This document shows positions 1-64,000 of a DNA stretch of 64,000 nucleotides, piece after piece. The stretch is taken from assembly GCA_030830785.1 (NCBI GenBank), contig JAURMI010000003.1:62001-126000 (forward strand). The letters run 5' to 3'. Below the pieces are notes generated by a model, which saw only the letters and a list, made by a program, of their open reading frames with translations, was not told where the DNA came from and did no database searches. Each line of letters begins with the position of its first letter. The first letter of the stretch is position 1. A program made the translations under genes and the position numbers. Source of the DNA: Crocinitomicaceae bacterium. Lineage in GTDB: Bacteria; Bacteroidota; Bacteroidia; Flavobacteriales_D; Crocinitomicaceae.

Positions 1-5
1 TTAAC

Positions 6-821
6 TTACAAAACGAAGCGCTGAATATGTTTTGCCATTTGCATCTGCATGTTCAGCGCTTCGTGCTTAGCAGCTTGAGCAAAATCCAGAGCTGAACTTG
101 CATATAAAATTGAACGGGAGCAATTAATTAGCAACCCACACGAGGAGTTAGCACCATTTGCTACAACACTATCAATATCTCCACCTTGCGCCCCTACCCC
201 TGGAACCAATAAAAAATAATCCGGAACCAATTTTCTCACGCGCGAAAGATATGCTGGGTGAGTGGCACCCACAACAAACATCAATTGTTCAGAAGTGCCC
301 CATTGAGTAGATCGCAATAAAACTTGTTCAAAAAGCGCATAACCATTGCTTTCGATGAATTGAAAATCTTTTGCTCCTTCATTTGAAGTCAAGGCCAATA
401 GAATGACCCATTTATCTTTAAATTTTAAAAAAGGTTGCACAGAATCAGAACCCATGTAGGGTGCAACAGTAAGTGCATCGGCTTTTAAATGTTCGAAAAA
501 GGTTTGCGCATAATAACTCGATGTATTTCCTATATCGCCCCGCTTTGCATCCACGATTACCAAGCATTCTTTTGGTATATGGGCAATTGTTTTTTTCAGT
601 GATTCCCAACCCGCTGCACCATGGCACTCAAAAAAGGCAGTATTAGGTTTAAAGGCAACCGCATAGGGGTGTGTGGCATCAATGATTGCTTTACAAAATT
701 CAAAAAGAGGATCTTCGCATGCCAACAAATGAGCTGGAATTTTTGTTAAATCTGGATCGAGACCAACACATAAAAAACTTTCTTTTTGTTTAATTTGAGC
801 TATTAATTCTGCTTTGGTCAT
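6..821 (-). CDS. pyrF: orotidine-5'-phosphate decarboxylase
   Basis: 271 aa ORF; N-terminal FLCVGLDPDL, AFKPNTAFFE, VDAKRGDIGNTS and LLVPGVGAQGG motifs typical of the long (type 2) OMP decarboxylase. Confidence 0.95.
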   Translation of the reverse strand: MTKAELIAQIKQKESFLCVGLDPDLTKIPAHLLACEDPLFEFCKAIIDATHPYAVAFKPNTAFFECHGAAGWESLKKTIAHIPKECLVIVDAKRGDIGNTSSYYAQTFFEHLKADALTVAPYMGSDSVQPFLKFKDKWVILLALTSNEGAKDFQFIESNGYALFEQVLLRSTQWGTSEQLMFVVGATHPAYLSRVRKLVPDYFLLVPGVGAQGGDIDSVVANGANSSCGLLINCSRSILYASSALDFAQAAKHEALNMQMQMAKHIQRFVL

Positions 822-1897
822 GCGGTTTGGCCTTTTAATTTTTCAGCATTTTCTGCCATTTTTAGTGCATCTAACATTTCTTGTATGTCCCCATTCATGA
901 AAACATTCAAATTATACATTGTTTTATTAATGCGGTGATCAGTAATTCGACCTTGTGGGTAATTGTAAGTGCGGATTTTTGCCGAGCGATCACCAGTAGA
1001 CACAAGTGTCTTTCGTTGTGCCGCACGTTGGTCATGGATGCGATCAAGTTCCAATTGATAGAGTCTTGAACGCAGAACCGAAATGGCTTTTTCCAAATTC
1101 TTATGTTGAGAGCGTCCATCTTGGCATTCCACAACTAAGCCAGATGGTATATGGGTTAATCGAATAGCAGATTCAGTTTTATTGATGTGTTGCCCACCTG
1201 CACCGGAGGCCCTAAAAGTATCTTTTCGCACGTCGTTCATGTCTAGCTCAAAGTCAACCTCTTCGGCTTCTGGCAACACCGCTACTGTGATTGCAGAGGT
1301 ATGAACCCGACCCTGAGATTCTGTTTCTGGAACCCTTTGAACGCGATGCACACCAGACTCAAATTTAAGCGCCCCATAGATGCCATTACCCGTAATTTCG
1401 ATAGATATTTCTTTATACCCTTTAACAGAACCCTCTGAAGAATTTAAGAGTTCTACATTCCAACCCATAGATTTAAAATACATGGTATACATGCGATATA
1501 TGTCTTCGACAAATATACAGGCTTCATCTCCGCCAGTGCCGGCTCTTAGTTCCAGAATAGCATTTTTATCATCTTCTGGGTCTTTTGGAATGAGTAATAT
1601 TTTGATTTCCTCTTCTAAAATGGGTCTCTCATGTTCAAGTTGATCAATTTCTTGCTTAGCCATTTCGCGCATTTCAACATCCTGTTCCACTTCAAGTAAA
1701 GCTTTTGCGCTCGATAAATTGCCCAGTAATAGATTATATTTTTGATAAGTCTGATCTAAAGATTCAAGATCTCGGTATTCTTTATTGAGTTTTACAAACC
1801 TAGGCATATCGGAAATTATATCCGGATCAGTAATCATTTTGCTTACTTCTACAAAGCGAAAATGAATGGCCTCTAACTTACTGAGTAAATCTGACAT
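818..1897 (-). CDS. prfA: peptide chain release factor 1
   Basis: 359 aa; GGQHINKTESAIRLTHIPSG (GGQ motif), ELRAGTGGDEA; overlaps the pyrF start by 4 nt. Confidence 0.97.
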   Translation of the reverse strand: MSDLLSKLEAIHFRFVEVSKMITDPDIISDMPRFVKLNKEYRDLESLDQTYQKYNLLLGNLSSAKALLEVEQDVEMREMAKQEIDQLEHERPILEEEIKILLIPKDPEDDKNAILELRAGTGGDEACIFVEDIYRMYTMYFKSMGWNVELLNSSEGSVKGYKEISIEITGNGIYGALKFESGVHRVQRVPETESQGRVHTSAITVAVLPEAEEVDFELDMNDVRKDTFRASGAGGQHINKTESAIRLTHIPSGLVVECQDGRSQHKNLEKAISVLRSRLYQLELDRIHDQRAAQRKTLVSTGDRSAKIRTYNYPQGRITDHRINKTMYNLNVFMNGDIQEMLDALKMAENAEKLKGQTA

Positions 1898-1914
1898 GGC
1901 GCAAAGATAGGTAT

Positions 1915-1940
1915 AAAAAAACCACCCGAGGGTGGTTTAA
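1915..1940 (-). terminator. Rho-independent terminator between the 1942-3119 minus-strand operon and prfA
   Basis: On the minus strand AACCACCC-TCG-GGTGGTTTTTTAT: GC stem followed by a T run. Confidence 0.8.
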
Positions 1941-1941
1941 A

Positions 1942-2196
1942 TTAGTTTATCGATCCTGTCACACGTTTCATAAATCCGTTCAAGGCCTTCTTTTTATCCG
2001 CACCATTTAAAATCTCCTTATGCACTTCTAGTGCACCTGAAAAATTTGATAAAAGCTCGCCAATAACATCGAGTTCTTCATCCTTAATTCCAGGAGCGTC
2101 AATTAAAAATTCTAAGGTCTCCATGGTTTCAATGATGTAATCTTCATCATTTTTTTCAATGAATTCTACGAGGTGTTTAATTACTGGTAATCGCAT
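1942..2196 (-). CDS. small conserved acidic protein (resembles Bacteroidota DUF6952-type proteins)
   Basis: 84 aa ORF overlapping the thioredoxin gene by 20 nt; same operon as peroxiredoxin and thioredoxin. Confidence 0.7.
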   Translation of the reverse strand: MRLPVIKHLVEFIEKNDEDYIIETMETLEFLIDAPGIKDEELDVIGELLSNFSGALEVHKEILNGADKKKALNGFMKRVTGSIN

Positions 2197-2491
2197 CTAA
2201 GACTTCTTGAATGGTTTCTAATTTATTTCCTTGCGCTTCGCAACTGAGTTTACCGTCTTGAAATGAGGCAAAGGTCGGAAGATTGCTCACGTTGGCGAAG
2301 CCACGCGATTTGGGAAAATGTTCGGCATCAACATAGATAAATGCAATGTCAGGATGACTCTCTGCAAGGCGTTTAAACTTTGGTTTGGTGATTTTGCAAT
2401 TTCCACACCAACCTGCACCGTATTGAACCATGACCTTTTTGTTGACTGCCAAAAATTGGTCTAGGGTATCAGATGTTAGTTCGCTAAACAT
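2177..2491 (-). CDS. thioredoxin family protein
   Basis: 104 aa; QYGAGWCGNCKITKP active site (CGNC) and cis-Pro SNLPTF. Confidence 0.92.
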   Translation of the reverse strand: MFSELTSDTLDQFLAVNKKVMVQYGAGWCGNCKITKPKFKRLAESHPDIAFIYVDAEHFPKSRGFANVSNLPTFASFQDGKLSCEAQGNKLETIQEVLDAITSN

Positions 2492-2495
2492 CGTT

Positions 2496-3119
2496 TTAAT
2501 GTTTACTCAAATAGTCCGCCACGCCACTTCTCGTCGCGTTCATTGCATCTTTTCCTTCTTCCCAATTTGCAGGACAAACTTCACCGTGTTTTTGAACGTG
2601 CGTAAAAGCATCGATCAATCGAATGTATTCTTGAACGTTTCTTCCTACAGGAAAATGATTGATAGACTCATGGAAAACCATACCGTTTTCATCCAACAAA
2701 TAGGTTGCACGATAAGGAACATTATCGCCAGCCATATTGTCTTCGTCAAACATATCGTAATCAAGAATTCCTAATTCTTGAGCTAACAATCGGGTTGAAT
2801 CTGCGATGAGTGGGAAACGAACTCCTTCAATACCACCATTATCTTTAGATGTATTCAACCAAGCAAAATGTACCTCAGCCGTGTCGCAAGATGCACCTAT
2901 AACAATGGTATTGCGTTTTTCAAATTCAGCTGCCGCTTCTTGAAAGGCATGTATTTCAGTTGGGCAAACAAAGGTGAAGTCTTTGGGATACCAAAACAGG
3001 ACTACTTTTTTATTATTGTCTATTGCTTGTTTTAGCACATTGATTTGAAAAGCATCGCCCATTTCATCGATAGCTTTAACATTAATATCTGGGAATTTTT
3101 TTCCAACTAAAGTTGACAT
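2496..3119 (-). CDS. peroxiredoxin (AhpC/2-Cys type)
   Basis: 207 aa; peroxidatic YPKDFTFVCPTEIHAF and resolving GEVCPANWEEGKDAM motifs. Confidence 0.95.
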   Translation of the reverse strand: MSTLVGKKFPDINVKAIDEMGDAFQINVLKQAIDNNKKVVLFWYPKDFTFVCPTEIHAFQEAAAEFEKRNTIVIGASCDTAEVHFAWLNTSKDNGGIEGVRFPLIADSTRLLAQELGILDYDMFDEDNMAGDNVPYRATYLLDENGMVFHESINHFPVGRNVQEYIRLIDAFTHVQKHGEVCPANWEEGKDAMNATRSGVADYLSKH

Positions 3120-3162
3120 ATTCTTACTAATTTTTAAATGATTACTACTGTTTTAAACAAAG

Positions 3163-3170
3163 ATACGACG
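3163..3170 (-). promoter_or_regulatory. -7 box (TATCTTTG) for the peroxiredoxin-thioredoxin operon
   Basis: Match to the Bacteroidota TAnnTTTG consensus about 43 nt upstream of the peroxiredoxin ATG; no good -33 TTG found. Confidence 0.5.
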
Positions 3171-3234
3171 CTTTGGTTGGTACATTATTATAATTTATTT
3201 CGATTTATTTTATAATTTAATAGATTTTTTCTAT

Positions 3235-4164
3235 ATGATTTCACTTCAGCAAATGGGCTATATACTTGCGCTTTCACAAGAGCGCTCATTCCAAAGAGCA
3301 AGTGAACGCTGTTTTGTGACACAGCCAACGCTTTCAATGCAGATAAAAAAAGCCGAAGACACCTTGGGTTATCGGATTTTTGATCGGGATGCAAACCCAC
3401 TTCAAATTACACCAATTGGACAAAAATTAATTCCTATTCTTCGAGAAATCTTGGCTGAAAATGATAAGATTAAATTACTGTCTGATCAACTTCAAGGTGT
3501 TGTTAAAGACGAAATAAGAATTGGAATTATCCCAACCGTAGCGGCCTACATGTTGCCAGATTTATTCAAAGACTGGTTAAATAGTTTTGATTCGGTTAAG
3601 TTTAAAATCAGCGAATTAAAAACAACCGATGCATTGGAAGCGCTTGAAAAAAAGGAGCTAGATATTGCTATCATTGCTGGGCCTCATCACAATTCAAAAT
3701 TAAAAACAGTGGGCCTTTACAGAGAAGAGATACAAGTATATTGCCCACAATTGAAAAAAGAAGACATTCATTTTGATGAAATTCAACGCTTGCACCCTTG
3801 GCTTCTCAGTAAAGGCAACTGCCTGCGTACGCAAATGTTGCATTTTTGCAAATTAGCTAAAGATGAAATGAATCAAGATTGGGATTATGAAGGTGGGAAC
3901 TTACCCTTACTTATCGAAATGGTAGATAAAAATGGAGGTTATACACTCATTCCTTCGAACTATAGGTTGAATGCAACTCAGAAGAAAGGAATAAAGAATA
4001 TTGCAGAAATTCAAGGTGCACCTGCCCGAGAAATTATTGGTCTTGTGCCAAATCGCAGTATGAAAATGGAATATATAGAAGCTATCATCCGTCAAATTCA
4101 AGTCCATTACAGACAAAAAAAAACCAACAAAAATTTGTTGGTTTTGGATTGGGATGTCACCTAA
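3235..4164 (+). CDS. oxyR: LysR-family hydrogen peroxide-inducible regulator OxyR
   Basis: 309 aa; N-terminal HTH (FQRASERCFVTQPTLSMQIKKAEDTLG); NCLRTQMLHFC reproduces the E. coli OxyR C199-X8-C208 spacing; divergent from peroxiredoxin. Confidence 0.92.
   Translation: MISLQQMGYILALSQERSFQRASERCFVTQPTLSMQIKKAEDTLGYRIFDRDANPLQITPIGQKLIPILREILAENDKIKLLSDQLQGVVKDEIRIGIIPTVAAYMLPDLFKDWLNSFDSVKFKISELKTTDALEALEKKELDIAIIAGPHHNSKLKTVGLYREEIQVYCPQLKKEDIHFDEIQRLHPWLLSKGNCLRTQMLHFCKLAKDEMNQDWDYEGGNLPLLIEMVDKNGGYTLIPSNYRLNATQKKGIKNIAEIQGAPAREIIGLVPNRSMKMEYIEAIIRQIQVHYRQKKTNKNLLVLDWDVT
4120..4145. terminator. Bidirectional terminator-like hairpin overlapping the 3' end of oxyR
   Basis: AAAACCAACAAA / TTTGTTGGTTTT inverted repeat between convergent oxyR and tig; lies within the oxyR coding sequence. 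Confidence 0.6.
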
Positions 4165-4176
4165 AAATTAGTTCTC

Positions 4177-5520
4177 TTACGCCTTTGCCATTGCGACAAA
4201 GTCGTCATAAGCCAATTCCTTTTTTGAAATCGCGACATTTTCTTTAAAAAAGGCCGTAAGCTTTGACTCTGCCAAGCGATCGTAGATTCCATTGGCTTGT
4301 TCTTTATTTTGAAGTAGTCGTTTAGCAGTCTCTGTTAGTTCCTCTTCATCGGGTGCTGGCATTCCATATTGGGCATAATTCCCAACAATCAACGATTTAG
4401 TATAGTTGATTACCTCTTCATTAGTCAATTGAATTTGATTGTCTTTGAAAATCTTAGTCTGGATTAATTGCCATTTTAATGATTTGAGATATGCATCAAA
4501 CTCACGGTCCAAATCTTCATCAGCTATCGGTTTTTCGGATGAGGCTTTGATCCATTTTTTGAGGAATTCCTCAGGGAATGTCATTTTGGTTTCTTCAATC
4601 AATAGATCATAAACATTTTTTGTAAACAAACGATCTGCATCTTCTTCAAACATCCTTGTTAAATCTGCCTCAATACGCTTATTCATTTCATCTTCTGTCT
4701 TTATTTCATCACCAAAAAGTTTTTGAAAAAGCTCCTCATTCAACTCAGCCATCTCCATGCGTTTTATATCAGTGATGGTGAATTGAAAATCGCAACTAAG
4801 GCTTGCATAAATGTCTGCAGAAACACCGAGCATAGCGGCTGCATCCTCAGGGCCTTTAGATACCGATGTGAGATCCAAAACAAAAGAATCATTAATCTTT
4901 TTGCCCGTCAATAACTTAATTGCCGCTTTGTTTTCGAGGAATTCCATAGAAATCGTAGTAGAATGGCTTATTCCACCTTCTTTAATAAGACCCGATTCCA
5001 ATTCTTCAAATTTCCCCATGACCATATCTTTGTCTGATATGTTTTCTACAGAAACGAGCTTACCGTATCGTCGACGTAAATCATCAGTCTGCTTGTTGAG
5101 CAACTTTTTATCAATTTTTACCGTGTTATAGGTAACCTTTGTTTTTTTAGATATCGGCAAGTTAAAAGATGGACTATAACCAATTTGATAACTAAAAGTA
5201 AAATCTTGTGGTGAATCAAAACTACCTTCAACTCCATTTTCAATAGGAAGCGGGTTACCTAGAATTTCTATTTTCTCCTCAGTAATGTATTGATAGAGCG
5301 CATCGTTAGAAATTTTATTAAGCTCGTCGATGAGTACAGACTTTCCATATTGCTTTTGAATGAGCCCTGCTGGTACCTGTCCTGGTCGAAAACCTGGAAT
5401 TTTTGCTGTTTTTCTGTATTTATCCAAAACTGCCTTTACCTTACTTTGGTAATCTTCTTGAATAATTTCAACCTTAAGAATACCATTTTGTGCATCTACC
5501 TCTTGACGAATAATTTTCAT
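4177..5520 (-). CDS. tig: trigger factor (ribosome-associated chaperone/PPIase)
   Basis: 447 aa; IPGFRPGQVP N-terminal signature, C-terminal chaperone domain. Confidence 0.93.
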   Translation of the reverse strand: MKIIRQEVDAQNGILKVEIIQEDYQSKVKAVLDKYRKTAKIPGFRPGQVPAGLIQKQYGKSVLIDELNKISNDALYQYITEEKIEILGNPLPIENGVEGSFDSPQDFTFSYQIGYSPSFNLPISKKTKVTYNTVKIDKKLLNKQTDDLRRRYGKLVSVENISDKDMVMGKFEELESGLIKEGGISHSTTISMEFLENKAAIKLLTGKKINDSFVLDLTSVSKGPEDAAAMLGVSADIYASLSCDFQFTITDIKRMEMAELNEELFQKLFGDEIKTEDEMNKRIEADLTRMFEEDADRLFTKNVYDLLIEETKMTFPEEFLKKWIKASSEKPIADEDLDREFDAYLKSLKWQLIQTKIFKDNQIQLTNEEVINYTKSLIVGNYAQYGMPAPDEEELTETAKRLLQNKEQANGIYDRLAESKLTAFFKENVAISKKELAYDDFVAMAKA

Positions 5521-5547
5521 TTGAACTAATTATAATCCTTTACATTA

Positions 5548-5580
5548 AAAAAAAAGGTCTCGTTGAGCTAACGAGACCTT
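5548..5580 (-). terminator. terminator downstream of tRNA-Leu
   Basis: Minus strand AAAGGTCTCGTT-agct-AACGAGACCTTTTTTTTT. Confidence 0.85.
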
Positions 5581-5582
5581 TG

Positions 5583-5664
5583 TGCGGATGGAGGGACTCG
5601 AACCCGCACACCTCTCGGCACCAGATCCTAAGTCTGGCGTGTCTACCAATTTCACCACATCCGC
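5583..5664 (-). tRNA. tRNA-Leu (anticodon UAG)
   Basis: Minus strand GCGGATG...TGGTAGACACGCCAGACTTAGGATCTGGTGCCGAGAGGTGTGCGGGTTCGAGTCCCTCCATCCGCA; acceptor, anticodon (CCAGA-CTTAGGA-TCTGG), short variable and T arms all pair; CCA not fully encoded. Confidence 0.95.
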
Positions 5665-5772
5665 AATTTTATTTAAATCAATATGCCGTTTGCATATGAC
5701 CCTTATCGGGTGGCAAAGATACTAGAAGAAATTATAATTCCAATAAACGATTAAAAAAAAGCTAGAAAAATA

Positions 5773-6537
5773 CTATGTTTTCTTCTGAAGTTTTTCACGA
5801 ATTTCCTTCATAAAGGATGATGCATAAACAAAGCTTTCAATTTCAGGATTGTCTGCGTTAATAATAGAATGTCTGTTGCCCGTCCACCATTTTTTACCTT
5901 CATGAATGAATAAAATTTCATCACCTATTTCCATGACACTATTCATATCATGTGTGATGACAACTGTAGTTATATCAAATTCCTTGGTGATATCATTAAT
6001 AAGATTGTCAATGACAATTGCCGTTTTAGGGTCAAGACCAGAGTTTGGTTCATCACAAAACAAATAGCGCGGTCGCATTGCAATTGCCCTTGCAATACCA
6101 ACACGTTTTTGCATTCCACCACTACATTCTGAGGGCAATAGGTTGTTACTGCCATCTAGATTCACCCTTTCTAAACAATAATCTACCCGATGCTGAATTT
6201 CGGCTTTGGTCATTTTAGTGAACATCTGCAGCGGAAACTTTACATTTTGTTCAACGGTCATGGAGTCAAAGAGCGCCGAACCTTGGAAAAGCATTCCTAT
6301 TTCTTGCCTAATTTCACTGCGCGCTGCACGATCCATACCCGTGAAATTTCTTTTATCATAGAAAACTTCCCCCGTATCGGGTTCATAAAGACCTACTAAA
6401 CATTTTGCAAGCACCGACTTTCCTTGACCCGATTGACCAATTATTAGATTGACCTTACCTTTTTCAAAACTATGGTCTATATCAAACAATATTTTTTGAC
6501 CATTAAAACTTTTGGATACCTGATGAAATTCTATCAT
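5773..6537 (-). CDS. ABC transporter ATP-binding protein (MlaF-like, phospholipid transport)
   Basis: 254 aa; Walker A GQSGQGKSV, ABC signature SGGMQKR, CDEPNSGLDP; coupled to an MlaE-type permease. Confidence 0.92.
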   Translation of the reverse strand: MIEFHQVSKSFNGQKILFDIDHSFEKGKVNLIIGQSGQGKSVLAKCLVGLYEPDTGEVFYDKRNFTGMDRAARSEIRQEIGMLFQGSALFDSMTVEQNVKFPLQMFTKMTKAEIQHRVDYCLERVNLDGSNNLLPSECSGGMQKRVGIARAIAMRPRYLFCDEPNSGLDPKTAIVIDNLINDITKEFDITTVVITHDMNSVMEIGDEILFIHEGKKWWTGNRHSIINADNPEIESFVYASSFMKEIREKLQKKT

Positions 6538-7277
6538 GAGAGCAGCATAAGTTGGGTAAGAATAAAATTGGCAATCAAAATAGCGACACTACTCGTAACG
6601 ACAGCCTGAGTAGATGCCTTTCCTACATCTAAGGACCCACCCTTTACATAATAGCCGTAAAATGAGGCAATACTTACAATTAAGAATCCAAAAATCAGGG
6701 TTTTTGAAAGTGCATAGGTTATATGAAATGGATTAAAAAAGGATCGAATTCCTAATATATATATTTCAGTTGTTGTTAAATCAGAAAACAATAAGGCCAA
6801 CCAACCTCCAAACATTGAAAGCGCCATGGAAAAAACTACTAAAACTGGAAAGAAAACCAATGCAGCTGTTATTTTTGGTAATACCAAAAAATTTAATGAG
6901 TTTACTCCCATTATTTCTAAGGCGTCAATTTGTTCAGTAACGCGCATAGTTCCAATTTCTGAAGCAACATTGGAACCAACCTTACCGGCCAAAATAAGGG
7001 AAATAATTGTAGGCGAAAATTCTAAAATCGTACTAGATTGAGTAATGTAACCAACAGTATATTCCGGGAGCAAAGGGCTCTCCATACTCGATGCAGTTTG
7101 AAGCGCAATTACCGCTCCCATAAAGGCCGACATAAGTGCAACTATTGGCAACGAATTGATACCAATTTGCTCTATTTCAATCAAGGATTGCTTCCAGTAG
7201 AAACGCCAGCGGTTTGGTCTTGAAAAGACTACGCCAAGCATTAAGATATATTTTCCGAATTGTCTAAGCCAGTTCAC
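6534..7277 (-). CDS. MlaE-family ABC transporter permease
   Basis: 247 aa; AGKVGSNVASEIGTMRVTEQIDALEIMGVNSLNFLVLPKITA is the classic MlaE/YrbE signature. Confidence 0.94.
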   Translation of the reverse strand: MNWLRQFGKYILMLGVVFSRPNRWRFYWKQSLIEIEQIGINSLPIVALMSAFMGAVIALQTASSMESPLLPEYTVGYITQSSTILEFSPTIISLILAGKVGSNVASEIGTMRVTEQIDALEIMGVNSLNFLVLPKITAALVFFPVLVVFSMALSMFGGWLALLFSDLTTTEIYILGIRSFFNPFHITYALSKTLIFGFLIVSIASFYGYYVKGGSLDVGKASTQAVVTSSVAILIANFILTQLMLLS

Positions 7278-7294
7278 TAGGCTAAGTTAAACAT

Positions 7295-7302
7295 TATATT
7301 TG
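7295..7302 (+). promoter_or_regulatory. -7 box (TATATTTG) upstream of the SprT-like gene
   Basis: Matches Bacteroidota TAnnTTTG; only 5 nt from the ATG at 7308. Confidence 0.5.
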
Positions 7303-7307
7303 CAGTA

Positions 7308-7928
7308 ATGCAGCACAAACGCGACCAATTTATTTATACACTGCGTAAGTATGCACCTATTGATTTTGTAGGCTACCTGGTAGATTGTATTTTAGATGCA
7401 AAAGTGCGTTTTAAGATTGTAGCCCGACGAAAAACCAAATTAGGTGACTTCCGTTTAAATGCTTTTGAATCCAAACCAGTTATTACTGTAAATGGTGATT
7501 TAAACCCATACAGCTTTCTAATCACAGCCTTACATGAATTAGCGCATCTCGACACCTTTAGAGTGCATGGCCACACTGTAGAGCCCCATGGTAAAGAATG
7601 GAAAATGTTCTTTGCAAAGCGACTTAAGCCCATTTTAGAAAGTAAAAAATTACCCTTGCCTTTGCAAGAGGCACTCGAAAAAAGTATCCTTAAAATTAAA
7701 GCATCAAGTTGTTCTGATATTCAATTAAGTCGTGTGCTTAAAACTTACGATGAACACCAGGAAACTTTTTTAGAACAACTCCCTTTTCAAGCAGAATTCA
7801 TACTTAAAGACAAACGATTTATCAAAGGTGAACTCCGCAGAACTCGTTATCTTTGCACTGAAAAAAGTAGTAAGCGTATCTACCTAATACATGCATTAGC
7901 ACCAATAACACCAATCCTTTATGATTAG
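7308..7928 (+). CDS. SprT-like zinc metalloprotease-fold protein
   Basis: 206 aa; ALHELAHL (HExxH-type) plus downstream EPHGKEWK, typical of SprT domains. Confidence 0.88.
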   Translation: MQHKRDQFIYTLRKYAPIDFVGYLVDCILDAKVRFKIVARRKTKLGDFRLNAFESKPVITVNGDLNPYSFLITALHELAHLDTFRVHGHTVEPHGKEWKMFFAKRLKPILESKKLPLPLQEALEKSILKIKASSCSDIQLSRVLKTYDEHQETFLEQLPFQAEFILKDKRFIKGELRRTRYLCTEKSSKRIYLIHALAPITPILYD

Positions 7929-8994
7929 CAAAAATACTTATGGACTTATTATGGCTGGAGGCGTTGGCAGTCGTTTTTGGCCACTATCAACAGCGTCGAA
8001 CCCCAAACAATTTTTAGATGTATTGGGAATTGGAAAGTCACTTTTAAGATTAACATTTGAGCGACTAAATAAATTTATCCCAACAGAAAATATTTATATA
8101 CTAACAAATTCTTCATACGAGTCATTGGTTCTAAAACAACTCCCGGAATTGGAAAAAGGTCAAGTGCTTTGTGAGCCCGAACGTAAAAACACAGCACCCT
8201 GTATTGCCTATGCAGCCGCAAAAATCAATGCCCTCGACCCAAACGCAACACTTTTGATTTCTCCATCTGACCATTTGATAGTCAATGAACTGCGCTTTGA
8301 ACAAATTATAGAAATAGCATGGCAAACAGCGCAGTCTGATCAGCTTGTCACACTTGGTATTGAGCCAAACCGTCCTGATACAGGCTACGGATACATCGAA
8401 TTTGAAAAAACCCATCAAAATCAAAAAGGTGCAGTTTGTCAAGTCATGCAATTCAGAGAAAAGCCAGATTTGGCCACTGCAGAATCTTTTCTATTGGCTG
8501 GGAATTTTTATTGGAATGCTGGAATTTTTATTTGGAAAGCCGATATCATTCTCAAGGCCTTGTCTTTATATCAGCCTGATATATTCAATATTTTCAACCA
8601 AGGATCAACTATCTATGGTAGCCCACAAGAGCCTGTTTTCTTAAAAGAAGCTTTTGCGGCTTGCCCTGATATTTCTATTGATTTTGCGATTATGGAGAAG
8701 GCACCCAATGTCAGTGTTGTATTGGCAGATTTTGATTGGAGTGATTTAGGCACATGGGGGAGCTTGACTACACACTTAAAAAAGGATCAGATGAATAATT
8801 CAATTATTGGAGAGAATATCCACGTATTCGAAACTGAGAATTGTTTAATCAACATTGCTTCAAATAAAACAGTTTTGCTCGATGGTCTAAAAGATTACAT
8901 TGTCATTGATACTGAAGATAAACTTATGTTGCTCAAATTAAGTAACGAACAAAAATTGAAAGAATACCTTAAATCAATGGGGCTTAGTTCATAG
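7921..8994 (+). CDS. mannose-1-phosphate guanylyltransferase
   Basis: 357 aa; IMAGGVGSRFWPLS pyrophosphorylase motif, FREKPD, YWNAGIFIWKA, DWSDLGTWGSL. Confidence 0.94.
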   Translation: MISKNTYGLIMAGGVGSRFWPLSTASNPKQFLDVLGIGKSLLRLTFERLNKFIPTENIYILTNSSYESLVLKQLPELEKGQVLCEPERKNTAPCIAYAAAKINALDPNATLLISPSDHLIVNELRFEQIIEIAWQTAQSDQLVTLGIEPNRPDTGYGYIEFEKTHQNQKGAVCQVMQFREKPDLATAESFLLAGNFYWNAGIFIWKADIILKALSLYQPDIFNIFNQGSTIYGSPQEPVFLKEAFAACPDISIDFAIMEKAPNVSVVLADFDWSDLGTWGSLTTHLKKDQMNNSIIGENIHVFETENCLINIASNKTVLLDGLKDYIVIDTEDKLMLLKLSNEQKLKEYLKSMGLSS

Positions 8995-8997
8995 AAA

Positions 8998-9990
8998 GTG
9001 GTAAAAATAAGAAATATCGAACTTGGAGATTTCCCATTGCTTTTAGCGCCAATGGAAGACGTTAGTGACCCACCTTTTCGTGCTCTTTGCAAAAAATATG
9101 GTGCTGATTTAATGTATACCGAATTCATCTCCTCAGAGGGCCTTATTCGCGACGCGGCAAAAAGCACTCAAAAACTAGATATTTTTGAATATGAAAGGCC
9201 TATTGGAATACAAATTTTTGGATCTGAAACAGAAAGCATGGTTCAATCAGCACAAATTATAGAGGCTGTAAATCCAGATTTAATTGATATCAACTACGGT
9301 TGTCCTGTAAAAAAGGTAACATGCAAAGGCGCAGGCGCAAGTCTACTTCAAGATATTTCAAAAATGGTCCGTCTTACAAAAGAAATAGTAAATGCGACCA
9401 ATTTACCCGTGACGGTTAAAACGCGCTTGGGTTGGGACGATGATACTAAAAATGTAGTTGAAGCCGCTGAACGTCTTCAAGATATTGGAATTGAAGCAAT
9501 ATCTATCCATGGTCGGACAAGAAAACAAATGTACAAAGGTGAAGCGGACTGGTCCTTGATCTCAGAGGTTAAAAACAACCCACGGATGCATATACCAGTT
9601 TTTGGAAACGGAGATATTGATAGCCCCCAGAAGGCCCTTGATTATAAAAACAAATATGGTGTAGATGGTGTAATGATTGGTCGAGCATCTATTGGTTATC
9701 CTTGGATTTTTAGAGAAATTAAACATTTTATACAAACCGGAAAATTTATGGATAAACCCTCATTGAGCGAGCGCGTGATGGCTTGCCGAGAACATTTATT
9801 AATGAGCATTGAATGGAAGGGCGAAAAACTTGGCATTGCAGAGATGAAAAGGCATTACACAAACTATTTCAAAGGCCTGGGGCATTTTAAAGAATATAGA
9901 ACTCAGTTGGTAACCAGTTCCGGACTAGAAGAAATTTTAGAAATATTAAACTACATTGAACAACATCAAGATGAGTTTGTCTTTGTTTAA
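8998..9990 (+). CDS. dusB: tRNA-dihydrouridine synthase (DusB-like)
   Basis: 330 aa, GTG start; LLAPMEDVSDPPFR, DINYGCPVKKVTCKGAGASLL, HGRTRKQMYKGEADW. Confidence 0.94.
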   Translation: MVKIRNIELGDFPLLLAPMEDVSDPPFRALCKKYGADLMYTEFISSEGLIRDAAKSTQKLDIFEYERPIGIQIFGSETESMVQSAQIIEAVNPDLIDINYGCPVKKVTCKGAGASLLQDISKMVRLTKEIVNATNLPVTVKTRLGWDDDTKNVVEAAERLQDIGIEAISIHGRTRKQMYKGEADWSLISEVKNNPRMHIPVFGNGDIDSPQKALDYKNKYGVDGVMIGRASIGYPWIFREIKHFIQTGKFMDKPSLSERVMACREHLLMSIEWKGEKLGIAEMKRHYTNYFKGLGHFKEYRTQLVTSSGLEEILEILNYIEQHQDEFVFV

Positions 9991-9991
9991 T

Positions 9992-11320
9992 CTAAATAAA
10001 TTTGTTGCGTTTTAAAATCGATTTAATTGGGATTTTTAAGGTTCCATAAACCTCATAACGCGTTAAATTGTCAATTTTAAAATAGTAACGGGTTCCTTTA
10101 TATTTCCATATTACTTGATTCAAATTGGTCGTGAATAAAGCTGGGGAAGTAGCCGCCGAAAAGTATTGATATATAGGCCCTGTTTTTTTAAAATTTAAAA
10201 GCGGCGAGAATAAAAATCTAAAACCCTTGTTATCCCTTCGAAGCAATCCTTTTTGAGTCAATTTACCAATAAATTGAGGTGCATTTTCATTGAAGGAGCT
10301 TAACACAGAAAATCCAATAACAGTATCGTAACGAATTTTTTCTATTTCAGTCTCATTGAAATCTTCATCAAGAATGGTTTCAATATAGGTTTGCTGTTGA
10401 ATTTCACGTCCACCCTCTTGATAAACTAAATCACCATTCCAAGCACTTAAAAAACGCTCGAAAGGAAAGCCTACCTTTTTACTGAGTTTTAATAATTGTA
10501 CATACACCGAATCTTGTGTATGCTTTCTAAATTCATTTATATCGAGATGAATATCAATAAAATGATCGGCATTTAAATCACTTTTGTATCCCACACCATC
10601 TGACTTTAATGCAATATGCAATGGTGTACGCTTTTTAAAGTAACTTTTTAATTGCAAAGAAAGTGAATCACTATCGTGGGCGAACATGGCCATTTCGACA
10701 TCATATTTTTGTAATTCTGGCCAATTGGCATAAAATACGAGGTGTTCATTTTTGAATTGCTTTTGATTCAAAAATTTCTTCCAAACCGTTAGTTGATCAC
10801 CAAAATGTGCAGAAACAACATGGTTCAAAGTTTTTAAAAAATCCGTGCCTTGATACAGAAGTAAATAATCCTTTCCGTAATGAAGAAAAGATTTCTCTTT
10901 TTCAATAAAATAATACTTATTTCCTCCAACAATGGAATCTTCTAGATCATTGTATTTTGATATCCTTTGAATGCCTAATTTAACTTTGGATGAATCAGAT
11001 AGAGGCATAAGCACGCCCCAGTTTCTATTTTCATTAACAAAAATATAGCTATCGGATTCAAAATCAACACCATACTGCTTGGCTTGTCCTAATAGAAATT
11101 CATAGGTAGTAAAATCTCGAATTGAAAGTTTATTAAATTGTAGCAGGGCGCTAGATTCTTTTGCTAACTCTAAGATATTTGCCCTACCTAAAAAATCTGC
11201 CGTTGGTAACCGATCTATTAATCGCGTGTTCTTGGGTTTTTCAAATAGAAAAGTTTTGACAAATAAGACCAAACCTAAACTTCCCGCGATTAAAAATAGA
11301 ACGAGTAATTTGCGATACAT
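9992..11320 (-). CDS. membrane-anchored/secreted protein of unknown function, probable paralog of the upstream gene
   Basis: 442 aa; N-terminal hydrophobic segment (LLVLFLIAGSLGLVLFV); pattern LPTADFLGRANILEL...L..F resembles the 11323-13257 product. Confidence 0.75.
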   Translation of the reverse strand: MYRKLLVLFLIAGSLGLVLFVKTFLFEKPKNTRLIDRLPTADFLGRANILELAKESSALLQFNKLSIRDFTTYEFLLGQAKQYGVDFESDSYIFVNENRNWGVLMPLSDSSKVKLGIQRISKYNDLEDSIVGGNKYYFIEKEKSFLHYGKDYLLLYQGTDFLKTLNHVVSAHFGDQLTVWKKFLNQKQFKNEHLVFYANWPELQKYDVEMAMFAHDSDSLSLQLKSYFKKRTPLHIALKSDGVGYKSDLNADHFIDIHLDINEFRKHTQDSVYVQLLKLSKKVGFPFERFLSAWNGDLVYQEGGREIQQQTYIETILDEDFNETEIEKIRYDTVIGFSVLSSFNENAPQFIGKLTQKGLLRRDNKGFRFLFSPLLNFKKTGPIYQYFSAATSPALFTTNLNQVIWKYKGTRYYFKIDNLTRYEVYGTLKIPIKSILKRNKFI

Positions 11321-11322
11321 AG

Positions 11323-13257
11323 TCAGGGGTTCAACGTGTACATCACATAAAGCGAATTGATCATGTCAAGAAGATGTTCACCAGGAGTTTCTTGACCATC
11401 AAATTGATAACTGAGTTTGATGTTGGTGTGCGTTTCACTGGTTTGAGAGGATGTGAGTTCTAACTGACCTGATTTTCCTTTAAACGAAGAAAAAATTTCT
11501 GCATTCTCAGCAGAAAGCACCTCTAATGGGAATCGATCTAGCGCTTCGAAAACGTCAATCTTTCCGTACATAAAACCACTCTTTTTTGCCGCCTTTCGTT
11601 GTTTTTTTGATAAAGATTCATTGCCGTACCCATTGTAATGAAATCTCGCCATATCCTCATCATTACTTATTAAAAGTAAATCGCCTGTGTTCAAAATATA
11701 CAGTGGCACGGCATCCAATACGGCATTGTCAATTCGCCAATAATTGTCGAAATGTTGTATTCGTGAACTTAACCTTGAGAGTTGTTTTAATATCATTTCA
11801 GGAATATCAGGTCTAGAGGTTGAAAAACCAAATGTAAATATGGGCATGTCCGTTTGGGTTTCGGTTTCTATCTCTTGATATTCAAAGGACTGTTCGTCAA
11901 AAGTAAATTCTATTTTTTTGGTATTCACCTTTTTAATGCCATTAAAAGTTCCAAACATACTTCCTTTGTAGGTATCAAAAATGGCATCTTTATTGATGAA
12001 CTCATTTAACAATTCTAAGGTGAGTACGTTTACGGCAATTTGCGCATTTTTTTCATCACTCAACAAAGGAAGAACAACTTTAAAGGCTTGCTCATAAGCT
12101 TTTTGCAAGTTGATATTATAAGTAAAATAAGCTGGGCTTGAAGCAGGAATATAATCCAATACATTTGCATCAAAACGCGCATCGTTCATTTGAGTATAAA
12201 TACTACCTAGGGATGCTCCGTATTGGGCTTCAACTTCAAAGTCTATTTGATTATCTCTCAAAAATAAATCACCTAAAATTACGTTGCCCGCATAGAGATC
12301 CTGAATGTCTTGATATAAGGTAGGAAGCACTGTTTGAAAATACCAAAAGCCTTGTGCTTTGTTTAAATTTCTGGCGTTATCCATGTAAAATGCTGCTTCA
12401 GCCTGGTGGCTTAATTGAGACGCAAATCTTTCATCAGCATTAAATAAATTTTGGCCGTTGATAAAAATTTCCTCTACAACGCGTGAAAACTCCTTTTGCT
12501 GAAGTATGACTTGTACGCTATCTCGCAATTCATAATAATTCTTAACTAATGGGTTTTCAGATGCTTCAGGAAAAACATTTGAATTCTCTTGCTCTTCATC
12601 ATAGATTTCTTCCTCTAAAATAGATTCTTGTTCTTCTAGAGCACTTTCTTCGTCAATAAAAGATGGATCAATTTCAAATGACGCTTCCTCGTCAAATGAC
12701 TCCTCATCAAAAAATTCAAAAGGCATTTCATAGCCCCGCGCAAACCAAATTGAATCTGTTACCTCATCAATATATTGCATTGTCGGTTCTATACGAATAA
12801 GCAACGCTTGATTATCCTTAATCAGGAGATTGTTAAAAAAAGTTCCATAAACTTCTAATCCTTCAAATTGAGATTGATCATATTGAAAATCATCAAATAC
12901 ATCAAACAATGATTTTTTATCCGAAACACCGAAAGTAAAACCAGATAATTCATATTTGATAGACTTGCCATAAAATAAGTTTAGTCGTTCGTCAAAGTTA
13001 ATTCCTGCATCCTTAAGCGTTTTGTTTGAAGTAGAACCATCAAATAATTCTTGATGTACCTCAGACATAAATTCATAATTGACTAAATCATCCATTGCTA
13101 TTTTTTGCAATAAGCTGATGTTATTAATGCTAAATACCGTTACAGCATCCTTGGGTAATAACTGTTCAGAATGGATAGAATTAATTTGAGACCAAGATGA
13201 ATGGGTGGAGATAAGAACCACAAAAAGCCAAAATCGGCGAAAGGATAATGTTAACAC
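11323..13257 (-). CDS. secreted Bacteroidota envelope protein (DUF4836-like)
   Basis: 644 aa; signal peptide (RRFWLFVVLISTHSSWSQ); LPKDAVTVFSINNISLLQKIAMDDLVNYEF start typical of DUF4836-like proteins; acidic low-complexity insert. Confidence 0.7.
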   Translation of the reverse strand: MLTLSFRRFWLFVVLISTHSSWSQINSIHSEQLLPKDAVTVFSINNISLLQKIAMDDLVNYEFMSEVHQELFDGSTSNKTLKDAGINFDERLNLFYGKSIKYELSGFTFGVSDKKSLFDVFDDFQYDQSQFEGLEVYGTFFNNLLIKDNQALLIRIEPTMQYIDEVTDSIWFARGYEMPFEFFDEESFDEEASFEIDPSFIDEESALEEQESILEEEIYDEEQENSNVFPEASENPLVKNYYELRDSVQVILQQKEFSRVVEEIFINGQNLFNADERFASQLSHQAEAAFYMDNARNLNKAQGFWYFQTVLPTLYQDIQDLYAGNVILGDLFLRDNQIDFEVEAQYGASLGSIYTQMNDARFDANVLDYIPASSPAYFTYNINLQKAYEQAFKVVLPLLSDEKNAQIAVNVLTLELLNEFINKDAIFDTYKGSMFGTFNGIKKVNTKKIEFTFDEQSFEYQEIETETQTDMPIFTFGFSTSRPDIPEMILKQLSRLSSRIQHFDNYWRIDNAVLDAVPLYILNTGDLLLISNDEDMARFHYNGYGNESLSKKQRKAAKKSGFMYGKIDVFEALDRFPLEVLSAENAEIFSSFKGKSGQLELTSSQTSETHTNIKLSYQFDGQETPGEHLLDMINSLYVMYTLNP

Positions 13258-13301
13258 GTCAGCATGAAAATTTAAACAAAGTTAATTAAAATAGGTTAGT
13301 T

Positions 13302-13976
13302 TCATCTAGGTGAAAGAACAATGGTATTATCCAAAAGATGTTGATTTTCTTTTAAAGCATAAGTATTGGTTTTGACCAAAACCGCCATTTGATTTTTACT
13401 AATAACCGAAAGTTTATTTTGGCATGATGCAACAGGTCGGTCAAAACGGGCGATTGAAGTATAAACACCTTCTTTTAATAAATCTAAATCCTGTATTTTG
13501 TAACTTTTAATTTGTTGAGTAATATATGTAGGTATATTGCGAACGAGCATATTTCCATCCCAATTAAGCCAATATTGATCCATAGGCGCAGTTACTTTAT
13601 CGTCAGTGATTTGGGCAATGCTCAATCGAATAGCGTCTTGGAGCTGCTTAATATTTTTAAAATCGCAAGAAAGTTTAAAAATATAATCTGTGTAGTTTTC
13701 TTCAACTAAAACATTTGAAATACCATTCTGAGCATCGAGAATTCTTACAAATTCATTGATTTTAGCACTTATTTTAGCAATGCTTGGTATGGGTTTCCCA
13801 TCCAAACTATCTAAGGCCAGAATTGAATTTACTTTTATTTTACTTGCACTTAAATTTATTTTATATCGAAATGTTCCAGATCCATCATTATGTATGGTGA
13901 TGTCATCGGAAATTTCAATGCAAGAAACAAATGACAAAAGAACTAGAAGGCCTAAAACAACTTTCATACAATTCAA
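13302..13976 (-). CDS. putative lipoprotein of unknown function
   Basis: 224 aa; lipobox-like VLLSFVSC followed by IEISDDITIHNDGSGTFRYKINLSASK. Confidence 0.75.
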   Translation of the reverse strand: MNCMKVVLGLLVLLSFVSCIEISDDITIHNDGSGTFRYKINLSASKIKVNSILALDSLDGKPIPSIAKISAKINEFVRILDAQNGISNVLVEENYTDYIFKLSCDFKNIKQLQDAIRLSIAQITDDKVTAPMDQYWLNWDGNMLVRNIPTYITQQIKSYKIQDLDLLKEGVYTSIARFDRPVASCQNKLSVISKNQMAVLVKTNTYALKENQHLLDNTIVLSPR

Positions 13977-13997
13977 CTAACAATTGTAGTGCCAAAT

Positions 13998-14711
13998 TTA
14001 ATCAAATAAGCCTTTTTGCATACCCAATAAACCCGAATATCTCTGTTGCACTGCTTCTTGGTTGGCGTCAGCACTTAGTAATAATTTTTTATTTACAGGC
14101 CAGGCTTCCAATTCTACCTTTGAACGATTGGCTATATCTTGAAGCAAAATTTCTTTACCCAACCAGTGATTTTCTTCCTCTTTATTTAGAATTAATGGCA
14201 TTCTCTTTTTTGTATTATGAATCTCTGACATGAAATCATTGGCTTGGGTTGTTAGAATGGTAAAAGTAAGTTCTTGAGCGCCTGTTGAAGGATTTAACCA
14301 AACATCATAAAGGCCGGCCAGAGAGAATATAGTTTGATGCGCGTGGCGGATAAAGTGTGGGATTTTCTCTTTGCCATGCGTTTGCCATTCAAAAAAACCT
14401 GTTGAAGGTACCAAACATCGCTTATTGGCAATCAAATGTTTGAAGGAAGCTTTCTCATGACAACTTTCTTGCCTTGCATTGAGTGTTTTAGAAGCAAAAT
14501 CCATCCAATTATTACCTTTAAACCAATGAGGCAATAATCCCCATCGCATTTGCTGTAATTTTTCATCATCGGTTGCTACAATCCAATTTGGGAAATGGAA
14601 TCCCGAGGCAAAATAATAGGTAAATTCAATGGGTGATGAGGGCTTAAGCTTTTTGTACCTTTCTGAAAGCTGTAAGGTTGTCGAAGTAGAAGAATTGCTG
14701 TAACACATCAC
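13998..14711 (-). CDS. SOS response-associated peptidase (SRAP/YedK-HMCES family)
   Basis: 237 aa; Met-Cys N terminus (catalytic Cys2), WGLLPHWFKG, NARQESCHEKASFKHL, RCLVPSTGFFEW motifs. Confidence 0.95.
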   Translation of the reverse strand: MMCYSNSSTSTTLQLSERYKKLKPSSPIEFTYYFASGFHFPNWIVATDDEKLQQMRWGLLPHWFKGNNWMDFASKTLNARQESCHEKASFKHLIANKRCLVPSTGFFEWQTHGKEKIPHFIRHAHQTIFSLAGLYDVWLNPSTGAQELTFTILTTQANDFMSEIHNTKKRMPLILNKEEENHWLGKEILLQDIANRSKVELEAWPVNKKLLLSADANQEAVQQRYSGLLGMQKGLFD

Positions 14712-14725
14712 TCAAATGTACAAAA

Positions 14726-14750
14726 AGAAAGCCACCCGAAAGTGGCTCTT
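14726..14750 (-). terminator. terminator-like hairpin downstream of groEL
   Basis: Minus strand GAGCCACTTTCGGGTGGCTTTCTTTTT. Confidence 0.6.
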
Positions 14751-14823
14751 ATATAGACATTTCTCGCTATCCGCAAATGCGGGAAGAAAGAAACGATGAA
14801 GAGCCCGAAGGCTCTTTTTTACT

Positions 14824-16473
<1,650 letters not shown>

Positions 16474-16479
16474 TTATCA

Positions 16480-16755
16480 TTAAAAAATTCCATAAATATC
16501 TGACTCTCTCATGATGAGATATGTTTGCCCATCAATTTTGATTTCAGTTCCGGCATATTGCCCATAAAGGATTGCATCACCAACTTTTACAGACATCGGT
16601 TCATCTTTTTTTCCAGAACCAGCCGCTATAACAGTTCCGCGCAACGGTTTTTCTTTGGCTGTATCGGGAATTATAATTCCACTCGCTGTTTTTTGCTCTG
16701 CAGGACCTGGTTCTACGAGAACTCTGTCTGCCAATGGTTTGAATTTAATAGACAT
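16480..16755 (-). CDS. groES: 10 kDa chaperonin GroES
   Basis: [42 protein letters not shown]; start placed at the internal Met (16755) rather than the extended ORF start at 16794. Confidence 0.97.
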
Positions 16756-16888
16756 AATAGATAATTTAATTTTCCTACAATAGACCAAAAACATGCCAAG
16801 CCCTAAATCGCGTCAAAATTTCAGAATTAGGCAAAAAAAATGTCAGCATCTGTGACATACTGACATTTATTCGAGATTTTTTAAGAGT

Positions 16889-17191
16889 TTATTTTCCAGA
16901 ATTCTGTGCTGGATTTTGACCTTGAGGCGCCTGTTCTTGAGTTTGGTTTACAACCTGCTTTGGCGGTCTAGGTTGATTTAAAGAAATTCCTAAACTACAA
17001 ACTACAATGGCAGCTGCTAAGCCCCAAGTTAATTTATCAATCAATTCGTTGGTGCGTTGTACTCCGCCTAATTGAGATGCACCGCCAAAATCAGCACTTA
17101 AACCTCCTCCTTTAGGATTCTGAACATACACGACAAGAATCAATAAAATACTTGCTATAACCGTTAAAAAAGATAGAATGGTTGTGATCAT
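16889..17191 (-). CDS. secG: preprotein translocase subunit SecG
   Basis: 100 aa; two TM helices, VYVQNPKGGGLSADFGGASQLGG. Confidence 0.92.
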   Translation of the reverse strand: MITTILSFLTVIASILLILVVYVQNPKGGGLSADFGGASQLGGVQRTNELIDKLTWGLAAAIVVCSLGISLNQPRPPKQVVNQTQEQAPQGQNPAQNSGK

Positions 17192-18039
17192 GATGTGGAA
17201 TTGATGTTTTTCTTTAAAATTTTAATTTGGTTTGCAAAGAAACTCTTTTTTTCTGGATTAAGCAAAATTAATTGTTCATATACTTGAATGGCTTTTTGTA
17301 CTGCTCCTTGCATGGTATAAATTTTTGCAAGTGTTTCAGAAACAGGTATATGATCGCTATTGACACTTTCTTTTGCCTTTTTCGATGGAGAATAAAAATC
17401 CTGCTTGGGTTTCTCAATTTTTAAGAACTTAATTTCTTGGTCCTCTTGCGATTCATCGTTAAAGTGAAGCCAACCAATAAAAGGGCGTTCACTCAGGCTT
17501 TCTGGCGTGATAATAGTTGAATTGGATGCTGACTCCAACCCAATTTCTTTTATAACAGTTTGATTATTTTCTTCCAAATCAGTGAGCTCCTCAGTGTAGG
17601 TAAGATCAACATAGGCATGACTAATCAAATTTGATCGCATCTGCTGATCAAGAATTTCTTGTGTTGGATCTTTTTGAGAAGATTCCGTTGGTAATTCGTC
17701 TTTTTGATGTTCCTGTATGTCCGATGTTTTTTGCGCTTGCTCAATTTGTGGAATCGGTTCAACAGATGGTTCTACCTTCTTTTCAAGGCTATCACCTATT
17801 TGGATGCTCTCATTGAGTAGTTCATATAAAACGACTCGGTTTTGAATAGCAAAAGCACTTTGATCAAGCGCTTGAGAAAGACGCACGTCTTGCTCTTTGG
17901 CCAAGGTTTTAAGATATAGAATAGAAAAAGAAGAAGCATAAGGATATGAACTGCGTAAGGCATCAATATCTTCTAGAAAGGCACCGTTGCATTGACTTGG
18001 GTCTAATATTTGATTATGTAGTTGCTCCTTACTTAACAC
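17188..18039 (-). CDS. conserved Bacteroidota protein with C-terminal TPR-like segment
   Basis: 283 aa; SETLAKIYTMQGAVQKAIQVYEQLILLNPEKKSFFANQIKILK; between secG and lptE. Confidence 0.75.
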   Translation of the reverse strand: MLSKEQLHNQILDPSQCNGAFLEDIDALRSSYPYASSFSILYLKTLAKEQDVRLSQALDQSAFAIQNRVVLYELLNESIQIGDSLEKKVEPSVEPIPQIEQAQKTSDIQEHQKDELPTESSQKDPTQEILDQQMRSNLISHAYVDLTYTEELTDLEENNQTVIKEIGLESASNSTIITPESLSERPFIGWLHFNDESQEDQEIKFLKIEKPKQDFYSPSKKAKESVNSDHIPVSETLAKIYTMQGAVQKAIQVYEQLILLNPEKKSFFANQIKILKKNINSTS

Positions 18040-18048
18040 CTTACTAAA

Positions 18049-18561
18049 TTACCAATTACTATATAATTTATTGATAAGATCTTGCACCATTTGGGCTGCA
18101 ATATCATTAAACAACTTTTGCTCGACATCCGCTAAATTTAATCCTGATGAAAAGTCGGCAAATCGCGTTGAAGTGAACTGCCATTCTTCTTCTTTGGGTA
18201 CGCTGATTTTAATTTTTAACTGAAGTGTCATTGTCAGTCTATTGCTCGACGCATTATCAGAACCTTGAATTGCTACAGGTTGTACCTGATAATTTGTAAT
18301 TGCACCCTCTATATGTACTTGCCCTGCCCCATTCTGCGTGTCGAGCAACAAGCGCGTATTGTTCTGCACGCCATCCTTCAATTGTTCACTCAACAAGGGG
18401 CCAAATGATAGCGGACAATTTGGTGCTTGGTTTTCGAGATTTTGAATGCTAAATGTTTTCCACTCTAAAGGCATTCCTCCTGTATCCCTAAAAGAAAAGC
18501 TTTCTGGCCAACAAGAATTGAGAACATAACCCAAGAAACACAATGTAATTAATCGTCTCAT
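18049..18561 (-). CDS. lptE: LptE-family LPS assembly lipoprotein
   Basis: 170 aa; lipobox LNSCWPESFSFRDTGG, NLENQAPNCP, C-terminal DLINKLYSNW; overlaps the sigma-54 regulator. Confidence 0.85.
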   Translation of the reverse strand: MRRLITLCFLGYVLNSCWPESFSFRDTGGMPLEWKTFSIQNLENQAPNCPLSFGPLLSEQLKDGVQNNTRLLLDTQNGAGQVHIEGAITNYQVQPVAIQGSDNASSNRLTMTLQLKIKISVPKEEEWQFTSTRFADFSSGLNLADVEQKLFNDIAAQMVQDLINKLYSNW

Positions 18562-19805
18562 TCTCCCAATTGGAATTCTTTAATTTTTCTATATAAAGTT
18601 CGTTCGGAAATTCCAAGCTCTAAAGCAGCATACTTTCGTTTTCCTTTGTGTTTTTCCAAGGCTTTTAGAATCAATTCACGCTCTCGATCTTCAAGACTCA
18701 ACGACTCTTCTAACTCGATATGCTCTTCGAAATCATCGTTTGATGATGCTAAATTTGGCAGAGAGGTAGATTCTGAACCCGCACTGGGTGCGGCTAAAAT
18801 GCGCGCTGGGTTTTGCTCGTAAACTTCCTGATATAACCTAGATACTGCCGCACTTTGATCGGCGTTGAGTTCTATGTTCGTGGTGCCTCCAGCTAAATCT
18901 AAAACCAATTTCTTTAATTCCGTAAGATCTTTTTTCATGTCAAATAAAAATTTATACATGAGCTCCCGTTCAGAAATTGACTCTTGATTTTGGTCGTTGA
19001 TTTGTAAACCACTAGCATTCTCGGCTATCGGGGTTAAATAATTATTTAGCGTGATTGGATCTATTTCCCTAGCTGTTTCTATAACAGATAGTTGTTCTAC
19101 AAGATTCTTAAGTTGACGAATGTTTCCGGGCCATGGATAAGCCTGCAGCAATTCAATTGCTGAGGAAGTTAACTTGATAGCTGGCATTCGATATTTATCT
19201 GCAAAGTCATTGGCAAATTTTCTAAACAATAGGTGTATGTCTTCGGCACGCTGACGCAATGCAGGTAATGCAACAGGCACTGTGCTTAACCTATAATAAA
19301 GATCCTCGCGAAATTTACCTGAAGCAATTGCCTTTTGCATATTCTCATTTGTTGCAGCAACTACCCGAACATTCGTTTTTAAAGGTTTAGAAGAACCAAC
19401 TCGGATGTATTCGCCGGTCTCCAGCACCCGTAGTAAGCGAACTTGGGTTTGCATAGGTAATTCTGCAACCTCATCCAAAAATATTGTGCCACCATTTGCA
19501 ACTTCAAAATATCCTTGCCGGCTTCCTTGAGCACCAGTAAAAGATCCTTTTTCATGACCAAACAATTCAGAATCAATCGTTCCTTCTGGAATAGCACCAC
19601 AATTTACAGCAATGTATTCTCCATGTTTTCTGGCACTTAGCTGGTGAACGACTTGAGGAATTATTTCTTTACCCGTGCCGCTTTCTCCTGTTACCAATAC
19701 AGAAATATCCGTAGGTGCCACTTGAATAGCAATTTCTAGCGCCCTATTAAGTAATGGTGCTGAACCAATAATTCCAAAACGCTGTTTAATTTGTTGGACA
19801 TTCAT
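18558..19805 (-). CDS. sigma-54-interacting AAA+ transcriptional regulator
   Basis: 415 aa; VTGESGTGKEIIPQVVHQLS, ELFGHEKGSFTGA (GAFTGA-like GSFTGA), C-terminal Fis-type HTH AALELGISERTLYRKIKEF. Confidence 0.94.
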   Translation of the reverse strand: MNVQQIKQRFGIIGSAPLLNRALEIAIQVAPTDISVLVTGESGTGKEIIPQVVHQLSARKHGEYIAVNCGAIPEGTIDSELFGHEKGSFTGAQGSRQGYFEVANGGTIFLDEVAELPMQTQVRLLRVLETGEYIRVGSSKPLKTNVRVVAATNENMQKAIASGKFREDLYYRLSTVPVALPALRQRAEDIHLLFRKFANDFADKYRMPAIKLTSSAIELLQAYPWPGNIRQLKNLVEQLSVIETAREIDPITLNNYLTPIAENASGLQINDQNQESISERELMYKFLFDMKKDLTELKKLVLDLAGGTTNIELNADQSAAVSRLYQEVYEQNPARILAAPSAGSESTSLPNLASSNDDFEEHIELEESLSLEDRERELILKALEKHKGKRKYAALELGISERTLYRKIKEFQLGE

Positions 19806-19816
19806 GATTCTTAACT

Positions 19817-21241
19817 TTATACAATTTCACCTTTTAAAGTAGCCGAGGTACACTCGGTAATTTTTACTTGCACGTAACTTCCCTTTTTAGCATCGGTCTT
19901 TGGAAATACAACCATTACATTACTAGGAGTGCGCCCGCACAGATGCGAATTTGATCTTTTTGATTCTCCTTCAATTAATACTTCTTGAATTGTTCCCAAC
20001 AATCTTTGATTCGAAGCCAAGGAATGAGCAAGCTGTTTATCTATAATTTCATTCAAGCGTTGTGCTTTTATTTCTTCTGAAACATCATCTTTAAAACGAC
20101 GTTCGGCTAATGTTTTAGGACGTTCAGAATATTTAAACATATAAGCAAAATCATATTGAACAATGTCCATCAAACTCAGGGTGTCTTTATGTTCCTGATC
20201 GGTTTCTCCACAAAATCCTGTTATAATATCTGTTGAGATTGCACAACCAGGTATAATGCGTTTAATTGCTTCAATTCGATCGATATACCATTCTCTGGAA
20301 TAACCGCGATTCATTCTATACAACACATCAGAATTTCCTGACTGAACCGGAAGGTGAATATAAGGACAAATATTGGGGTATTTGGCCATCATAGTCAAGA
20401 CCTCATCAGTCATATCTTTGGGATGAGAAGTACTAAATCTAACTCGCAATTCTGGTGAAACTAAAGCTACCATTTCCATCAACTGAGCAAAATTAGTGGT
20501 GGGGAGCTCAGGGTTTTTAATTTCACCCTTTGCCGTAATATTCCATCGATATGAGTCTACATTTTGACCCAGCAAAGTCACTTCACGATAACCTGAATCA
20601 AAAAGATGCTTACATTCTGAAACAATGGTTTGAGGGTCGCGAGAGCGTTCTCTTCCACGTGTAAACGGAACGACACAAAACGAACACATATTATCACAAC
20701 CACGAGTAATAGTTACAAAAGCAGATATTCCCTTTTGATCTAGACGAACAGGTGAAATATCAGCATAAGTTTCATCTCTTGAAAGTAGAACATTGGCGGC
20801 CTTCTGTCCAGAACCTACCTCCTCGATAAGATTGGGCAAATCGCGATAAGCATCCGGACCGGCGATTAAATCCACTAATTTTTCTTCATCTAATAGATTT
20901 TTTTTGAGGCGTTCGGCCATACAACCCAAAATCCCAACGACAAGTTGTGGATTTCTGTCTTTTTTAATTTTAAATTCTGTGAGCCGGTTTCGTACGCGCT
21001 GCTCTGCATTCTCGCGAATCGAGCATGTATTCAATAGAATTACATCTGCATCATCTATATTGCGTGTGGTTTGATACCCATCACGCTCAAGAATAGATGC
21101 AACAACCTCACTATCCGAAAAATTCATCTGACAACCGTAACTTTCTAAATAGAGCTTTTTTGCCTCAGCATTTAACTCATGACTCAACTCAAGTGCAGTA
21201 CCTTGAACCGATTCATCGATTATTTTATTTTGATATTCCAT
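19817..21241 (-). CDS. miaB: tRNA-2-methylthio-N6-dimethylallyladenosine synthase
   Basis: [17 protein letters not shown], radical [26 protein letters not shown]; start placed at the internal ATG (21241) because the TTG-initiated extension to 21277 overlaps the promoter. Confidence 0.94.
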
Positions 21242-21257
21242 TGAATTTTTTGAACTG

Positions 21258-21288
21258 CAAAAATAGGGCAAAATCAATCTGCTGACAA
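21258..21288 (-). promoter_or_regulatory. Bacteroidota sigma-A-type promoter for miaB (TTG-N20-TATTTTTG)
   Basis: -33 TTG (21286-21288) and -7 TATTTTTG (21258-21265) read on the minus strand with a 20 nt spacer. Confidence 0.75.
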
Positions 21289-21372
21289 ATTGTCATGAGT
21301 GAAATAAGCCATCAATTCAAAAAAAATAACCGTAGGTTAGGTCTAGAACAGACAAAAATTGATGCGAACTAC

Positions 21373-21404
21373 TTGAATATTGAAATATTTTAATTTTACA
21401 TTTG
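21373..21404 (+). promoter_or_regulatory. Bacteroidota sigma-A-type promoter for topA (TTG-N21-TACATTTG)
   Basis: -33 TTG 21373-21375, -7 TACATTTG 21397-21404. Confidence 0.75.
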
Positions 21405-21422
21405 TGCCCAAAATTCTCCAAA

Positions 21423-23750
21423 ATGGCAAAAAATCTGGTTATCGTTGAGTCTCCTGCTAAGGCGAAAACAATTGAAGGTTATTTAGGTAAAGATTATATT
21501 GTTAAATCGAGTTATGGGCATGTAAGAGATCTTTCTAAAAAAGGCCTAGCTGTCGATATCGAAACAGATTTTACACCACAATATGAGGTTAGCGCCGATA
21601 AAAAACAAGTAATATCAGAACTTAAAAAATTAGCAAAAACAGCCCAAACTATTTGGTTAGCAACAGATGAAGACCGAGAGGGAGAAGCCATTTCTTGGCA
21701 TTTGTTTGAAACTTTAGGGCTTGATAAAAAAGACACCAAACGCATTACATTTAATGAAATAACCAAGACTGCAGTAACGCGAGCAATAGAAAATCCTCGA
21801 GAAATAAATACAGAACTTGTGGATGCACAACAAGCTAGGCGTATATTAGATAGAATTGTTGGTTTTGAATTATCTCCTGTCTTGTGGAGAAAAGTACGCC
21901 CAAGCTTATCTGCAGGCCGCGTTCAATCTGTAGCAGTAAGACTTATTGTAGAACGCGAAAGGGAAATTGATAATTTTAAATCTGAAGTATTCTATCGCAT
22001 TCAAGGGCAATTTAATTTAATTGATAAACAAAGTACACTTCAAGCTGAACTCAATACTTATCTGAACAACAGCGATGAGGTTCAAAAACTTTTAAACGAG
22101 GCACAAGAGAATGAGTTTCATGTTGAGGATGTACAACAAAAACCAATTCAAAAATTTCCTTCAGCTCCTTTTACAACCTCAACACTACAACAAGAAGCGA
22201 GTCTTAAATTAGGTTTTTCAGTGAGCAAAACAATGAGTGTTGCACAACGTCTTTATGAGGCAGGTTTCATAACTTATATGCGAACTGATTCATTAAATTT
22301 TTCTCAGACAGCTATCGACGCTGCAAAGAATGCCATAGTACATCAATTCGGTTCAGCTTATTCCAAACCTACTAAATACACTACAAAAAGTGCTGGTGCT
22401 CAAGAAGCTCATGAAGCAATTAGACCAACTGATTTCATGCTTCAGCGAATTGACGCCGACAATGATCAGCAAAGGCTCTACGAGCTCATATGGAAACGAA
22501 GTATTGCTAGTCAGATGTCTGCGGCTCAACTCGAAAGAACCCAAATTAAAATAGCAGGACTCAAAGGACCAAATTATTTTATTGCAAAGGGAGAAGTAAT
22601 TGTTTTTGACGGGTTTTTAAAAGTTTATTTAGCAGCTACCTTGGAAGAAGAACAAGATGAAAATGCTACCCAAGAGCTCCTGCCCAAAGTTTCCGTTGGT
22701 CAATCGCTATTGCTCGAGCGATGTACTGCTACAGAACGCTTTAGTCGTCCTCCATCGAGATATGTAGAAGCATCTTTAGTTAAGAAACTTGAAGAATTGG
22801 GTATTGGTCGGCCATCGACTTATGCACCAACAATTTCTACTATTCAAAAGAGAAATTATGTAGAAAAAAAAGAACGTGAAGGTGTTTTAAGAAATTACAT
22901 CCAATATGTTCTTGACAAGGATGGCATACAAAAATTGGAAAAAACCGAGAATACAGGTAAAGAGCGAAATAAACTGTCGCCAACCGATATTGGCACTGTT
23001 GTAACGGACTTTTTAGTAGATCACTTCGAACAAATATTGGACTATAAATTTACAGCCACAGTCGAATCTTCGTTTGACCAAATTGCAAAAGGAAAACTCA
23101 ATTGGAAAGCTATGATTCAATCCTTTTATGGGCCTTTTCATAACCAAGTTCAAGATACTTTAACACATTCAAATCGAGCAACCGGAGAGCGAGAATTAGG
23201 CACTGACCCGAAAAGCGGAAGGAAAATTATTGCAAGAATTGGCAGATTCGGGCCAATGATTCAGATTGGTGATGAACAAGCCGATGGACTAAAACCTCAA
23301 TTTGCCTCCCTTCAAGCGAATCAATCTATTCAACATATTACATTAGAGGAAGCATTAAAATTGTTTGAATTGCCTAAAATTTTAGGAGAATCGCAAAACG
23401 AGGTTGTGAAAGTTAATATTGGCCGTTTTGGACCATATGTGCAGATCGGGAAACGCTTCAGTTCTATACCCAAAGACGAAGATCCCATGGCCATTAGTTT
23501 AGAACGCGCCATCGAACTAGATAAGTTAAAACAAGAGGAAGCGGCAAAGGCAATAATTAAAACATTCGAAGAGAATCCAGAGGTGCAATTACTCAATGGT
23601 AGATATGGCGCATATCTTAAAATTGGTAAGGATAATTTTAAATTACCCAAAGATTGTCAACCAGAATTATTAACCTTAGAGGATTGTTTGGAAATTGCAG
23701 CTAATCAACCAACTAAATCAATTAAAAAACGCCAAATTCGAAAAAAATAA
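21423..23750 (+). CDS. topA: DNA topoisomerase I
   Basis: MAKNLVIVESPAKAKTIEGYLG, TDEDREGEAISWH, YMRTDS; start moved from the track TTG (21402), which lies inside the -7 box, to ATG 21423. Confidence 0.97.
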   Translation: MAKNLVIVESPAKAKTIEGYLGKDYIVKSSYGHVRDLSKKGLAVDIETDFTPQYEVSADKKQVISELKKLAKTAQTIWLATDEDREGEAISWHLFETLGLDKKDTKRITFNEITKTAVTRAIENPREINTELVDAQQARRILDRIVGFELSPVLWRKVRPSLSAGRVQSVAVRLIVEREREIDNFKSEVFYRIQGQFNLIDKQSTLQAELNTYLNNSDEVQKLLNEAQENEFHVEDVQQKPIQKFPSAPFTTSTLQQEASLKLGFSVSKTMSVAQRLYEAGFITYMRTDSLNFSQTAIDAAKNAIVHQFGSAYSKPTKYTTKSAGAQEAHEAIRPTDFMLQRIDADNDQQRLYELIWKRSIASQMSAAQLERTQIKIAGLKGPNYFIAKGEVIVFDGFLKVYLAATLEEEQDENATQELLPKVSVGQSLLLERCTATERFSRPPSRYVEASLVKKLEELGIGRPSTYAPTISTIQKRNYVEKKEREGVLRNYIQYVLDKDGIQKLEKTENTGKERNKLSPTDIGTVVTDFLVDHFEQILDYKFTATVESSFDQIAKGKLNWKAMIQSFYGPFHNQVQDTLTHSNRATGERELGTDPKSGRKIIARIGRFGPMIQIGDEQADGLKPQFASLQANQSIQHITLEEALKLFELPKILGESQNEVVKVNIGRFGPYVQIGKRFSSIPKDEDPMAISLERAIELDKLKQEEAAKAIIKTFEENPEVQLLNGRYGAYLKIGKDNFKLPKDCQPELLTLEDCLEIAANQPTKSIKKRQIRKK

Positions 23751-23774
23751 CTATTATTGATTGAAAAATAAGAG

Positions 23775-24215
23775 ATGAACGGCAGTATTAACAAAGTCAT
23801 TTTAATTGGCAATTTGGGAAAAGACCCAGACGTGCGTCGTTTAGAAAATGGAGCCGTGGTGGCTTCTTTTCCTTTGGCTACTTCTGAGGTATACACAGAT
23901 AAACAAAGTGGAGAAAAGAGAGAAACTACAGACTGGCATGACATCGTATTATGGCGTGGTCTTGCTGAAGTAGCAGAAAAATATCTTAAAAAAGGGGTCA
24001 AAATTTATGTAGAAGGCAAGCTTAAAAAGCGCTCTTGGACTGATAAAGAAGGGCATCAACGCTATGCAACAGAAGTAGTTGGCGACGATTTAACCATTTT
24101 ATCTCGACCAGATAACTCCGAGCGCCAAAGTAATTATGGTAATGAAGGGCGGCCCGATCAACCTGGAGCGATTACTGGTATAGCACCTGATTCCTCAGAT
24201 GATCTTCCATTTTAA
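23775..24215 (+). CDS. ssb: single-stranded DNA-binding protein
   Basis: 146 aa OB fold; NKVILIGNLGKDPDVRRLENG, acidic C-terminal DSSDDLPF tail. Confidence 0.97.
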   Translation: MNGSINKVILIGNLGKDPDVRRLENGAVVASFPLATSEVYTDKQSGEKRETTDWHDIVLWRGLAEVAEKYLKKGVKIYVEGKLKKRSWTDKEGHQRYATEVVGDDLTILSRPDNSERQSNYGNEGRPDQPGAITGIAPDSSDDLPF

Positions 24216-24218
24216 CGC

Positions 24219-25559
24219 ATGCAAAACGCAATAGAACCTCCGAGTCTTGAAGCATCCCTGTTTGGTCTAATTGGCCAAATAAGCGATGCAAGTTATATTT
24301 ATCTACTTATTATATTAATCCTCCTTGGCTTATCTGCATTTGTTTCTGGATCCGAGAGCGCCTTTTTTTCGCTAAAGCCCAAAGATAACGCAGAGCTCAA
24401 GGATGATCCCTCAGCAAAAGCCAAAAATATTTTAAAATTATTGTCCAAACCCCAAGAATTATTAGCAACCATCCTGATTTTTAATAATTTTATAAATGTC
24501 GGTATTGTTATTTTATCCTCATTTGTTCTCAATGACATTTTTCCGCAATCCGATGATTTTTCTCTAATTCGATTTATCGTAGAAGTTTTAGGCATTACTT
24601 TAGTTATTCTTCTATTCGGTGAGGTGATTCCAAAAATTTTTGCAAATCGAAACGCATTGAAGGTGACCAAAATTGCCGCCTATCCCTTGAGAATTTTAAG
24701 CAAAACTCCACCTATTTCATGGCTCAAATCAATATTAGTGAAAGGAACCATCAACATTCAACAATGGGGCAATCAGACCACTTCAATTGACCAAAATGAA
24801 TTAGAACAAGCGGTGGCTATTACTAAAGCTGTATCCGGCTCTGAAGAAGAACAAAGAATTTTGGAAGGAATAGTAAAATTTGGAAAAACAGAAGCTTCTC
24901 AAATCATGACTCCACGAATTGAGGTAGAAGATATTGAAGCAGCAGAACATTTCTCTTCAGTTTTGGAACAAATCATTGAGGTAGGTTACTCGCGTATACC
25001 GGTCTTTGAAAATAGCCCTGACAACATTATTGGTATACTATACATTAAAGACCTACTCAATCATATTGATCGAGATGATTCTTTCGATTGGAAACAAGTC
25101 CTTCGTGAACCCTATTTTGTTCCCGAAAACAAGAAAATCAATGATTTACTCCAAGAATTTCGAAATATGAAAATGCATATGGCTGTTGTAGTAGATGAAT
25201 ATGGTGGGGCTAGTGGAATTGTGACTCTGGAGGACATTCTTGAGGAAATCGTTGGAGATATTACCGATGAATTTGATGATACGGAGATTTCATTTTCCAA
25301 ACCTGCTGACAACACCTATATTTTTGAGGGCCGAACTTCTTTAATTGATTTAAATAAAATACTCGGAGAAAAATACGAGCCATTCATAGAGCAAGCTCGA
25401 GGTGAAGCCGAAACCTTAGGAGGTCTAATTGCTGAGGTGGCTGGTCGCATATTAAAAAACAACGAATTCATTATTACAGGCCCATTAAAATTTATTGTGG
25501 TTTCTTCGGATAAAAAACGCGTCAAATCGATAAAAATAGTGGTTGATGAAAAAAATTAG
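24219..25559 (+). CDS. gldE: gliding motility-associated protein GldE (CNNM/CorC-type, CBS domains)
   Basis: 446 aa; SGSESAFFSL, CBS-pair ILYIKDLLNHIDRD and VVVDEYGGASGIVTLEDILEEIVGDI; gene order ssb-gldE-gldD. Confidence 0.92.
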   Translation: MQNAIEPPSLEASLFGLIGQISDASYIYLLIILILLGLSAFVSGSESAFFSLKPKDNAELKDDPSAKAKNILKLLSKPQELLATILIFNNFINVGIVILSSFVLNDIFPQSDDFSLIRFIVEVLGITLVILLFGEVIPKIFANRNALKVTKIAAYPLRILSKTPPISWLKSILVKGTINIQQWGNQTTSIDQNELEQAVAITKAVSGSEEEQRILEGIVKFGKTEASQIMTPRIEVEDIEAAEHFSSVLEQIIEVGYSRIPVFENSPDNIIGILYIKDLLNHIDRDDSFDWKQVLREPYFVPENKKINDLLQEFRNMKMHMAVVVDEYGGASGIVTLEDILEEIVGDITDEFDDTEISFSKPADNTYIFEGRTSLIDLNKILGEKYEPFIEQARGEAETLGGLIAEVAGRILKNNEFIITGPLKFIVVSSDKKRVKSIKIVVDEKN

Positions 25560-26121
25560 TTTGCTCTTGATTTTGATCGGCTTTTTATGGGCCTGCTCCG
25601 AACCAAATCCGGTCCCGAAGCCAAGTACTTATTTGCGCACTCAATTTCCCGATCACGCTTACCGCCAATACATTAGTCCACAATCATTTAAATTCCGATT
25701 AGCAGACATTTATAATTCCAAAAACTTTGAGCAGACAAGTGAAAAGTTTAGTTTGCAAGAAATAGATTTAGGGCCATTAAACGGAACTTTATTTTTGTAT
25801 TATGTACGGATTTCTGCCATAGATTCTCTGGCAGAAATCATCAACTTTGCTAATGATAAAGTGGATGAACACAAGATTATGGCCGATAAAATTGATTATG
25901 AACTAATCTTACATCCACTAAAAAAGGTTTACGGGACTTTTTTTGAACTTAAAGGCAACGTTGCCACTAATTTTCAATTTTATTTAACCGATTCGACAAC
26001 GCATTTTTTACGCGGTGAAGTACTTTTGAATTGTAGACCCAATTATGATTCGCTGAGGCCTGCATTGCAATACTTGAAAACTGATCTTCAAGAACTTGTC
26101 AATAGTTTTGAATGGAAATGA
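25546..26121 (+). CDS. gldD: gliding motility lipoprotein GldD
   Basis: Lipobox GFLWACSEPNPVPKPSTYLRTQFPDHAY; overlaps the gldE 3' end. Confidence 0.92.
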   Translation: MKKISLLLILIGFLWACSEPNPVPKPSTYLRTQFPDHAYRQYISPQSFKFRLADIYNSKNFEQTSEKFSLQEIDLGPLNGTLFLYYVRISAIDSLAEIINFANDKVDEHKIMADKIDYELILHPLKKVYGTFFELKGNVATNFQFYLTDSTTHFLRGEVLLNCRPNYDSLRPALQYLKTDLQELVNSFEWK

Positions 26122-26546
26122 GAACGAGCAACAGGGTTGTAATTGCTTTTGGATCAAATCTAGGTAATCGAGAAAAAACAATTGCTAAAGCCATAGATTT
26201 AATCAATCAAGAATGTGGCAAAGTTTCTCAGGTTTCTCCTTTTTTTAAAAGTTTTCCAATCGGATTTGATTCAAATAACGAATTTTTAAATGGTTGTTTG
26301 CTTTTACACACTGATTTACCTCCAGAACAGCTATTAAAAGCACTTCAAAATATCGAGCAAAAACTCGGCAGAACAAGAAAATCTTCCACTTATGAAGACC
26401 GTTGTATTGATCTCGATATAATCTTTTACGAATCCCTAATTTTAAATAAGCCTAATTTACAAATCCCCCATCCGCGCTATCATGAACGGCCTTTTGTAAT
26501 ACAACCTTTAAAATCTTTGAATTTAGACTTTGTAATCCTTGAATAA
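26112..26546 (+). CDS. folK: 2-amino-4-hydroxy-6-hydroxymethyldihydropteridine pyrophosphokinase
   Basis: 144 aa; AFGSNLGNRE, LQNIEQKLGR, DRCIDLDIIFY, PHPRYHERPFVIQPL. Confidence 0.95.
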   Translation: MEMRTSNRVVIAFGSNLGNREKTIAKAIDLINQECGKVSQVSPFFKSFPIGFDSNNEFLNGCLLLHTDLPPEQLLKALQNIEQKLGRTRKSSTYEDRCIDLDIIFYESLILNKPNLQIPHPRYHERPFVIQPLKSLNLDFVILE

Positions 26547-26574
26547 AGTTAAGTTTGGTAAGCTTTCAAGAAAG

Positions 26575-26605
26575 TTGAGTAAGTAAAATTAATTGCTTAA
26601 TTTTG
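26575..26605 (+). promoter_or_regulatory. Bacteroidota sigma-A-type promoter (TTG-N20-TAATTTTG)
   Basis: -33 TTG 26575-26577, -7 TAATTTTG 26598-26605, upstream of the 26630 lipoprotein gene. Confidence 0.75.
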
Positions 26606-26629
26606 TAAGGAATATTAAAATTTTAACCC

Positions 26630-28324
26630 ATGAAATTAAATCGCTTAAAAAGTGCACTAATTATTGGAATTGCTGCGTTTTTCGTTGCCTCTTGTGACTT
26701 AGTCAAAGACCTAACTTATACCGTCAATCCAAATCCACTGGAAATGCACGGTGATTCCGTAAAGGTCAGCATTACTGTGAATGTCCCAGAAAAAGGCATC
26801 AAAAATAAAGCAAAAGCTGAATTTACTCCAATGCTTGGTTCAACTGCGGTTGGTACTTGGAATATCAACGGTTCAAAGGTTACCGGCAATGGAACGACTA
26901 TAGATTTCAAATCCGGAGGAACGGCAACTTTTGAACAAACTTTAGCCTATAATCCTTCGATGGAAGCAGCTGATTTAATCATCACCGGAAAGTTATACTT
27001 ACAAACAAAAGAGAAAGGTGCTCTGCCAGAGACTAAAATTGCCGATGGAACAATAATCACACCCTATCTTGTGGACAAAACTTTTAAAGTTCTCTCAGAA
27101 CCAGACGCTTTGGTTAGACAATTTGAAAAATCTACCACTGCGACAATTAATTTTGAAAAAGGGAAATTTAATGTGCGTCCAAATGAAATTAAAGATGCAG
27201 ACATTGCAGCGCTCATGGCTTGGATCCAAGCAGCGCAAAATAATCCTAAAATCAAGATTAATTCAATCCAAATTAATGGTTACGCGTCACCAGATGGAGA
27301 AGTAGCAAAAAACGACGACCTTTCTTCAGACCGAACCGTTGCAGCACGTAAGGCACTTATTGACCTTATGAAAAAAGCTAAGTTAAACATCTATGCTGAT
27401 ACAAGTGCTTACAAACTCGCCAAATTTGGTGAAGATTTTGATGGTTTTAAAGCTCAATTGGCCGCAACAAGCACAATACCCGAAGCTGATAAAAATCTTT
27501 TTATACGCATTTTGGAAATGACTAAAGATCCCGAACAAAGAGAGAAGGACATGATTAATCTAGGTAAAGCATATACCGAATTGGAACGCGATGTTTTTCC
27601 GATGATTCGACGTGCAGTGATTGTGGTAAACTATACTGAATTTGGACTAACTGATGATGAATTAAGGACAGCTTCTGTGCAAAATCCTGCTACTTTGAAC
27701 GTTGAAGAATTGTTGTTTACAGCTGGTAAATTGACAATGGATGCCAACGAGAAAGCGCGTATTTATGAAATTGCTGCGACAAATTTTGCATCAGATTACC
27801 GAACACATACAAATCTGGGTGTAAGCCAATTTGAACTTGGCAATACCAAAGAGGCGGCCAATTCATTTAAAAAGGCAAATGATTTAAAAACCAATCCAGT
27901 TACCAATAATAATCTTGCGGCTAGTTTAATTCTCGAAGGAAATCGTGAAGCAGCCAAAAAATTGTTGTCCTCGTCAAAAACAAGTGTCTACAATTACAAT
28001 CAAGGAATTATAGATATAATGGAGGGAAATTACAATGCAGCGCAAAAGAACATTAGCCAAGATTGCTACAACAAAGTTTTAGCATTAATTTTAGGCAATA
28101 ATCTCGATGCAGCCAATAAGTCAAGTGCTTCCTTAAATGAGACTGCTGAAATAGCTTATCTTAAAGCAATTATTGAAGCTAGAAATGGTGCAGATGCTCA
28201 AGTAGTTATTGCTAAATTGAAAACAGCAATTTCTAAAAACCCCTCTTTAAAAGAAAAAGCAAGCTTAGATCGTGAATTCATCAAAATTATGAATGATCAA
28301 TCCTTTATAGATTTGATTAAATAA
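26630..28324 (+). CDS. OmpA-domain/TPR lipoprotein
   Basis: 564 aa; lipobox FFVASCDLVKD; INSIQINGYASPDGEVAKNDDLSSDRTVAARKAL OmpA-like segment, C-terminal TPR-like repeats. Confidence 0.82.
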   Translation: MKLNRLKSALIIGIAAFFVASCDLVKDLTYTVNPNPLEMHGDSVKVSITVNVPEKGIKNKAKAEFTPMLGSTAVGTWNINGSKVTGNGTTIDFKSGGTATFEQTLAYNPSMEAADLIITGKLYLQTKEKGALPETKIADGTIITPYLVDKTFKVLSEPDALVRQFEKSTTATINFEKGKFNVRPNEIKDADIAALMAWIQAAQNNPKIKINSIQINGYASPDGEVAKNDDLSSDRTVAARKALIDLMKKAKLNIYADTSAYKLAKFGEDFDGFKAQLAATSTIPEADKNLFIRILEMTKDPEQREKDMINLGKAYTELERDVFPMIRRAVIVVNYTEFGLTDDELRTASVQNPATLNVEELLFTAGKLTMDANEKARIYEIAATNFASDYRTHTNLGVSQFELGNTKEAANSFKKANDLKTNPVTNNNLAASLILEGNREAAKKLLSSSKTSVYNYNQGIIDIMEGNYNAAQKNISQDCYNKVLALILGNNLDAANKSSASLNETAEIAYLKAIIEARNGADAQVVIAKLKTAISKNPSLKEKASLDREFIKIMNDQSFIDLIK

Positions 28325-28342
28325 GATTTTTTTAAGTGTCTG

Positions 28343-28374
28343 AAAAAAATCCTGGACTTCCAGGATTTTTTTTT
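28343..28374 (+). terminator. Rho-independent terminator
   Basis: AAAAAAATCCTGG-ACTT-CCAGGATTTTTTTTT. Confidence 0.9.
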
Positions 28375-28431
28375 GATTTGCAACAATAAATAAAATCAAC
28401 CTTTATAATTAATTTTAGTCTTAAAAAAACA

Positions 28432-29097
28432 ATGGACAATAACGAATTTCGAAAATACGCCACCAAACACATGGGCATTGGAAGTATGTATGTGGATCAT
28501 TACATTGAGTCATCTTTGACCCCCTATATCATTGAGGAAAGACCATTAAACATGACACAAATGGATGTGTTCTCGCGACTCATGATGGATCGAATAATTT
28601 TCTTAGGCACGGGTATTAATGATCAAGTGGCAAACATCATCAATGCGCAATTGCTTTTCTTAGAGTCTGTTGATGCAAAAAAAGACATTCAAATCTATCT
28701 TAATTCACCTGGTGGTTCAGTTTATGCAGGTTTAGGGATTTATGATACCATGCAATATATTCGACCAGACGTTGCCACTATTTGTACTGGGATAGCAGCC
28801 TCCATGGGTGCAGTTTTGCTTTGTGCTGGTGCATATGGAAAACGCAGTGCTCTGAAACATTCAAGAGTTATGATTCATCAGCCTCTAGGCGGCGCTCAAG
28901 GTCAGGCTTCTGATATAGAAATTACGGCGCGTGAAATTCAAAAATTGAAAAAAGAACTCTACGATATAATTGCCATACATAGTAAGCAAGAATACGATAA
29001 AGTATGGGCAGATTCTGATAGAGATTATTGGATGACCTCCGAGGAAGCTAAGCAATACGGAATGGTGGATGAGGTTCTTTTACGCAATCCAAAATAA
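28432..29097 (+). CDS. clpP: ATP-dependent Clp protease proteolytic subunit
   Basis: 221 aa; YLNSPGGSVYAGLGIYDTMQ, CTGIAASMGAVLL (catalytic Ser), SRVMIHQPLGGAQGQASDIEI. Confidence 0.98.
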   Translation: MDNNEFRKYATKHMGIGSMYVDHYIESSLTPYIIEERPLNMTQMDVFSRLMMDRIIFLGTGINDQVANIINAQLLFLESVDAKKDIQIYLNSPGGSVYAGLGIYDTMQYIRPDVATICTGIAASMGAVLLCAGAYGKRSALKHSRVMIHQPLGGAQGQASDIEITAREIQKLKKELYDIIAIHSKQEYDKVWADSDRDYWMTSEEAKQYGMVDEVLLRNPK

Positions 29098-29100
29098 ACG

Positions 29101-30333
29101 ATGGCTAAAAAAGAAACAACTTGCTCTTTTTGTGGAATGCCGCGCTCTGGTGTGGGTATGCTCATTGCCGGAATAAATGGTCATATATGTGATTCTTGTG
29201 CAAACCAGGCCAATAAAATTGTTCAAGAAGAACTCAATGGAACTACATCAAATACTTCAGAGGCTATAAATGCTTTGAATCTGCTTAAACCGCAAGAAAT
29301 AAAAGCGCACCTTGATCAATATGTAATAGGGCAACAGGATGCAAAAAAAGTGCTTTCCGTTGCTGTTTACAATCATTTTAAACGACTCAAACAAAAAACA
29401 AAAGAAAACGATATTGAAATTGAGAAATCTAATGTCATTCTTGTAGGACGAACTGGTACAGGAAAGACCCTTTTGGCTAAATCAATTGCAAAACTTTTAA
29501 ACGTTCCCTTTTGTATTGCGGATGCTACTGTTCTGACTGAAGCTGGTTATGTGGGTGAGGATGTTGAAAGTATCCTTTCTAGATTGCTTCAAGCAGCAGA
29601 CTACAATGCTGAAAGTGCACAAATGGGCATCGTTTTTATTGATGAAATTGACAAAATTGCTCGTAAAAATGACAATCCGAGTATAACAAGGGATGTTTCA
29701 GGAGAAGGGGTTCAACAAGCCTTACTAAAATTACTTGAAGGGGCGACTGTGAATGTGCCACCACAAGGAGGTAGAAAGCACCCCGAACAAAAAATGGTTG
29801 CAATCGATACGAAGAATATCCTATTTATATGTGGTGGAGCTTTTGATGGTATAGAAAAACTTATTGCAAATCGCGTCAACAGGCAAACTATTGGCTTTTC
29901 TAACGAACATGAACAAAGTATAGAAGGAGATTCCCTTTTAAAGTATATCGCGCCATCCGATATTAAAACTTTCGGACTCATTCCTGAATTGATAGGCCGT
30001 TTTCCAGTTTTAACATACCTTGAACCACTCAGTGAGGCCGATTTGAAAAGAATACTAACTGAACCAAAAAATGCGCTAATTAAGCAATACACGAAATTGT
30101 TTGATATGGACGGTGTTAAGTTAGATTTTGATCATGAAGTACTGGATTTTATTGTTTTAAAAGCAATTGAATTCGAATTAGGCGCTCGGGGTTTAAGATC
30201 AATTTGTGAAGCGATACTCACAGATGCAATGTACAATTTGCCTAGCGGTTCTGTTAAAAACTTACATGTGGATATCAATTACGCCACCCAACAATTTGGA
30301 AAATCGAAAATTGCTACACTTAAAGTGGCTTAA
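29101..30333 (+). CDS. clpX: ATP-dependent Clp protease ATP-binding subunit ClpX
   Basis: 410 aa; N-terminal zinc finger [51 protein letters not shown]. Confidence 0.98.
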
Positions 30334-30386
30334 TAAGATTACTTATCTGACTTATTTGTAATTTTGCCAATTCTAAAAAAAGAAAT

Positions 30387-31364
30387 ATGAAAACCTTACA
30401 GTTCAGAGAAGCACTTAGGGAAGCCATGTCGGAAGAAATGCGTCGGGATCAAAATGTATTTTTACTTGGCGAGGAAGTTGCTGAATACAACGGTGCATAC
30501 AAAGTATCTCAAGGCATGTTAGATGAATTTGGGCCAAAGCGTGTGATCGATACGCCAATCGCAGAACTTGGTTTTTCAGGTATTGCCGTTGGTGCTGCGA
30601 TGAATGGACTGAGACCTATAGTCGAATTTATGACTTGGAATTTTGCCATATTAGCTGCCGATCAAATTATTAATTCAGCAGCAAAAATGCTTCAAATGTC
30701 AGGTGGACAATATGGCTGTCCAATTGTTTTTAGAGGGGGGAATGGGCAAGCCGGTCAACTTGCTGCTACACACTCCCAAAGTTTTGAAGCATTTTATGCC
30801 CATGTCCCGGGTTTAAAAGTAATTACACCATCGAATCCTGCGGATGCCAAAGGATTATTGAAGGCAGCAATTCGAGACAATGACCCCGTTGTATTTTTGG
30901 AATCGGAAAAAATGTACGGGGACAAAGGCGAAGTACCTGAAGGAGAATATATTATTCCTATTGGGGTCGCCGATGTAAAACGAAAAGGAACAGACATTAC
31001 CTTAGTAACCTTCGGTAAGATCATTAAAGTTGCCCAAGAGGCAGCAGAAGTTTTGGCTAAGGAAAATATCAGTGTTGAGATCATCGATTTACGCACCATC
31101 CGCCCTATTGATTTCGGGTGCATTGTCGAATCAATCAAAAAAACCAACCGGTGTGTGGTAGTTGAAGAATCGTGGCCTTTGGCAAGTATCTCCTCTGAGA
31201 TTGCGTATCATTTGCAGCGTTATGCATTTGATTACCTTGATGCTCCGGTGCAGCGCATTACACAAACCGATACACCATTTGCATTCTCGCCATCCCTAAT
31301 TGACGAGGCCTTGCCTAATGTAGAGCGAATCGTTAAGGCTGTTAAAGCAACACTATACAGATAA
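30387..31364 (+). CDS. pdhB: pyruvate dehydrogenase E1 component, beta subunit
   Basis: 325 aa; MKTLQFREALREAMSEEMRRDQNVFLLGEEVAEYNGAYKVSQGM; transketolase C-terminal domain. Confidence 0.95.
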   Translation: MKTLQFREALREAMSEEMRRDQNVFLLGEEVAEYNGAYKVSQGMLDEFGPKRVIDTPIAELGFSGIAVGAAMNGLRPIVEFMTWNFAILAADQIINSAAKMLQMSGGQYGCPIVFRGGNGQAGQLAATHSQSFEAFYAHVPGLKVITPSNPADAKGLLKAAIRDNDPVVFLESEKMYGDKGEVPEGEYIIPIGVADVKRKGTDITLVTFGKIIKVAQEAAEVLAKENISVEIIDLRTIRPIDFGCIVESIKKTNRCVVVEESWPLASISSEIAYHLQRYAFDYLDAPVQRITQTDTPFAFSPSLIDEALPNVERIVKAVKATLYR

Positions 31365-31394
31365 TCTTTGAAAATTTTTCTCATTAAATTTTTT

Positions 31395-31424
31395 AAAAGG
31401 AATCCATTTGGGTTCCTTTTTTTT
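31395..31424 (+). terminator. Rho-independent terminator downstream of pdhB
   Basis: AAAAGGAATCC-ATTT-GGGTTCCTTTTTTTT. Confidence 0.88.
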
Positions 31425-31506
31425 ATCTGAAATGGGTAGTTAAATTACTCGGGTAAAAAAAATTGAATAAAACTTTCTTAAATAATTGAATATTTTTCAA
31501 TCGGTA

Positions 31507-31536
31507 TTGGTTTATAAAAATATATAGTTATCTTTG
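31507..31536 (+). promoter_or_regulatory. Promoter of the str-S10-spc-alpha superoperon (TTG-N19-TATCTTTG)
   Basis: -33 TTG 31507-31509, -7 TATCTTTG 31529-31536. Confidence 0.8.
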
Positions 31537-31592
31537 CACCCCTCAAAGTACGTTTGGGGGTTATTATTTATTTTATAAAACAAGAGTATTTT

Positions 31593-31970
31593 ATGCCAAC
31601 TATTCAACAATTAGTTCGCAAAGGAAGAACTGCGGTAGTGAAGAAAAGTAAGTCTGCTGCGCTTGATTCATGTCCACAACGCAAAGGCGTTTGCGTTCGT
31701 GTGTACACGACTACTCCAAAAAAGCCGAATTCGGCAATGCGAAAAGTAGCGCGTGTACGTTTGACAAATGGAAAAGAAGTCAACGCTTACATTGGTGGTG
31801 AAGGCCACAATCTTCAAGAACACTCATTAGTATTAGTACGCGGAGGAAGGGTAAAAGATTTACCTGGAGTTCGCTACCACATTGTTCGTGGTGCTGAAGA
31901 CACAGCAGGCGTTCAAGGCCGTAGCCAACGACGCTCAAAGTATGGTACTAAACGTCCTAAGCAGAAATAA
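31593..31970 (+). CDS. rpsL: 30S ribosomal protein S12
   Basis: [30 protein letters not shown]; start set at ATG 31593 rather than the upstream ORF start at 31554. Confidence 0.98.
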
Positions 31971-31986
31971 TTAAAAGCTAGACATC

Positions 31987-32457
31987 ATGAGAAGAAGAAA
32001 AGCGAAAAAAATTGCAATCCTACCGGATCCAAAGTTTAACGAAGTTGTCGTAACTAAATTCGTTAACAACCTGATGCTAGACGGCAAAAAAAGTTTAGCA
32101 TTTAGAATTTTCTACGAAGCACTAGACATTGTAGAAAATAAAATCGAAGACGCTAATGGTCTTGAAACTTGGAAAAAAGCTATCGAGAATATTACGCCGA
32201 GTGTAGAAGTGCGCTCACGTCGTGTTGGTGGTGCTACCTTTCAAATTCCCACTCCAGTTCGTGAAGAAAGAAAATCTTCTTTAGCCATGAAGTGGTTAAT
32301 CGGATATTCACGTAAAAGAAATGAAAAAACGATGGCCCAACGTTTGGCCTCGGAAATTATTGCGGCTTCTAAGGAAGAAGGTGCTGCATTTAAAAAGAAA
32401 GAAGATACGCTTCGGATGGCCGAAGCTAACAAAGCATTCTCACACTTTAGATTCTAA
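31987..32457 (+). CDS. rpsG: 30S ribosomal protein S7
   Basis: 156 aa; [38 protein letters not shown]. Confidence 0.98.
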
Positions 32458-32459
32458 CA

Positions 32460-34565
32460 ATGGCTAGAGATTTAACATTTACTAGAAATATTGGTATTGC
32501 TGCGCACATTGATGCAGGAAAAACCACTACTACTGAGCGTATTTTATATTACGGTGGTGTAAGTCATAAAATTGGTGAGGTACACGACGGTGCAGCTACA
32601 ATGGACTGGATGGAGCAAGAACAGGAGCGCGGTATTACCATTACTTCTGCTGCCACTACCCTTGATTGGAATTATAGAGGTCAGAAATACCACGTGAATA
32701 TCATTGATACACCAGGACACGTAGATTTTACAGTTGAAGTAAATAGATCGCTACGTGTTTTAGATGGTTTGGTATTCTTATTTTCAGCAGTTGATGGTGT
32801 AGAACCACAATCTGAGACCAATTGGCGTTTGGCCAATAATTACAATGTTCCAAGAATTGGGTTTGTAAATAAAATGGACCGTCAAGGTGCAGACTTTTTA
32901 ATGGTTTGTCGTCAAGTTAAAGATATGTTAGGAAGTCATGCACTTCCCCTTCAAATTAACATTGGTGAGGAAGATAATTTCAAGGGAGTTGTTGACTTGA
33001 TCAACTGGAGAGGTATTGTTTGGAATGAGCACGACATGGGAATGACTTTCCAAGAAGTAGAAATCCCAGCTGATATTATTGATGAAGCACGTAGGTTGCG
33101 TTCTGAATTATTAGAAGCAGTTGCAGAGTTTGACGAAAACCTCATGGAGAAATTCTTTGAAGACGAGAACTCACTTACTGAACGTGAAATTCTAGATGCC
33201 TTGCGTCAAGCTACAATCGCAGGAAAAGTTGTTCCGATGATGTGTGGTTCATCATTTAAAAATAAAGGTGTACAGGCAATGCTTGACATGGTAATGGAAA
33301 TTCTTCCTTCGCCACTTGATGTTGAAGCAATTACAGGTACTAACCCTAAAACAGACCAAGAAATTAGCCGTAAACCTTCTTACGACGAACCATTCTCAGC
33401 ACTTGCATTCAAAATTGCAACTGACCCATTTGTAGGTCGTTTGTGTTTCGTTCGCGCTTATTCAGGTAAACTCGAGGCTGGTTCATACGTATTGAACACT
33501 CGTTCAGATAGCAAAGAGCGTATTTCTCGTATTTTCCAAATGCACGCCAACAAGCAAAACCAAATTCCTGAACTAGGAGCTGGAGATATCGGTGCTGTAG
33601 TTGGATTCAAGGACATCAAAACCGGAGATACCTTATGTGCTGAAAACGCACCAATTGTACTCGAATCAATGGTATTCCCAGATCCAGTAATTGGTTTAGC
33701 AATTGAGCCTAAAACGCAAGCAGATACAGACCGTCTTTCTATTGGTTTATCTAAACTTTCTGAGGAAGATCCAACGTTCCGCGTTAATACCGATGAAGAA
33801 ACTGGTCAGACAATCATTTCAGGAATGGGCGAATTGCACCTTGAAATCATCGTTGACCGTTTGAAGCGTGAATTCAAAGTAGAAGTGAATCAAGGTGCAC
33901 CTCAAGTTGCATACCGTGAAGCCATTACTGGAAATACAGAACACCGTGAAGTTTACAAGAAACAAACTGGTGGTCGTGGTAAGTTTGCCGATATCTTTGT
34001 GAAGATCTCTCCTCAAAACAGCGAAGAAAAAACAGGATTAGAATTCATCAATAGCATCAAAGGTGGTAACATTCCTCGTGAATTCATACCATCAGTTGAA
34101 AAAGGTTTCAAGGATTCGATGAAGAATGGAGTAATGGCCGGCTTTCCTATCGACTCAATGGTAGTTGAATTAATCGATGGCTCTTATCACAACGTTGACT
34201 CCGATTCACTTTCATTCGAATTATGTGCTAAGATGGCTTATCGTGCAGCATTGAAAGCTTGCCGTCCGATCCTTCTTGAGCCAATCATGAAATTAGAAGT
34301 AGTTACACCAGAAGAAAATATGGGTGATGTTGTTGGTGACCTTAACCGTCGTCGTGGAATGATGAAGGGTATGGACGATCGCAACGGAGCTAAGGTATTG
34401 AAAGCGGATGTGCCACTTTCAGAAATGTTCGGATATGTCACACAATTACGTACCATCACATCTGGTCGTGCAAGTTCTTCAATGGAATTTTCTCACTATG
34501 CCGAAGCTCCTAAAAACGTTGCAGACGAAGTAGTAGCAAAAGCAAATGGTAAAGTCACAGCATAA
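32460..34565 (+). CDS. fusA: elongation factor G
   Basis: 701 aa; [33 protein letters not shown]. Confidence 0.99.
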
Positions 34566-34579
34566 AAAAGTCAAACGCG

Positions 34580-34885
34580 ATGAGCCAAAAAATTAGAATA
34601 AAATTAAAATCTTACGATCACAATCTGTTAGACAAATCGGCAGAGAAAATCGTAAAAACAGTAAAATCCACAGGTGCTGTTGTTAGTGGTCCTATTCCTC
34701 TACCAACCCACAAACGAATTTACACTGTGCTTCGTTCACCCCACGTGAACAAGAAAGCACGCGAGCAATTCGAATTGTGCGCCTACAAGCGTTTAATGGA
34801 TATCTATAGCAGTTCATCCAAGACTGTTGATGCCCTTATGAAACTTGAGTTACCAAGTGGAGTAGACGTTGAAATCAAAGTATAA
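34580..34885 (+). CDS. rpsJ: 30S ribosomal protein S10
   Basis: 101 aa; [21 protein letters not shown]. Confidence 0.98.
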
Positions 34886-34903
34886 TTTTTAACTACAAAT
34901 CAT

Positions 34904-35518
34904 ATGCCAGGAATTATTGGACGTAAAATCGGGATGACTAGCATCTTTAGTGCCGAGGGCAAATCGTTGCCATGCACTGTTATTGAAGCTGGTCCTTGTG
35001 TGGTGACGCAGGTCAAAACACAAGACAGAGATGGTTACGATGCTGTTCAGTTGGGATTTGGATCTCGCAAAGAGAAAAATACCCCAAATGCATTAAAAGG
35101 TCATTTCAAAAAAGCAAACACTGCTCCTAAAGCAAAATTGGTAGAATTCAAAGATTTTGAATCTGCCAACCTTGGAGACACCATTGATGCAAATCTTTTT
35201 GAAGAAGGAGAATTTGTGGACGTAACAGGGATCTCAAAAGGTAAGGGCTTTCAAGGAGTTGTTCGTCGCCACAATTTTGGTGGGGTCGGTCAATCTACAC
35301 ATGGTCAGCACAACCGTTTGCGTGCACCAGGTTCTATTGGCGCTTGTTCATACCCTGCTCGTGTATTCAAAGGAATGCGCATGGCAGGTCAAATGGGAAA
35401 CAAACAACGCACTCAAGCTAACCTTCAAATTTTAAAAGTAATTGCTGAGAAGAATCTTTTAATTATTAAAGGTTCTATTCCAGGAGCAAATGGTTCAACT
35501 GTAACAATTGTCAAGTAA
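34904..35518 (+). CDS. rplC: 50S ribosomal protein L3
   Basis: 204 aa; [27 protein letters not shown]. Confidence 0.98.
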
Positions 35519-36141
35519 TGAAACTGAAAATATACGATACAAAAGGTACCGCTACTGCTAAGTCAGTAACCCTTTCAGATGAAGTGTTTGGAATAGAACC
35601 GAACAACCATGCTATTTACTTGGATGTTAAACAGCACTTGGCTAATAAACGTCAAGGAACGCACAAAGCAAAAGAACGTAGCGAGATTGCTGGGTCAACG
35701 AAAAAACTTAAGCGTCAAAAAGGTACAGGTGGCGCTCGCGCAGGATCGGCTAAATCTGGAACTCGTGTGGGTGGAGGCCGTATTTTTGGCCCGCGACCAC
35801 GTAACTATCATTTCAAATTAAACTTGAAGTTGAAGCGTTTAGCTCGAAAATCGGCTTTTGCTTTTAAGGCGAAAAACGATTCGTTAATGGTTATTCAAGA
35901 TTTGAACATGGAAGCCAAAACCAAAGATTTCAAAACGCTTTTAGCGTCCATGAATCTCGAAAATCAAAAAGTACTTTTCATCCTAGGTGACAAAACAGAC
36001 AGCGTTTACCTTGCTGCACGAAACCTTGGGCGTGTAAAAGTCGTAACAGCAGATTCATTCAATACTTACGATGTGCTAAATGCGTCCAAAGTTGTATTGG
36101 CTGAAAGCTCTATTGAGAAAATTCAAACGATTCTTAACTAA
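35518..36141 (+). CDS. rplD: 50S ribosomal protein L4
   Basis: 207 aa; KRQKGTGGARAGSAKSGTRVGGGRIFGPRPRNY. Confidence 0.98.
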   Translation: MKLKIYDTKGTATAKSVTLSDEVFGIEPNNHAIYLDVKQHLANKRQGTHKAKERSEIAGSTKKLKRQKGTGGARAGSAKSGTRVGGGRIFGPRPRNYHFKLNLKLKRLARKSAFAFKAKNDSLMVIQDLNMEAKTKDFKTLLASMNLENQKVLFILGDKTDSVYLAARNLGRVKVVTADSFNTYDVLNASKVVLAESSIEKIQTILN

Positions 36142-36146
36142 GCGTT

Positions 36147-36443
36147 ATGCATACTATTATCAAAAAACCAGTTATTACAGAAAAAGCTACCAAGCTAAGC
36201 GAAACTGCAAATCGCTTTACTTTTGAAGTAGACCGTAATAGCAATAAAATCGAAATTAAAAATGCCATCGAAAAGATGTATGGAGTACATGTCACAGATG
36301 TTCATACATTAAATTATGGTGGTGGGGTATCCTCTGTGAAATACACGAACAAAGGTATTGTTGAGCAACGCAGCAAACAATGGAAAAAAGCTGTAGTTAC
36401 AGTAGCAGATGGTGAAACCATTGATTTATTTAACAATTATTAA
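36147..36443 (+). CDS. rplW: 50S ribosomal protein L23
   Basis: 98 aa; IIKKPVITEKATKLSE. Confidence 0.97.
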   Translation: MHTIIKKPVITEKATKLSETANRFTFEVDRNSNKIEIKNAIEKMYGVHVTDVHTLNYGGGVSSVKYTNKGIVEQRSKQWKKAVVTVADGETIDLFNNY

Positions 36444-36452
36444 TGAGTAACC

Positions 36453-37277
<825 letters not shown>

Positions 37278-37284
37278 TTAAGGT

Positions 37285-37563
37285 ATGAGTCGTTCATTAA
37301 AGAAACCACCGTTTGTTCACTATAAATTAATGAAGCGCGTTGATGACGCTCAAGCGTCAAACAGCAAAGCGGTAATTAAAACATGGTCAAGAGCATCCAC
37401 AATTACTCCAGAATTTGTAGGATTGACATTTGCTGTTCATAATGGCAACAAATTCATTCCAATTTTTGTCACAGAAAACATGGTAGGTCACAAACTCGGA
37501 GAATTCTCCCCTACTCGTAATTTCCGTGGCCATGCTGGTAATAAAAAAGATAAAAAACGTTAA
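37285..37563 (+). CDS. rpsS: 30S ribosomal protein S19
   Basis: 92 aa; [29 protein letters not shown]. Confidence 0.98.
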
Positions 37564-37577
37564 GAATTATTATAGTC

Positions 37578-37976
37578 ATGGGAGCTAGAAAACGCTTAAG
37601 AGCTGAAGAGCTAAAAGAAAATAAAAAATCATTGGCGATTGCCCGATTGAATGATTCTCCAATTTCACCTAGGAAAATGAGAATGGTTGCTGATTTAATT
37701 CGAGGTGTTGAAGTAAACAAAGCTTTGAACATTCTCCAATTTAACGGTAAAGAGGCATCGACAAGTCTTGGAAAACTTCTTCGTTCTGCAATTGCAAATT
37801 GGGAACAAAAAAATGAAGGCGCTGATATCAGTCAAGAAACCCTTATTGTAAGCCGAATAGAAGTTGGTTGTGGAACAATGCTAAAGCGTATTCAACCAGC
37901 TCCTCAAGGTCGTGCACACCGAATTAGAAAAAGATCGAACCATGTGACTATCGTAGTTGATGGTACTAAAAACTAG
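37578..37976 (+). CDS. rplV: 50S ribosomal protein L22
   Basis: 132 aa; [31 protein letters not shown]. Confidence 0.98.
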
Positions 37977-37981
37977 AAGAA

Positions 37982-38704
37982 ATGGGACAAAAAACAAATC
38001 CAATAGGAAATAGACTTGGTTACATCCACGGATGGGAATCAAATTGGTATGGAGGTAGCAATTACAGAGATAAAATCGTAGAAGATGACCAAATCCGTCG
38101 CTATCTTAATGCGCGTTTGGCCAAGGCAAGTATATCTAAAATTATTATCGAGCGCACCCTGAAGCTAGTAACCGTTACAATAAACACAGCACGTCCTGGA
38201 GTTATCATTGGTAAAGGTGGTCAGGAGGTTGATAAATTGAAGGAGGAGCTGAAAAAGCTTACCAAAAAAGAAATTCAGATTAATATTTTTGAAGTAAAAC
38301 GTCCTGAATTAGATGCACGTTTGGTTGCCGATGGGATTTCTCGTCAGTTAGAAGCGCGTATTTCTTTTAGACGTGCTATCAAAATGGCAATTGCTGGTAC
38401 CATGCGCATGGGTGCAGAAGGTATCAAGGTGAAAATTTCTGGTCGTTTGAATGGTGCTGAAATGGCTCGTACTGAAATGTATAAAGATGGTCGAACACCA
38501 TTACACACTTTTCGTGCAGATATTGATTACGCAGTATCTGAAGCCCATACGACATATGGTAGATTGGGCGTTAAAGTTTGGATCTGCCGCGGTGAGGTCT
38601 ATGGGAAACGTGACTTGGCGCCTAATATTGGCATGAATTCAGGTGTTGGTAACCATCAAGGTGGTGACCGCAAACCTGCATCATTTAAAAGAAAGAAGAA
38701 ATAA
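37982..38704 (+). CDS. rpsC: 30S ribosomal protein S3
   Basis: 240 aa; [29 protein letters not shown] (KH), [15 protein letters not shown]. Confidence 0.98.
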
Positions 38705-38726
38705 AAGACAGTTAAAATAATAGGAA

Positions 38727-39152
38727 ATGTTACAGCCTAAAAGAACAAAATTTAGAAGAGTACAGAAAGGAAGAAATCGAGGTTTGGCTCACCGTGGGTC
38801 GACAATCGCTTTTGGATCTTTCGGATTGAAGGCTTTGGAACCAGGATGGATTACTTCACGTCAGATTGAAGCTTCACGTATTGCCGTTACTCGATACATG
38901 AAGCGTGAAGGAAAAGTTTGGATCCGAATATTCCCAGACAAGCCGGTTACCTCAAAACCAGCTGAAGTACGTATGGGTAAAGGTAAGGGTGCACCAAGTC
39001 ATTGGGTTGCGGTGATTAAACCTGGAACAATAATGTTCGAGGCAGACGGTGTTCCTTACGACATTGCTAAAGAAGCAATGAGACTTGCAGCACAGAAGAT
39101 GCCAGTGAAATGTAAGTTTATTGTTCGCAATGATTATGTTATACCAGCTTAA
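38727..39152 (+). CDS. rplP: 50S ribosomal protein L16
   Basis: 141 aa; [37 protein letters not shown]. Confidence 0.98.
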
Positions 39153-39161
39153 TAAATTAAG

Positions 39162-39356
39162 ATGAAACAAACAGAAATTGCAAAACTTTCTACTGCGGAT
39201 TTACAAAGTCGTTTAGATGATTTTAAAAGTCAACTGACCAATTTAAAATTGACTCATAAGACGGCACCAATTGAAAATCCATTGCGCATTCATCATATGC
39301 GTAAAACAGTAGCTAGGTTAAGTACAGAGTTAACTAAACGTTCAAATCAGGATTAA
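39162..39356 (+). CDS. rpmC: 50S ribosomal protein L29
   Basis: 64 aa; KQTEIAKLSTADLQSRLDDFKSQLTNLKLTH. Confidence 0.95.
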   Translation: MKQTEIAKLSTADLQSRLDDFKSQLTNLKLTHKTAPIENPLRIHHMRKTVARLSTELTKRSNQD

Positions 39357-39371
39357 CCCTGAGTTAAAAAA

Positions 39372-39635
39372 ATGAACATGGAAAAACGAAATTTAAGAAA
39401 AGAAAGAATTGGTATCGTCACCAGTGACAAAATGGAAAAATCGATTGTTGTTGCTGTTGAACGAAAAGTGAAGCACCCCAAATATGGTAAGTTCGTTAAG
39501 AAGACAACCAAATTTGTTGCTCATGACCAAAACAATGATTGCCATATTGGCGATACTGTTCGCATTATGGAAACCCGTCCTTTGAGTAAATCAAAGAATT
39601 GGAGAATGGTAGAAATTGTAGAACGCGCTAAATAA
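39372..39635 (+). CDS. rpsQ: 30S ribosomal protein S17
   Basis: 87 aa; [34 protein letters not shown]. Confidence 0.97.
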
Positions 39636-39644
39636 TCGGAGAAA

Positions 39645-40013
39645 ATGATACAAACAGAATCCAGACTATCAGTTGCAGACAACTCCGGAGCTAAGGAAGT
39701 ATTATGCATTCGCGTTTTAGGCGGTACACGACGTCGTTACGCATCCGTTGGTGATAAAATAGTTGTGACTGTAAAAAGTGCAATGCCAAATGGAGCAGTT
39801 AAAAAAGGATCAGTGGCCAAAGCTGTGGTTGTGCGTACTAAAAAAGAAGTGCGACGTCCAGACGGTTCTTATATCCGATTTGACGATAACGCTTGTGTTA
39901 TTCTTAATCAAACTGGAGAAATGCGTGGTACACGTATATTCGGCCCAGTAGCCAGAGAATTGCGTGAAAGCAACTACATGAAAATTGTTTCACTAGCACC
40001 AGAGGTGTTATAA
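39645..40013 (+). CDS. rplN: 50S ribosomal protein L14
   Basis: 122 aa; [27 protein letters not shown]. Confidence 0.99.
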
Positions 40014-40024
40014 TTCATCGAAAT

Positions 40025-40339
40025 ATGCAAAAGAAATTACATATCAAGATTGGAGACACTGTGAAGGTTATTTCTGGTGAATCCAAGGGTCGTGAAGGCA
40101 AAATAGCCTCCATAGATCGCCAAAAAATGCGTGCTACCGTGGAAGGGGTCAATATGATCAAAAAACACAACAAGCCTAGCGCAACAAATCCTCAAGGAGG
40201 AATCGAAGAAAAAGAAGGTTCTATTCATATTTCTAATTTGATGGTGGTTAACGGTGGTGTTGCATCGCGCATCGGTAGAAAAGAGGAAAAAGGGAAATTA
40301 GTTCGTTATTCAAAAAAATCAGGGGAGGTGATTAAATAA
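40025..40339 (+). CDS. rplX: 50S ribosomal protein L24
   Basis: 104 aa; [20 protein letters not shown] (KOW). Confidence 0.97.
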
Positions 40340-40890
40340 TGAGTTACACGCCAAGATTAAAAGAGAAGTACAGGAACGAAATCAAGCAAACGCTTCAAGA
40401 GCGTTTCAATTACAAATCAGTAATGAGCGTTCCTAAATTAGAAAAAATTGTTCTCAGCCAAGGTATGGGTGATGCTGTTGCAGACAAGAAGTTAATCGAC
40501 AATGCTGCAGCAGACCTATCTCGTATAGCTGGCCAAAAAGCAATTACAACGATTTCTAAAAAGGATATTTCAAACTTCAAATTAAGAAAAGGAATGCCTA
40601 TCGGTACAAAAGTTACACTTCGTGGTGACCGTATGTATGACTTTTTAGATCGTTTACTAGCAGTTGCCTTACCTAGAACACGTGACTTTCGTGGTATTAA
40701 TCCTAAAGGATTTGATTGACGAGGTAATTTTAACCTCGGAGTCAAAGAGCATATCATTTTCCCTGAAATTGATATTGATAAAGTAAATCGAATATTAGGT
40801 ATGGACATTACATTCGTTACTTCTGCAAGTAGTGACGAAGAGGCAAAAGCATTATTGGATGCATTTGGTTTCCCATTTATTAAAAAATAA
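40339..40890 (+). CDS. rplE: 50S ribosomal protein L5, interrupted by an in-frame TGA (40717-40719)
   Basis: Track ORF stops at 40719 after [14 protein letters not shown]; the same frame continues [56 protein letters not shown] to TAA at 40888-40890, giving a full-length 183-codon L5 with TGA in place of the invariant Gly of FDGRGN. Confidence 0.93.
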
Positions 40891-40896
40891 AAAGAA

Positions 40897-41211
40897 ATGG
40901 CTAAAGAATCAATGAAAGCGCGTGAGCGCAAAAGAGAAAGGTTAGTCAACCGTTACGAAAAGAAACGAGCTGAACTCACTAAAATTTTGAAGTCTACTGA
41001 AGCGTCTGAAGAAATTCAGTCTCAAAAATGGGACGCAATGATGGCTTTGCAAAAATTACCGGCAAACTCGGCTAAAAACAGAAAACACAATCGTTGTGGA
41101 TTAACTGGTCGCCCAAGAGGTTATATGCGTCAATTTGGAATCTCCCGTGTAACTTTTCGTGAGATGGCCTTGGCTGGTAAAATCCCAGGAGTGAAAAAAG
41201 CAAGTTGGTAA
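40897..41211 (+). CDS. rpsN: 30S ribosomal protein S14
   Basis: 104 aa; [29 protein letters not shown] (C- type). Confidence 0.97.
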
Positions 41212-41230
41212 ATAAGATAATATTAAAGAA

Positions 41231-41629
41231 ATGAATACAGATCCAATAGCAGATTTTTTAACGCGCATTAGAAATGCGAGTTCAGCAGGCTTGAAGACCG
41301 TTGATATACCAGGTTCGAATTTAAAACGTGCTATGACACAAATTTTATTTGATCAAGGGTATATTCTCAATTACAAATTTGAGGAAGACAGTAAACAAGG
41401 TATAATAAAAATAGCATTAAAGTACAATCCCTCGACTAGAGTACCAGCAATCACAAAGTTGCAACGTGCGTCGCGTCCAGGTTTAAGAAAATATAGCAAT
41501 GCTCAAGAAATGCCACGTGTTTTAAATGGTTTAGGAATTGCCATCGTATCCACGTCTCATGGTGTAATTACCGATAAGGAGGCAAGAAAAAATAACGTAG
41601 GTGGCGAAGTACTTTGTTACGTTTACTAA
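41231..41629 (+). CDS. rpsH: 30S ribosomal protein S8
   Basis: 132 aa; [44 protein letters not shown]. Confidence 0.98.
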
Positions 41630-41642
41630 AAAATAAATAGAA

Positions 41643-42197
41643 ATGTCAAGAATTGGAAAAGCACCTATAACTATACCAAGCGGCGTCGAAGTTAACTATG
41701 TTGACTCGGTAATGACCGTCAAAGGTAAAAAAGGCGAATTAGCTCAGCATATTGATGCTTCAGTAAATGTAAGCATTGAGGACAACGTTATTACTTTTTC
41801 GCGTCCATCTGACGCTCCAGATCATCGTTCGAAGCACGGTCTATATCGTGCCTTGGTTTACAATATGGTTCATGGCGTATCAGAGGGATTCAAAAAAGAA
41901 TTAGAAGTAATTGGAGTTGGTTTCCGTGCAAATGCTAATGGTCAACAACTCGAATTAGCACTCGGATTTTCTCATGCCATTGTTATGGAAATCCCGAAAG
42001 AAGTGAAGGTTACCACTGCAACTGAAAAAGGTAAAGCACCTATCGTTACACTAGAATCATACGATAAGCAATTACTTGGTCAAGTTGCTGCCAAGATTCG
42101 CTCTTTCAGAAAACCTGAACCGTACAAAGGAAAAGGAATTCGCTTTGTCGGTGAAGAAATTCGCAGAAAAGCTGGAAAATCAGCAAGTAAAAAATAA
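41643..42197 (+). CDS. rplF: 50S ribosomal protein L6
   Basis: 184 aa; [40 protein letters not shown]. Confidence 0.98.
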
Positions 42198-42208
42198 TCG
42201 AAAGAATT

Positions 42209-42562
42209 ATGGCACTAAATAAAGTACTTAGAAGAGCAAAAATAAAGCGAAGAATCAGAAAAAAGATTTTTGGAACTTCCGCTATACCTCGCCTTACCGT
42301 TTTTAGAAGTAACAAGCAGATTTATGCGCAAATTATCGACGACAATAGTGGTCGTACCTTGGCCTCTGCTGGATCTCTTAAAATGGAAGACGCTCAAAAA
42401 ACAAACAAAGTAAATCAGGCAGCTATTGTAGGAAAGAAAATCGCTGAAGTCGCTCAGAAAGCGGGCGTTGAACGCGTAATTTTTGACCGTAATGGTTATT
42501 TGTATCATGGTAGAATTAAATCCTTAGCTGATTCAGCTCGTGAAGGAGGACTCAAATTTTAA
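42209..42562 (+). CDS. rplR: 50S ribosomal protein L18
   Basis: 117 aa; [44 protein letters not shown]. Confidence 0.97.
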
Positions 42563-42567
42563 ATAAA

Positions 42568-43086
42568 ATGGCAGCTCAAATCGTAAATAGAGTTAAATCA
42601 GCTGATATCGAGTTAAAAGATAAACTCGTAGCAGTAAATCGAGTTACAAAAGTAACCAAAGGTGGACGTACGTTTAGTTTCTCTGCAATTGTTGTAGTTG
42701 GAGATGAAAATGGCGTAGTAGGTCACGGATTAGGTAAAGCAAAAGAGGTAACTGAAGCAATTACTAAAGGTATCGATGATGCCAAAAAGAACTTAATTAA
42801 AGTACCTATCTTACGTGGGACTGTCCCACATCAACAAAAAGGGAAATATGGTGGGGCAGAAGTTTTGCTAAAACCAGCAACTGAGGGTACTGGAGTTATT
42901 GCCGGTGGAGCCATGCGTGCTGTCCTTGAAAGTGTAGGTGTACACAACGTTTTGGCAAAATCACAAGGTTCTTCCAATCCGCACAATGTGGTCAAAGCGA
43001 CAATGGATGCCTTATCGAACATGCGTGATGCAGTAGCTGTTGCTCGGCAACGCGGTATATCTCTAGACAAAGTATTCAACGGTTAA
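42568..43086 (+). CDS. rpsE: 30S ribosomal protein S5
   Basis: 172 aa; [46 protein letters not shown]. Confidence 0.98.
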
Positions 43087-43097
43087 TTAAAGCAACT

Positions 43098-43274
43098 ATG
43101 AGCACAATCAAAATAAAACAAGTGAAAAGTGCGATCAAGCGTCCAGCTGATCAAAAAGCTACAATTAAGGCTTTAGGTTTTCGTCGCTTGAACCAAGTTA
43201 TTGAAAAAGAGGTAAACCCTCAAATAATGGGAATGGTGAATAAGGTGAAGCACCTTATTCAAGTAGTGGAATAA
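43098..43274 (+). CDS. rpmD: 50S ribosomal protein L30
   Basis: 58 aa, below the track cutoff; MSTIKIKQVKSAIKRPADQKATIKALGFRRLNQVIEKEVNPQIMGMVNKVKHLIQVVE, between rpsE and rplO. Confidence 0.95.
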   Translation: MSTIKIKQVKSAIKRPADQKATIKALGFRRLNQVIEKEVNPQIMGMVNKVKHLIQVVE

Positions 43275-43289
43275 TAGACTAACAAAGAA

Positions 43290-43736
43290 ATGGAATTACA
43301 TAATCTTACACCAGCAGCAGGCTCAGTTAAAACTGAAAAGCGTATAGGTCGTGGTCAAGGATCAGGTCGTGGCGGAACTTCGACACGTGGTCATAAAGGA
43401 GCTAAATCTCGCTCTGGTTATAAAACCAAAATTGGTTTTGAAGGTGGGCAGATGCCTTTACAGCGTCGTGTACCGAAATTTGGTTTTAAAAATATCAACC
43501 GTGTTGAATACAAAGCCATTAATCTAGATATTATCGAAAATCTTGCTAGTGTTAAAGGAATCTTAGACATTACTCCAGAAGTACTTCGTCAAAATGGTCT
43601 TTTATCCAACAATGAACTCGTAAAAATCTTAGGTCGTGGTGAATTAAAGGCCAAAATTAATATCTCAGCCAATGGTTTTTCAAATACAGCAATTGCTGCA
43701 ATTGAAGCATTGGGTGGTACATGTACAAAAATCTAA
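43290..43736 (+). CDS. rplO: 50S ribosomal protein L15
   Basis: 148 aa; LTPAAGSVKTEKRIGRGQGSGRGGTSTRGHKGAKSRSG. Confidence 0.98.
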   Translation: MELHNLTPAAGSVKTEKRIGRGQGSGRGGTSTRGHKGAKSRSGYKTKIGFEGGQMPLQRRVPKFGFKNINRVEYKAINLDIIENLASVKGILDITPEVLRQNGLLSNNELVKILGRGELKAKINISANGFSNTAIAAIEALGGTCTKI

Positions 43737-43756
43737 CTATCTTTGCACGCTTTTAG

Positions 43757-45103
43757 ATGAAACGATTAATAACAAACCTGCAAAATATCTGGAAAGTTGA
43801 AGAACTGCGCAAACGCATTATCTTGACTTTGGGGCTTATTCTTGCATACCGTGTAGGTTCATACGTCATTTTACCAGGTGTGAAGTATGACGCTTTGGCT
43901 AGCAAAGCTACTGATCAGAACTTTTTGGAAAGCATCCTTTCTGTATTTTCAGGCGGAGGATTTACAAATGCCTCTATTATGGCTTTAGGTATCATGCCGT
44001 ATATCAGTGCTTCGATTATTATGCAATTACTTGGAATGGCTGTTCCTGCCGTACAGAAAATGCAAAATGAAGGAGAATCAGGAAGAAAGCAAATCAATAA
44101 TTACACGCGTCTTTTGACTATAGTAATTTGTGCACTTCAAGCGCCTAGCTATCTAACGCTATATGTAAGCAATAAAAATGCCATGCCTGATGACCCGAGT
44201 ACTTTTTGGTGGACTCAAACCATCATGCTACTAATTGCAGGGTCTATGTTTGCCGTATGGCTTGGAGAACGCATTACTGAAAGAGGCGTCGGCAACGGTA
44301 TTTCATTACTGATAACAGTAGGGATTTTATCTAGACTACCAGGAGCGTTTTTTGCGGAGTTTGGAAAGTCTGTTGAAGCTGGAAATCTAATACGTTTGGT
44401 TTTAGAAATCATCATGTTCTTCTTAATCATCTTAATTACTATACTTATTGTGCAAGGTGTGAGGCGCATTCCACTCAATACCGCCAAGCGAGTTGCTGGC
44501 GCTAGAGCTATGGAAGATGTAAACGGGGCACGTAATTATTTGCCAATTAAGATAAACGCTAGTGGGGTAATGCCCATCATATTTGCCCAAGCAATCATGA
44601 CCATTCCAATGATGGTATATCAAGGTGTTACGCAACAACAAGATGCAGGATGGTTAACAAAAACCCTCGGCGATCCTTATGGTTTTAGTTACAATGCGCT
44701 ATTAGTTATTTTAATTGTGATTTTCACTTATTTCTATACAGCCATTATGATTAATCCCAACAAAATTGCTGACGACTTGAAAAAAAGTGGTGGCTTTATT
44801 CCGGGTGTGCGCCCGGGCGAGGATACTGCAGAACATGTTGATAGAGTTGTGTCACGTATAACTTTCCCAGGGTCTCTTTTCCTAGCAGCTATTGCGATAT
44901 TACCTTCTATTGCAAAAATAGCTGGTGTGAATGATGGATTTGCTATGTTTTTTGGTGGAACCTCCATTTTGATCATGGTTGGGGTTGTTTTAGATACATT
45001 GCAACAAATCGAAACTTATCAATTGAATCGCAATATGGATTCTCTAATGGAGGGTACGCGCGTAAGAGGTCGTAGGGGTGCTAACGAATTTTCAGGAATG
45101 TAA
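43757..45103 (+). CDS. secY: preprotein translocase subunit SecY
   Basis: 448 aa polytopic; ALGIMPYISASIIMQLL, GERITERGVGNGISLLI. Confidence 0.98.
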   Translation: MKRLITNLQNIWKVEELRKRIILTLGLILAYRVGSYVILPGVKYDALASKATDQNFLESILSVFSGGGFTNASIMALGIMPYISASIIMQLLGMAVPAVQKMQNEGESGRKQINNYTRLLTIVICALQAPSYLTLYVSNKNAMPDDPSTFWWTQTIMLLIAGSMFAVWLGERITERGVGNGISLLITVGILSRLPGAFFAEFGKSVEAGNLIRLVLEIIMFFLIILITILIVQGVRRIPLNTAKRVAGARAMEDVNGARNYLPIKINASGVMPIIFAQAIMTIPMMVYQGVTQQQDAGWLTKTLGDPYGFSYNALLVILIVIFTYFYTAIMINPNKIADDLKKSGGFIPGVRPGEDTAEHVDRVVSRITFPGSLFLAAIAILPSIAKIAGVNDGFAMFFGGTSILIMVGVVLDTLQQIETYQLNRNMDSLMEGTRVRGRRGANEFSGM

Positions 45104-45106
45104 ATT

Positions 45107-45325
45107 ATGGCAAAACAAACTTCCATAGAGCAAGATGGTACCATCCTAGAAGCATTGCCAAACGCAATGTTTAGGGTTGAACTTGAAAACGGACATGTTA
45201 TTACTGCTCATATATCGGGCAAAATGCGCATGTTTTATATAAAAATACTTCCTGGAGACCGCGTAAAAGTAGAAATGTCTCCTTATGATTTAACAAAAGG
45301 TAGAATATCTTTTAGATATAAATAA
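45107..45325 (+). CDS. infA: translation initiation factor IF-1
   Basis: 72 aa; [35 protein letters not shown]. Confidence 0.98.
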
Positions 45326-45333
45326 TTTGAATT

Positions 45334-45450
45334 ATGAAAGTCAGAGCATCAGTTAAGAAAAGAACTGCAGATTGTAAAATTGTGAAGCGTAAAGGAAAAG
45401 TTTACGTGATCAATAAGAAAAATCCGAAATTAAAACAACGTCAAGGATAA
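45334..45450 (+). CDS. rpmJ: 50S ribosomal protein L36
   Basis: 38 aa, below the track cutoff; [38 protein letters not shown]. Confidence 0.96.
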
Positions 45451-45460
45451 TAATTAATAT

Positions 45461-45835
45461 ATGGCACGAATTGCAGGTATAGATTTACCAAAAAATAAAA
45501 GAGGAGTCATTGGCTTGACTTATATCTACGGTATCGGTAGAAGCACCGCCAAAATGATTTTGAATTCTAATTCGATTGATGAGAGCATCAAAGTTCAAGA
45601 TTGGAATGACGATCAATTGGCAGCTATTAGAAATACTGTAAATGAAATTAAAACAGAAGGTCAGTTGCGTTCCGAGGTTCAATTAAACATTAAACGATTA
45701 ATGGACATCGGTTGTCAGCGCGGAATACGTCATAGAATTGGTCTTCCGTTACGTGGTCAACGCACAAAGAACAACTCTCGTACCCGAAAAGGGAAACGTA
45801 AAACTGTTGCAAATAAGAAAAAAGCAGCTAAATAA
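45461..45835 (+). CDS. rpsM: 30S ribosomal protein S13
   Basis: 124 aa; [32 protein letters not shown]. Confidence 0.98.
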
Positions 45836-45853
45836 TAACTAGTTCCACATACA

Positions 45854-46240
45854 ATGGCAAAAACAAATCAAAAAAAGAAGAAGAACGTTAAAGTTGATGC
45901 AGCAGGTGAAGCGCATATTCAAGCTAGCTTCAATAACATTATCATTTCTTTAACGAACAATGCTGGCCAAGTGATTTCATGGTCATCTGCTGGCAAAATG
46001 GGCTTCAAAGGATCTAAGAAAAATACGCCTTATGCTGCACAAGTTGCTGCCGAAGATGCATCCAAAGAAGCACATGACTTCGGACTACGTAGAGTGCGTG
46101 TATTTGTCAAAGGGCCAGGTGCAGGACGCGAGTCTGCCATCAGAGCGCTTCACAATTCAGGCATTGAGGTTACAGAAATAGTAGACGTTACACCTATGCC
46201 GCACAATGGTTGTCGTCCACCAAAACGTAGAAGAGTATAA
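45854..46240 (+). CDS. rpsK: 30S ribosomal protein S11
   Basis: 128 aa; [37 protein letters not shown]. Confidence 0.98.
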
Positions 46241-46313
46241 TATTTTAACCAGTGGGCATATTGTCATCGAAGGAATGCCTTAATTCATGACGCTCACGCA
46301 ATTTATATAGAAA

Positions 46314-46922
46314 ATGGCAAGATACAGAGGTCCTAAATCCAAAATTGCGCGTCGCTTTCGCGATCCAATTTTTGGTCCAGACAAATCCTTGGACAGAAGA
46401 AATTATGGTCCGGGACAACACGGCCCCTCCAAAAGAAGAGGTGGCAAACAATCTGAATACGCAATTCAATTAGGTGAAAAGCAAAAAGCTAAGTATACCT
46501 ACGGTATTCTAGAAAGACAATTTGCGAATATGTTCGATAAAGCTTCTCGTATGAAAGGCATTACCGGTGAAAATCTATTGCAGTTATGTGAAACTCGCCT
46601 AGATAATACCGTTTTCCGTCTTGGAATTGCGCCTTCACGACGTGCTGCCAGACAATTAGTTTCGCACAAACACATTACCGTGAATGGTGATGTAGTAAAT
46701 ATTCCTTCTTATACTTTACGTATTGGCGACGTCATTGGTGTTCGCGAAAAGTCAAAGTCTTTAGAAGCAATTACAGGATCCTTAACGGCTAGCAACAAGA
46801 ATTTTGATTGGCTCGATTGGGATGCTACAAATATGAGTGGTAAGCTTTTGAACTTACCTGCAAGAGAAATGATTCCAGAAAATATTCGCGAACAATTGAT
46901 CGTCGAATTATATTCTAAATAA
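46314..46922 (+). CDS. rpsD: 30S ribosomal protein S4
   Basis: 202 aa; [16 protein letters not shown]4 domain [27 protein letters not shown]. Confidence 0.98.
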
Positions 46923-46938
46923 CCCTAAGCGATAGAAA

Positions 46939-47931
46939 ATGGCAATATTGGATTTTCAAAAACCTGACAAGGTTATCATGCTCAACTCCGATGATTTCAA
47001 TGGAGAATTTGAGTTTCGTCCGTTAGAACCGGGCTACGGAATTACTATAGGTAACTCCCTACGACGAATTTTACTTTCTTCATTGGAAGGATTTGCAATT
47101 TCGTCTATTAAGATTCAAGGTGCAGACCATGAATTCACTACCCTTAAAGGCGTAGTTGAAGATGTAACTGAAATTGTTTTGAATTTGAAACAAGTGCGTT
47201 TCAAACGTCAAATTGAGGCCACAGACTCAGAAACGGTTATTGTTTCGATTGGCGGACAGCAACAATTAACAGCAGGTGACATCGGTAAATTTACAAGCGC
47301 ATTCCAAGTTTTAAATCCAGAATTAGTGATTTGTAACATGGAAACTACGGTTAAATTAGAAATGGAATTGACCATCGTCAAAGGTCGCGGTTATGTACCA
47401 GCTGAAGAAAACAAATCGGCTAGTGCTCCTTTTGGGACTATTTTTATTGATTCTATCTTTACACCCATCGTAAATGTTCAGTACAGCATCGAAAACTTCC
47501 GTGTTGAGCAAAAGACTGACTACGAAAAATTGGTGTTTAATATCAAAACTGACGGTTCAATTCATCCTAAAGATGCGCTTAAAGAAGCTGCAAAAATTCT
47601 TATACATCACTTCATGCTATTTTCAGATGAGCGCATAACGCTCGACAGTGAAATTAAAGCTGAAACTGAAGAATTTGATGAAACTTCTCTTCACATGCGT
47701 CAGTTATTAAAAACTAAGTTAGTTGATATGGATTTATCTGTTCGTGCTTTAAATTGTTTGAAAGCGGCAGATGTTGAAACCCTTGGTGATTTAGTATCTT
47801 ATGCCAAATCAGATTTATTAAAGTTTAGAAACTTTGGTAAAAAATCATTGACTGAGCTTGAAGATTTAGTTGACTCTAAAGGCTTGACCTTCGGGATGAA
47901 TGTGGCGAAATATAAATTAGACAGAGATTAA
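46939..47931 (+). CDS. rpoA: DNA-directed RNA polymerase subunit alpha
   Basis: 330 aa; [27 protein letters not shown]-terminal [19 protein letters not shown]. Confidence 0.99.
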
Positions 47932-47942
47932 GTTTTAAAGTC

Positions 47943-48650
47943 ATGAGACACGGAAATAAAATAAACCACTTAGGAAGGAAAACCGGCCACCGTAAAGCAA
48001 TGCTTTCTAATATGGCGTGTTCTTTAATAGAACACAAGCGTATTACGACAACTGTTGCTAAAGCAAAAACATTGCGCGGTTTTATAGAACCTTTACTTAC
48101 GAAATCAAAAACAGATTCAACACATTCAAGACGAGTCGTATTCTCTTATCTTCAAAGCAAGGAGGCTGTAACTGAATTATTTCGTGAAGTTGCGCCAAAA
48201 ATTGCTTCAAGAGAGGGTGGTTATACGCGTATCATTCGAACAGGATATCGATTAGGAGATAATGCCGAAATGTGTTTGATCGAACTTGTTGATTTTAACG
48301 AATTGTATAACAATACAACTAAAAAAACAACACGACGATCTCGCAGAGGTGGAAAATCTTCAGACGCTTCGTCATCGACAACAGTTGCACAAGAAGTTGA
48401 GGAGACAACAGAAGCGGTTGTAGTTGAAGAAGCACCAACCCAAGAGCTTGTTGAAGAAACGCCTGCAGCTGAAGAAGTAGTTGAAGAAGCACCAGAAGCT
48501 GAAGAAGCAGTTGAAGAAGCACCTGCAGCTGAAGTAGTTGTTGAAGAAGCACCTGCAGCTGAAGAAGTTGTTGAAGAGACGCCTACAGCAGAAGAAAATG
48601 ATAGTTCGGTAGAGGCATCGGCATCTGACGAAGAAAAAACAGAAGAATAG
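47943..48650 (+). CDS. rplQ: 50S ribosomal protein L17 with long acidic C-terminal extension
   Basis: 235 aa; [33 protein letters not shown], followed by an E/A/V/P-rich repetitive tail. Confidence 0.97.
48418..48597 (+). repeat. imperfect 30-bp tandem repeats within the rplQ tail
   Basis: 10-aa units [53 protein letters not shown] unit gttgaagaagcacctgcagctgaagaagta. Confidence 0.9.
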
Positions 48651-48667
48651 TTCAACAGAATGTTGAT

Positions 48668-48698
48668 AAAAAAGGCGGACAATGTCCGCCTTTTTTTG
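48668..48698 (+). terminator. Rho-independent terminator of the ribosomal superoperon
   Basis: AAAAAAGGCGGAC-AAT-GTCCGCCTTTTTTT. Confidence 0.95.
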
Positions 48699-48750
48699 TT
48701 TTAGTTCGTTCAAATTTTACCAAAGTGAGTAATTTTGAAGAAAATTATTT

Positions 48751-51140
<2,390 letters not shown>

Positions 51141-51584
51141 TTGGGCCAATTTAACCTAAGGGTATACGCACTCATTGTTAATGAATTCAATGAAATACTG
51201 ATATCAGATGAATATCGATATGGTAAATTTTTCAGTAAATTTCCTGGTGGTGGTGTTCAAGCCAATGAAGGAATTAGAGAGGCGCTGAAAAGAGAATTAA
51301 ACGAAGAGCTCGGTTATTGCAATACAGAAGCAACTTTTTTCTACTTTAATGAATCTCATCAAGCATCGGCCTTTGACAATAGTACTTTGGTTGCGTTCTA
51401 TTATATCATCCGAATGCCTAAAATGGAATTAGGTAAACTTCCATCCTATTCAATTCCTTTTTCTGAGGAGCAAGAAAAACAGCGTTGGGTAAAACTCAGT
51501 GAATTATTGCCACAAGACTTAACTTTTCCAATAGATCAGCAAGTAATTGAGAAATTTCTAAAAGAAAATTTGACTATTTTTTAA
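51141..51584 (+). CDS. NUDIX hydrolase
   Basis: 147 aa, TTG start directly after the eno stop; Nudix box GGGVQANEGIREALKRELNEELG. Confidence 0.88.
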   Translation: MGQFNLRVYALIVNEFNEILISDEYRYGKFFSKFPGGGVQANEGIREALKRELNEELGYCNTEATFFYFNESHQASAFDNSTLVAFYYIIRMPKMELGKLPSYSIPFSEEQEKQRWVKLSELLPQDLTFPIDQQVIEKFLKENLTIF

Positions 51585-52464
51585 AGTTTGCCGCTACCAC
51601 CAATTCTTTGGTGCCATGCGACCAATTGTAAAATCCTTCGCCTGTTTTCACACCTTGTTTTCCTGCCGTCACCATATTGACAAGTAGCGGACATGGCGCG
51701 TATTTAGGATTTCCAAATCCTTCGTAAAGCACTTCTAAAATTGCAAGACACACGTCGAGACCTATGAAATCTGCTAATTGAAGTGGGCCCATAGGATGGG
51801 CCATTCCCAATTTCATTACCGTATCAATTTGTTCTACACCGGCAACCCCTTCATATAAAGAATAGATGGCTTCATTGATCATTGGCATCAAAATTCGGTT
51901 GGCCACAAATCCAGGATAATCATTGACCTCAACAGGAACTTTGCCTAAACTTTTTGAAGTCTCCATGATTAAATTTGTGACTTCATCAGAAGTTGAGTAC
52001 CCACGAATAATTTCTACAAGTTTCATAACCGGTACAGGATTCATGAAATGCATGCCAATAACCTGTTGAGGACGAGAGGTTGCAGCGGCAATTTTGGTAA
52101 TCGAAATAGAAGAAGTATTTGTAGCAAGGATTACTTCAGGAGAGGTGAGCGCATCTAGATCTTTGAAAATTTTAAGCTTCAAATCAACATTTTCAGTTGC
52201 AGCTTCAACCACTAACTCAACCCCCTTTACTCCTTCTGCCAAATCGGAATGCGTAGACAAATTGGCCAGAGTTTGGATTTTTTGTTCTTCTGTGAGACTT
52301 CCTTTAACAACTTGCCTATCGAGATTTTTAGTAATTGTACTTATTGCACGCTCAAGGGCTGGCTGAGCAACATCAATTAAATTAACTTTAAATCCAAATT
52401 GGGCAAAAACATGTGCAATCCCATTACCCATTGTTCCTGCACCAATAACTGCTACCTTTTTCAT
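51574..52464 (-). CDS. 3-hydroxybutyryl-CoA dehydrogenase
   Basis: 296 aa; VIGAGTMGNGIAHVFA Rossmann motif, HFMNPVPVMKLVEII, DYPGFVANRILMPMINEA. Confidence 0.95.
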   Translation of the reverse strand: MKKVAVIGAGTMGNGIAHVFAQFGFKVNLIDVAQPALERAISTITKNLDRQVVKGSLTEEQKIQTLANLSTHSDLAEGVKGVELVVEAATENVDLKLKIFKDLDALTSPEVILATNTSSISITKIAAATSRPQQVIGMHFMNPVPVMKLVEIIRGYSTSDEVTNLIMETSKSLGKVPVEVNDYPGFVANRILMPMINEAIYSLYEGVAGVEQIDTVMKLGMAHPMGPLQLADFIGLDVCLAILEVLYEGFGNPKYAPCPLLVNMVTAGKQGVKTGEGFYNWSHGTKELVVAANFKK

Positions 52465-52560
52465 AATTCGTTTTCTTTACACAAATATACTGCTCCTTGA
52501 TAACAAGGACTTCAATTCGCTACATTTTGATTTGATTATATTTGCATAGAAAGCAATTAC

Positions 52561-53835
52561 ATGTTTAAAGGCCTTTTTCAAAGTTACAGTCAAGGAGGGT
52601 TATTTCGCAACTCTACAACGCTAATTATTGGTACAGTAATAGCCCAACTCATACCAATTCTTTTTCAGCCTTTTCTTCGCCGCATGTATTCTCCCGAAGA
52701 ATTCGGTACAGCAGCACTTTATATAACAGGGGTAAGTATGCTGGTTGCACTTGCAAATTTCAAATATGAAAGCGCTATTGTTTTGCCAGAAAAGGATGAA
52801 GATGCACACCAACTTGTTGGAGGTGGCGTACTGATCAGTTTATTATTTGCCTTAGGCATTGGCGTTTTCATCTTCTTTTTTCAATCTACTATTTTACAGT
52901 ACTTTGAACTCAATAAGGACGAGGTCAACTATTTATTTCTGATTCCACTCAGTGTGTTTTTTGTTAGTAGTTACCAATGTTTCAACTTTTACTTAATCCG
53001 CAAAAAGGCATACAAAGCTTCTGCACGGAACAAAGTATATCGTCGTGGTTCAGAGGCATTGGCTCAAACCTCATCTGGTCTTTTCAGATACCAACAAGGT
53101 TTGCTTTTGGGAAGTCTAATTGGCGATGTGGTTAATTTTTTTGGCGCTTTTATTCAGATAAAAAAAGTGGGCTTTGCAATCCAAAAGGACTTCAAGAAAT
53201 TAAAACAAACCCTTCTTGATTATTGGCAATTTCCCATTTTTCATGCTTTTCCTTCTTTTTTAAATACCATTTCACTCATGCTGCCCGTTTTTATTGTACA
53301 TGCGGCATATGGAAAAGCAGAAACTGGCCAATTTGATTTGAGTAGATTGGTTTTGGCCTTGCCTATGGCACTCATTTCAACATCACTTTCCCAAGTGTAT
53401 TTACAACATCAGGCCGAAAAAATTCGAAATAAACACAGTATTTCAGCTGATTTTTGGAAAATAAGTAAGGTTTTGTTTTGGATGAGTATTCCCTTAGCGT
53501 TAATTCTTTTCTTCTTTGCAAGCCCGCTTTTTAGGGTTGTTTTTGGAGACCAATGGAAATTGGCTGGTGATTTAACTGCTGTTCTTATTTTTGGTCAAGC
53601 AATTAAATTCATTGTCTCCCCAATGAGTTCAACACTTGTTGCGCTAAAAGAAGTTCGATTTAGTGCTCTTTGGCAACTACTTTATTTTGGCGCCATGACA
53701 TGGCTATTTTTTAATCCTGGTGTGCGAATAGAAGATTTTGTTTTACGCTATTGCTATATTGATTTTGCCGCATATGGGGTATATTATTTATTAATTTACC
53801 TCATTGTTCTGCGTTATGAAAAACACATTTCATGA
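52561..53835 (+). CDS. polysaccharide biosynthesis flippase (Wzx/MATE-like)
   Basis: 424 aa polytopic; N-terminal LIIGTVIAQLIPILFQPFLRRMYSPEEFGTAALY. Confidence 0.85.
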   Translation: MFKGLFQSYSQGGLFRNSTTLIIGTVIAQLIPILFQPFLRRMYSPEEFGTAALYITGVSMLVALANFKYESAIVLPEKDEDAHQLVGGGVLISLLFALGIGVFIFFFQSTILQYFELNKDEVNYLFLIPLSVFFVSSYQCFNFYLIRKKAYKASARNKVYRRGSEALAQTSSGLFRYQQGLLLGSLIGDVVNFFGAFIQIKKVGFAIQKDFKKLKQTLLDYWQFPIFHAFPSFLNTISLMLPVFIVHAAYGKAETGQFDLSRLVLALPMALISTSLSQVYLQHQAEKIRNKHSISADFWKISKVLFWMSIPLALILFFFASPLFRVVFGDQWKLAGDLTAVLIFGQAIKFIVSPMSSTLVALKEVRFSALWQLLYFGAMTWLFFNPGVRIEDFVLRYCYIDFAAYGVYYLLIYLIVLRYEKHIS

Positions 53836-54995
53836 AGAATTTGAAATACATTTTTTTAAAACACCCGTATTTCATTTGCTATACATGCATCTACTTATTA
53901 TTGCAAATTGGCTTGATTCAACATTCTGGACTGCAATATGCACCTGCCCTTCTTTTTCTTTTTTTTATTCCCTTATGTCTGGCTTATGGCTTAAGCGTCT
54001 ATTTACCAGAATTAAAATTCAGCGCATTAATAAATACTCAAAAATGGGCGGTTATAGAATGGTTTTTATTATTGAGTAGTGCTCTAATAATAGTAACTCA
54101 CCTAATTTGGCTTGGAAAAATCCCTTTAATTGAAGCCTGGTTTGCCGAAAATTTGTCTGAAGCAAATCAAATAAGAAAATCGAGCTCAGCTAGTTTACCA
54201 ACTTGGTTACATTATTCGAGTACCTGGACCATCCGAGCAATTTTGCCGTCCACGATCCTATTTTTCTTTATTGAAAAGAAAAAGATTGGATTTATCATTA
54301 GCCTTACTTTAGGAGTCATTTATGCTTTATTACTTATGCAAAAGAGTCTAATACTATGGTCTCTTTTCCCACTTGTGACATTCCTTATTTTATCTAAAAA
54401 CTGGCGCATGGCTGTATTTATGGCCCTTACAATGATCGGTTTATTTGTTTTGTCTGTTTATGCCAATAATCCGCAATTACATGGAGGAAAACACGATTTG
54501 AAGGTGCAACAACATTCTGAGTCAAAAACCAATCTTATTGCCCGAGGTATTGCGCATCGTGTTTTAATTGTTCCGGGTAAAACCATTGGCCTGTGGTTTG
54601 ATCATGTTCCAAAAGATAAACCTTACCTATATGGGCGCGATTTTAATTTATACGCTAAATTGATTGAGCAAAAACCTATTGATTACAATTTAGAACTATA
54701 TGCATTGTTTTATCCAAGCTATGCCAAACAAGGTATAAAAGGAAGTGTTAATACTGCCCATTTCATGCGGGCCTATGCTAATTTTGGATGGTGGGGTTTA
54801 CCTTGGGCAGCCATTCAACTGGCTATATTATTTTGGTTTTTAAACAACTTACATATAAAAACCAATACTGCGCTTGCCTTTAGTCTACAACTTTTTCCTT
54901 TAATTTTGTTAGGTTCGGGGTCTTTACTTACGCTTCTATTTAGTGGGGGTTGGGGCTTAATTATCTTACTACTCACTTTGCGCCCAAACAAGTAG
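53832..54995 (+). CDS. polytopic membrane protein, probable polysaccharide polymerase
   Basis: 387 aa; multiple hydrophobic segments, ATGA overlap with the flippase, position in glycan cluster. Confidence 0.55.
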   Translation: MKNLKYIFLKHPYFICYTCIYLLLQIGLIQHSGLQYAPALLFLFFIPLCLAYGLSVYLPELKFSALINTQKWAVIEWFLLLSSALIIVTHLIWLGKIPLIEAWFAENLSEANQIRKSSSASLPTWLHYSSTWTIRAILPSTILFFFIEKKKIGFIISLTLGVIYALLLMQKSLILWSLFPLVTFLILSKNWRMAVFMALTMIGLFVLSVYANNPQLHGGKHDLKVQQHSESKTNLIARGIAHRVLIVPGKTIGLWFDHVPKDKPYLYGRDFNLYAKLIEQKPIDYNLELYALFYPSYAKQGIKGSVNTAHFMRAYANFGWWGLPWAAIQLAILFWFLNNLHIKTNTALAFSLQLFPLILLGSGSLLTLLFSGGWGLIILLLTLRPNK

Positions 54996-55001
54996 CCATA
55001 C

Positions 55002-56102
55002 ATGTCAAAACCACTTCGCATTTGCCACCTTACAAGTGTTCACCAAGACGGTGATGTGAGGATATTTCATAAAATGGCTAAAACCATGTCAAGTGATTTT
55101 GAAGTGCATATTGTGGTGCCCAACACGAAATCTCGTATTGATGATGGAGTTACTATTCATAGTTTTGAAGCTGAAACAAAAAATCGGAAAATACGCATGC
55201 AAAAAACCGTAAATCAGGTTTTAGAAGTCGCAATCCAAGTTGATGCAGATATTTATCATCTCCATGATCCTGAATTGTTGCGCTTGAGCAGCAAATTGAA
55301 AGCAAACGGCGCAAAGGTTATTTTTGATTCACACGAGGATGTACCCAAGCAGATTATGGATAAACATTGGATCCCTTGGATATTGCGTCGTTTTATTTCT
55401 ATATTTTATGCGCAATACGAGCGCTATTATTCCAAAAAACTAGATGGGATTATTTCTGTTACTCCTACGATTTGTGAGAGATTTAGTAAAATAAATTCAA
55501 AAGTTGAACTGATTCGAAATTTTCCGCTTGCCCATGAATTTCCGGCTGTCAATTTTACATTAAAAAACCCAAGTGAATTTTGTTACATAGGGGGCTTGTA
55601 TGAATCTCGAGGCATCAGAGAGGTTGTTTTGGCAATGGAAAATATTGACGGTCATCTTCATCTTGCAGGAAGTTTTGATGATCCTGCTCTTCAGAAGGAA
55701 CTTGAGCAAAGTATGGCATGGCAAAAAGTTACATTGCATGGCCAAATTAAAAGAGACGAGATTCAAAAATTACTCAAAAAATGCGCAGTGGGAATAGTAA
55801 CCCTACACCCCACTCCTAGCTACAAAGAAGCTTACCCGATTAAAATGTTTGAATACATGGCCGGTGGATGTGCTATATTGGCAAGTGATTTTCCGTTGTA
55901 CAGATTACTATTAGGTGATGACACCTGTGGGCGTTTTGTAGATCCAATGCATGTGTCTCAAATTGAGGAAGCGTTGAAAGATTTTATTGAAAATCCGACC
56001 CAAACCCTTCAATATGGTCAAAATGCAAGACAACTTTTTGAAAAAAAATTCAATTGGGAAGAGGAAGCAAAGAAGCTTCGTATTTTTTACCAAACACTTT
56101 AG
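55002..56102 (+). CDS. glycosyltransferase (GT4-like)
   Basis: 366 aa; LTSVHQDGDVRIFHKM, AVGIVTLHPTPSYKEAYPIKMFEYMAGGCAILASDFP (E-x7-E). Confidence 0.88.
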   Translation: MSKPLRICHLTSVHQDGDVRIFHKMAKTMSSDFEVHIVVPNTKSRIDDGVTIHSFEAETKNRKIRMQKTVNQVLEVAIQVDADIYHLHDPELLRLSSKLKANGAKVIFDSHEDVPKQIMDKHWIPWILRRFISIFYAQYERYYSKKLDGIISVTPTICERFSKINSKVELIRNFPLAHEFPAVNFTLKNPSEFCYIGGLYESRGIREVVLAMENIDGHLHLAGSFDDPALQKELEQSMAWQKVTLHGQIKRDEIQKLLKKCAVGIVTLHPTPSYKEAYPIKMFEYMAGGCAILASDFPLYRLLLGDDTCGRFVDPMHVSQIEEALKDFIENPTQTLQYGQNARQLFEKKFNWEEEAKKLRIFYQTL

Positions 56103-57335
56103 ATGCCAAGAGTAGAACGCTTATATCATATAATTCTAATCGCCTTTTGCGGAACTTGGCTTCTGTTAAAGGCTTTAGTAGGCCCAACTCTAATCATTCT
56201 CCTTATTTTGTCATTTATCGGCAATCAAAGAAATGAAAATCGATTTAGAATTAACAATCTTAATTGGCTTTGGATTTTACTTTTCGGGATCTACGCATTG
56301 TCACTACTGTGGTCATCTTCTCCAGATTACGAAGCATTAGAAAGAAAGTTGGCTTTTATTGCATTTCCCTTACTGTTCGCATTCAAATGGGGTAAACCAC
56401 TTCCAATATCAAAAATGTGGCTAGCGCATGCCATTGGCTGTCTATTATTGGTAGCCATCGCTTATTACGATGCCATTGCATGTCAGCTTACCTTGGGCGA
56501 TAGCGTTCGTTGTTTTAGTACAACCTATTTTTCACAAGTCCATCACCCCTCCTATTTTTCGGCTTTTTTGTTGCTTAGCATTATTGGGCTATTATTTAAA
56601 AAGATAGCTTGGTTTGATGAACAAAGGTCATGGATATCTTGGCTATTGATTTGTGTCTTTAGTGCCATGCATCTCCATCTAGGAACTCTCGCTGGAATGT
56701 TGGCACTTATCATGATATTTGTGGTTTATTTAAGCATCGAATTGGCGAAAAAATGGGGGGTGTATCGCAGCATTCTTTTTGGCCTTGTGGTATTTTGTGG
56801 TGGTATTATTACTGCACTTCAAAGCTCGGAAATTAAAGCCGATGCACTTAATGCGATTGACTTTACTTCTGACTATTTAAAAAGTCCACAAGCCTTTGTA
56901 GAATCTAGAAAAGAGCCACTTCAAGGCAATGAACTTCGGCTTATTCTATGGACGGCAAGTTTTCAAGAGGCTTACGCCTACCCTTTTGGTCTTGGATTAG
57001 GAGGAATGGAGCCTTCATTGAGCGTTAGATTGATCCATTGGGGCTATCCTTTACAGGCTAAAAAACAGTTTAACCCACACAACCAATTTTTACAAATTTT
57101 AAATGAAATTGGAATTCTTGGCCTCATTCTATTTTTAGCAATTATTGTACAATTTATTCGTTGTGCTCGCAAACAAAACGAAATCTATCTAATAATATTT
57201 GCAATTGTTTTTGCTATTTTCTCGCTTTTCGAAAGTGTCTTACAACGTGAATCAGGAATTGTATTTTTTGTATGTTGGTTTTGTGTTTTCAATACTTTTT
57301 GGATAAATAAAACATTAATTAAATCTTCTAGATGA
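56103..57335 (+). CDS. O-antigen ligase/polymerase family membrane protein
   Basis: 410 aa polytopic; RLILWTASFQEAYAYPFGLGLGG...NPHNQFLQILNEIGILGLILFLAI (Wzy_C/WaaL-like NPHNxFL motif). Confidence 0.85.
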   Translation: MPRVERLYHIILIAFCGTWLLLKALVGPTLIILLILSFIGNQRNENRFRINNLNWLWILLFGIYALSLLWSSSPDYEALERKLAFIAFPLLFAFKWGKPLPISKMWLAHAIGCLLLVAIAYYDAIACQLTLGDSVRCFSTTYFSQVHHPSYFSAFLLLSIIGLLFKKIAWFDEQRSWISWLLICVFSAMHLHLGTLAGMLALIMIFVVYLSIELAKKWGVYRSILFGLVVFCGGIITALQSSEIKADALNAIDFTSDYLKSPQAFVESRKEPLQGNELRLILWTASFQEAYAYPFGLGLGGMEPSLSVRLIHWGYPLQAKKQFNPHNQFLQILNEIGILGLILFLAIIVQFIRCARKQNEIYLIIFAIVFAIFSLFESVLQRESGIVFFVCWFCVFNTFWINKTLIKSSR

Positions 57336-58552
57336 GAATTCTGATCCTTACGCAATACTACCCACCAGAAATCGGGGCACCTCAAAACCGCTTGCATGAA
57401 CTTGCTATTAGATTAAAGGATTTGGGTGCGCATATTGAGGTGTTAACTGCCTTGCCCAATTATCCCCAAATGAAAATTCATCAAGAATATAAGGCTAAAA
57501 AAAATAGAGAAGAATTGATTGATGGTATTGTTGTTCACAGATCTTGGATTTACGTTTCTAATTCAAAAGGGATTTTTTCTAGATTATTAAATTATTTTAG
57601 TTTTGTTTGGAGTTCATATTGGCGCGGAAAGAAACTGCCTGAGTTTGATTTTCTTTTTGTTGAAAGCCCACCTTTATTTCTTGGATACAGTGCAATGCGC
57701 TTGGCAAAAAAACTGAATTCTAAATTAATTTTCAATGTCAGCGACCTCTGGCCAGAAAGCGCTGAGAAACTTGGTATTGTTCAAAATAAAATGTTATTGA
57801 ATCTAGCTTATAGGCTTGAATCAAAATGTTATTTAAAAGCGGATTTGATTACTGGGCAAACACAAGGAATTGTTAAGGACATTTCAAGGCGCTTTAATTT
57901 AAAAAATATACACTGGTTACCAAATGGTGTAAATATTGATTTTTATAATCCCAAACAGATTAAACTTGGCGATTTTAGAGAAAAAAATGGATTCAATCAT
58001 GATGATCTATTGTTTTTCTATGGCGGTATAATTGGGCATGCACAAGGGCTAGAAGTAGTTTTGAAAGCAGCTCAAATTGTCGGTGAGCATCAAAAAATTA
58101 AGTTCATCATTCAGGGTTCTGGGCCACAGTTACACAAGCTAAAAGAGCTCAAAGAATCTTTAGCCTTGCAAAATGTATATTTTTTTGATGCCGTCAATAA
58201 ATCCCAAATGCCAAGCGTTTTAAAAGCAGTAGATATTGCGCTAGTTCCGCTTAAAAAACTGCCCTTATTTGAAGGGGCCATTCCATCAAAAGTTTTTGAA
58301 GCATTGTCAATGGAAGTTCCATTACTCCTTGGGGTGGACGGCGAGGCAAAGCATCATTTTATCGATACTGCCCAAGCAGGTTGGTTTTTTGAACCTGGGA
58401 ATTTTAATCAATTAGCCGATGTTATACTCAAAATTGAAAAAAATCCAAGTTTAATTCAAAAGGCCGGACAAAATGGAAGAAAATATGTGAGTGAATTTTT
58501 TAATCGAGACCAAATTGCAGCATCTTTGTATAATCGTTTTAAATCTCTATGA
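57332..58552 (+). CDS. glycosyltransferase family 4 (WbuB-like)
   Basis: 406 aa; ILTQYYPPEIGAPQNRLHELA, SDLWPESAEKLG, PSKVFEALSMEVPLLLGVDGEA. Confidence 0.92.
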   Translation: MRILILTQYYPPEIGAPQNRLHELAIRLKDLGAHIEVLTALPNYPQMKIHQEYKAKKNREELIDGIVVHRSWIYVSNSKGIFSRLLNYFSFVWSSYWRGKKLPEFDFLFVESPPLFLGYSAMRLAKKLNSKLIFNVSDLWPESAEKLGIVQNKMLLNLAYRLESKCYLKADLITGQTQGIVKDISRRFNLKNIHWLPNGVNIDFYNPKQIKLGDFREKNGFNHDDLLFFYGGIIGHAQGLEVVLKAAQIVGEHQKIKFIIQGSGPQLHKLKELKESLALQNVYFFDAVNKSQMPSVLKAVDIALVPLKKLPLFEGAIPSKVFEALSMEVPLLLGVDGEAKHHFIDTAQAGWFFEPGNFNQLADVILKIEKNPSLIQKAGQNGRKYVSEFFNRDQIAASLYNRFKSL

Positions 58553-59760
58553 TGATTCCATTTTCACCTCCAAGAATTGATCAAGCCGTTATAGACGAAG
58601 TAAATGCAGCCTTAAATAGTGGTTGGATAACCACCGGGCCGCGCACCAAACTATTCGAAAAACAAATAACCGCGTATTGTGATGCCAAGACCACCATAGC
58701 AGTTAGTTCATGGACGATGGGCATGGAAATCTTACTGCGTTGGTGGGGCGTTGGACCAGGAGATGAAGTTATAATTCCTGCATACACGTATTGTGCGAGC
58801 GCAAACGTCGTTTTGCATACCGGTGCAACGCCAATTATGGTGGACATCAATTCAGATGATTTTAATATGTCGGTAGCTGAGGTTGCTGCAAAAATTACAC
58901 ATCGAACAAAAGTAATTATGCCAGTAGATATTGGCGGTTTTCCCTGCGACTACCAGAAGCTTTTTGCGATTATTGAAGATAAAAAGTCACTATTTAATCC
59001 AAACTCAATACAACAAGAAAAATTGGGCCGAATTTTAATTGCCGCTGATGCAGCACATAGTTTTGGTGCCTATTACGAGTCAAAAAGGGTTGGCAGCATT
59101 GCCGATGTAACTGTATTTTCTTTCCATGCGGTGAAAAACTTGACAACCGCAGAGGGTGGTGCCATCACTTTTAAACTACCGGATGTCTTTGACCACGAAG
59201 AGATTTATAAAACATTTAACATCAAAATTTTACACGGACAATCTAAGGATGCACTGGCAAAAACTCAAAAAGGCGCATGGCGCTACGATGTATTGGAACC
59301 TGGTTTCAAGTGCAATATGACCGACATTCAAGCAGCCATAGGACTTGTCGAATTAAATCGATATCAAGAAAACTTAAACCGTCGAAAAGAAATCTTTAAA
59401 AGCTATGACAGTGTTTTTGCAAATTTCGATTGGGCAGAAACACCTAAATACCAAACAGCACATAAAATCAGTTCATTTCACCTTTATCAGTTGAGAATTA
59501 ATGGGTGTACGGAGGCGCAAAGAGATGCCATCATTCAAGAAATTTTCGAACATGAGGTGGCTGTAAATGTTCATTTCCAGCCACTTCCGCTGCTAAGCGC
59601 CTATAAAAAGTTAGGTTACAAAATGGATCAATATCCAAATGCTTTTGCTAATTATGCCACCGAAATTTCATTGCCTGTATATTATGACCTTAGTGACAAA
59701 GACGTCCAGACGGTAATTAAGGCGGTGTGTTCTTCGGTTAAAAAAATATTAGAAAAGTGA
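58549..59760 (+). CDS. DegT/DnrJ/EryC1/StrS aminotransferase
   Basis: 403 aa; GPGDEVIIPAYTYCASANVVLHTGATPIMVDI, AADAAHSFGA, VFSFHAVKNLTTAEGGAI (PLP lysine). Confidence 0.94.
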   Translation: MMIPFSPPRIDQAVIDEVNAALNSGWITTGPRTKLFEKQITAYCDAKTTIAVSSWTMGMEILLRWWGVGPGDEVIIPAYTYCASANVVLHTGATPIMVDINSDDFNMSVAEVAAKITHRTKVIMPVDIGGFPCDYQKLFAIIEDKKSLFNPNSIQQEKLGRILIAADAAHSFGAYYESKRVGSIADVTVFSFHAVKNLTTAEGGAITFKLPDVFDHEEIYKTFNIKILHGQSKDALAKTQKGAWRYDVLEPGFKCNMTDIQAAIGLVELNRYQENLNRRKEIFKSYDSVFANFDWAETPKYQTAHKISSFHLYQLRINGCTEAQRDAIIQEIFEHEVAVNVHFQPLPLLSAYKKLGYKMDQYPNAFANYATEISLPVYYDLSDKDVQTVIKAVCSSVKKILEK

Positions 59761-60428
59761 GGGGCTTAATCGTTCTTCTATTCACACTTTTAGCCATAAA
59801 TTCTAAAGCACAAGAATGGCCAATTAAAACCGATACCTGTAACGCAATTCCCTTAGGTGTTAATTTTGGCGCTTGCCAAATGGTTTTAGGTTGGGCATAT
59901 ATTGACACGGGGTGTGTCCTCATCTCGGGATGTGGCCCTATTGGAAGCGATGGCATTGATTATAACGCCTCATTTTTTAGTTCTTCTTACGCTTGCAACA
60001 GTGCTTGCTTAGCAGATACAACATTAAACACCAACTGTATTGATTCCTCATTGATGGATCCTTCTATTTGCTGCATTGATACCTATGACCCAGTATGTGG
60101 GTGTGATTCAATTACCTATCAAAATTGGTGTGTCGCAACATTTTATTATGGCATTGACTCCTATTATCAAGGAGCTTGTGTTACTAACAATATAAATGCG
60201 CTTCAAGGCAAACAATTCACTATTTACCCGAATCCTTCAAACGGACAAATTAATATTGAAGGTATATACAAAGAAACTACCATAGGATTATATAATCTAC
60301 TTGGAAATTTAGTGCATAGTCAAATAGCTGAAGCATATGCTACTACGCTTAATTTACAAAATCTACCAAGGGGCTTTTACTTATTGACAATAGGCAATGA
60401 ATTTTGTCAAAAAATACGGATAGAGTAA
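59757..60428 (+). CDS. secreted T9SS-sorted protein with Kazal-like domain
   Basis: 223 aa; signal peptide, CCIDTYDPVCGCDSITYQNWCVATFYYGIDSYYQGACV, C-terminal FTIYPNPSNGQINIEG...FYLLTIGNEFCQKIRIE type A sorting domain. Confidence 0.85.
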   Translation: MRGLIVLLFTLLAINSKAQEWPIKTDTCNAIPLGVNFGACQMVLGWAYIDTGCVLISGCGPIGSDGIDYNASFFSSSYACNSACLADTTLNTNCIDSSLMDPSICCIDTYDPVCGCDSITYQNWCVATFYYGIDSYYQGACVTNNINALQGKQFTIYPNPSNGQINIEGIYKETTIGLYNLLGNLVHSQIAEAYATTLNLQNLPRGFYLLTIGNEFCQKIRIE

Positions 60429-60517
60429 GCTCATTCTAGCAATAAAGAAACTCACTGCGTAATTCTACCGAAAAACCTTTTCTAAACTCTTCTGAACTTT
60501 GAATTAAAACAAGGTTC

Positions 60518-62044
60518 ATGTTCATTAAAACTTACTCAAGCGCTGTTTTTGGTATTTCTGCTACTCTTATTCAAGTGGAAGTCAATATGGATATTGGCAT
60601 AAACTTTCATTTGGTTGGCCTGCCCGATAATGCTGTTAGAGAAAGTCATCAGCGCATCAAGGCTGCATTTAAAAATAATAAGCTCCATTTTCCAGGTAAA
60701 GAAATCACAATCAATCTATCGCCTGCCGATATGCGCAAGGAAGGCTCCGTTTTTGACTTGCCGATTGCCATTGGAATCTTAGCTGTAACCAATCAAATAA
60801 AAACAGACTTACTGAGTTCCTTTTTACTCCTAGGTGAACTATCCTTAGATGGCTGCATTCAGAAAACTAAAGGAATTCTTGCAGTAGCACTTCAAGCCAA
60901 AGCCAACGGATTCAAAGGCATCATCGTGCCCATCGAAAATGCAGCCGAAGCCTCGATTGTACCAGATTTAAAAGTATTTGGTGTAAAAACCATCATTGAG
61001 GTGATAAAACTTCTCAATGGAGATCAATCCATAAAAGAAACAACACCATTAAGTGTCCTAGAATTTGAACAATTATTACAACCCTACTCAATTGACTTTT
61101 CCGATGTTAAAGGGCAATTTATTGCCAAACGTGCTTTTGAAATTGCTGCGGCAGGAGCTCATAATATTATCGTTGTGGGCCCGCCAGGAGCGGGAAAATC
61201 TATGTTAGCCAAAAGATTGCCGACGATTTTACCGCCAATGACACTTGATGAAGCCCTCGAGACAACCAAAATACACAGTGTAACCAATAAAAAAAGTGAC
61301 CACGGAATACTAACACAGCGTCCTTTTAGAAAGCCCCATCATACTATTTCAGATGTTGGCCTAATTGGTGGAGGCAGTATTCCGCATCCAGGTGAAATCT
61401 CACTTGCACACAATGGCGTGTTGTTTTTAGATGAATTACCTGAATATAAAAGACAAGTTCTCGAAGTTTTACGACAGCCATTAGAGGACCGGGTTGTTTC
61501 TATTTCACGATCTAGATATTCTTTAGAATTCCCAACAAATTTTATGTTGGTGGGAGCTATGAATCCATGTCCGTGTGGATTTCTAAATCACCCAGAAAAG
61601 GCTTGTAGTTGCGACTTCAAAACCATTGAGCGTTATCGCCAGCGTGTTTCTGGCCCATTGCTAGATAGAATCGACATGCATATTGAGGTAAGCCCAGTAA
61701 AATATATGGAACTCACTGAGACCAATTCAAGCGAATCGAGCCAAAGCATACGCAACAGAATTTTGGAAGCGCGTAAAATACAACAAGACAGATTTAGCAA
61801 AGTCCAAGCAATTTATGCCAATGCCCAAATGAACAGAAAACAAGTCGAAGAGTTCTGCAAGCTTGAACCAGCCGGCCAAGCCATATTACAGAAAGCAATG
61901 AAAAAGCTTGGTCTTTCTGCAAGAGCCTACGAGCGTATCTTGAAAGTTGCACGAACAATCGCCGACCTCGACACGTCATTGGATATCAAAACGCATCATA
62001 TCAGTGAGGCCATTCAATATCGCAAATTAGACCGCAACATATAA
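60518..62044 (+). CDS. YifB/ComM-family Mg-chelatase-like AAA ATPase
   Basis: 508 aa; GPPGAGKSMLAKRLPTILPP, RPFRKPHHTISDVGLIGGG, GAMNPCPCGF. Confidence 0.96.
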   Translation: MFIKTYSSAVFGISATLIQVEVNMDIGINFHLVGLPDNAVRESHQRIKAAFKNNKLHFPGKEITINLSPADMRKEGSVFDLPIAIGILAVTNQIKTDLLSSFLLLGELSLDGCIQKTKGILAVALQAKANGFKGIIVPIENAAEASIVPDLKVFGVKTIIEVIKLLNGDQSIKETTPLSVLEFEQLLQPYSIDFSDVKGQFIAKRAFEIAAAGAHNIIVVGPPGAGKSMLAKRLPTILPPMTLDEALETTKIHSVTNKKSDHGILTQRPFRKPHHTISDVGLIGGGSIPHPGEISLAHNGVLFLDELPEYKRQVLEVLRQPLEDRVVSISRSRYSLEFPTNFMLVGAMNPCPCGFLNHPEKACSCDFKTIERYRQRVSGPLLDRIDMHIEVSPVKYMELTETNSSESSQSIRNRILEARKIQQDRFSKVQAIYANAQMNRKQVEEFCKLEPAGQAILQKAMKKLGLSARAYERILKVARTIADLDTSLDIKTHHISEAIQYRKLDRNI

Positions 62045-62066
62045 AGAATTTTATTTGATTTCGATG

Positions 62067-62726
62067 CTAAAAGTCTGCAGGCAAACCTCCTTCACCCTCA
62101 CCCACCTGTTCTGTCTCTCTTTGAATCTTTATTGAATCACATTTCATACAGGCTGTATTAAATTTATCATTTAATGTACTGACGGCCTTAGCATTATTTG
62201 CTTCGTTGTCAACAATTGCATTGTAACCTTCTGGATTTGGATAATTCGCTTTGACAATATCTAATTTACAATCACAATCGTATTTATCTTCACTTTTACA
62301 TCTATCCAAGAATCGTTTTTCTTTTTCTTGAGTCCAACCATCGTTCATAGAAGAAACCTTAGAAAATCCAATAAATGAAACTAAAATAGAAGCGACAGAA
62401 TAAATAATCGCTGAACTAAAGGCAATTTTTGAGCCAGATTTTGAAGCGTAGCGCAGAAAACCCAAACCAAATAAAATGGAAAAAAGTAAGGCGCTCCCAA
62501 TTAAAATAAATAAAAATAGTTGTCTGTTATCATCAGTCCATGCATCTTTATGAAGAAACTTATAAGCACCGCCAAAAATCAATAAGTACAATCCAAGGTA
62601 GGTTGCTATGGTTCCATAACCATGAATTTTTCCATCAGCACTTTTTTTTCCATTCTTTTTTAAAAGAAACCCCATGATAAAAAGGGAAATTCCACCGATT
62701 AGGGATAAAATAAATATAGATGTCAT
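62067..62726 (-). CDS. membrane protein of unknown function with Cys-containing C-terminal domain
   Basis: 219 aa; four predicted hydrophobic segments then WTQEKEKRFLDRCKSEDKYDCDCKLDIVKANYPNPEGYN...CMKCDS. Confidence 0.72.
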   Translation of the reverse strand: MTSIFILSLIGGISLFIMGFLLKKNGKKSADGKIHGYGTIATYLGLYLLIFGGAYKFLHKDAWTDDNRQLFLFILIGSALLFSILFGLGFLRYASKSGSKIAFSSAIIYSVASILVSFIGFSKVSSMNDGWTQEKEKRFLDRCKSEDKYDCDCKLDIVKANYPNPEGYNAIVDNEANNAKAVSTLNDKFNTACMKCDSIKIQRETEQVGEGEGGLPADF

Positions 62727-62813
62727 AGTAAACTTTTTTCTAAAATAGTAAAAAAAGGCTTGTATTTATTATCTTAGTAAATAATTATCAGTTTAAATCA
62801 AAAATTTTACGAA

Positions 62814-63371
62814 ATGAAAAATATTATTATTTTATCACTGATGTTCTTCGGATTATCTGTTCAAGCCCAGAATATAACCGTTTCTGGAGCTACGTTCAAA
62901 AAGAAGTTGGACGTTAAAGGTGATGTATTAACGTATAATGGTGCCGGATTAAGACAAAAATACGGCTTCGATTTATATGTGGGTGCGCTATACTTGCCCA
63001 ATCAAACATCTGACGCAAATAAGATTATAAATTCTGATGAAATTCAGTGCATTAACATTAAAATCATTTCCAATAAAGTAACACGAGACAAATTTAACGA
63101 AACCGTTTCTGAAGGATTTTCGAAAGCTACTCACGGAAAAGCAACTGATGAGCAAAAAAAACTTTTCAAAAGCTATTTTTCTGCCGAGATAAAAGATAAG
63201 GATGACATTTTGTTAATATACAAACCAGGTAAAGGAGTTGCCGTAATGATTAATGGCAACTATAAAGGTGTTGTAGGTAACTTAGAATTCAAAAAAGCAC
63301 TTTGGTCTATCTGGCTAGGTGGCAATCCTGCTGATGGCAAATTAAAAAATAAAATGCTTGGAAAAGTATAG
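62814..63371 (+). CDS. chalcone isomerase-like family protein
   Basis: 185 aa; signal peptide; KYGFDLYVGALYLPNQTSDANKIINSDE...WLGGNPADGKLKNKMLG typical of the bacterial chalcone-isomerase-like family. Confidence 0.85.
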   Translation: MKNIIILSLMFFGLSVQAQNITVSGATFKKKLDVKGDVLTYNGAGLRQKYGFDLYVGALYLPNQTSDANKIINSDEIQCINIKIISNKVTRDKFNETVSEGFSKATHGKATDEQKKLFKSYFSAEIKDKDDILLIYKPGKGVAVMINGNYKGVVGNLEFKKALWSIWLGGNPADGKLKNKMLGKV

Positions 63372-63385
63372 GATTGGATAAATTT

Positions 63386-63413
63386 AAAAGCGGCCTTTGC
63401 CGCTTTTTTTTTC
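63386..63413 (+). terminator. Rho-independent terminator
   Basis: AAAAGCGGC-CTT-TGCCGCTTTTTTTTT. Confidence 0.93.
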
Positions 63414-63608
63414 ACAAAATAATACGCTGGGCACTCATGTCATATGCTGTTTTTAACGCTATGTAATTGCTTAAAATCTAATTTTCTTTGAGGCCATATT
63501 TCACAATATATCTTGTTTTCTCAGTGTTAAAAATTCATTTATAATTTACTTTAGGACTAAGTAAGTAAAGTTGCTTAATAAAAACTATTCACTAACTTCG
63601 AGGACTCT

Positions 63609-63616
63609 TATCTTTG
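63609..63616 (+). promoter_or_regulatory. -7 box TATCTTTG
   Basis: Matches TAnnTTTG; 6 nt before the ATG at 63623. Confidence 0.5.
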
Positions 63617-63622
63617 TTTGAA

Positions 63623-64000
63623 ATGACAAAACGATTTTTTCTTGCATTTACCTTTTTTATAGGTTTAGCTGCCTCGGCTCAAGATTATATCATTCGTGGC
63701 TTTTTGCACGATGCTTCTAATGGAGAACCAGTGGCAGATGAACGTGTAAAATTATTAAAAGCTGATAGCACGCCAATTGCTGTGGGCTATTCTAATATTG
63801 CGGGTTTTTTCTCCATACCAAAATTAAATGCAGGATCTTATATTTTAAAAATTGAAAAGGCCAAATATGAACGCAGCTTTTTAAATGTAGAAATTACGCC
63901 AGATAAAAAAATATTTGACGTGGGTTCTTGGAATTTATCTCCCAACACTTTGAATGTTCAAGATGTACGGGTAAGCAATCAAGACAAAGCCAAAAAACAG
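63623..64000 (+). CDS. N-terminus of outer-membrane protein with CarboxypepD_reg-like domain (probable TonB-dependent receptor); truncated by window end
   Basis: MTKRFFLAFTFFIGLAASAQDYIIRGFLHDASNGEPVADERVKLLKADSTPIAVGYSNIAGFFSIPKLNAGSYILKIEKAKYE; open to the end of the window. Confidence 0.75.
   Translation, partial: MTKRFFLAFTFFIGLAASAQDYIIRGFLHDASNGEPVADERVKLLKADSTPIAVGYSNIAGFFSIPKLNAGSYILKIEKAKYERSFLNVEITPDKKIFDVGSWNLSPNTLNVQDVRVSNQDKAKKQ

Follow-up and report, generated by a model that had tools for sequence, protein, structure and literature searches.

Does an in-frame TGA within the ribosomal protein gene rplE of a Crocinitomicaceae draft genome point to an unusual decoding of UGA, to a genuinely broken gene, or to a base that does not represent the living organism? 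The question is made acute by the nature of the product, as uL5 is essential in E. coli, where the central protuberance of the large ribosomal subunit requires it for assembly (PMC10531944). A fixed stop codon in this gene should be lethal, unless it is efficiently read through or a second copy is present. The gene lies in a stretch of 64,000 nucleotides (the window), which is part of a 341-kb contig (C23) of a 1.9-Mb draft genome that comprises 26 contigs and is ~83% complete.

The interrupted reading frame and its homologues

In the assembled sequence, codon 127 of rplE is TGA (Table 1). When this codon is read through, the frame that opens with the ATG at 40339 encodes 183 residues. The first 126 of these contain the Pfam domain PF00281 in full, together with positions 1-40 of PF00673, whilst the 56 residues 3' of the TGA match positions 42-94 of the latter, exactly one PF00673 profile column being replaced at the break. 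The preliminary description of this locus had reported a TGA inside rplE with L5 continuing in frame on both sides, which the two Pfam families bear out; it had also placed the end of the gene correctly, at the TAA at 40888-40890, but the sense codons that follow the interruption number 56 rather than the 57 it gave. A product of 126 residues would miss more than half of the L5 C-terminal domain. The further statement that no in-frame methionine restores this domain holds as well, the next ATG being 27 codons downstream and inside PF00673; a downstream restart was therefore rejected, as the lost part could not be restored in this way. Elsewhere in the window, the 3' end of rplQ (L17; 48372-48650) encodes a long, low-complexity C-terminal tail with Glu/Ala/Val repeats.

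Table 1. Position of the rplE interruption and of its surroundings, in window coordinates
Feature	Coordinates	Strand	Remarks
rplX, intact, upstream neighbour	40025..40339	+	its stop and the rplE start share one base
rplE (uL5) frame	40339..40890	+	183 codons and TAA, one interruption; 99% amino acid identity to the intact L5 of G013
In-frame TGA, codon 127	40717..40719	+	Gly codon (GGN) in 106/106 relatives read
L5 C-terminal part, 56 codons after the stop	40720..40887	+	PF00673 positions 42-94; purifying selection still visible
Perfect 6-bp inverted repeat CGAGGT/ACCTCG, 7-nt loop	40720..40738	+	directly 3' of the TGA
rpsN, intact, downstream neighbour	40897..41211	+	

The glycine that had been expected at the interrupted position is confirmed by its homologues. 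All 106 relatives with a readable motif have GGA, GGT, GGC or GGG at the homologous codon, and two aligned solved L5 chains carry FDGRGN at this site; the TGA is one base change away from a Gly codon. A comparison with close relatives, one of the checks proposed earlier, was made across the genus, where 70 rplE matches were obtained from 69 of 86 genomes. The copy in this genome alone contains a stop, the other 69 matches having none. In a class-wide sample, 372 of 395 genomes have an rplE match and, among the matches listed, this is again the only one with a stop. The nearest named relatives of the gene belong to Crocinitomicaceae and other Flavobacteriales assemblies. In the closest genome (G013), the L5 protein shows 99% identity, yet 75 of the 549 bases of the gene differ, and it follows that there is no same-species sequence for comparison.

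The possibility of a second rplE copy had likewise been put forward for checking. Protein and Pfam searches identified one rplE, and no other, in the 1.9-Mb draft, from which ~17% of the genome is missing. Genomes of the genus with an rplE match have a single match in all cases except one, G097, whose two matches (C36:19357-19884 and C41:30-575), one of them at a contig end, possibly reflect assembly overlap or contamination. A plasmid collection yielded only distant L5 genes, with 60-80% DNA identity, and the exact 30-mer across the TGA had no match in viral contigs. The state of the gene after the stop also bears on how long the TGA may have been present. Compared with G013, this part shows 19 synonymous codon differences and 1 nonsynonymous difference; against eleven near relatives the figures are 14-28 and 1-3, respectively, and they are similar before the stop. 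As the differences are almost exclusively synonymous, with neither relaxed selection after the TGA nor a further stop in rplE, the gene has not decayed as a pseudogene. The TGA is therefore very recent, or not real, or read through.

TGA as a stop codon across the genome

Stop codon usage was counted on ATG-started open reading frames (ORFs) of at least 300 codons in a sample composed of the window and separate stretches, which together cover ~1.51 Mb of the assembly. The 622 ORFs of this sample end in TAA (395), TGA (117) or TAG (110). Natural termination at TGA is also evident within the window, where the terminal TGA of prfA (818-1897, minus strand) overlaps the ATG of pyrF (ATGA, 818-821). 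RF2 (prfB) is present, with a score of 486 bits and no internal stops. The genome contains 35 tRNA matches, and among the anticodons that ARAGORN assigned are Gly(TCC) and Trp(CCA). A search for UGA-decoding tRNAs had been suggested in the preliminary description; in the ~83% complete genome, it yielded no UCA anticodon among the tRNAs read by ARAGORN and no tRNA-Sec, the only match to the tRNA-Sec model above the cut-off (47.2 versus 47 bits) being a tRNA-Ser(TGA) at C18:185999. A weak tRNA-like match at C18:132244-132318 (33.4 bits, RF00005) was not called by ARAGORN.

The same sample was scanned for comparable lesions, defined as in-frame stops that have coding sequence on both sides and are followed by no ATG within 20 codons. 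Calibration on random internal codons of long ORFs gave a recovery of ~79% for the threshold used, at which rplE was the sole TGA case in the 1.51 Mb and the seven other cases were TAA; with the most permissive setting (92% recovery), rplE is joined by one more TGA case.

These observations separate rplE from the known systems in which UGA is reassigned. A reassigned code, with UGA read as Gly (as in Gracilibacteria and Absconditabacteria), Trp or Sec, gains some appeal from the residue affected, since glycine is the meaning of UGA in genetic code 25, where TGA likewise stands at glycine positions. In contrast to organisms using code 25, however, a single gene is involved here, RF2 is intact, TGA serves as an ordinary stop and no tRNA-Gly(UCA) was found; instead of many conserved genes with TGA at Gly positions, one clear case was detected in 1.51 Mb at ~79% recovery. 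Bacterial selenocysteine recoding offers another partial likeness, as it combines UGA with an adjacent SECIS hairpin and a hairpin also lies directly downstream of the rplE codon. Nevertheless, the position is that of Gly rather than of Cys or Sec, neither of which occurs there in the 106 relatives read, the hairpin is not conserved and the candidate tRNA-Sec is a tRNA-Ser, and selenocysteine at the TGA was rejected. Code reassignment for the genome as a whole is refuted, and a reassigned genetic code is left with a vanishingly small probability.

Stop codon context and the downstream hairpin

The rplE stop is directly followed by C, as had been noted, and this UGA-C context is shared by only 9 of the 117 long TGA-ended genes of the 1.51-Mb sample, from which it would seem to be avoided at real stops. 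The inverted repeat that begins at the next base contributes to a comparatively stable fold, the 60 nt from the TGA having a predicted energy of -14.2 kcal/mol against a shuffle mean of -7.9 (z = -3.0). The perfect stem occurs in 0 of 106 relatives and is thus unique to this genome among the 107 compared. In several near relatives the stem is present but for a single mismatch, as similar codons specify the same amino acids there; these relatives being about one synonymous change away, the perfect stem needs no special explanation. Within the window, such a repeat is found just downstream at ~1% of positions, and on either side at ~2%.

A functional hairpin was rejected in view of the lack of conservation of the stem and its chance rate of ~1%. 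The hairpin is probably a product of chance, possibly an error-promoting feature, and as a coincidence it carries too little weight to speak for readthrough. Illumina miscalls following inverted repeats have been described (PMC3622629), and the changed base lies 3 nt away from the perfect repeat. The hairpin would fit a context-specific miscall of this kind just as well, which is suggestive only. Programmed or leaky readthrough systems, which pair UGA-C with a 3' structure, resemble the rplE locus in both features, but differ in that neither the stop nor the hairpin is conserved here, TGA being present in no relative listed. L5 is not known to be needed as two products.

Weighing the explanations

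The TGA in rplE is probably a single wrong or unrepresentative consensus base. An essential gene, one recent base change, the absence of decay and a draft assembly together make an error or a minor allele the best explanation, and we infer that the T is either spurious or not fixed. It may stem from an erroneous base call or from a consensus error at low coverage; alternatively, the assembly may have incorporated a damaged allele or that of a minor strain. As far as the assembled sequence can be compared, the locus is like the isolated nonsense errors or variants of draft or metagenome-assembled genomes, in which a single substitution affects a single essential gene, without downstream decay and with intact relatives. 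One clear TGA lesion in 1.51 Mb is also in keeping with isolated base errors that occur at a low rate. Against this explanation, the 341-kb contig looks clean elsewhere, and the error would need to have become its consensus at this position.

Both a sequencing or assembly error and a strain-level nonsense variant, as originally proposed, stand. The latter would be a real nonsense allele carried by part of the population (a strain variant, a dying lineage, or cells that have a compensating intact copy elsewhere) that entered the consensus, and from which an L5 cut to 126 residues would be made. Environmental assemblies commonly contain mixed strains, and the missing portion of the genome leaves room for a second rplE copy. 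This scenario is nonetheless unlikely, given the essentiality of uL5 in E. coli (PMC10531944), the failure to find another copy, the stop-free and, but for one genome, single-copy matches of the genus and the undecayed sequence 3' of the stop. Considerably less probable still is site-specific readthrough at UGA-C aided by the hairpin, which would yield full-length L5 in which Trp or another residue replaces Gly. The rarity of UGA-C at long TGA-ended genes, the folding z-score and the conserved C-terminal part all speak in its favour, but the earlier suggestion of gene-specific readthrough has gained no positive support beyond this context and a hairpin that its relatives lack. Moreover, as the glycine is conserved, it would be poorly replaced by a near-cognate residue; the high demand for ribosomal proteins would not be satisfied by leaky readthrough; and no UGA-reading tRNA was found alongside the RF2 that is present. 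For a stop that is fixed, neither efficient readthrough nor a second copy has support as a rescue.

Under the preferred explanation of an erroneous or unrepresentative base, the living population most likely has an intact rplE, with glycine at codon 127 and normal translation, whereas automatic annotation would label the gene truncated or missing in this genome. The locus thus counsels caution whenever an essential gene of a draft genome contains a lone in-frame stop: the reads and genome-wide stop usage should be checked before recoding is proposed. A genuine, fixed TGA would make uL5 a surprising example of an essential ribosomal protein that can be produced only by readthrough. That a standard-code bacterium has fixed UGA in its uL5 gene and survives through efficient readthrough, by way of UGA-C and a new hairpin, is highly improbable; were it true, the supply of L5 would depend on the efficiency of termination.
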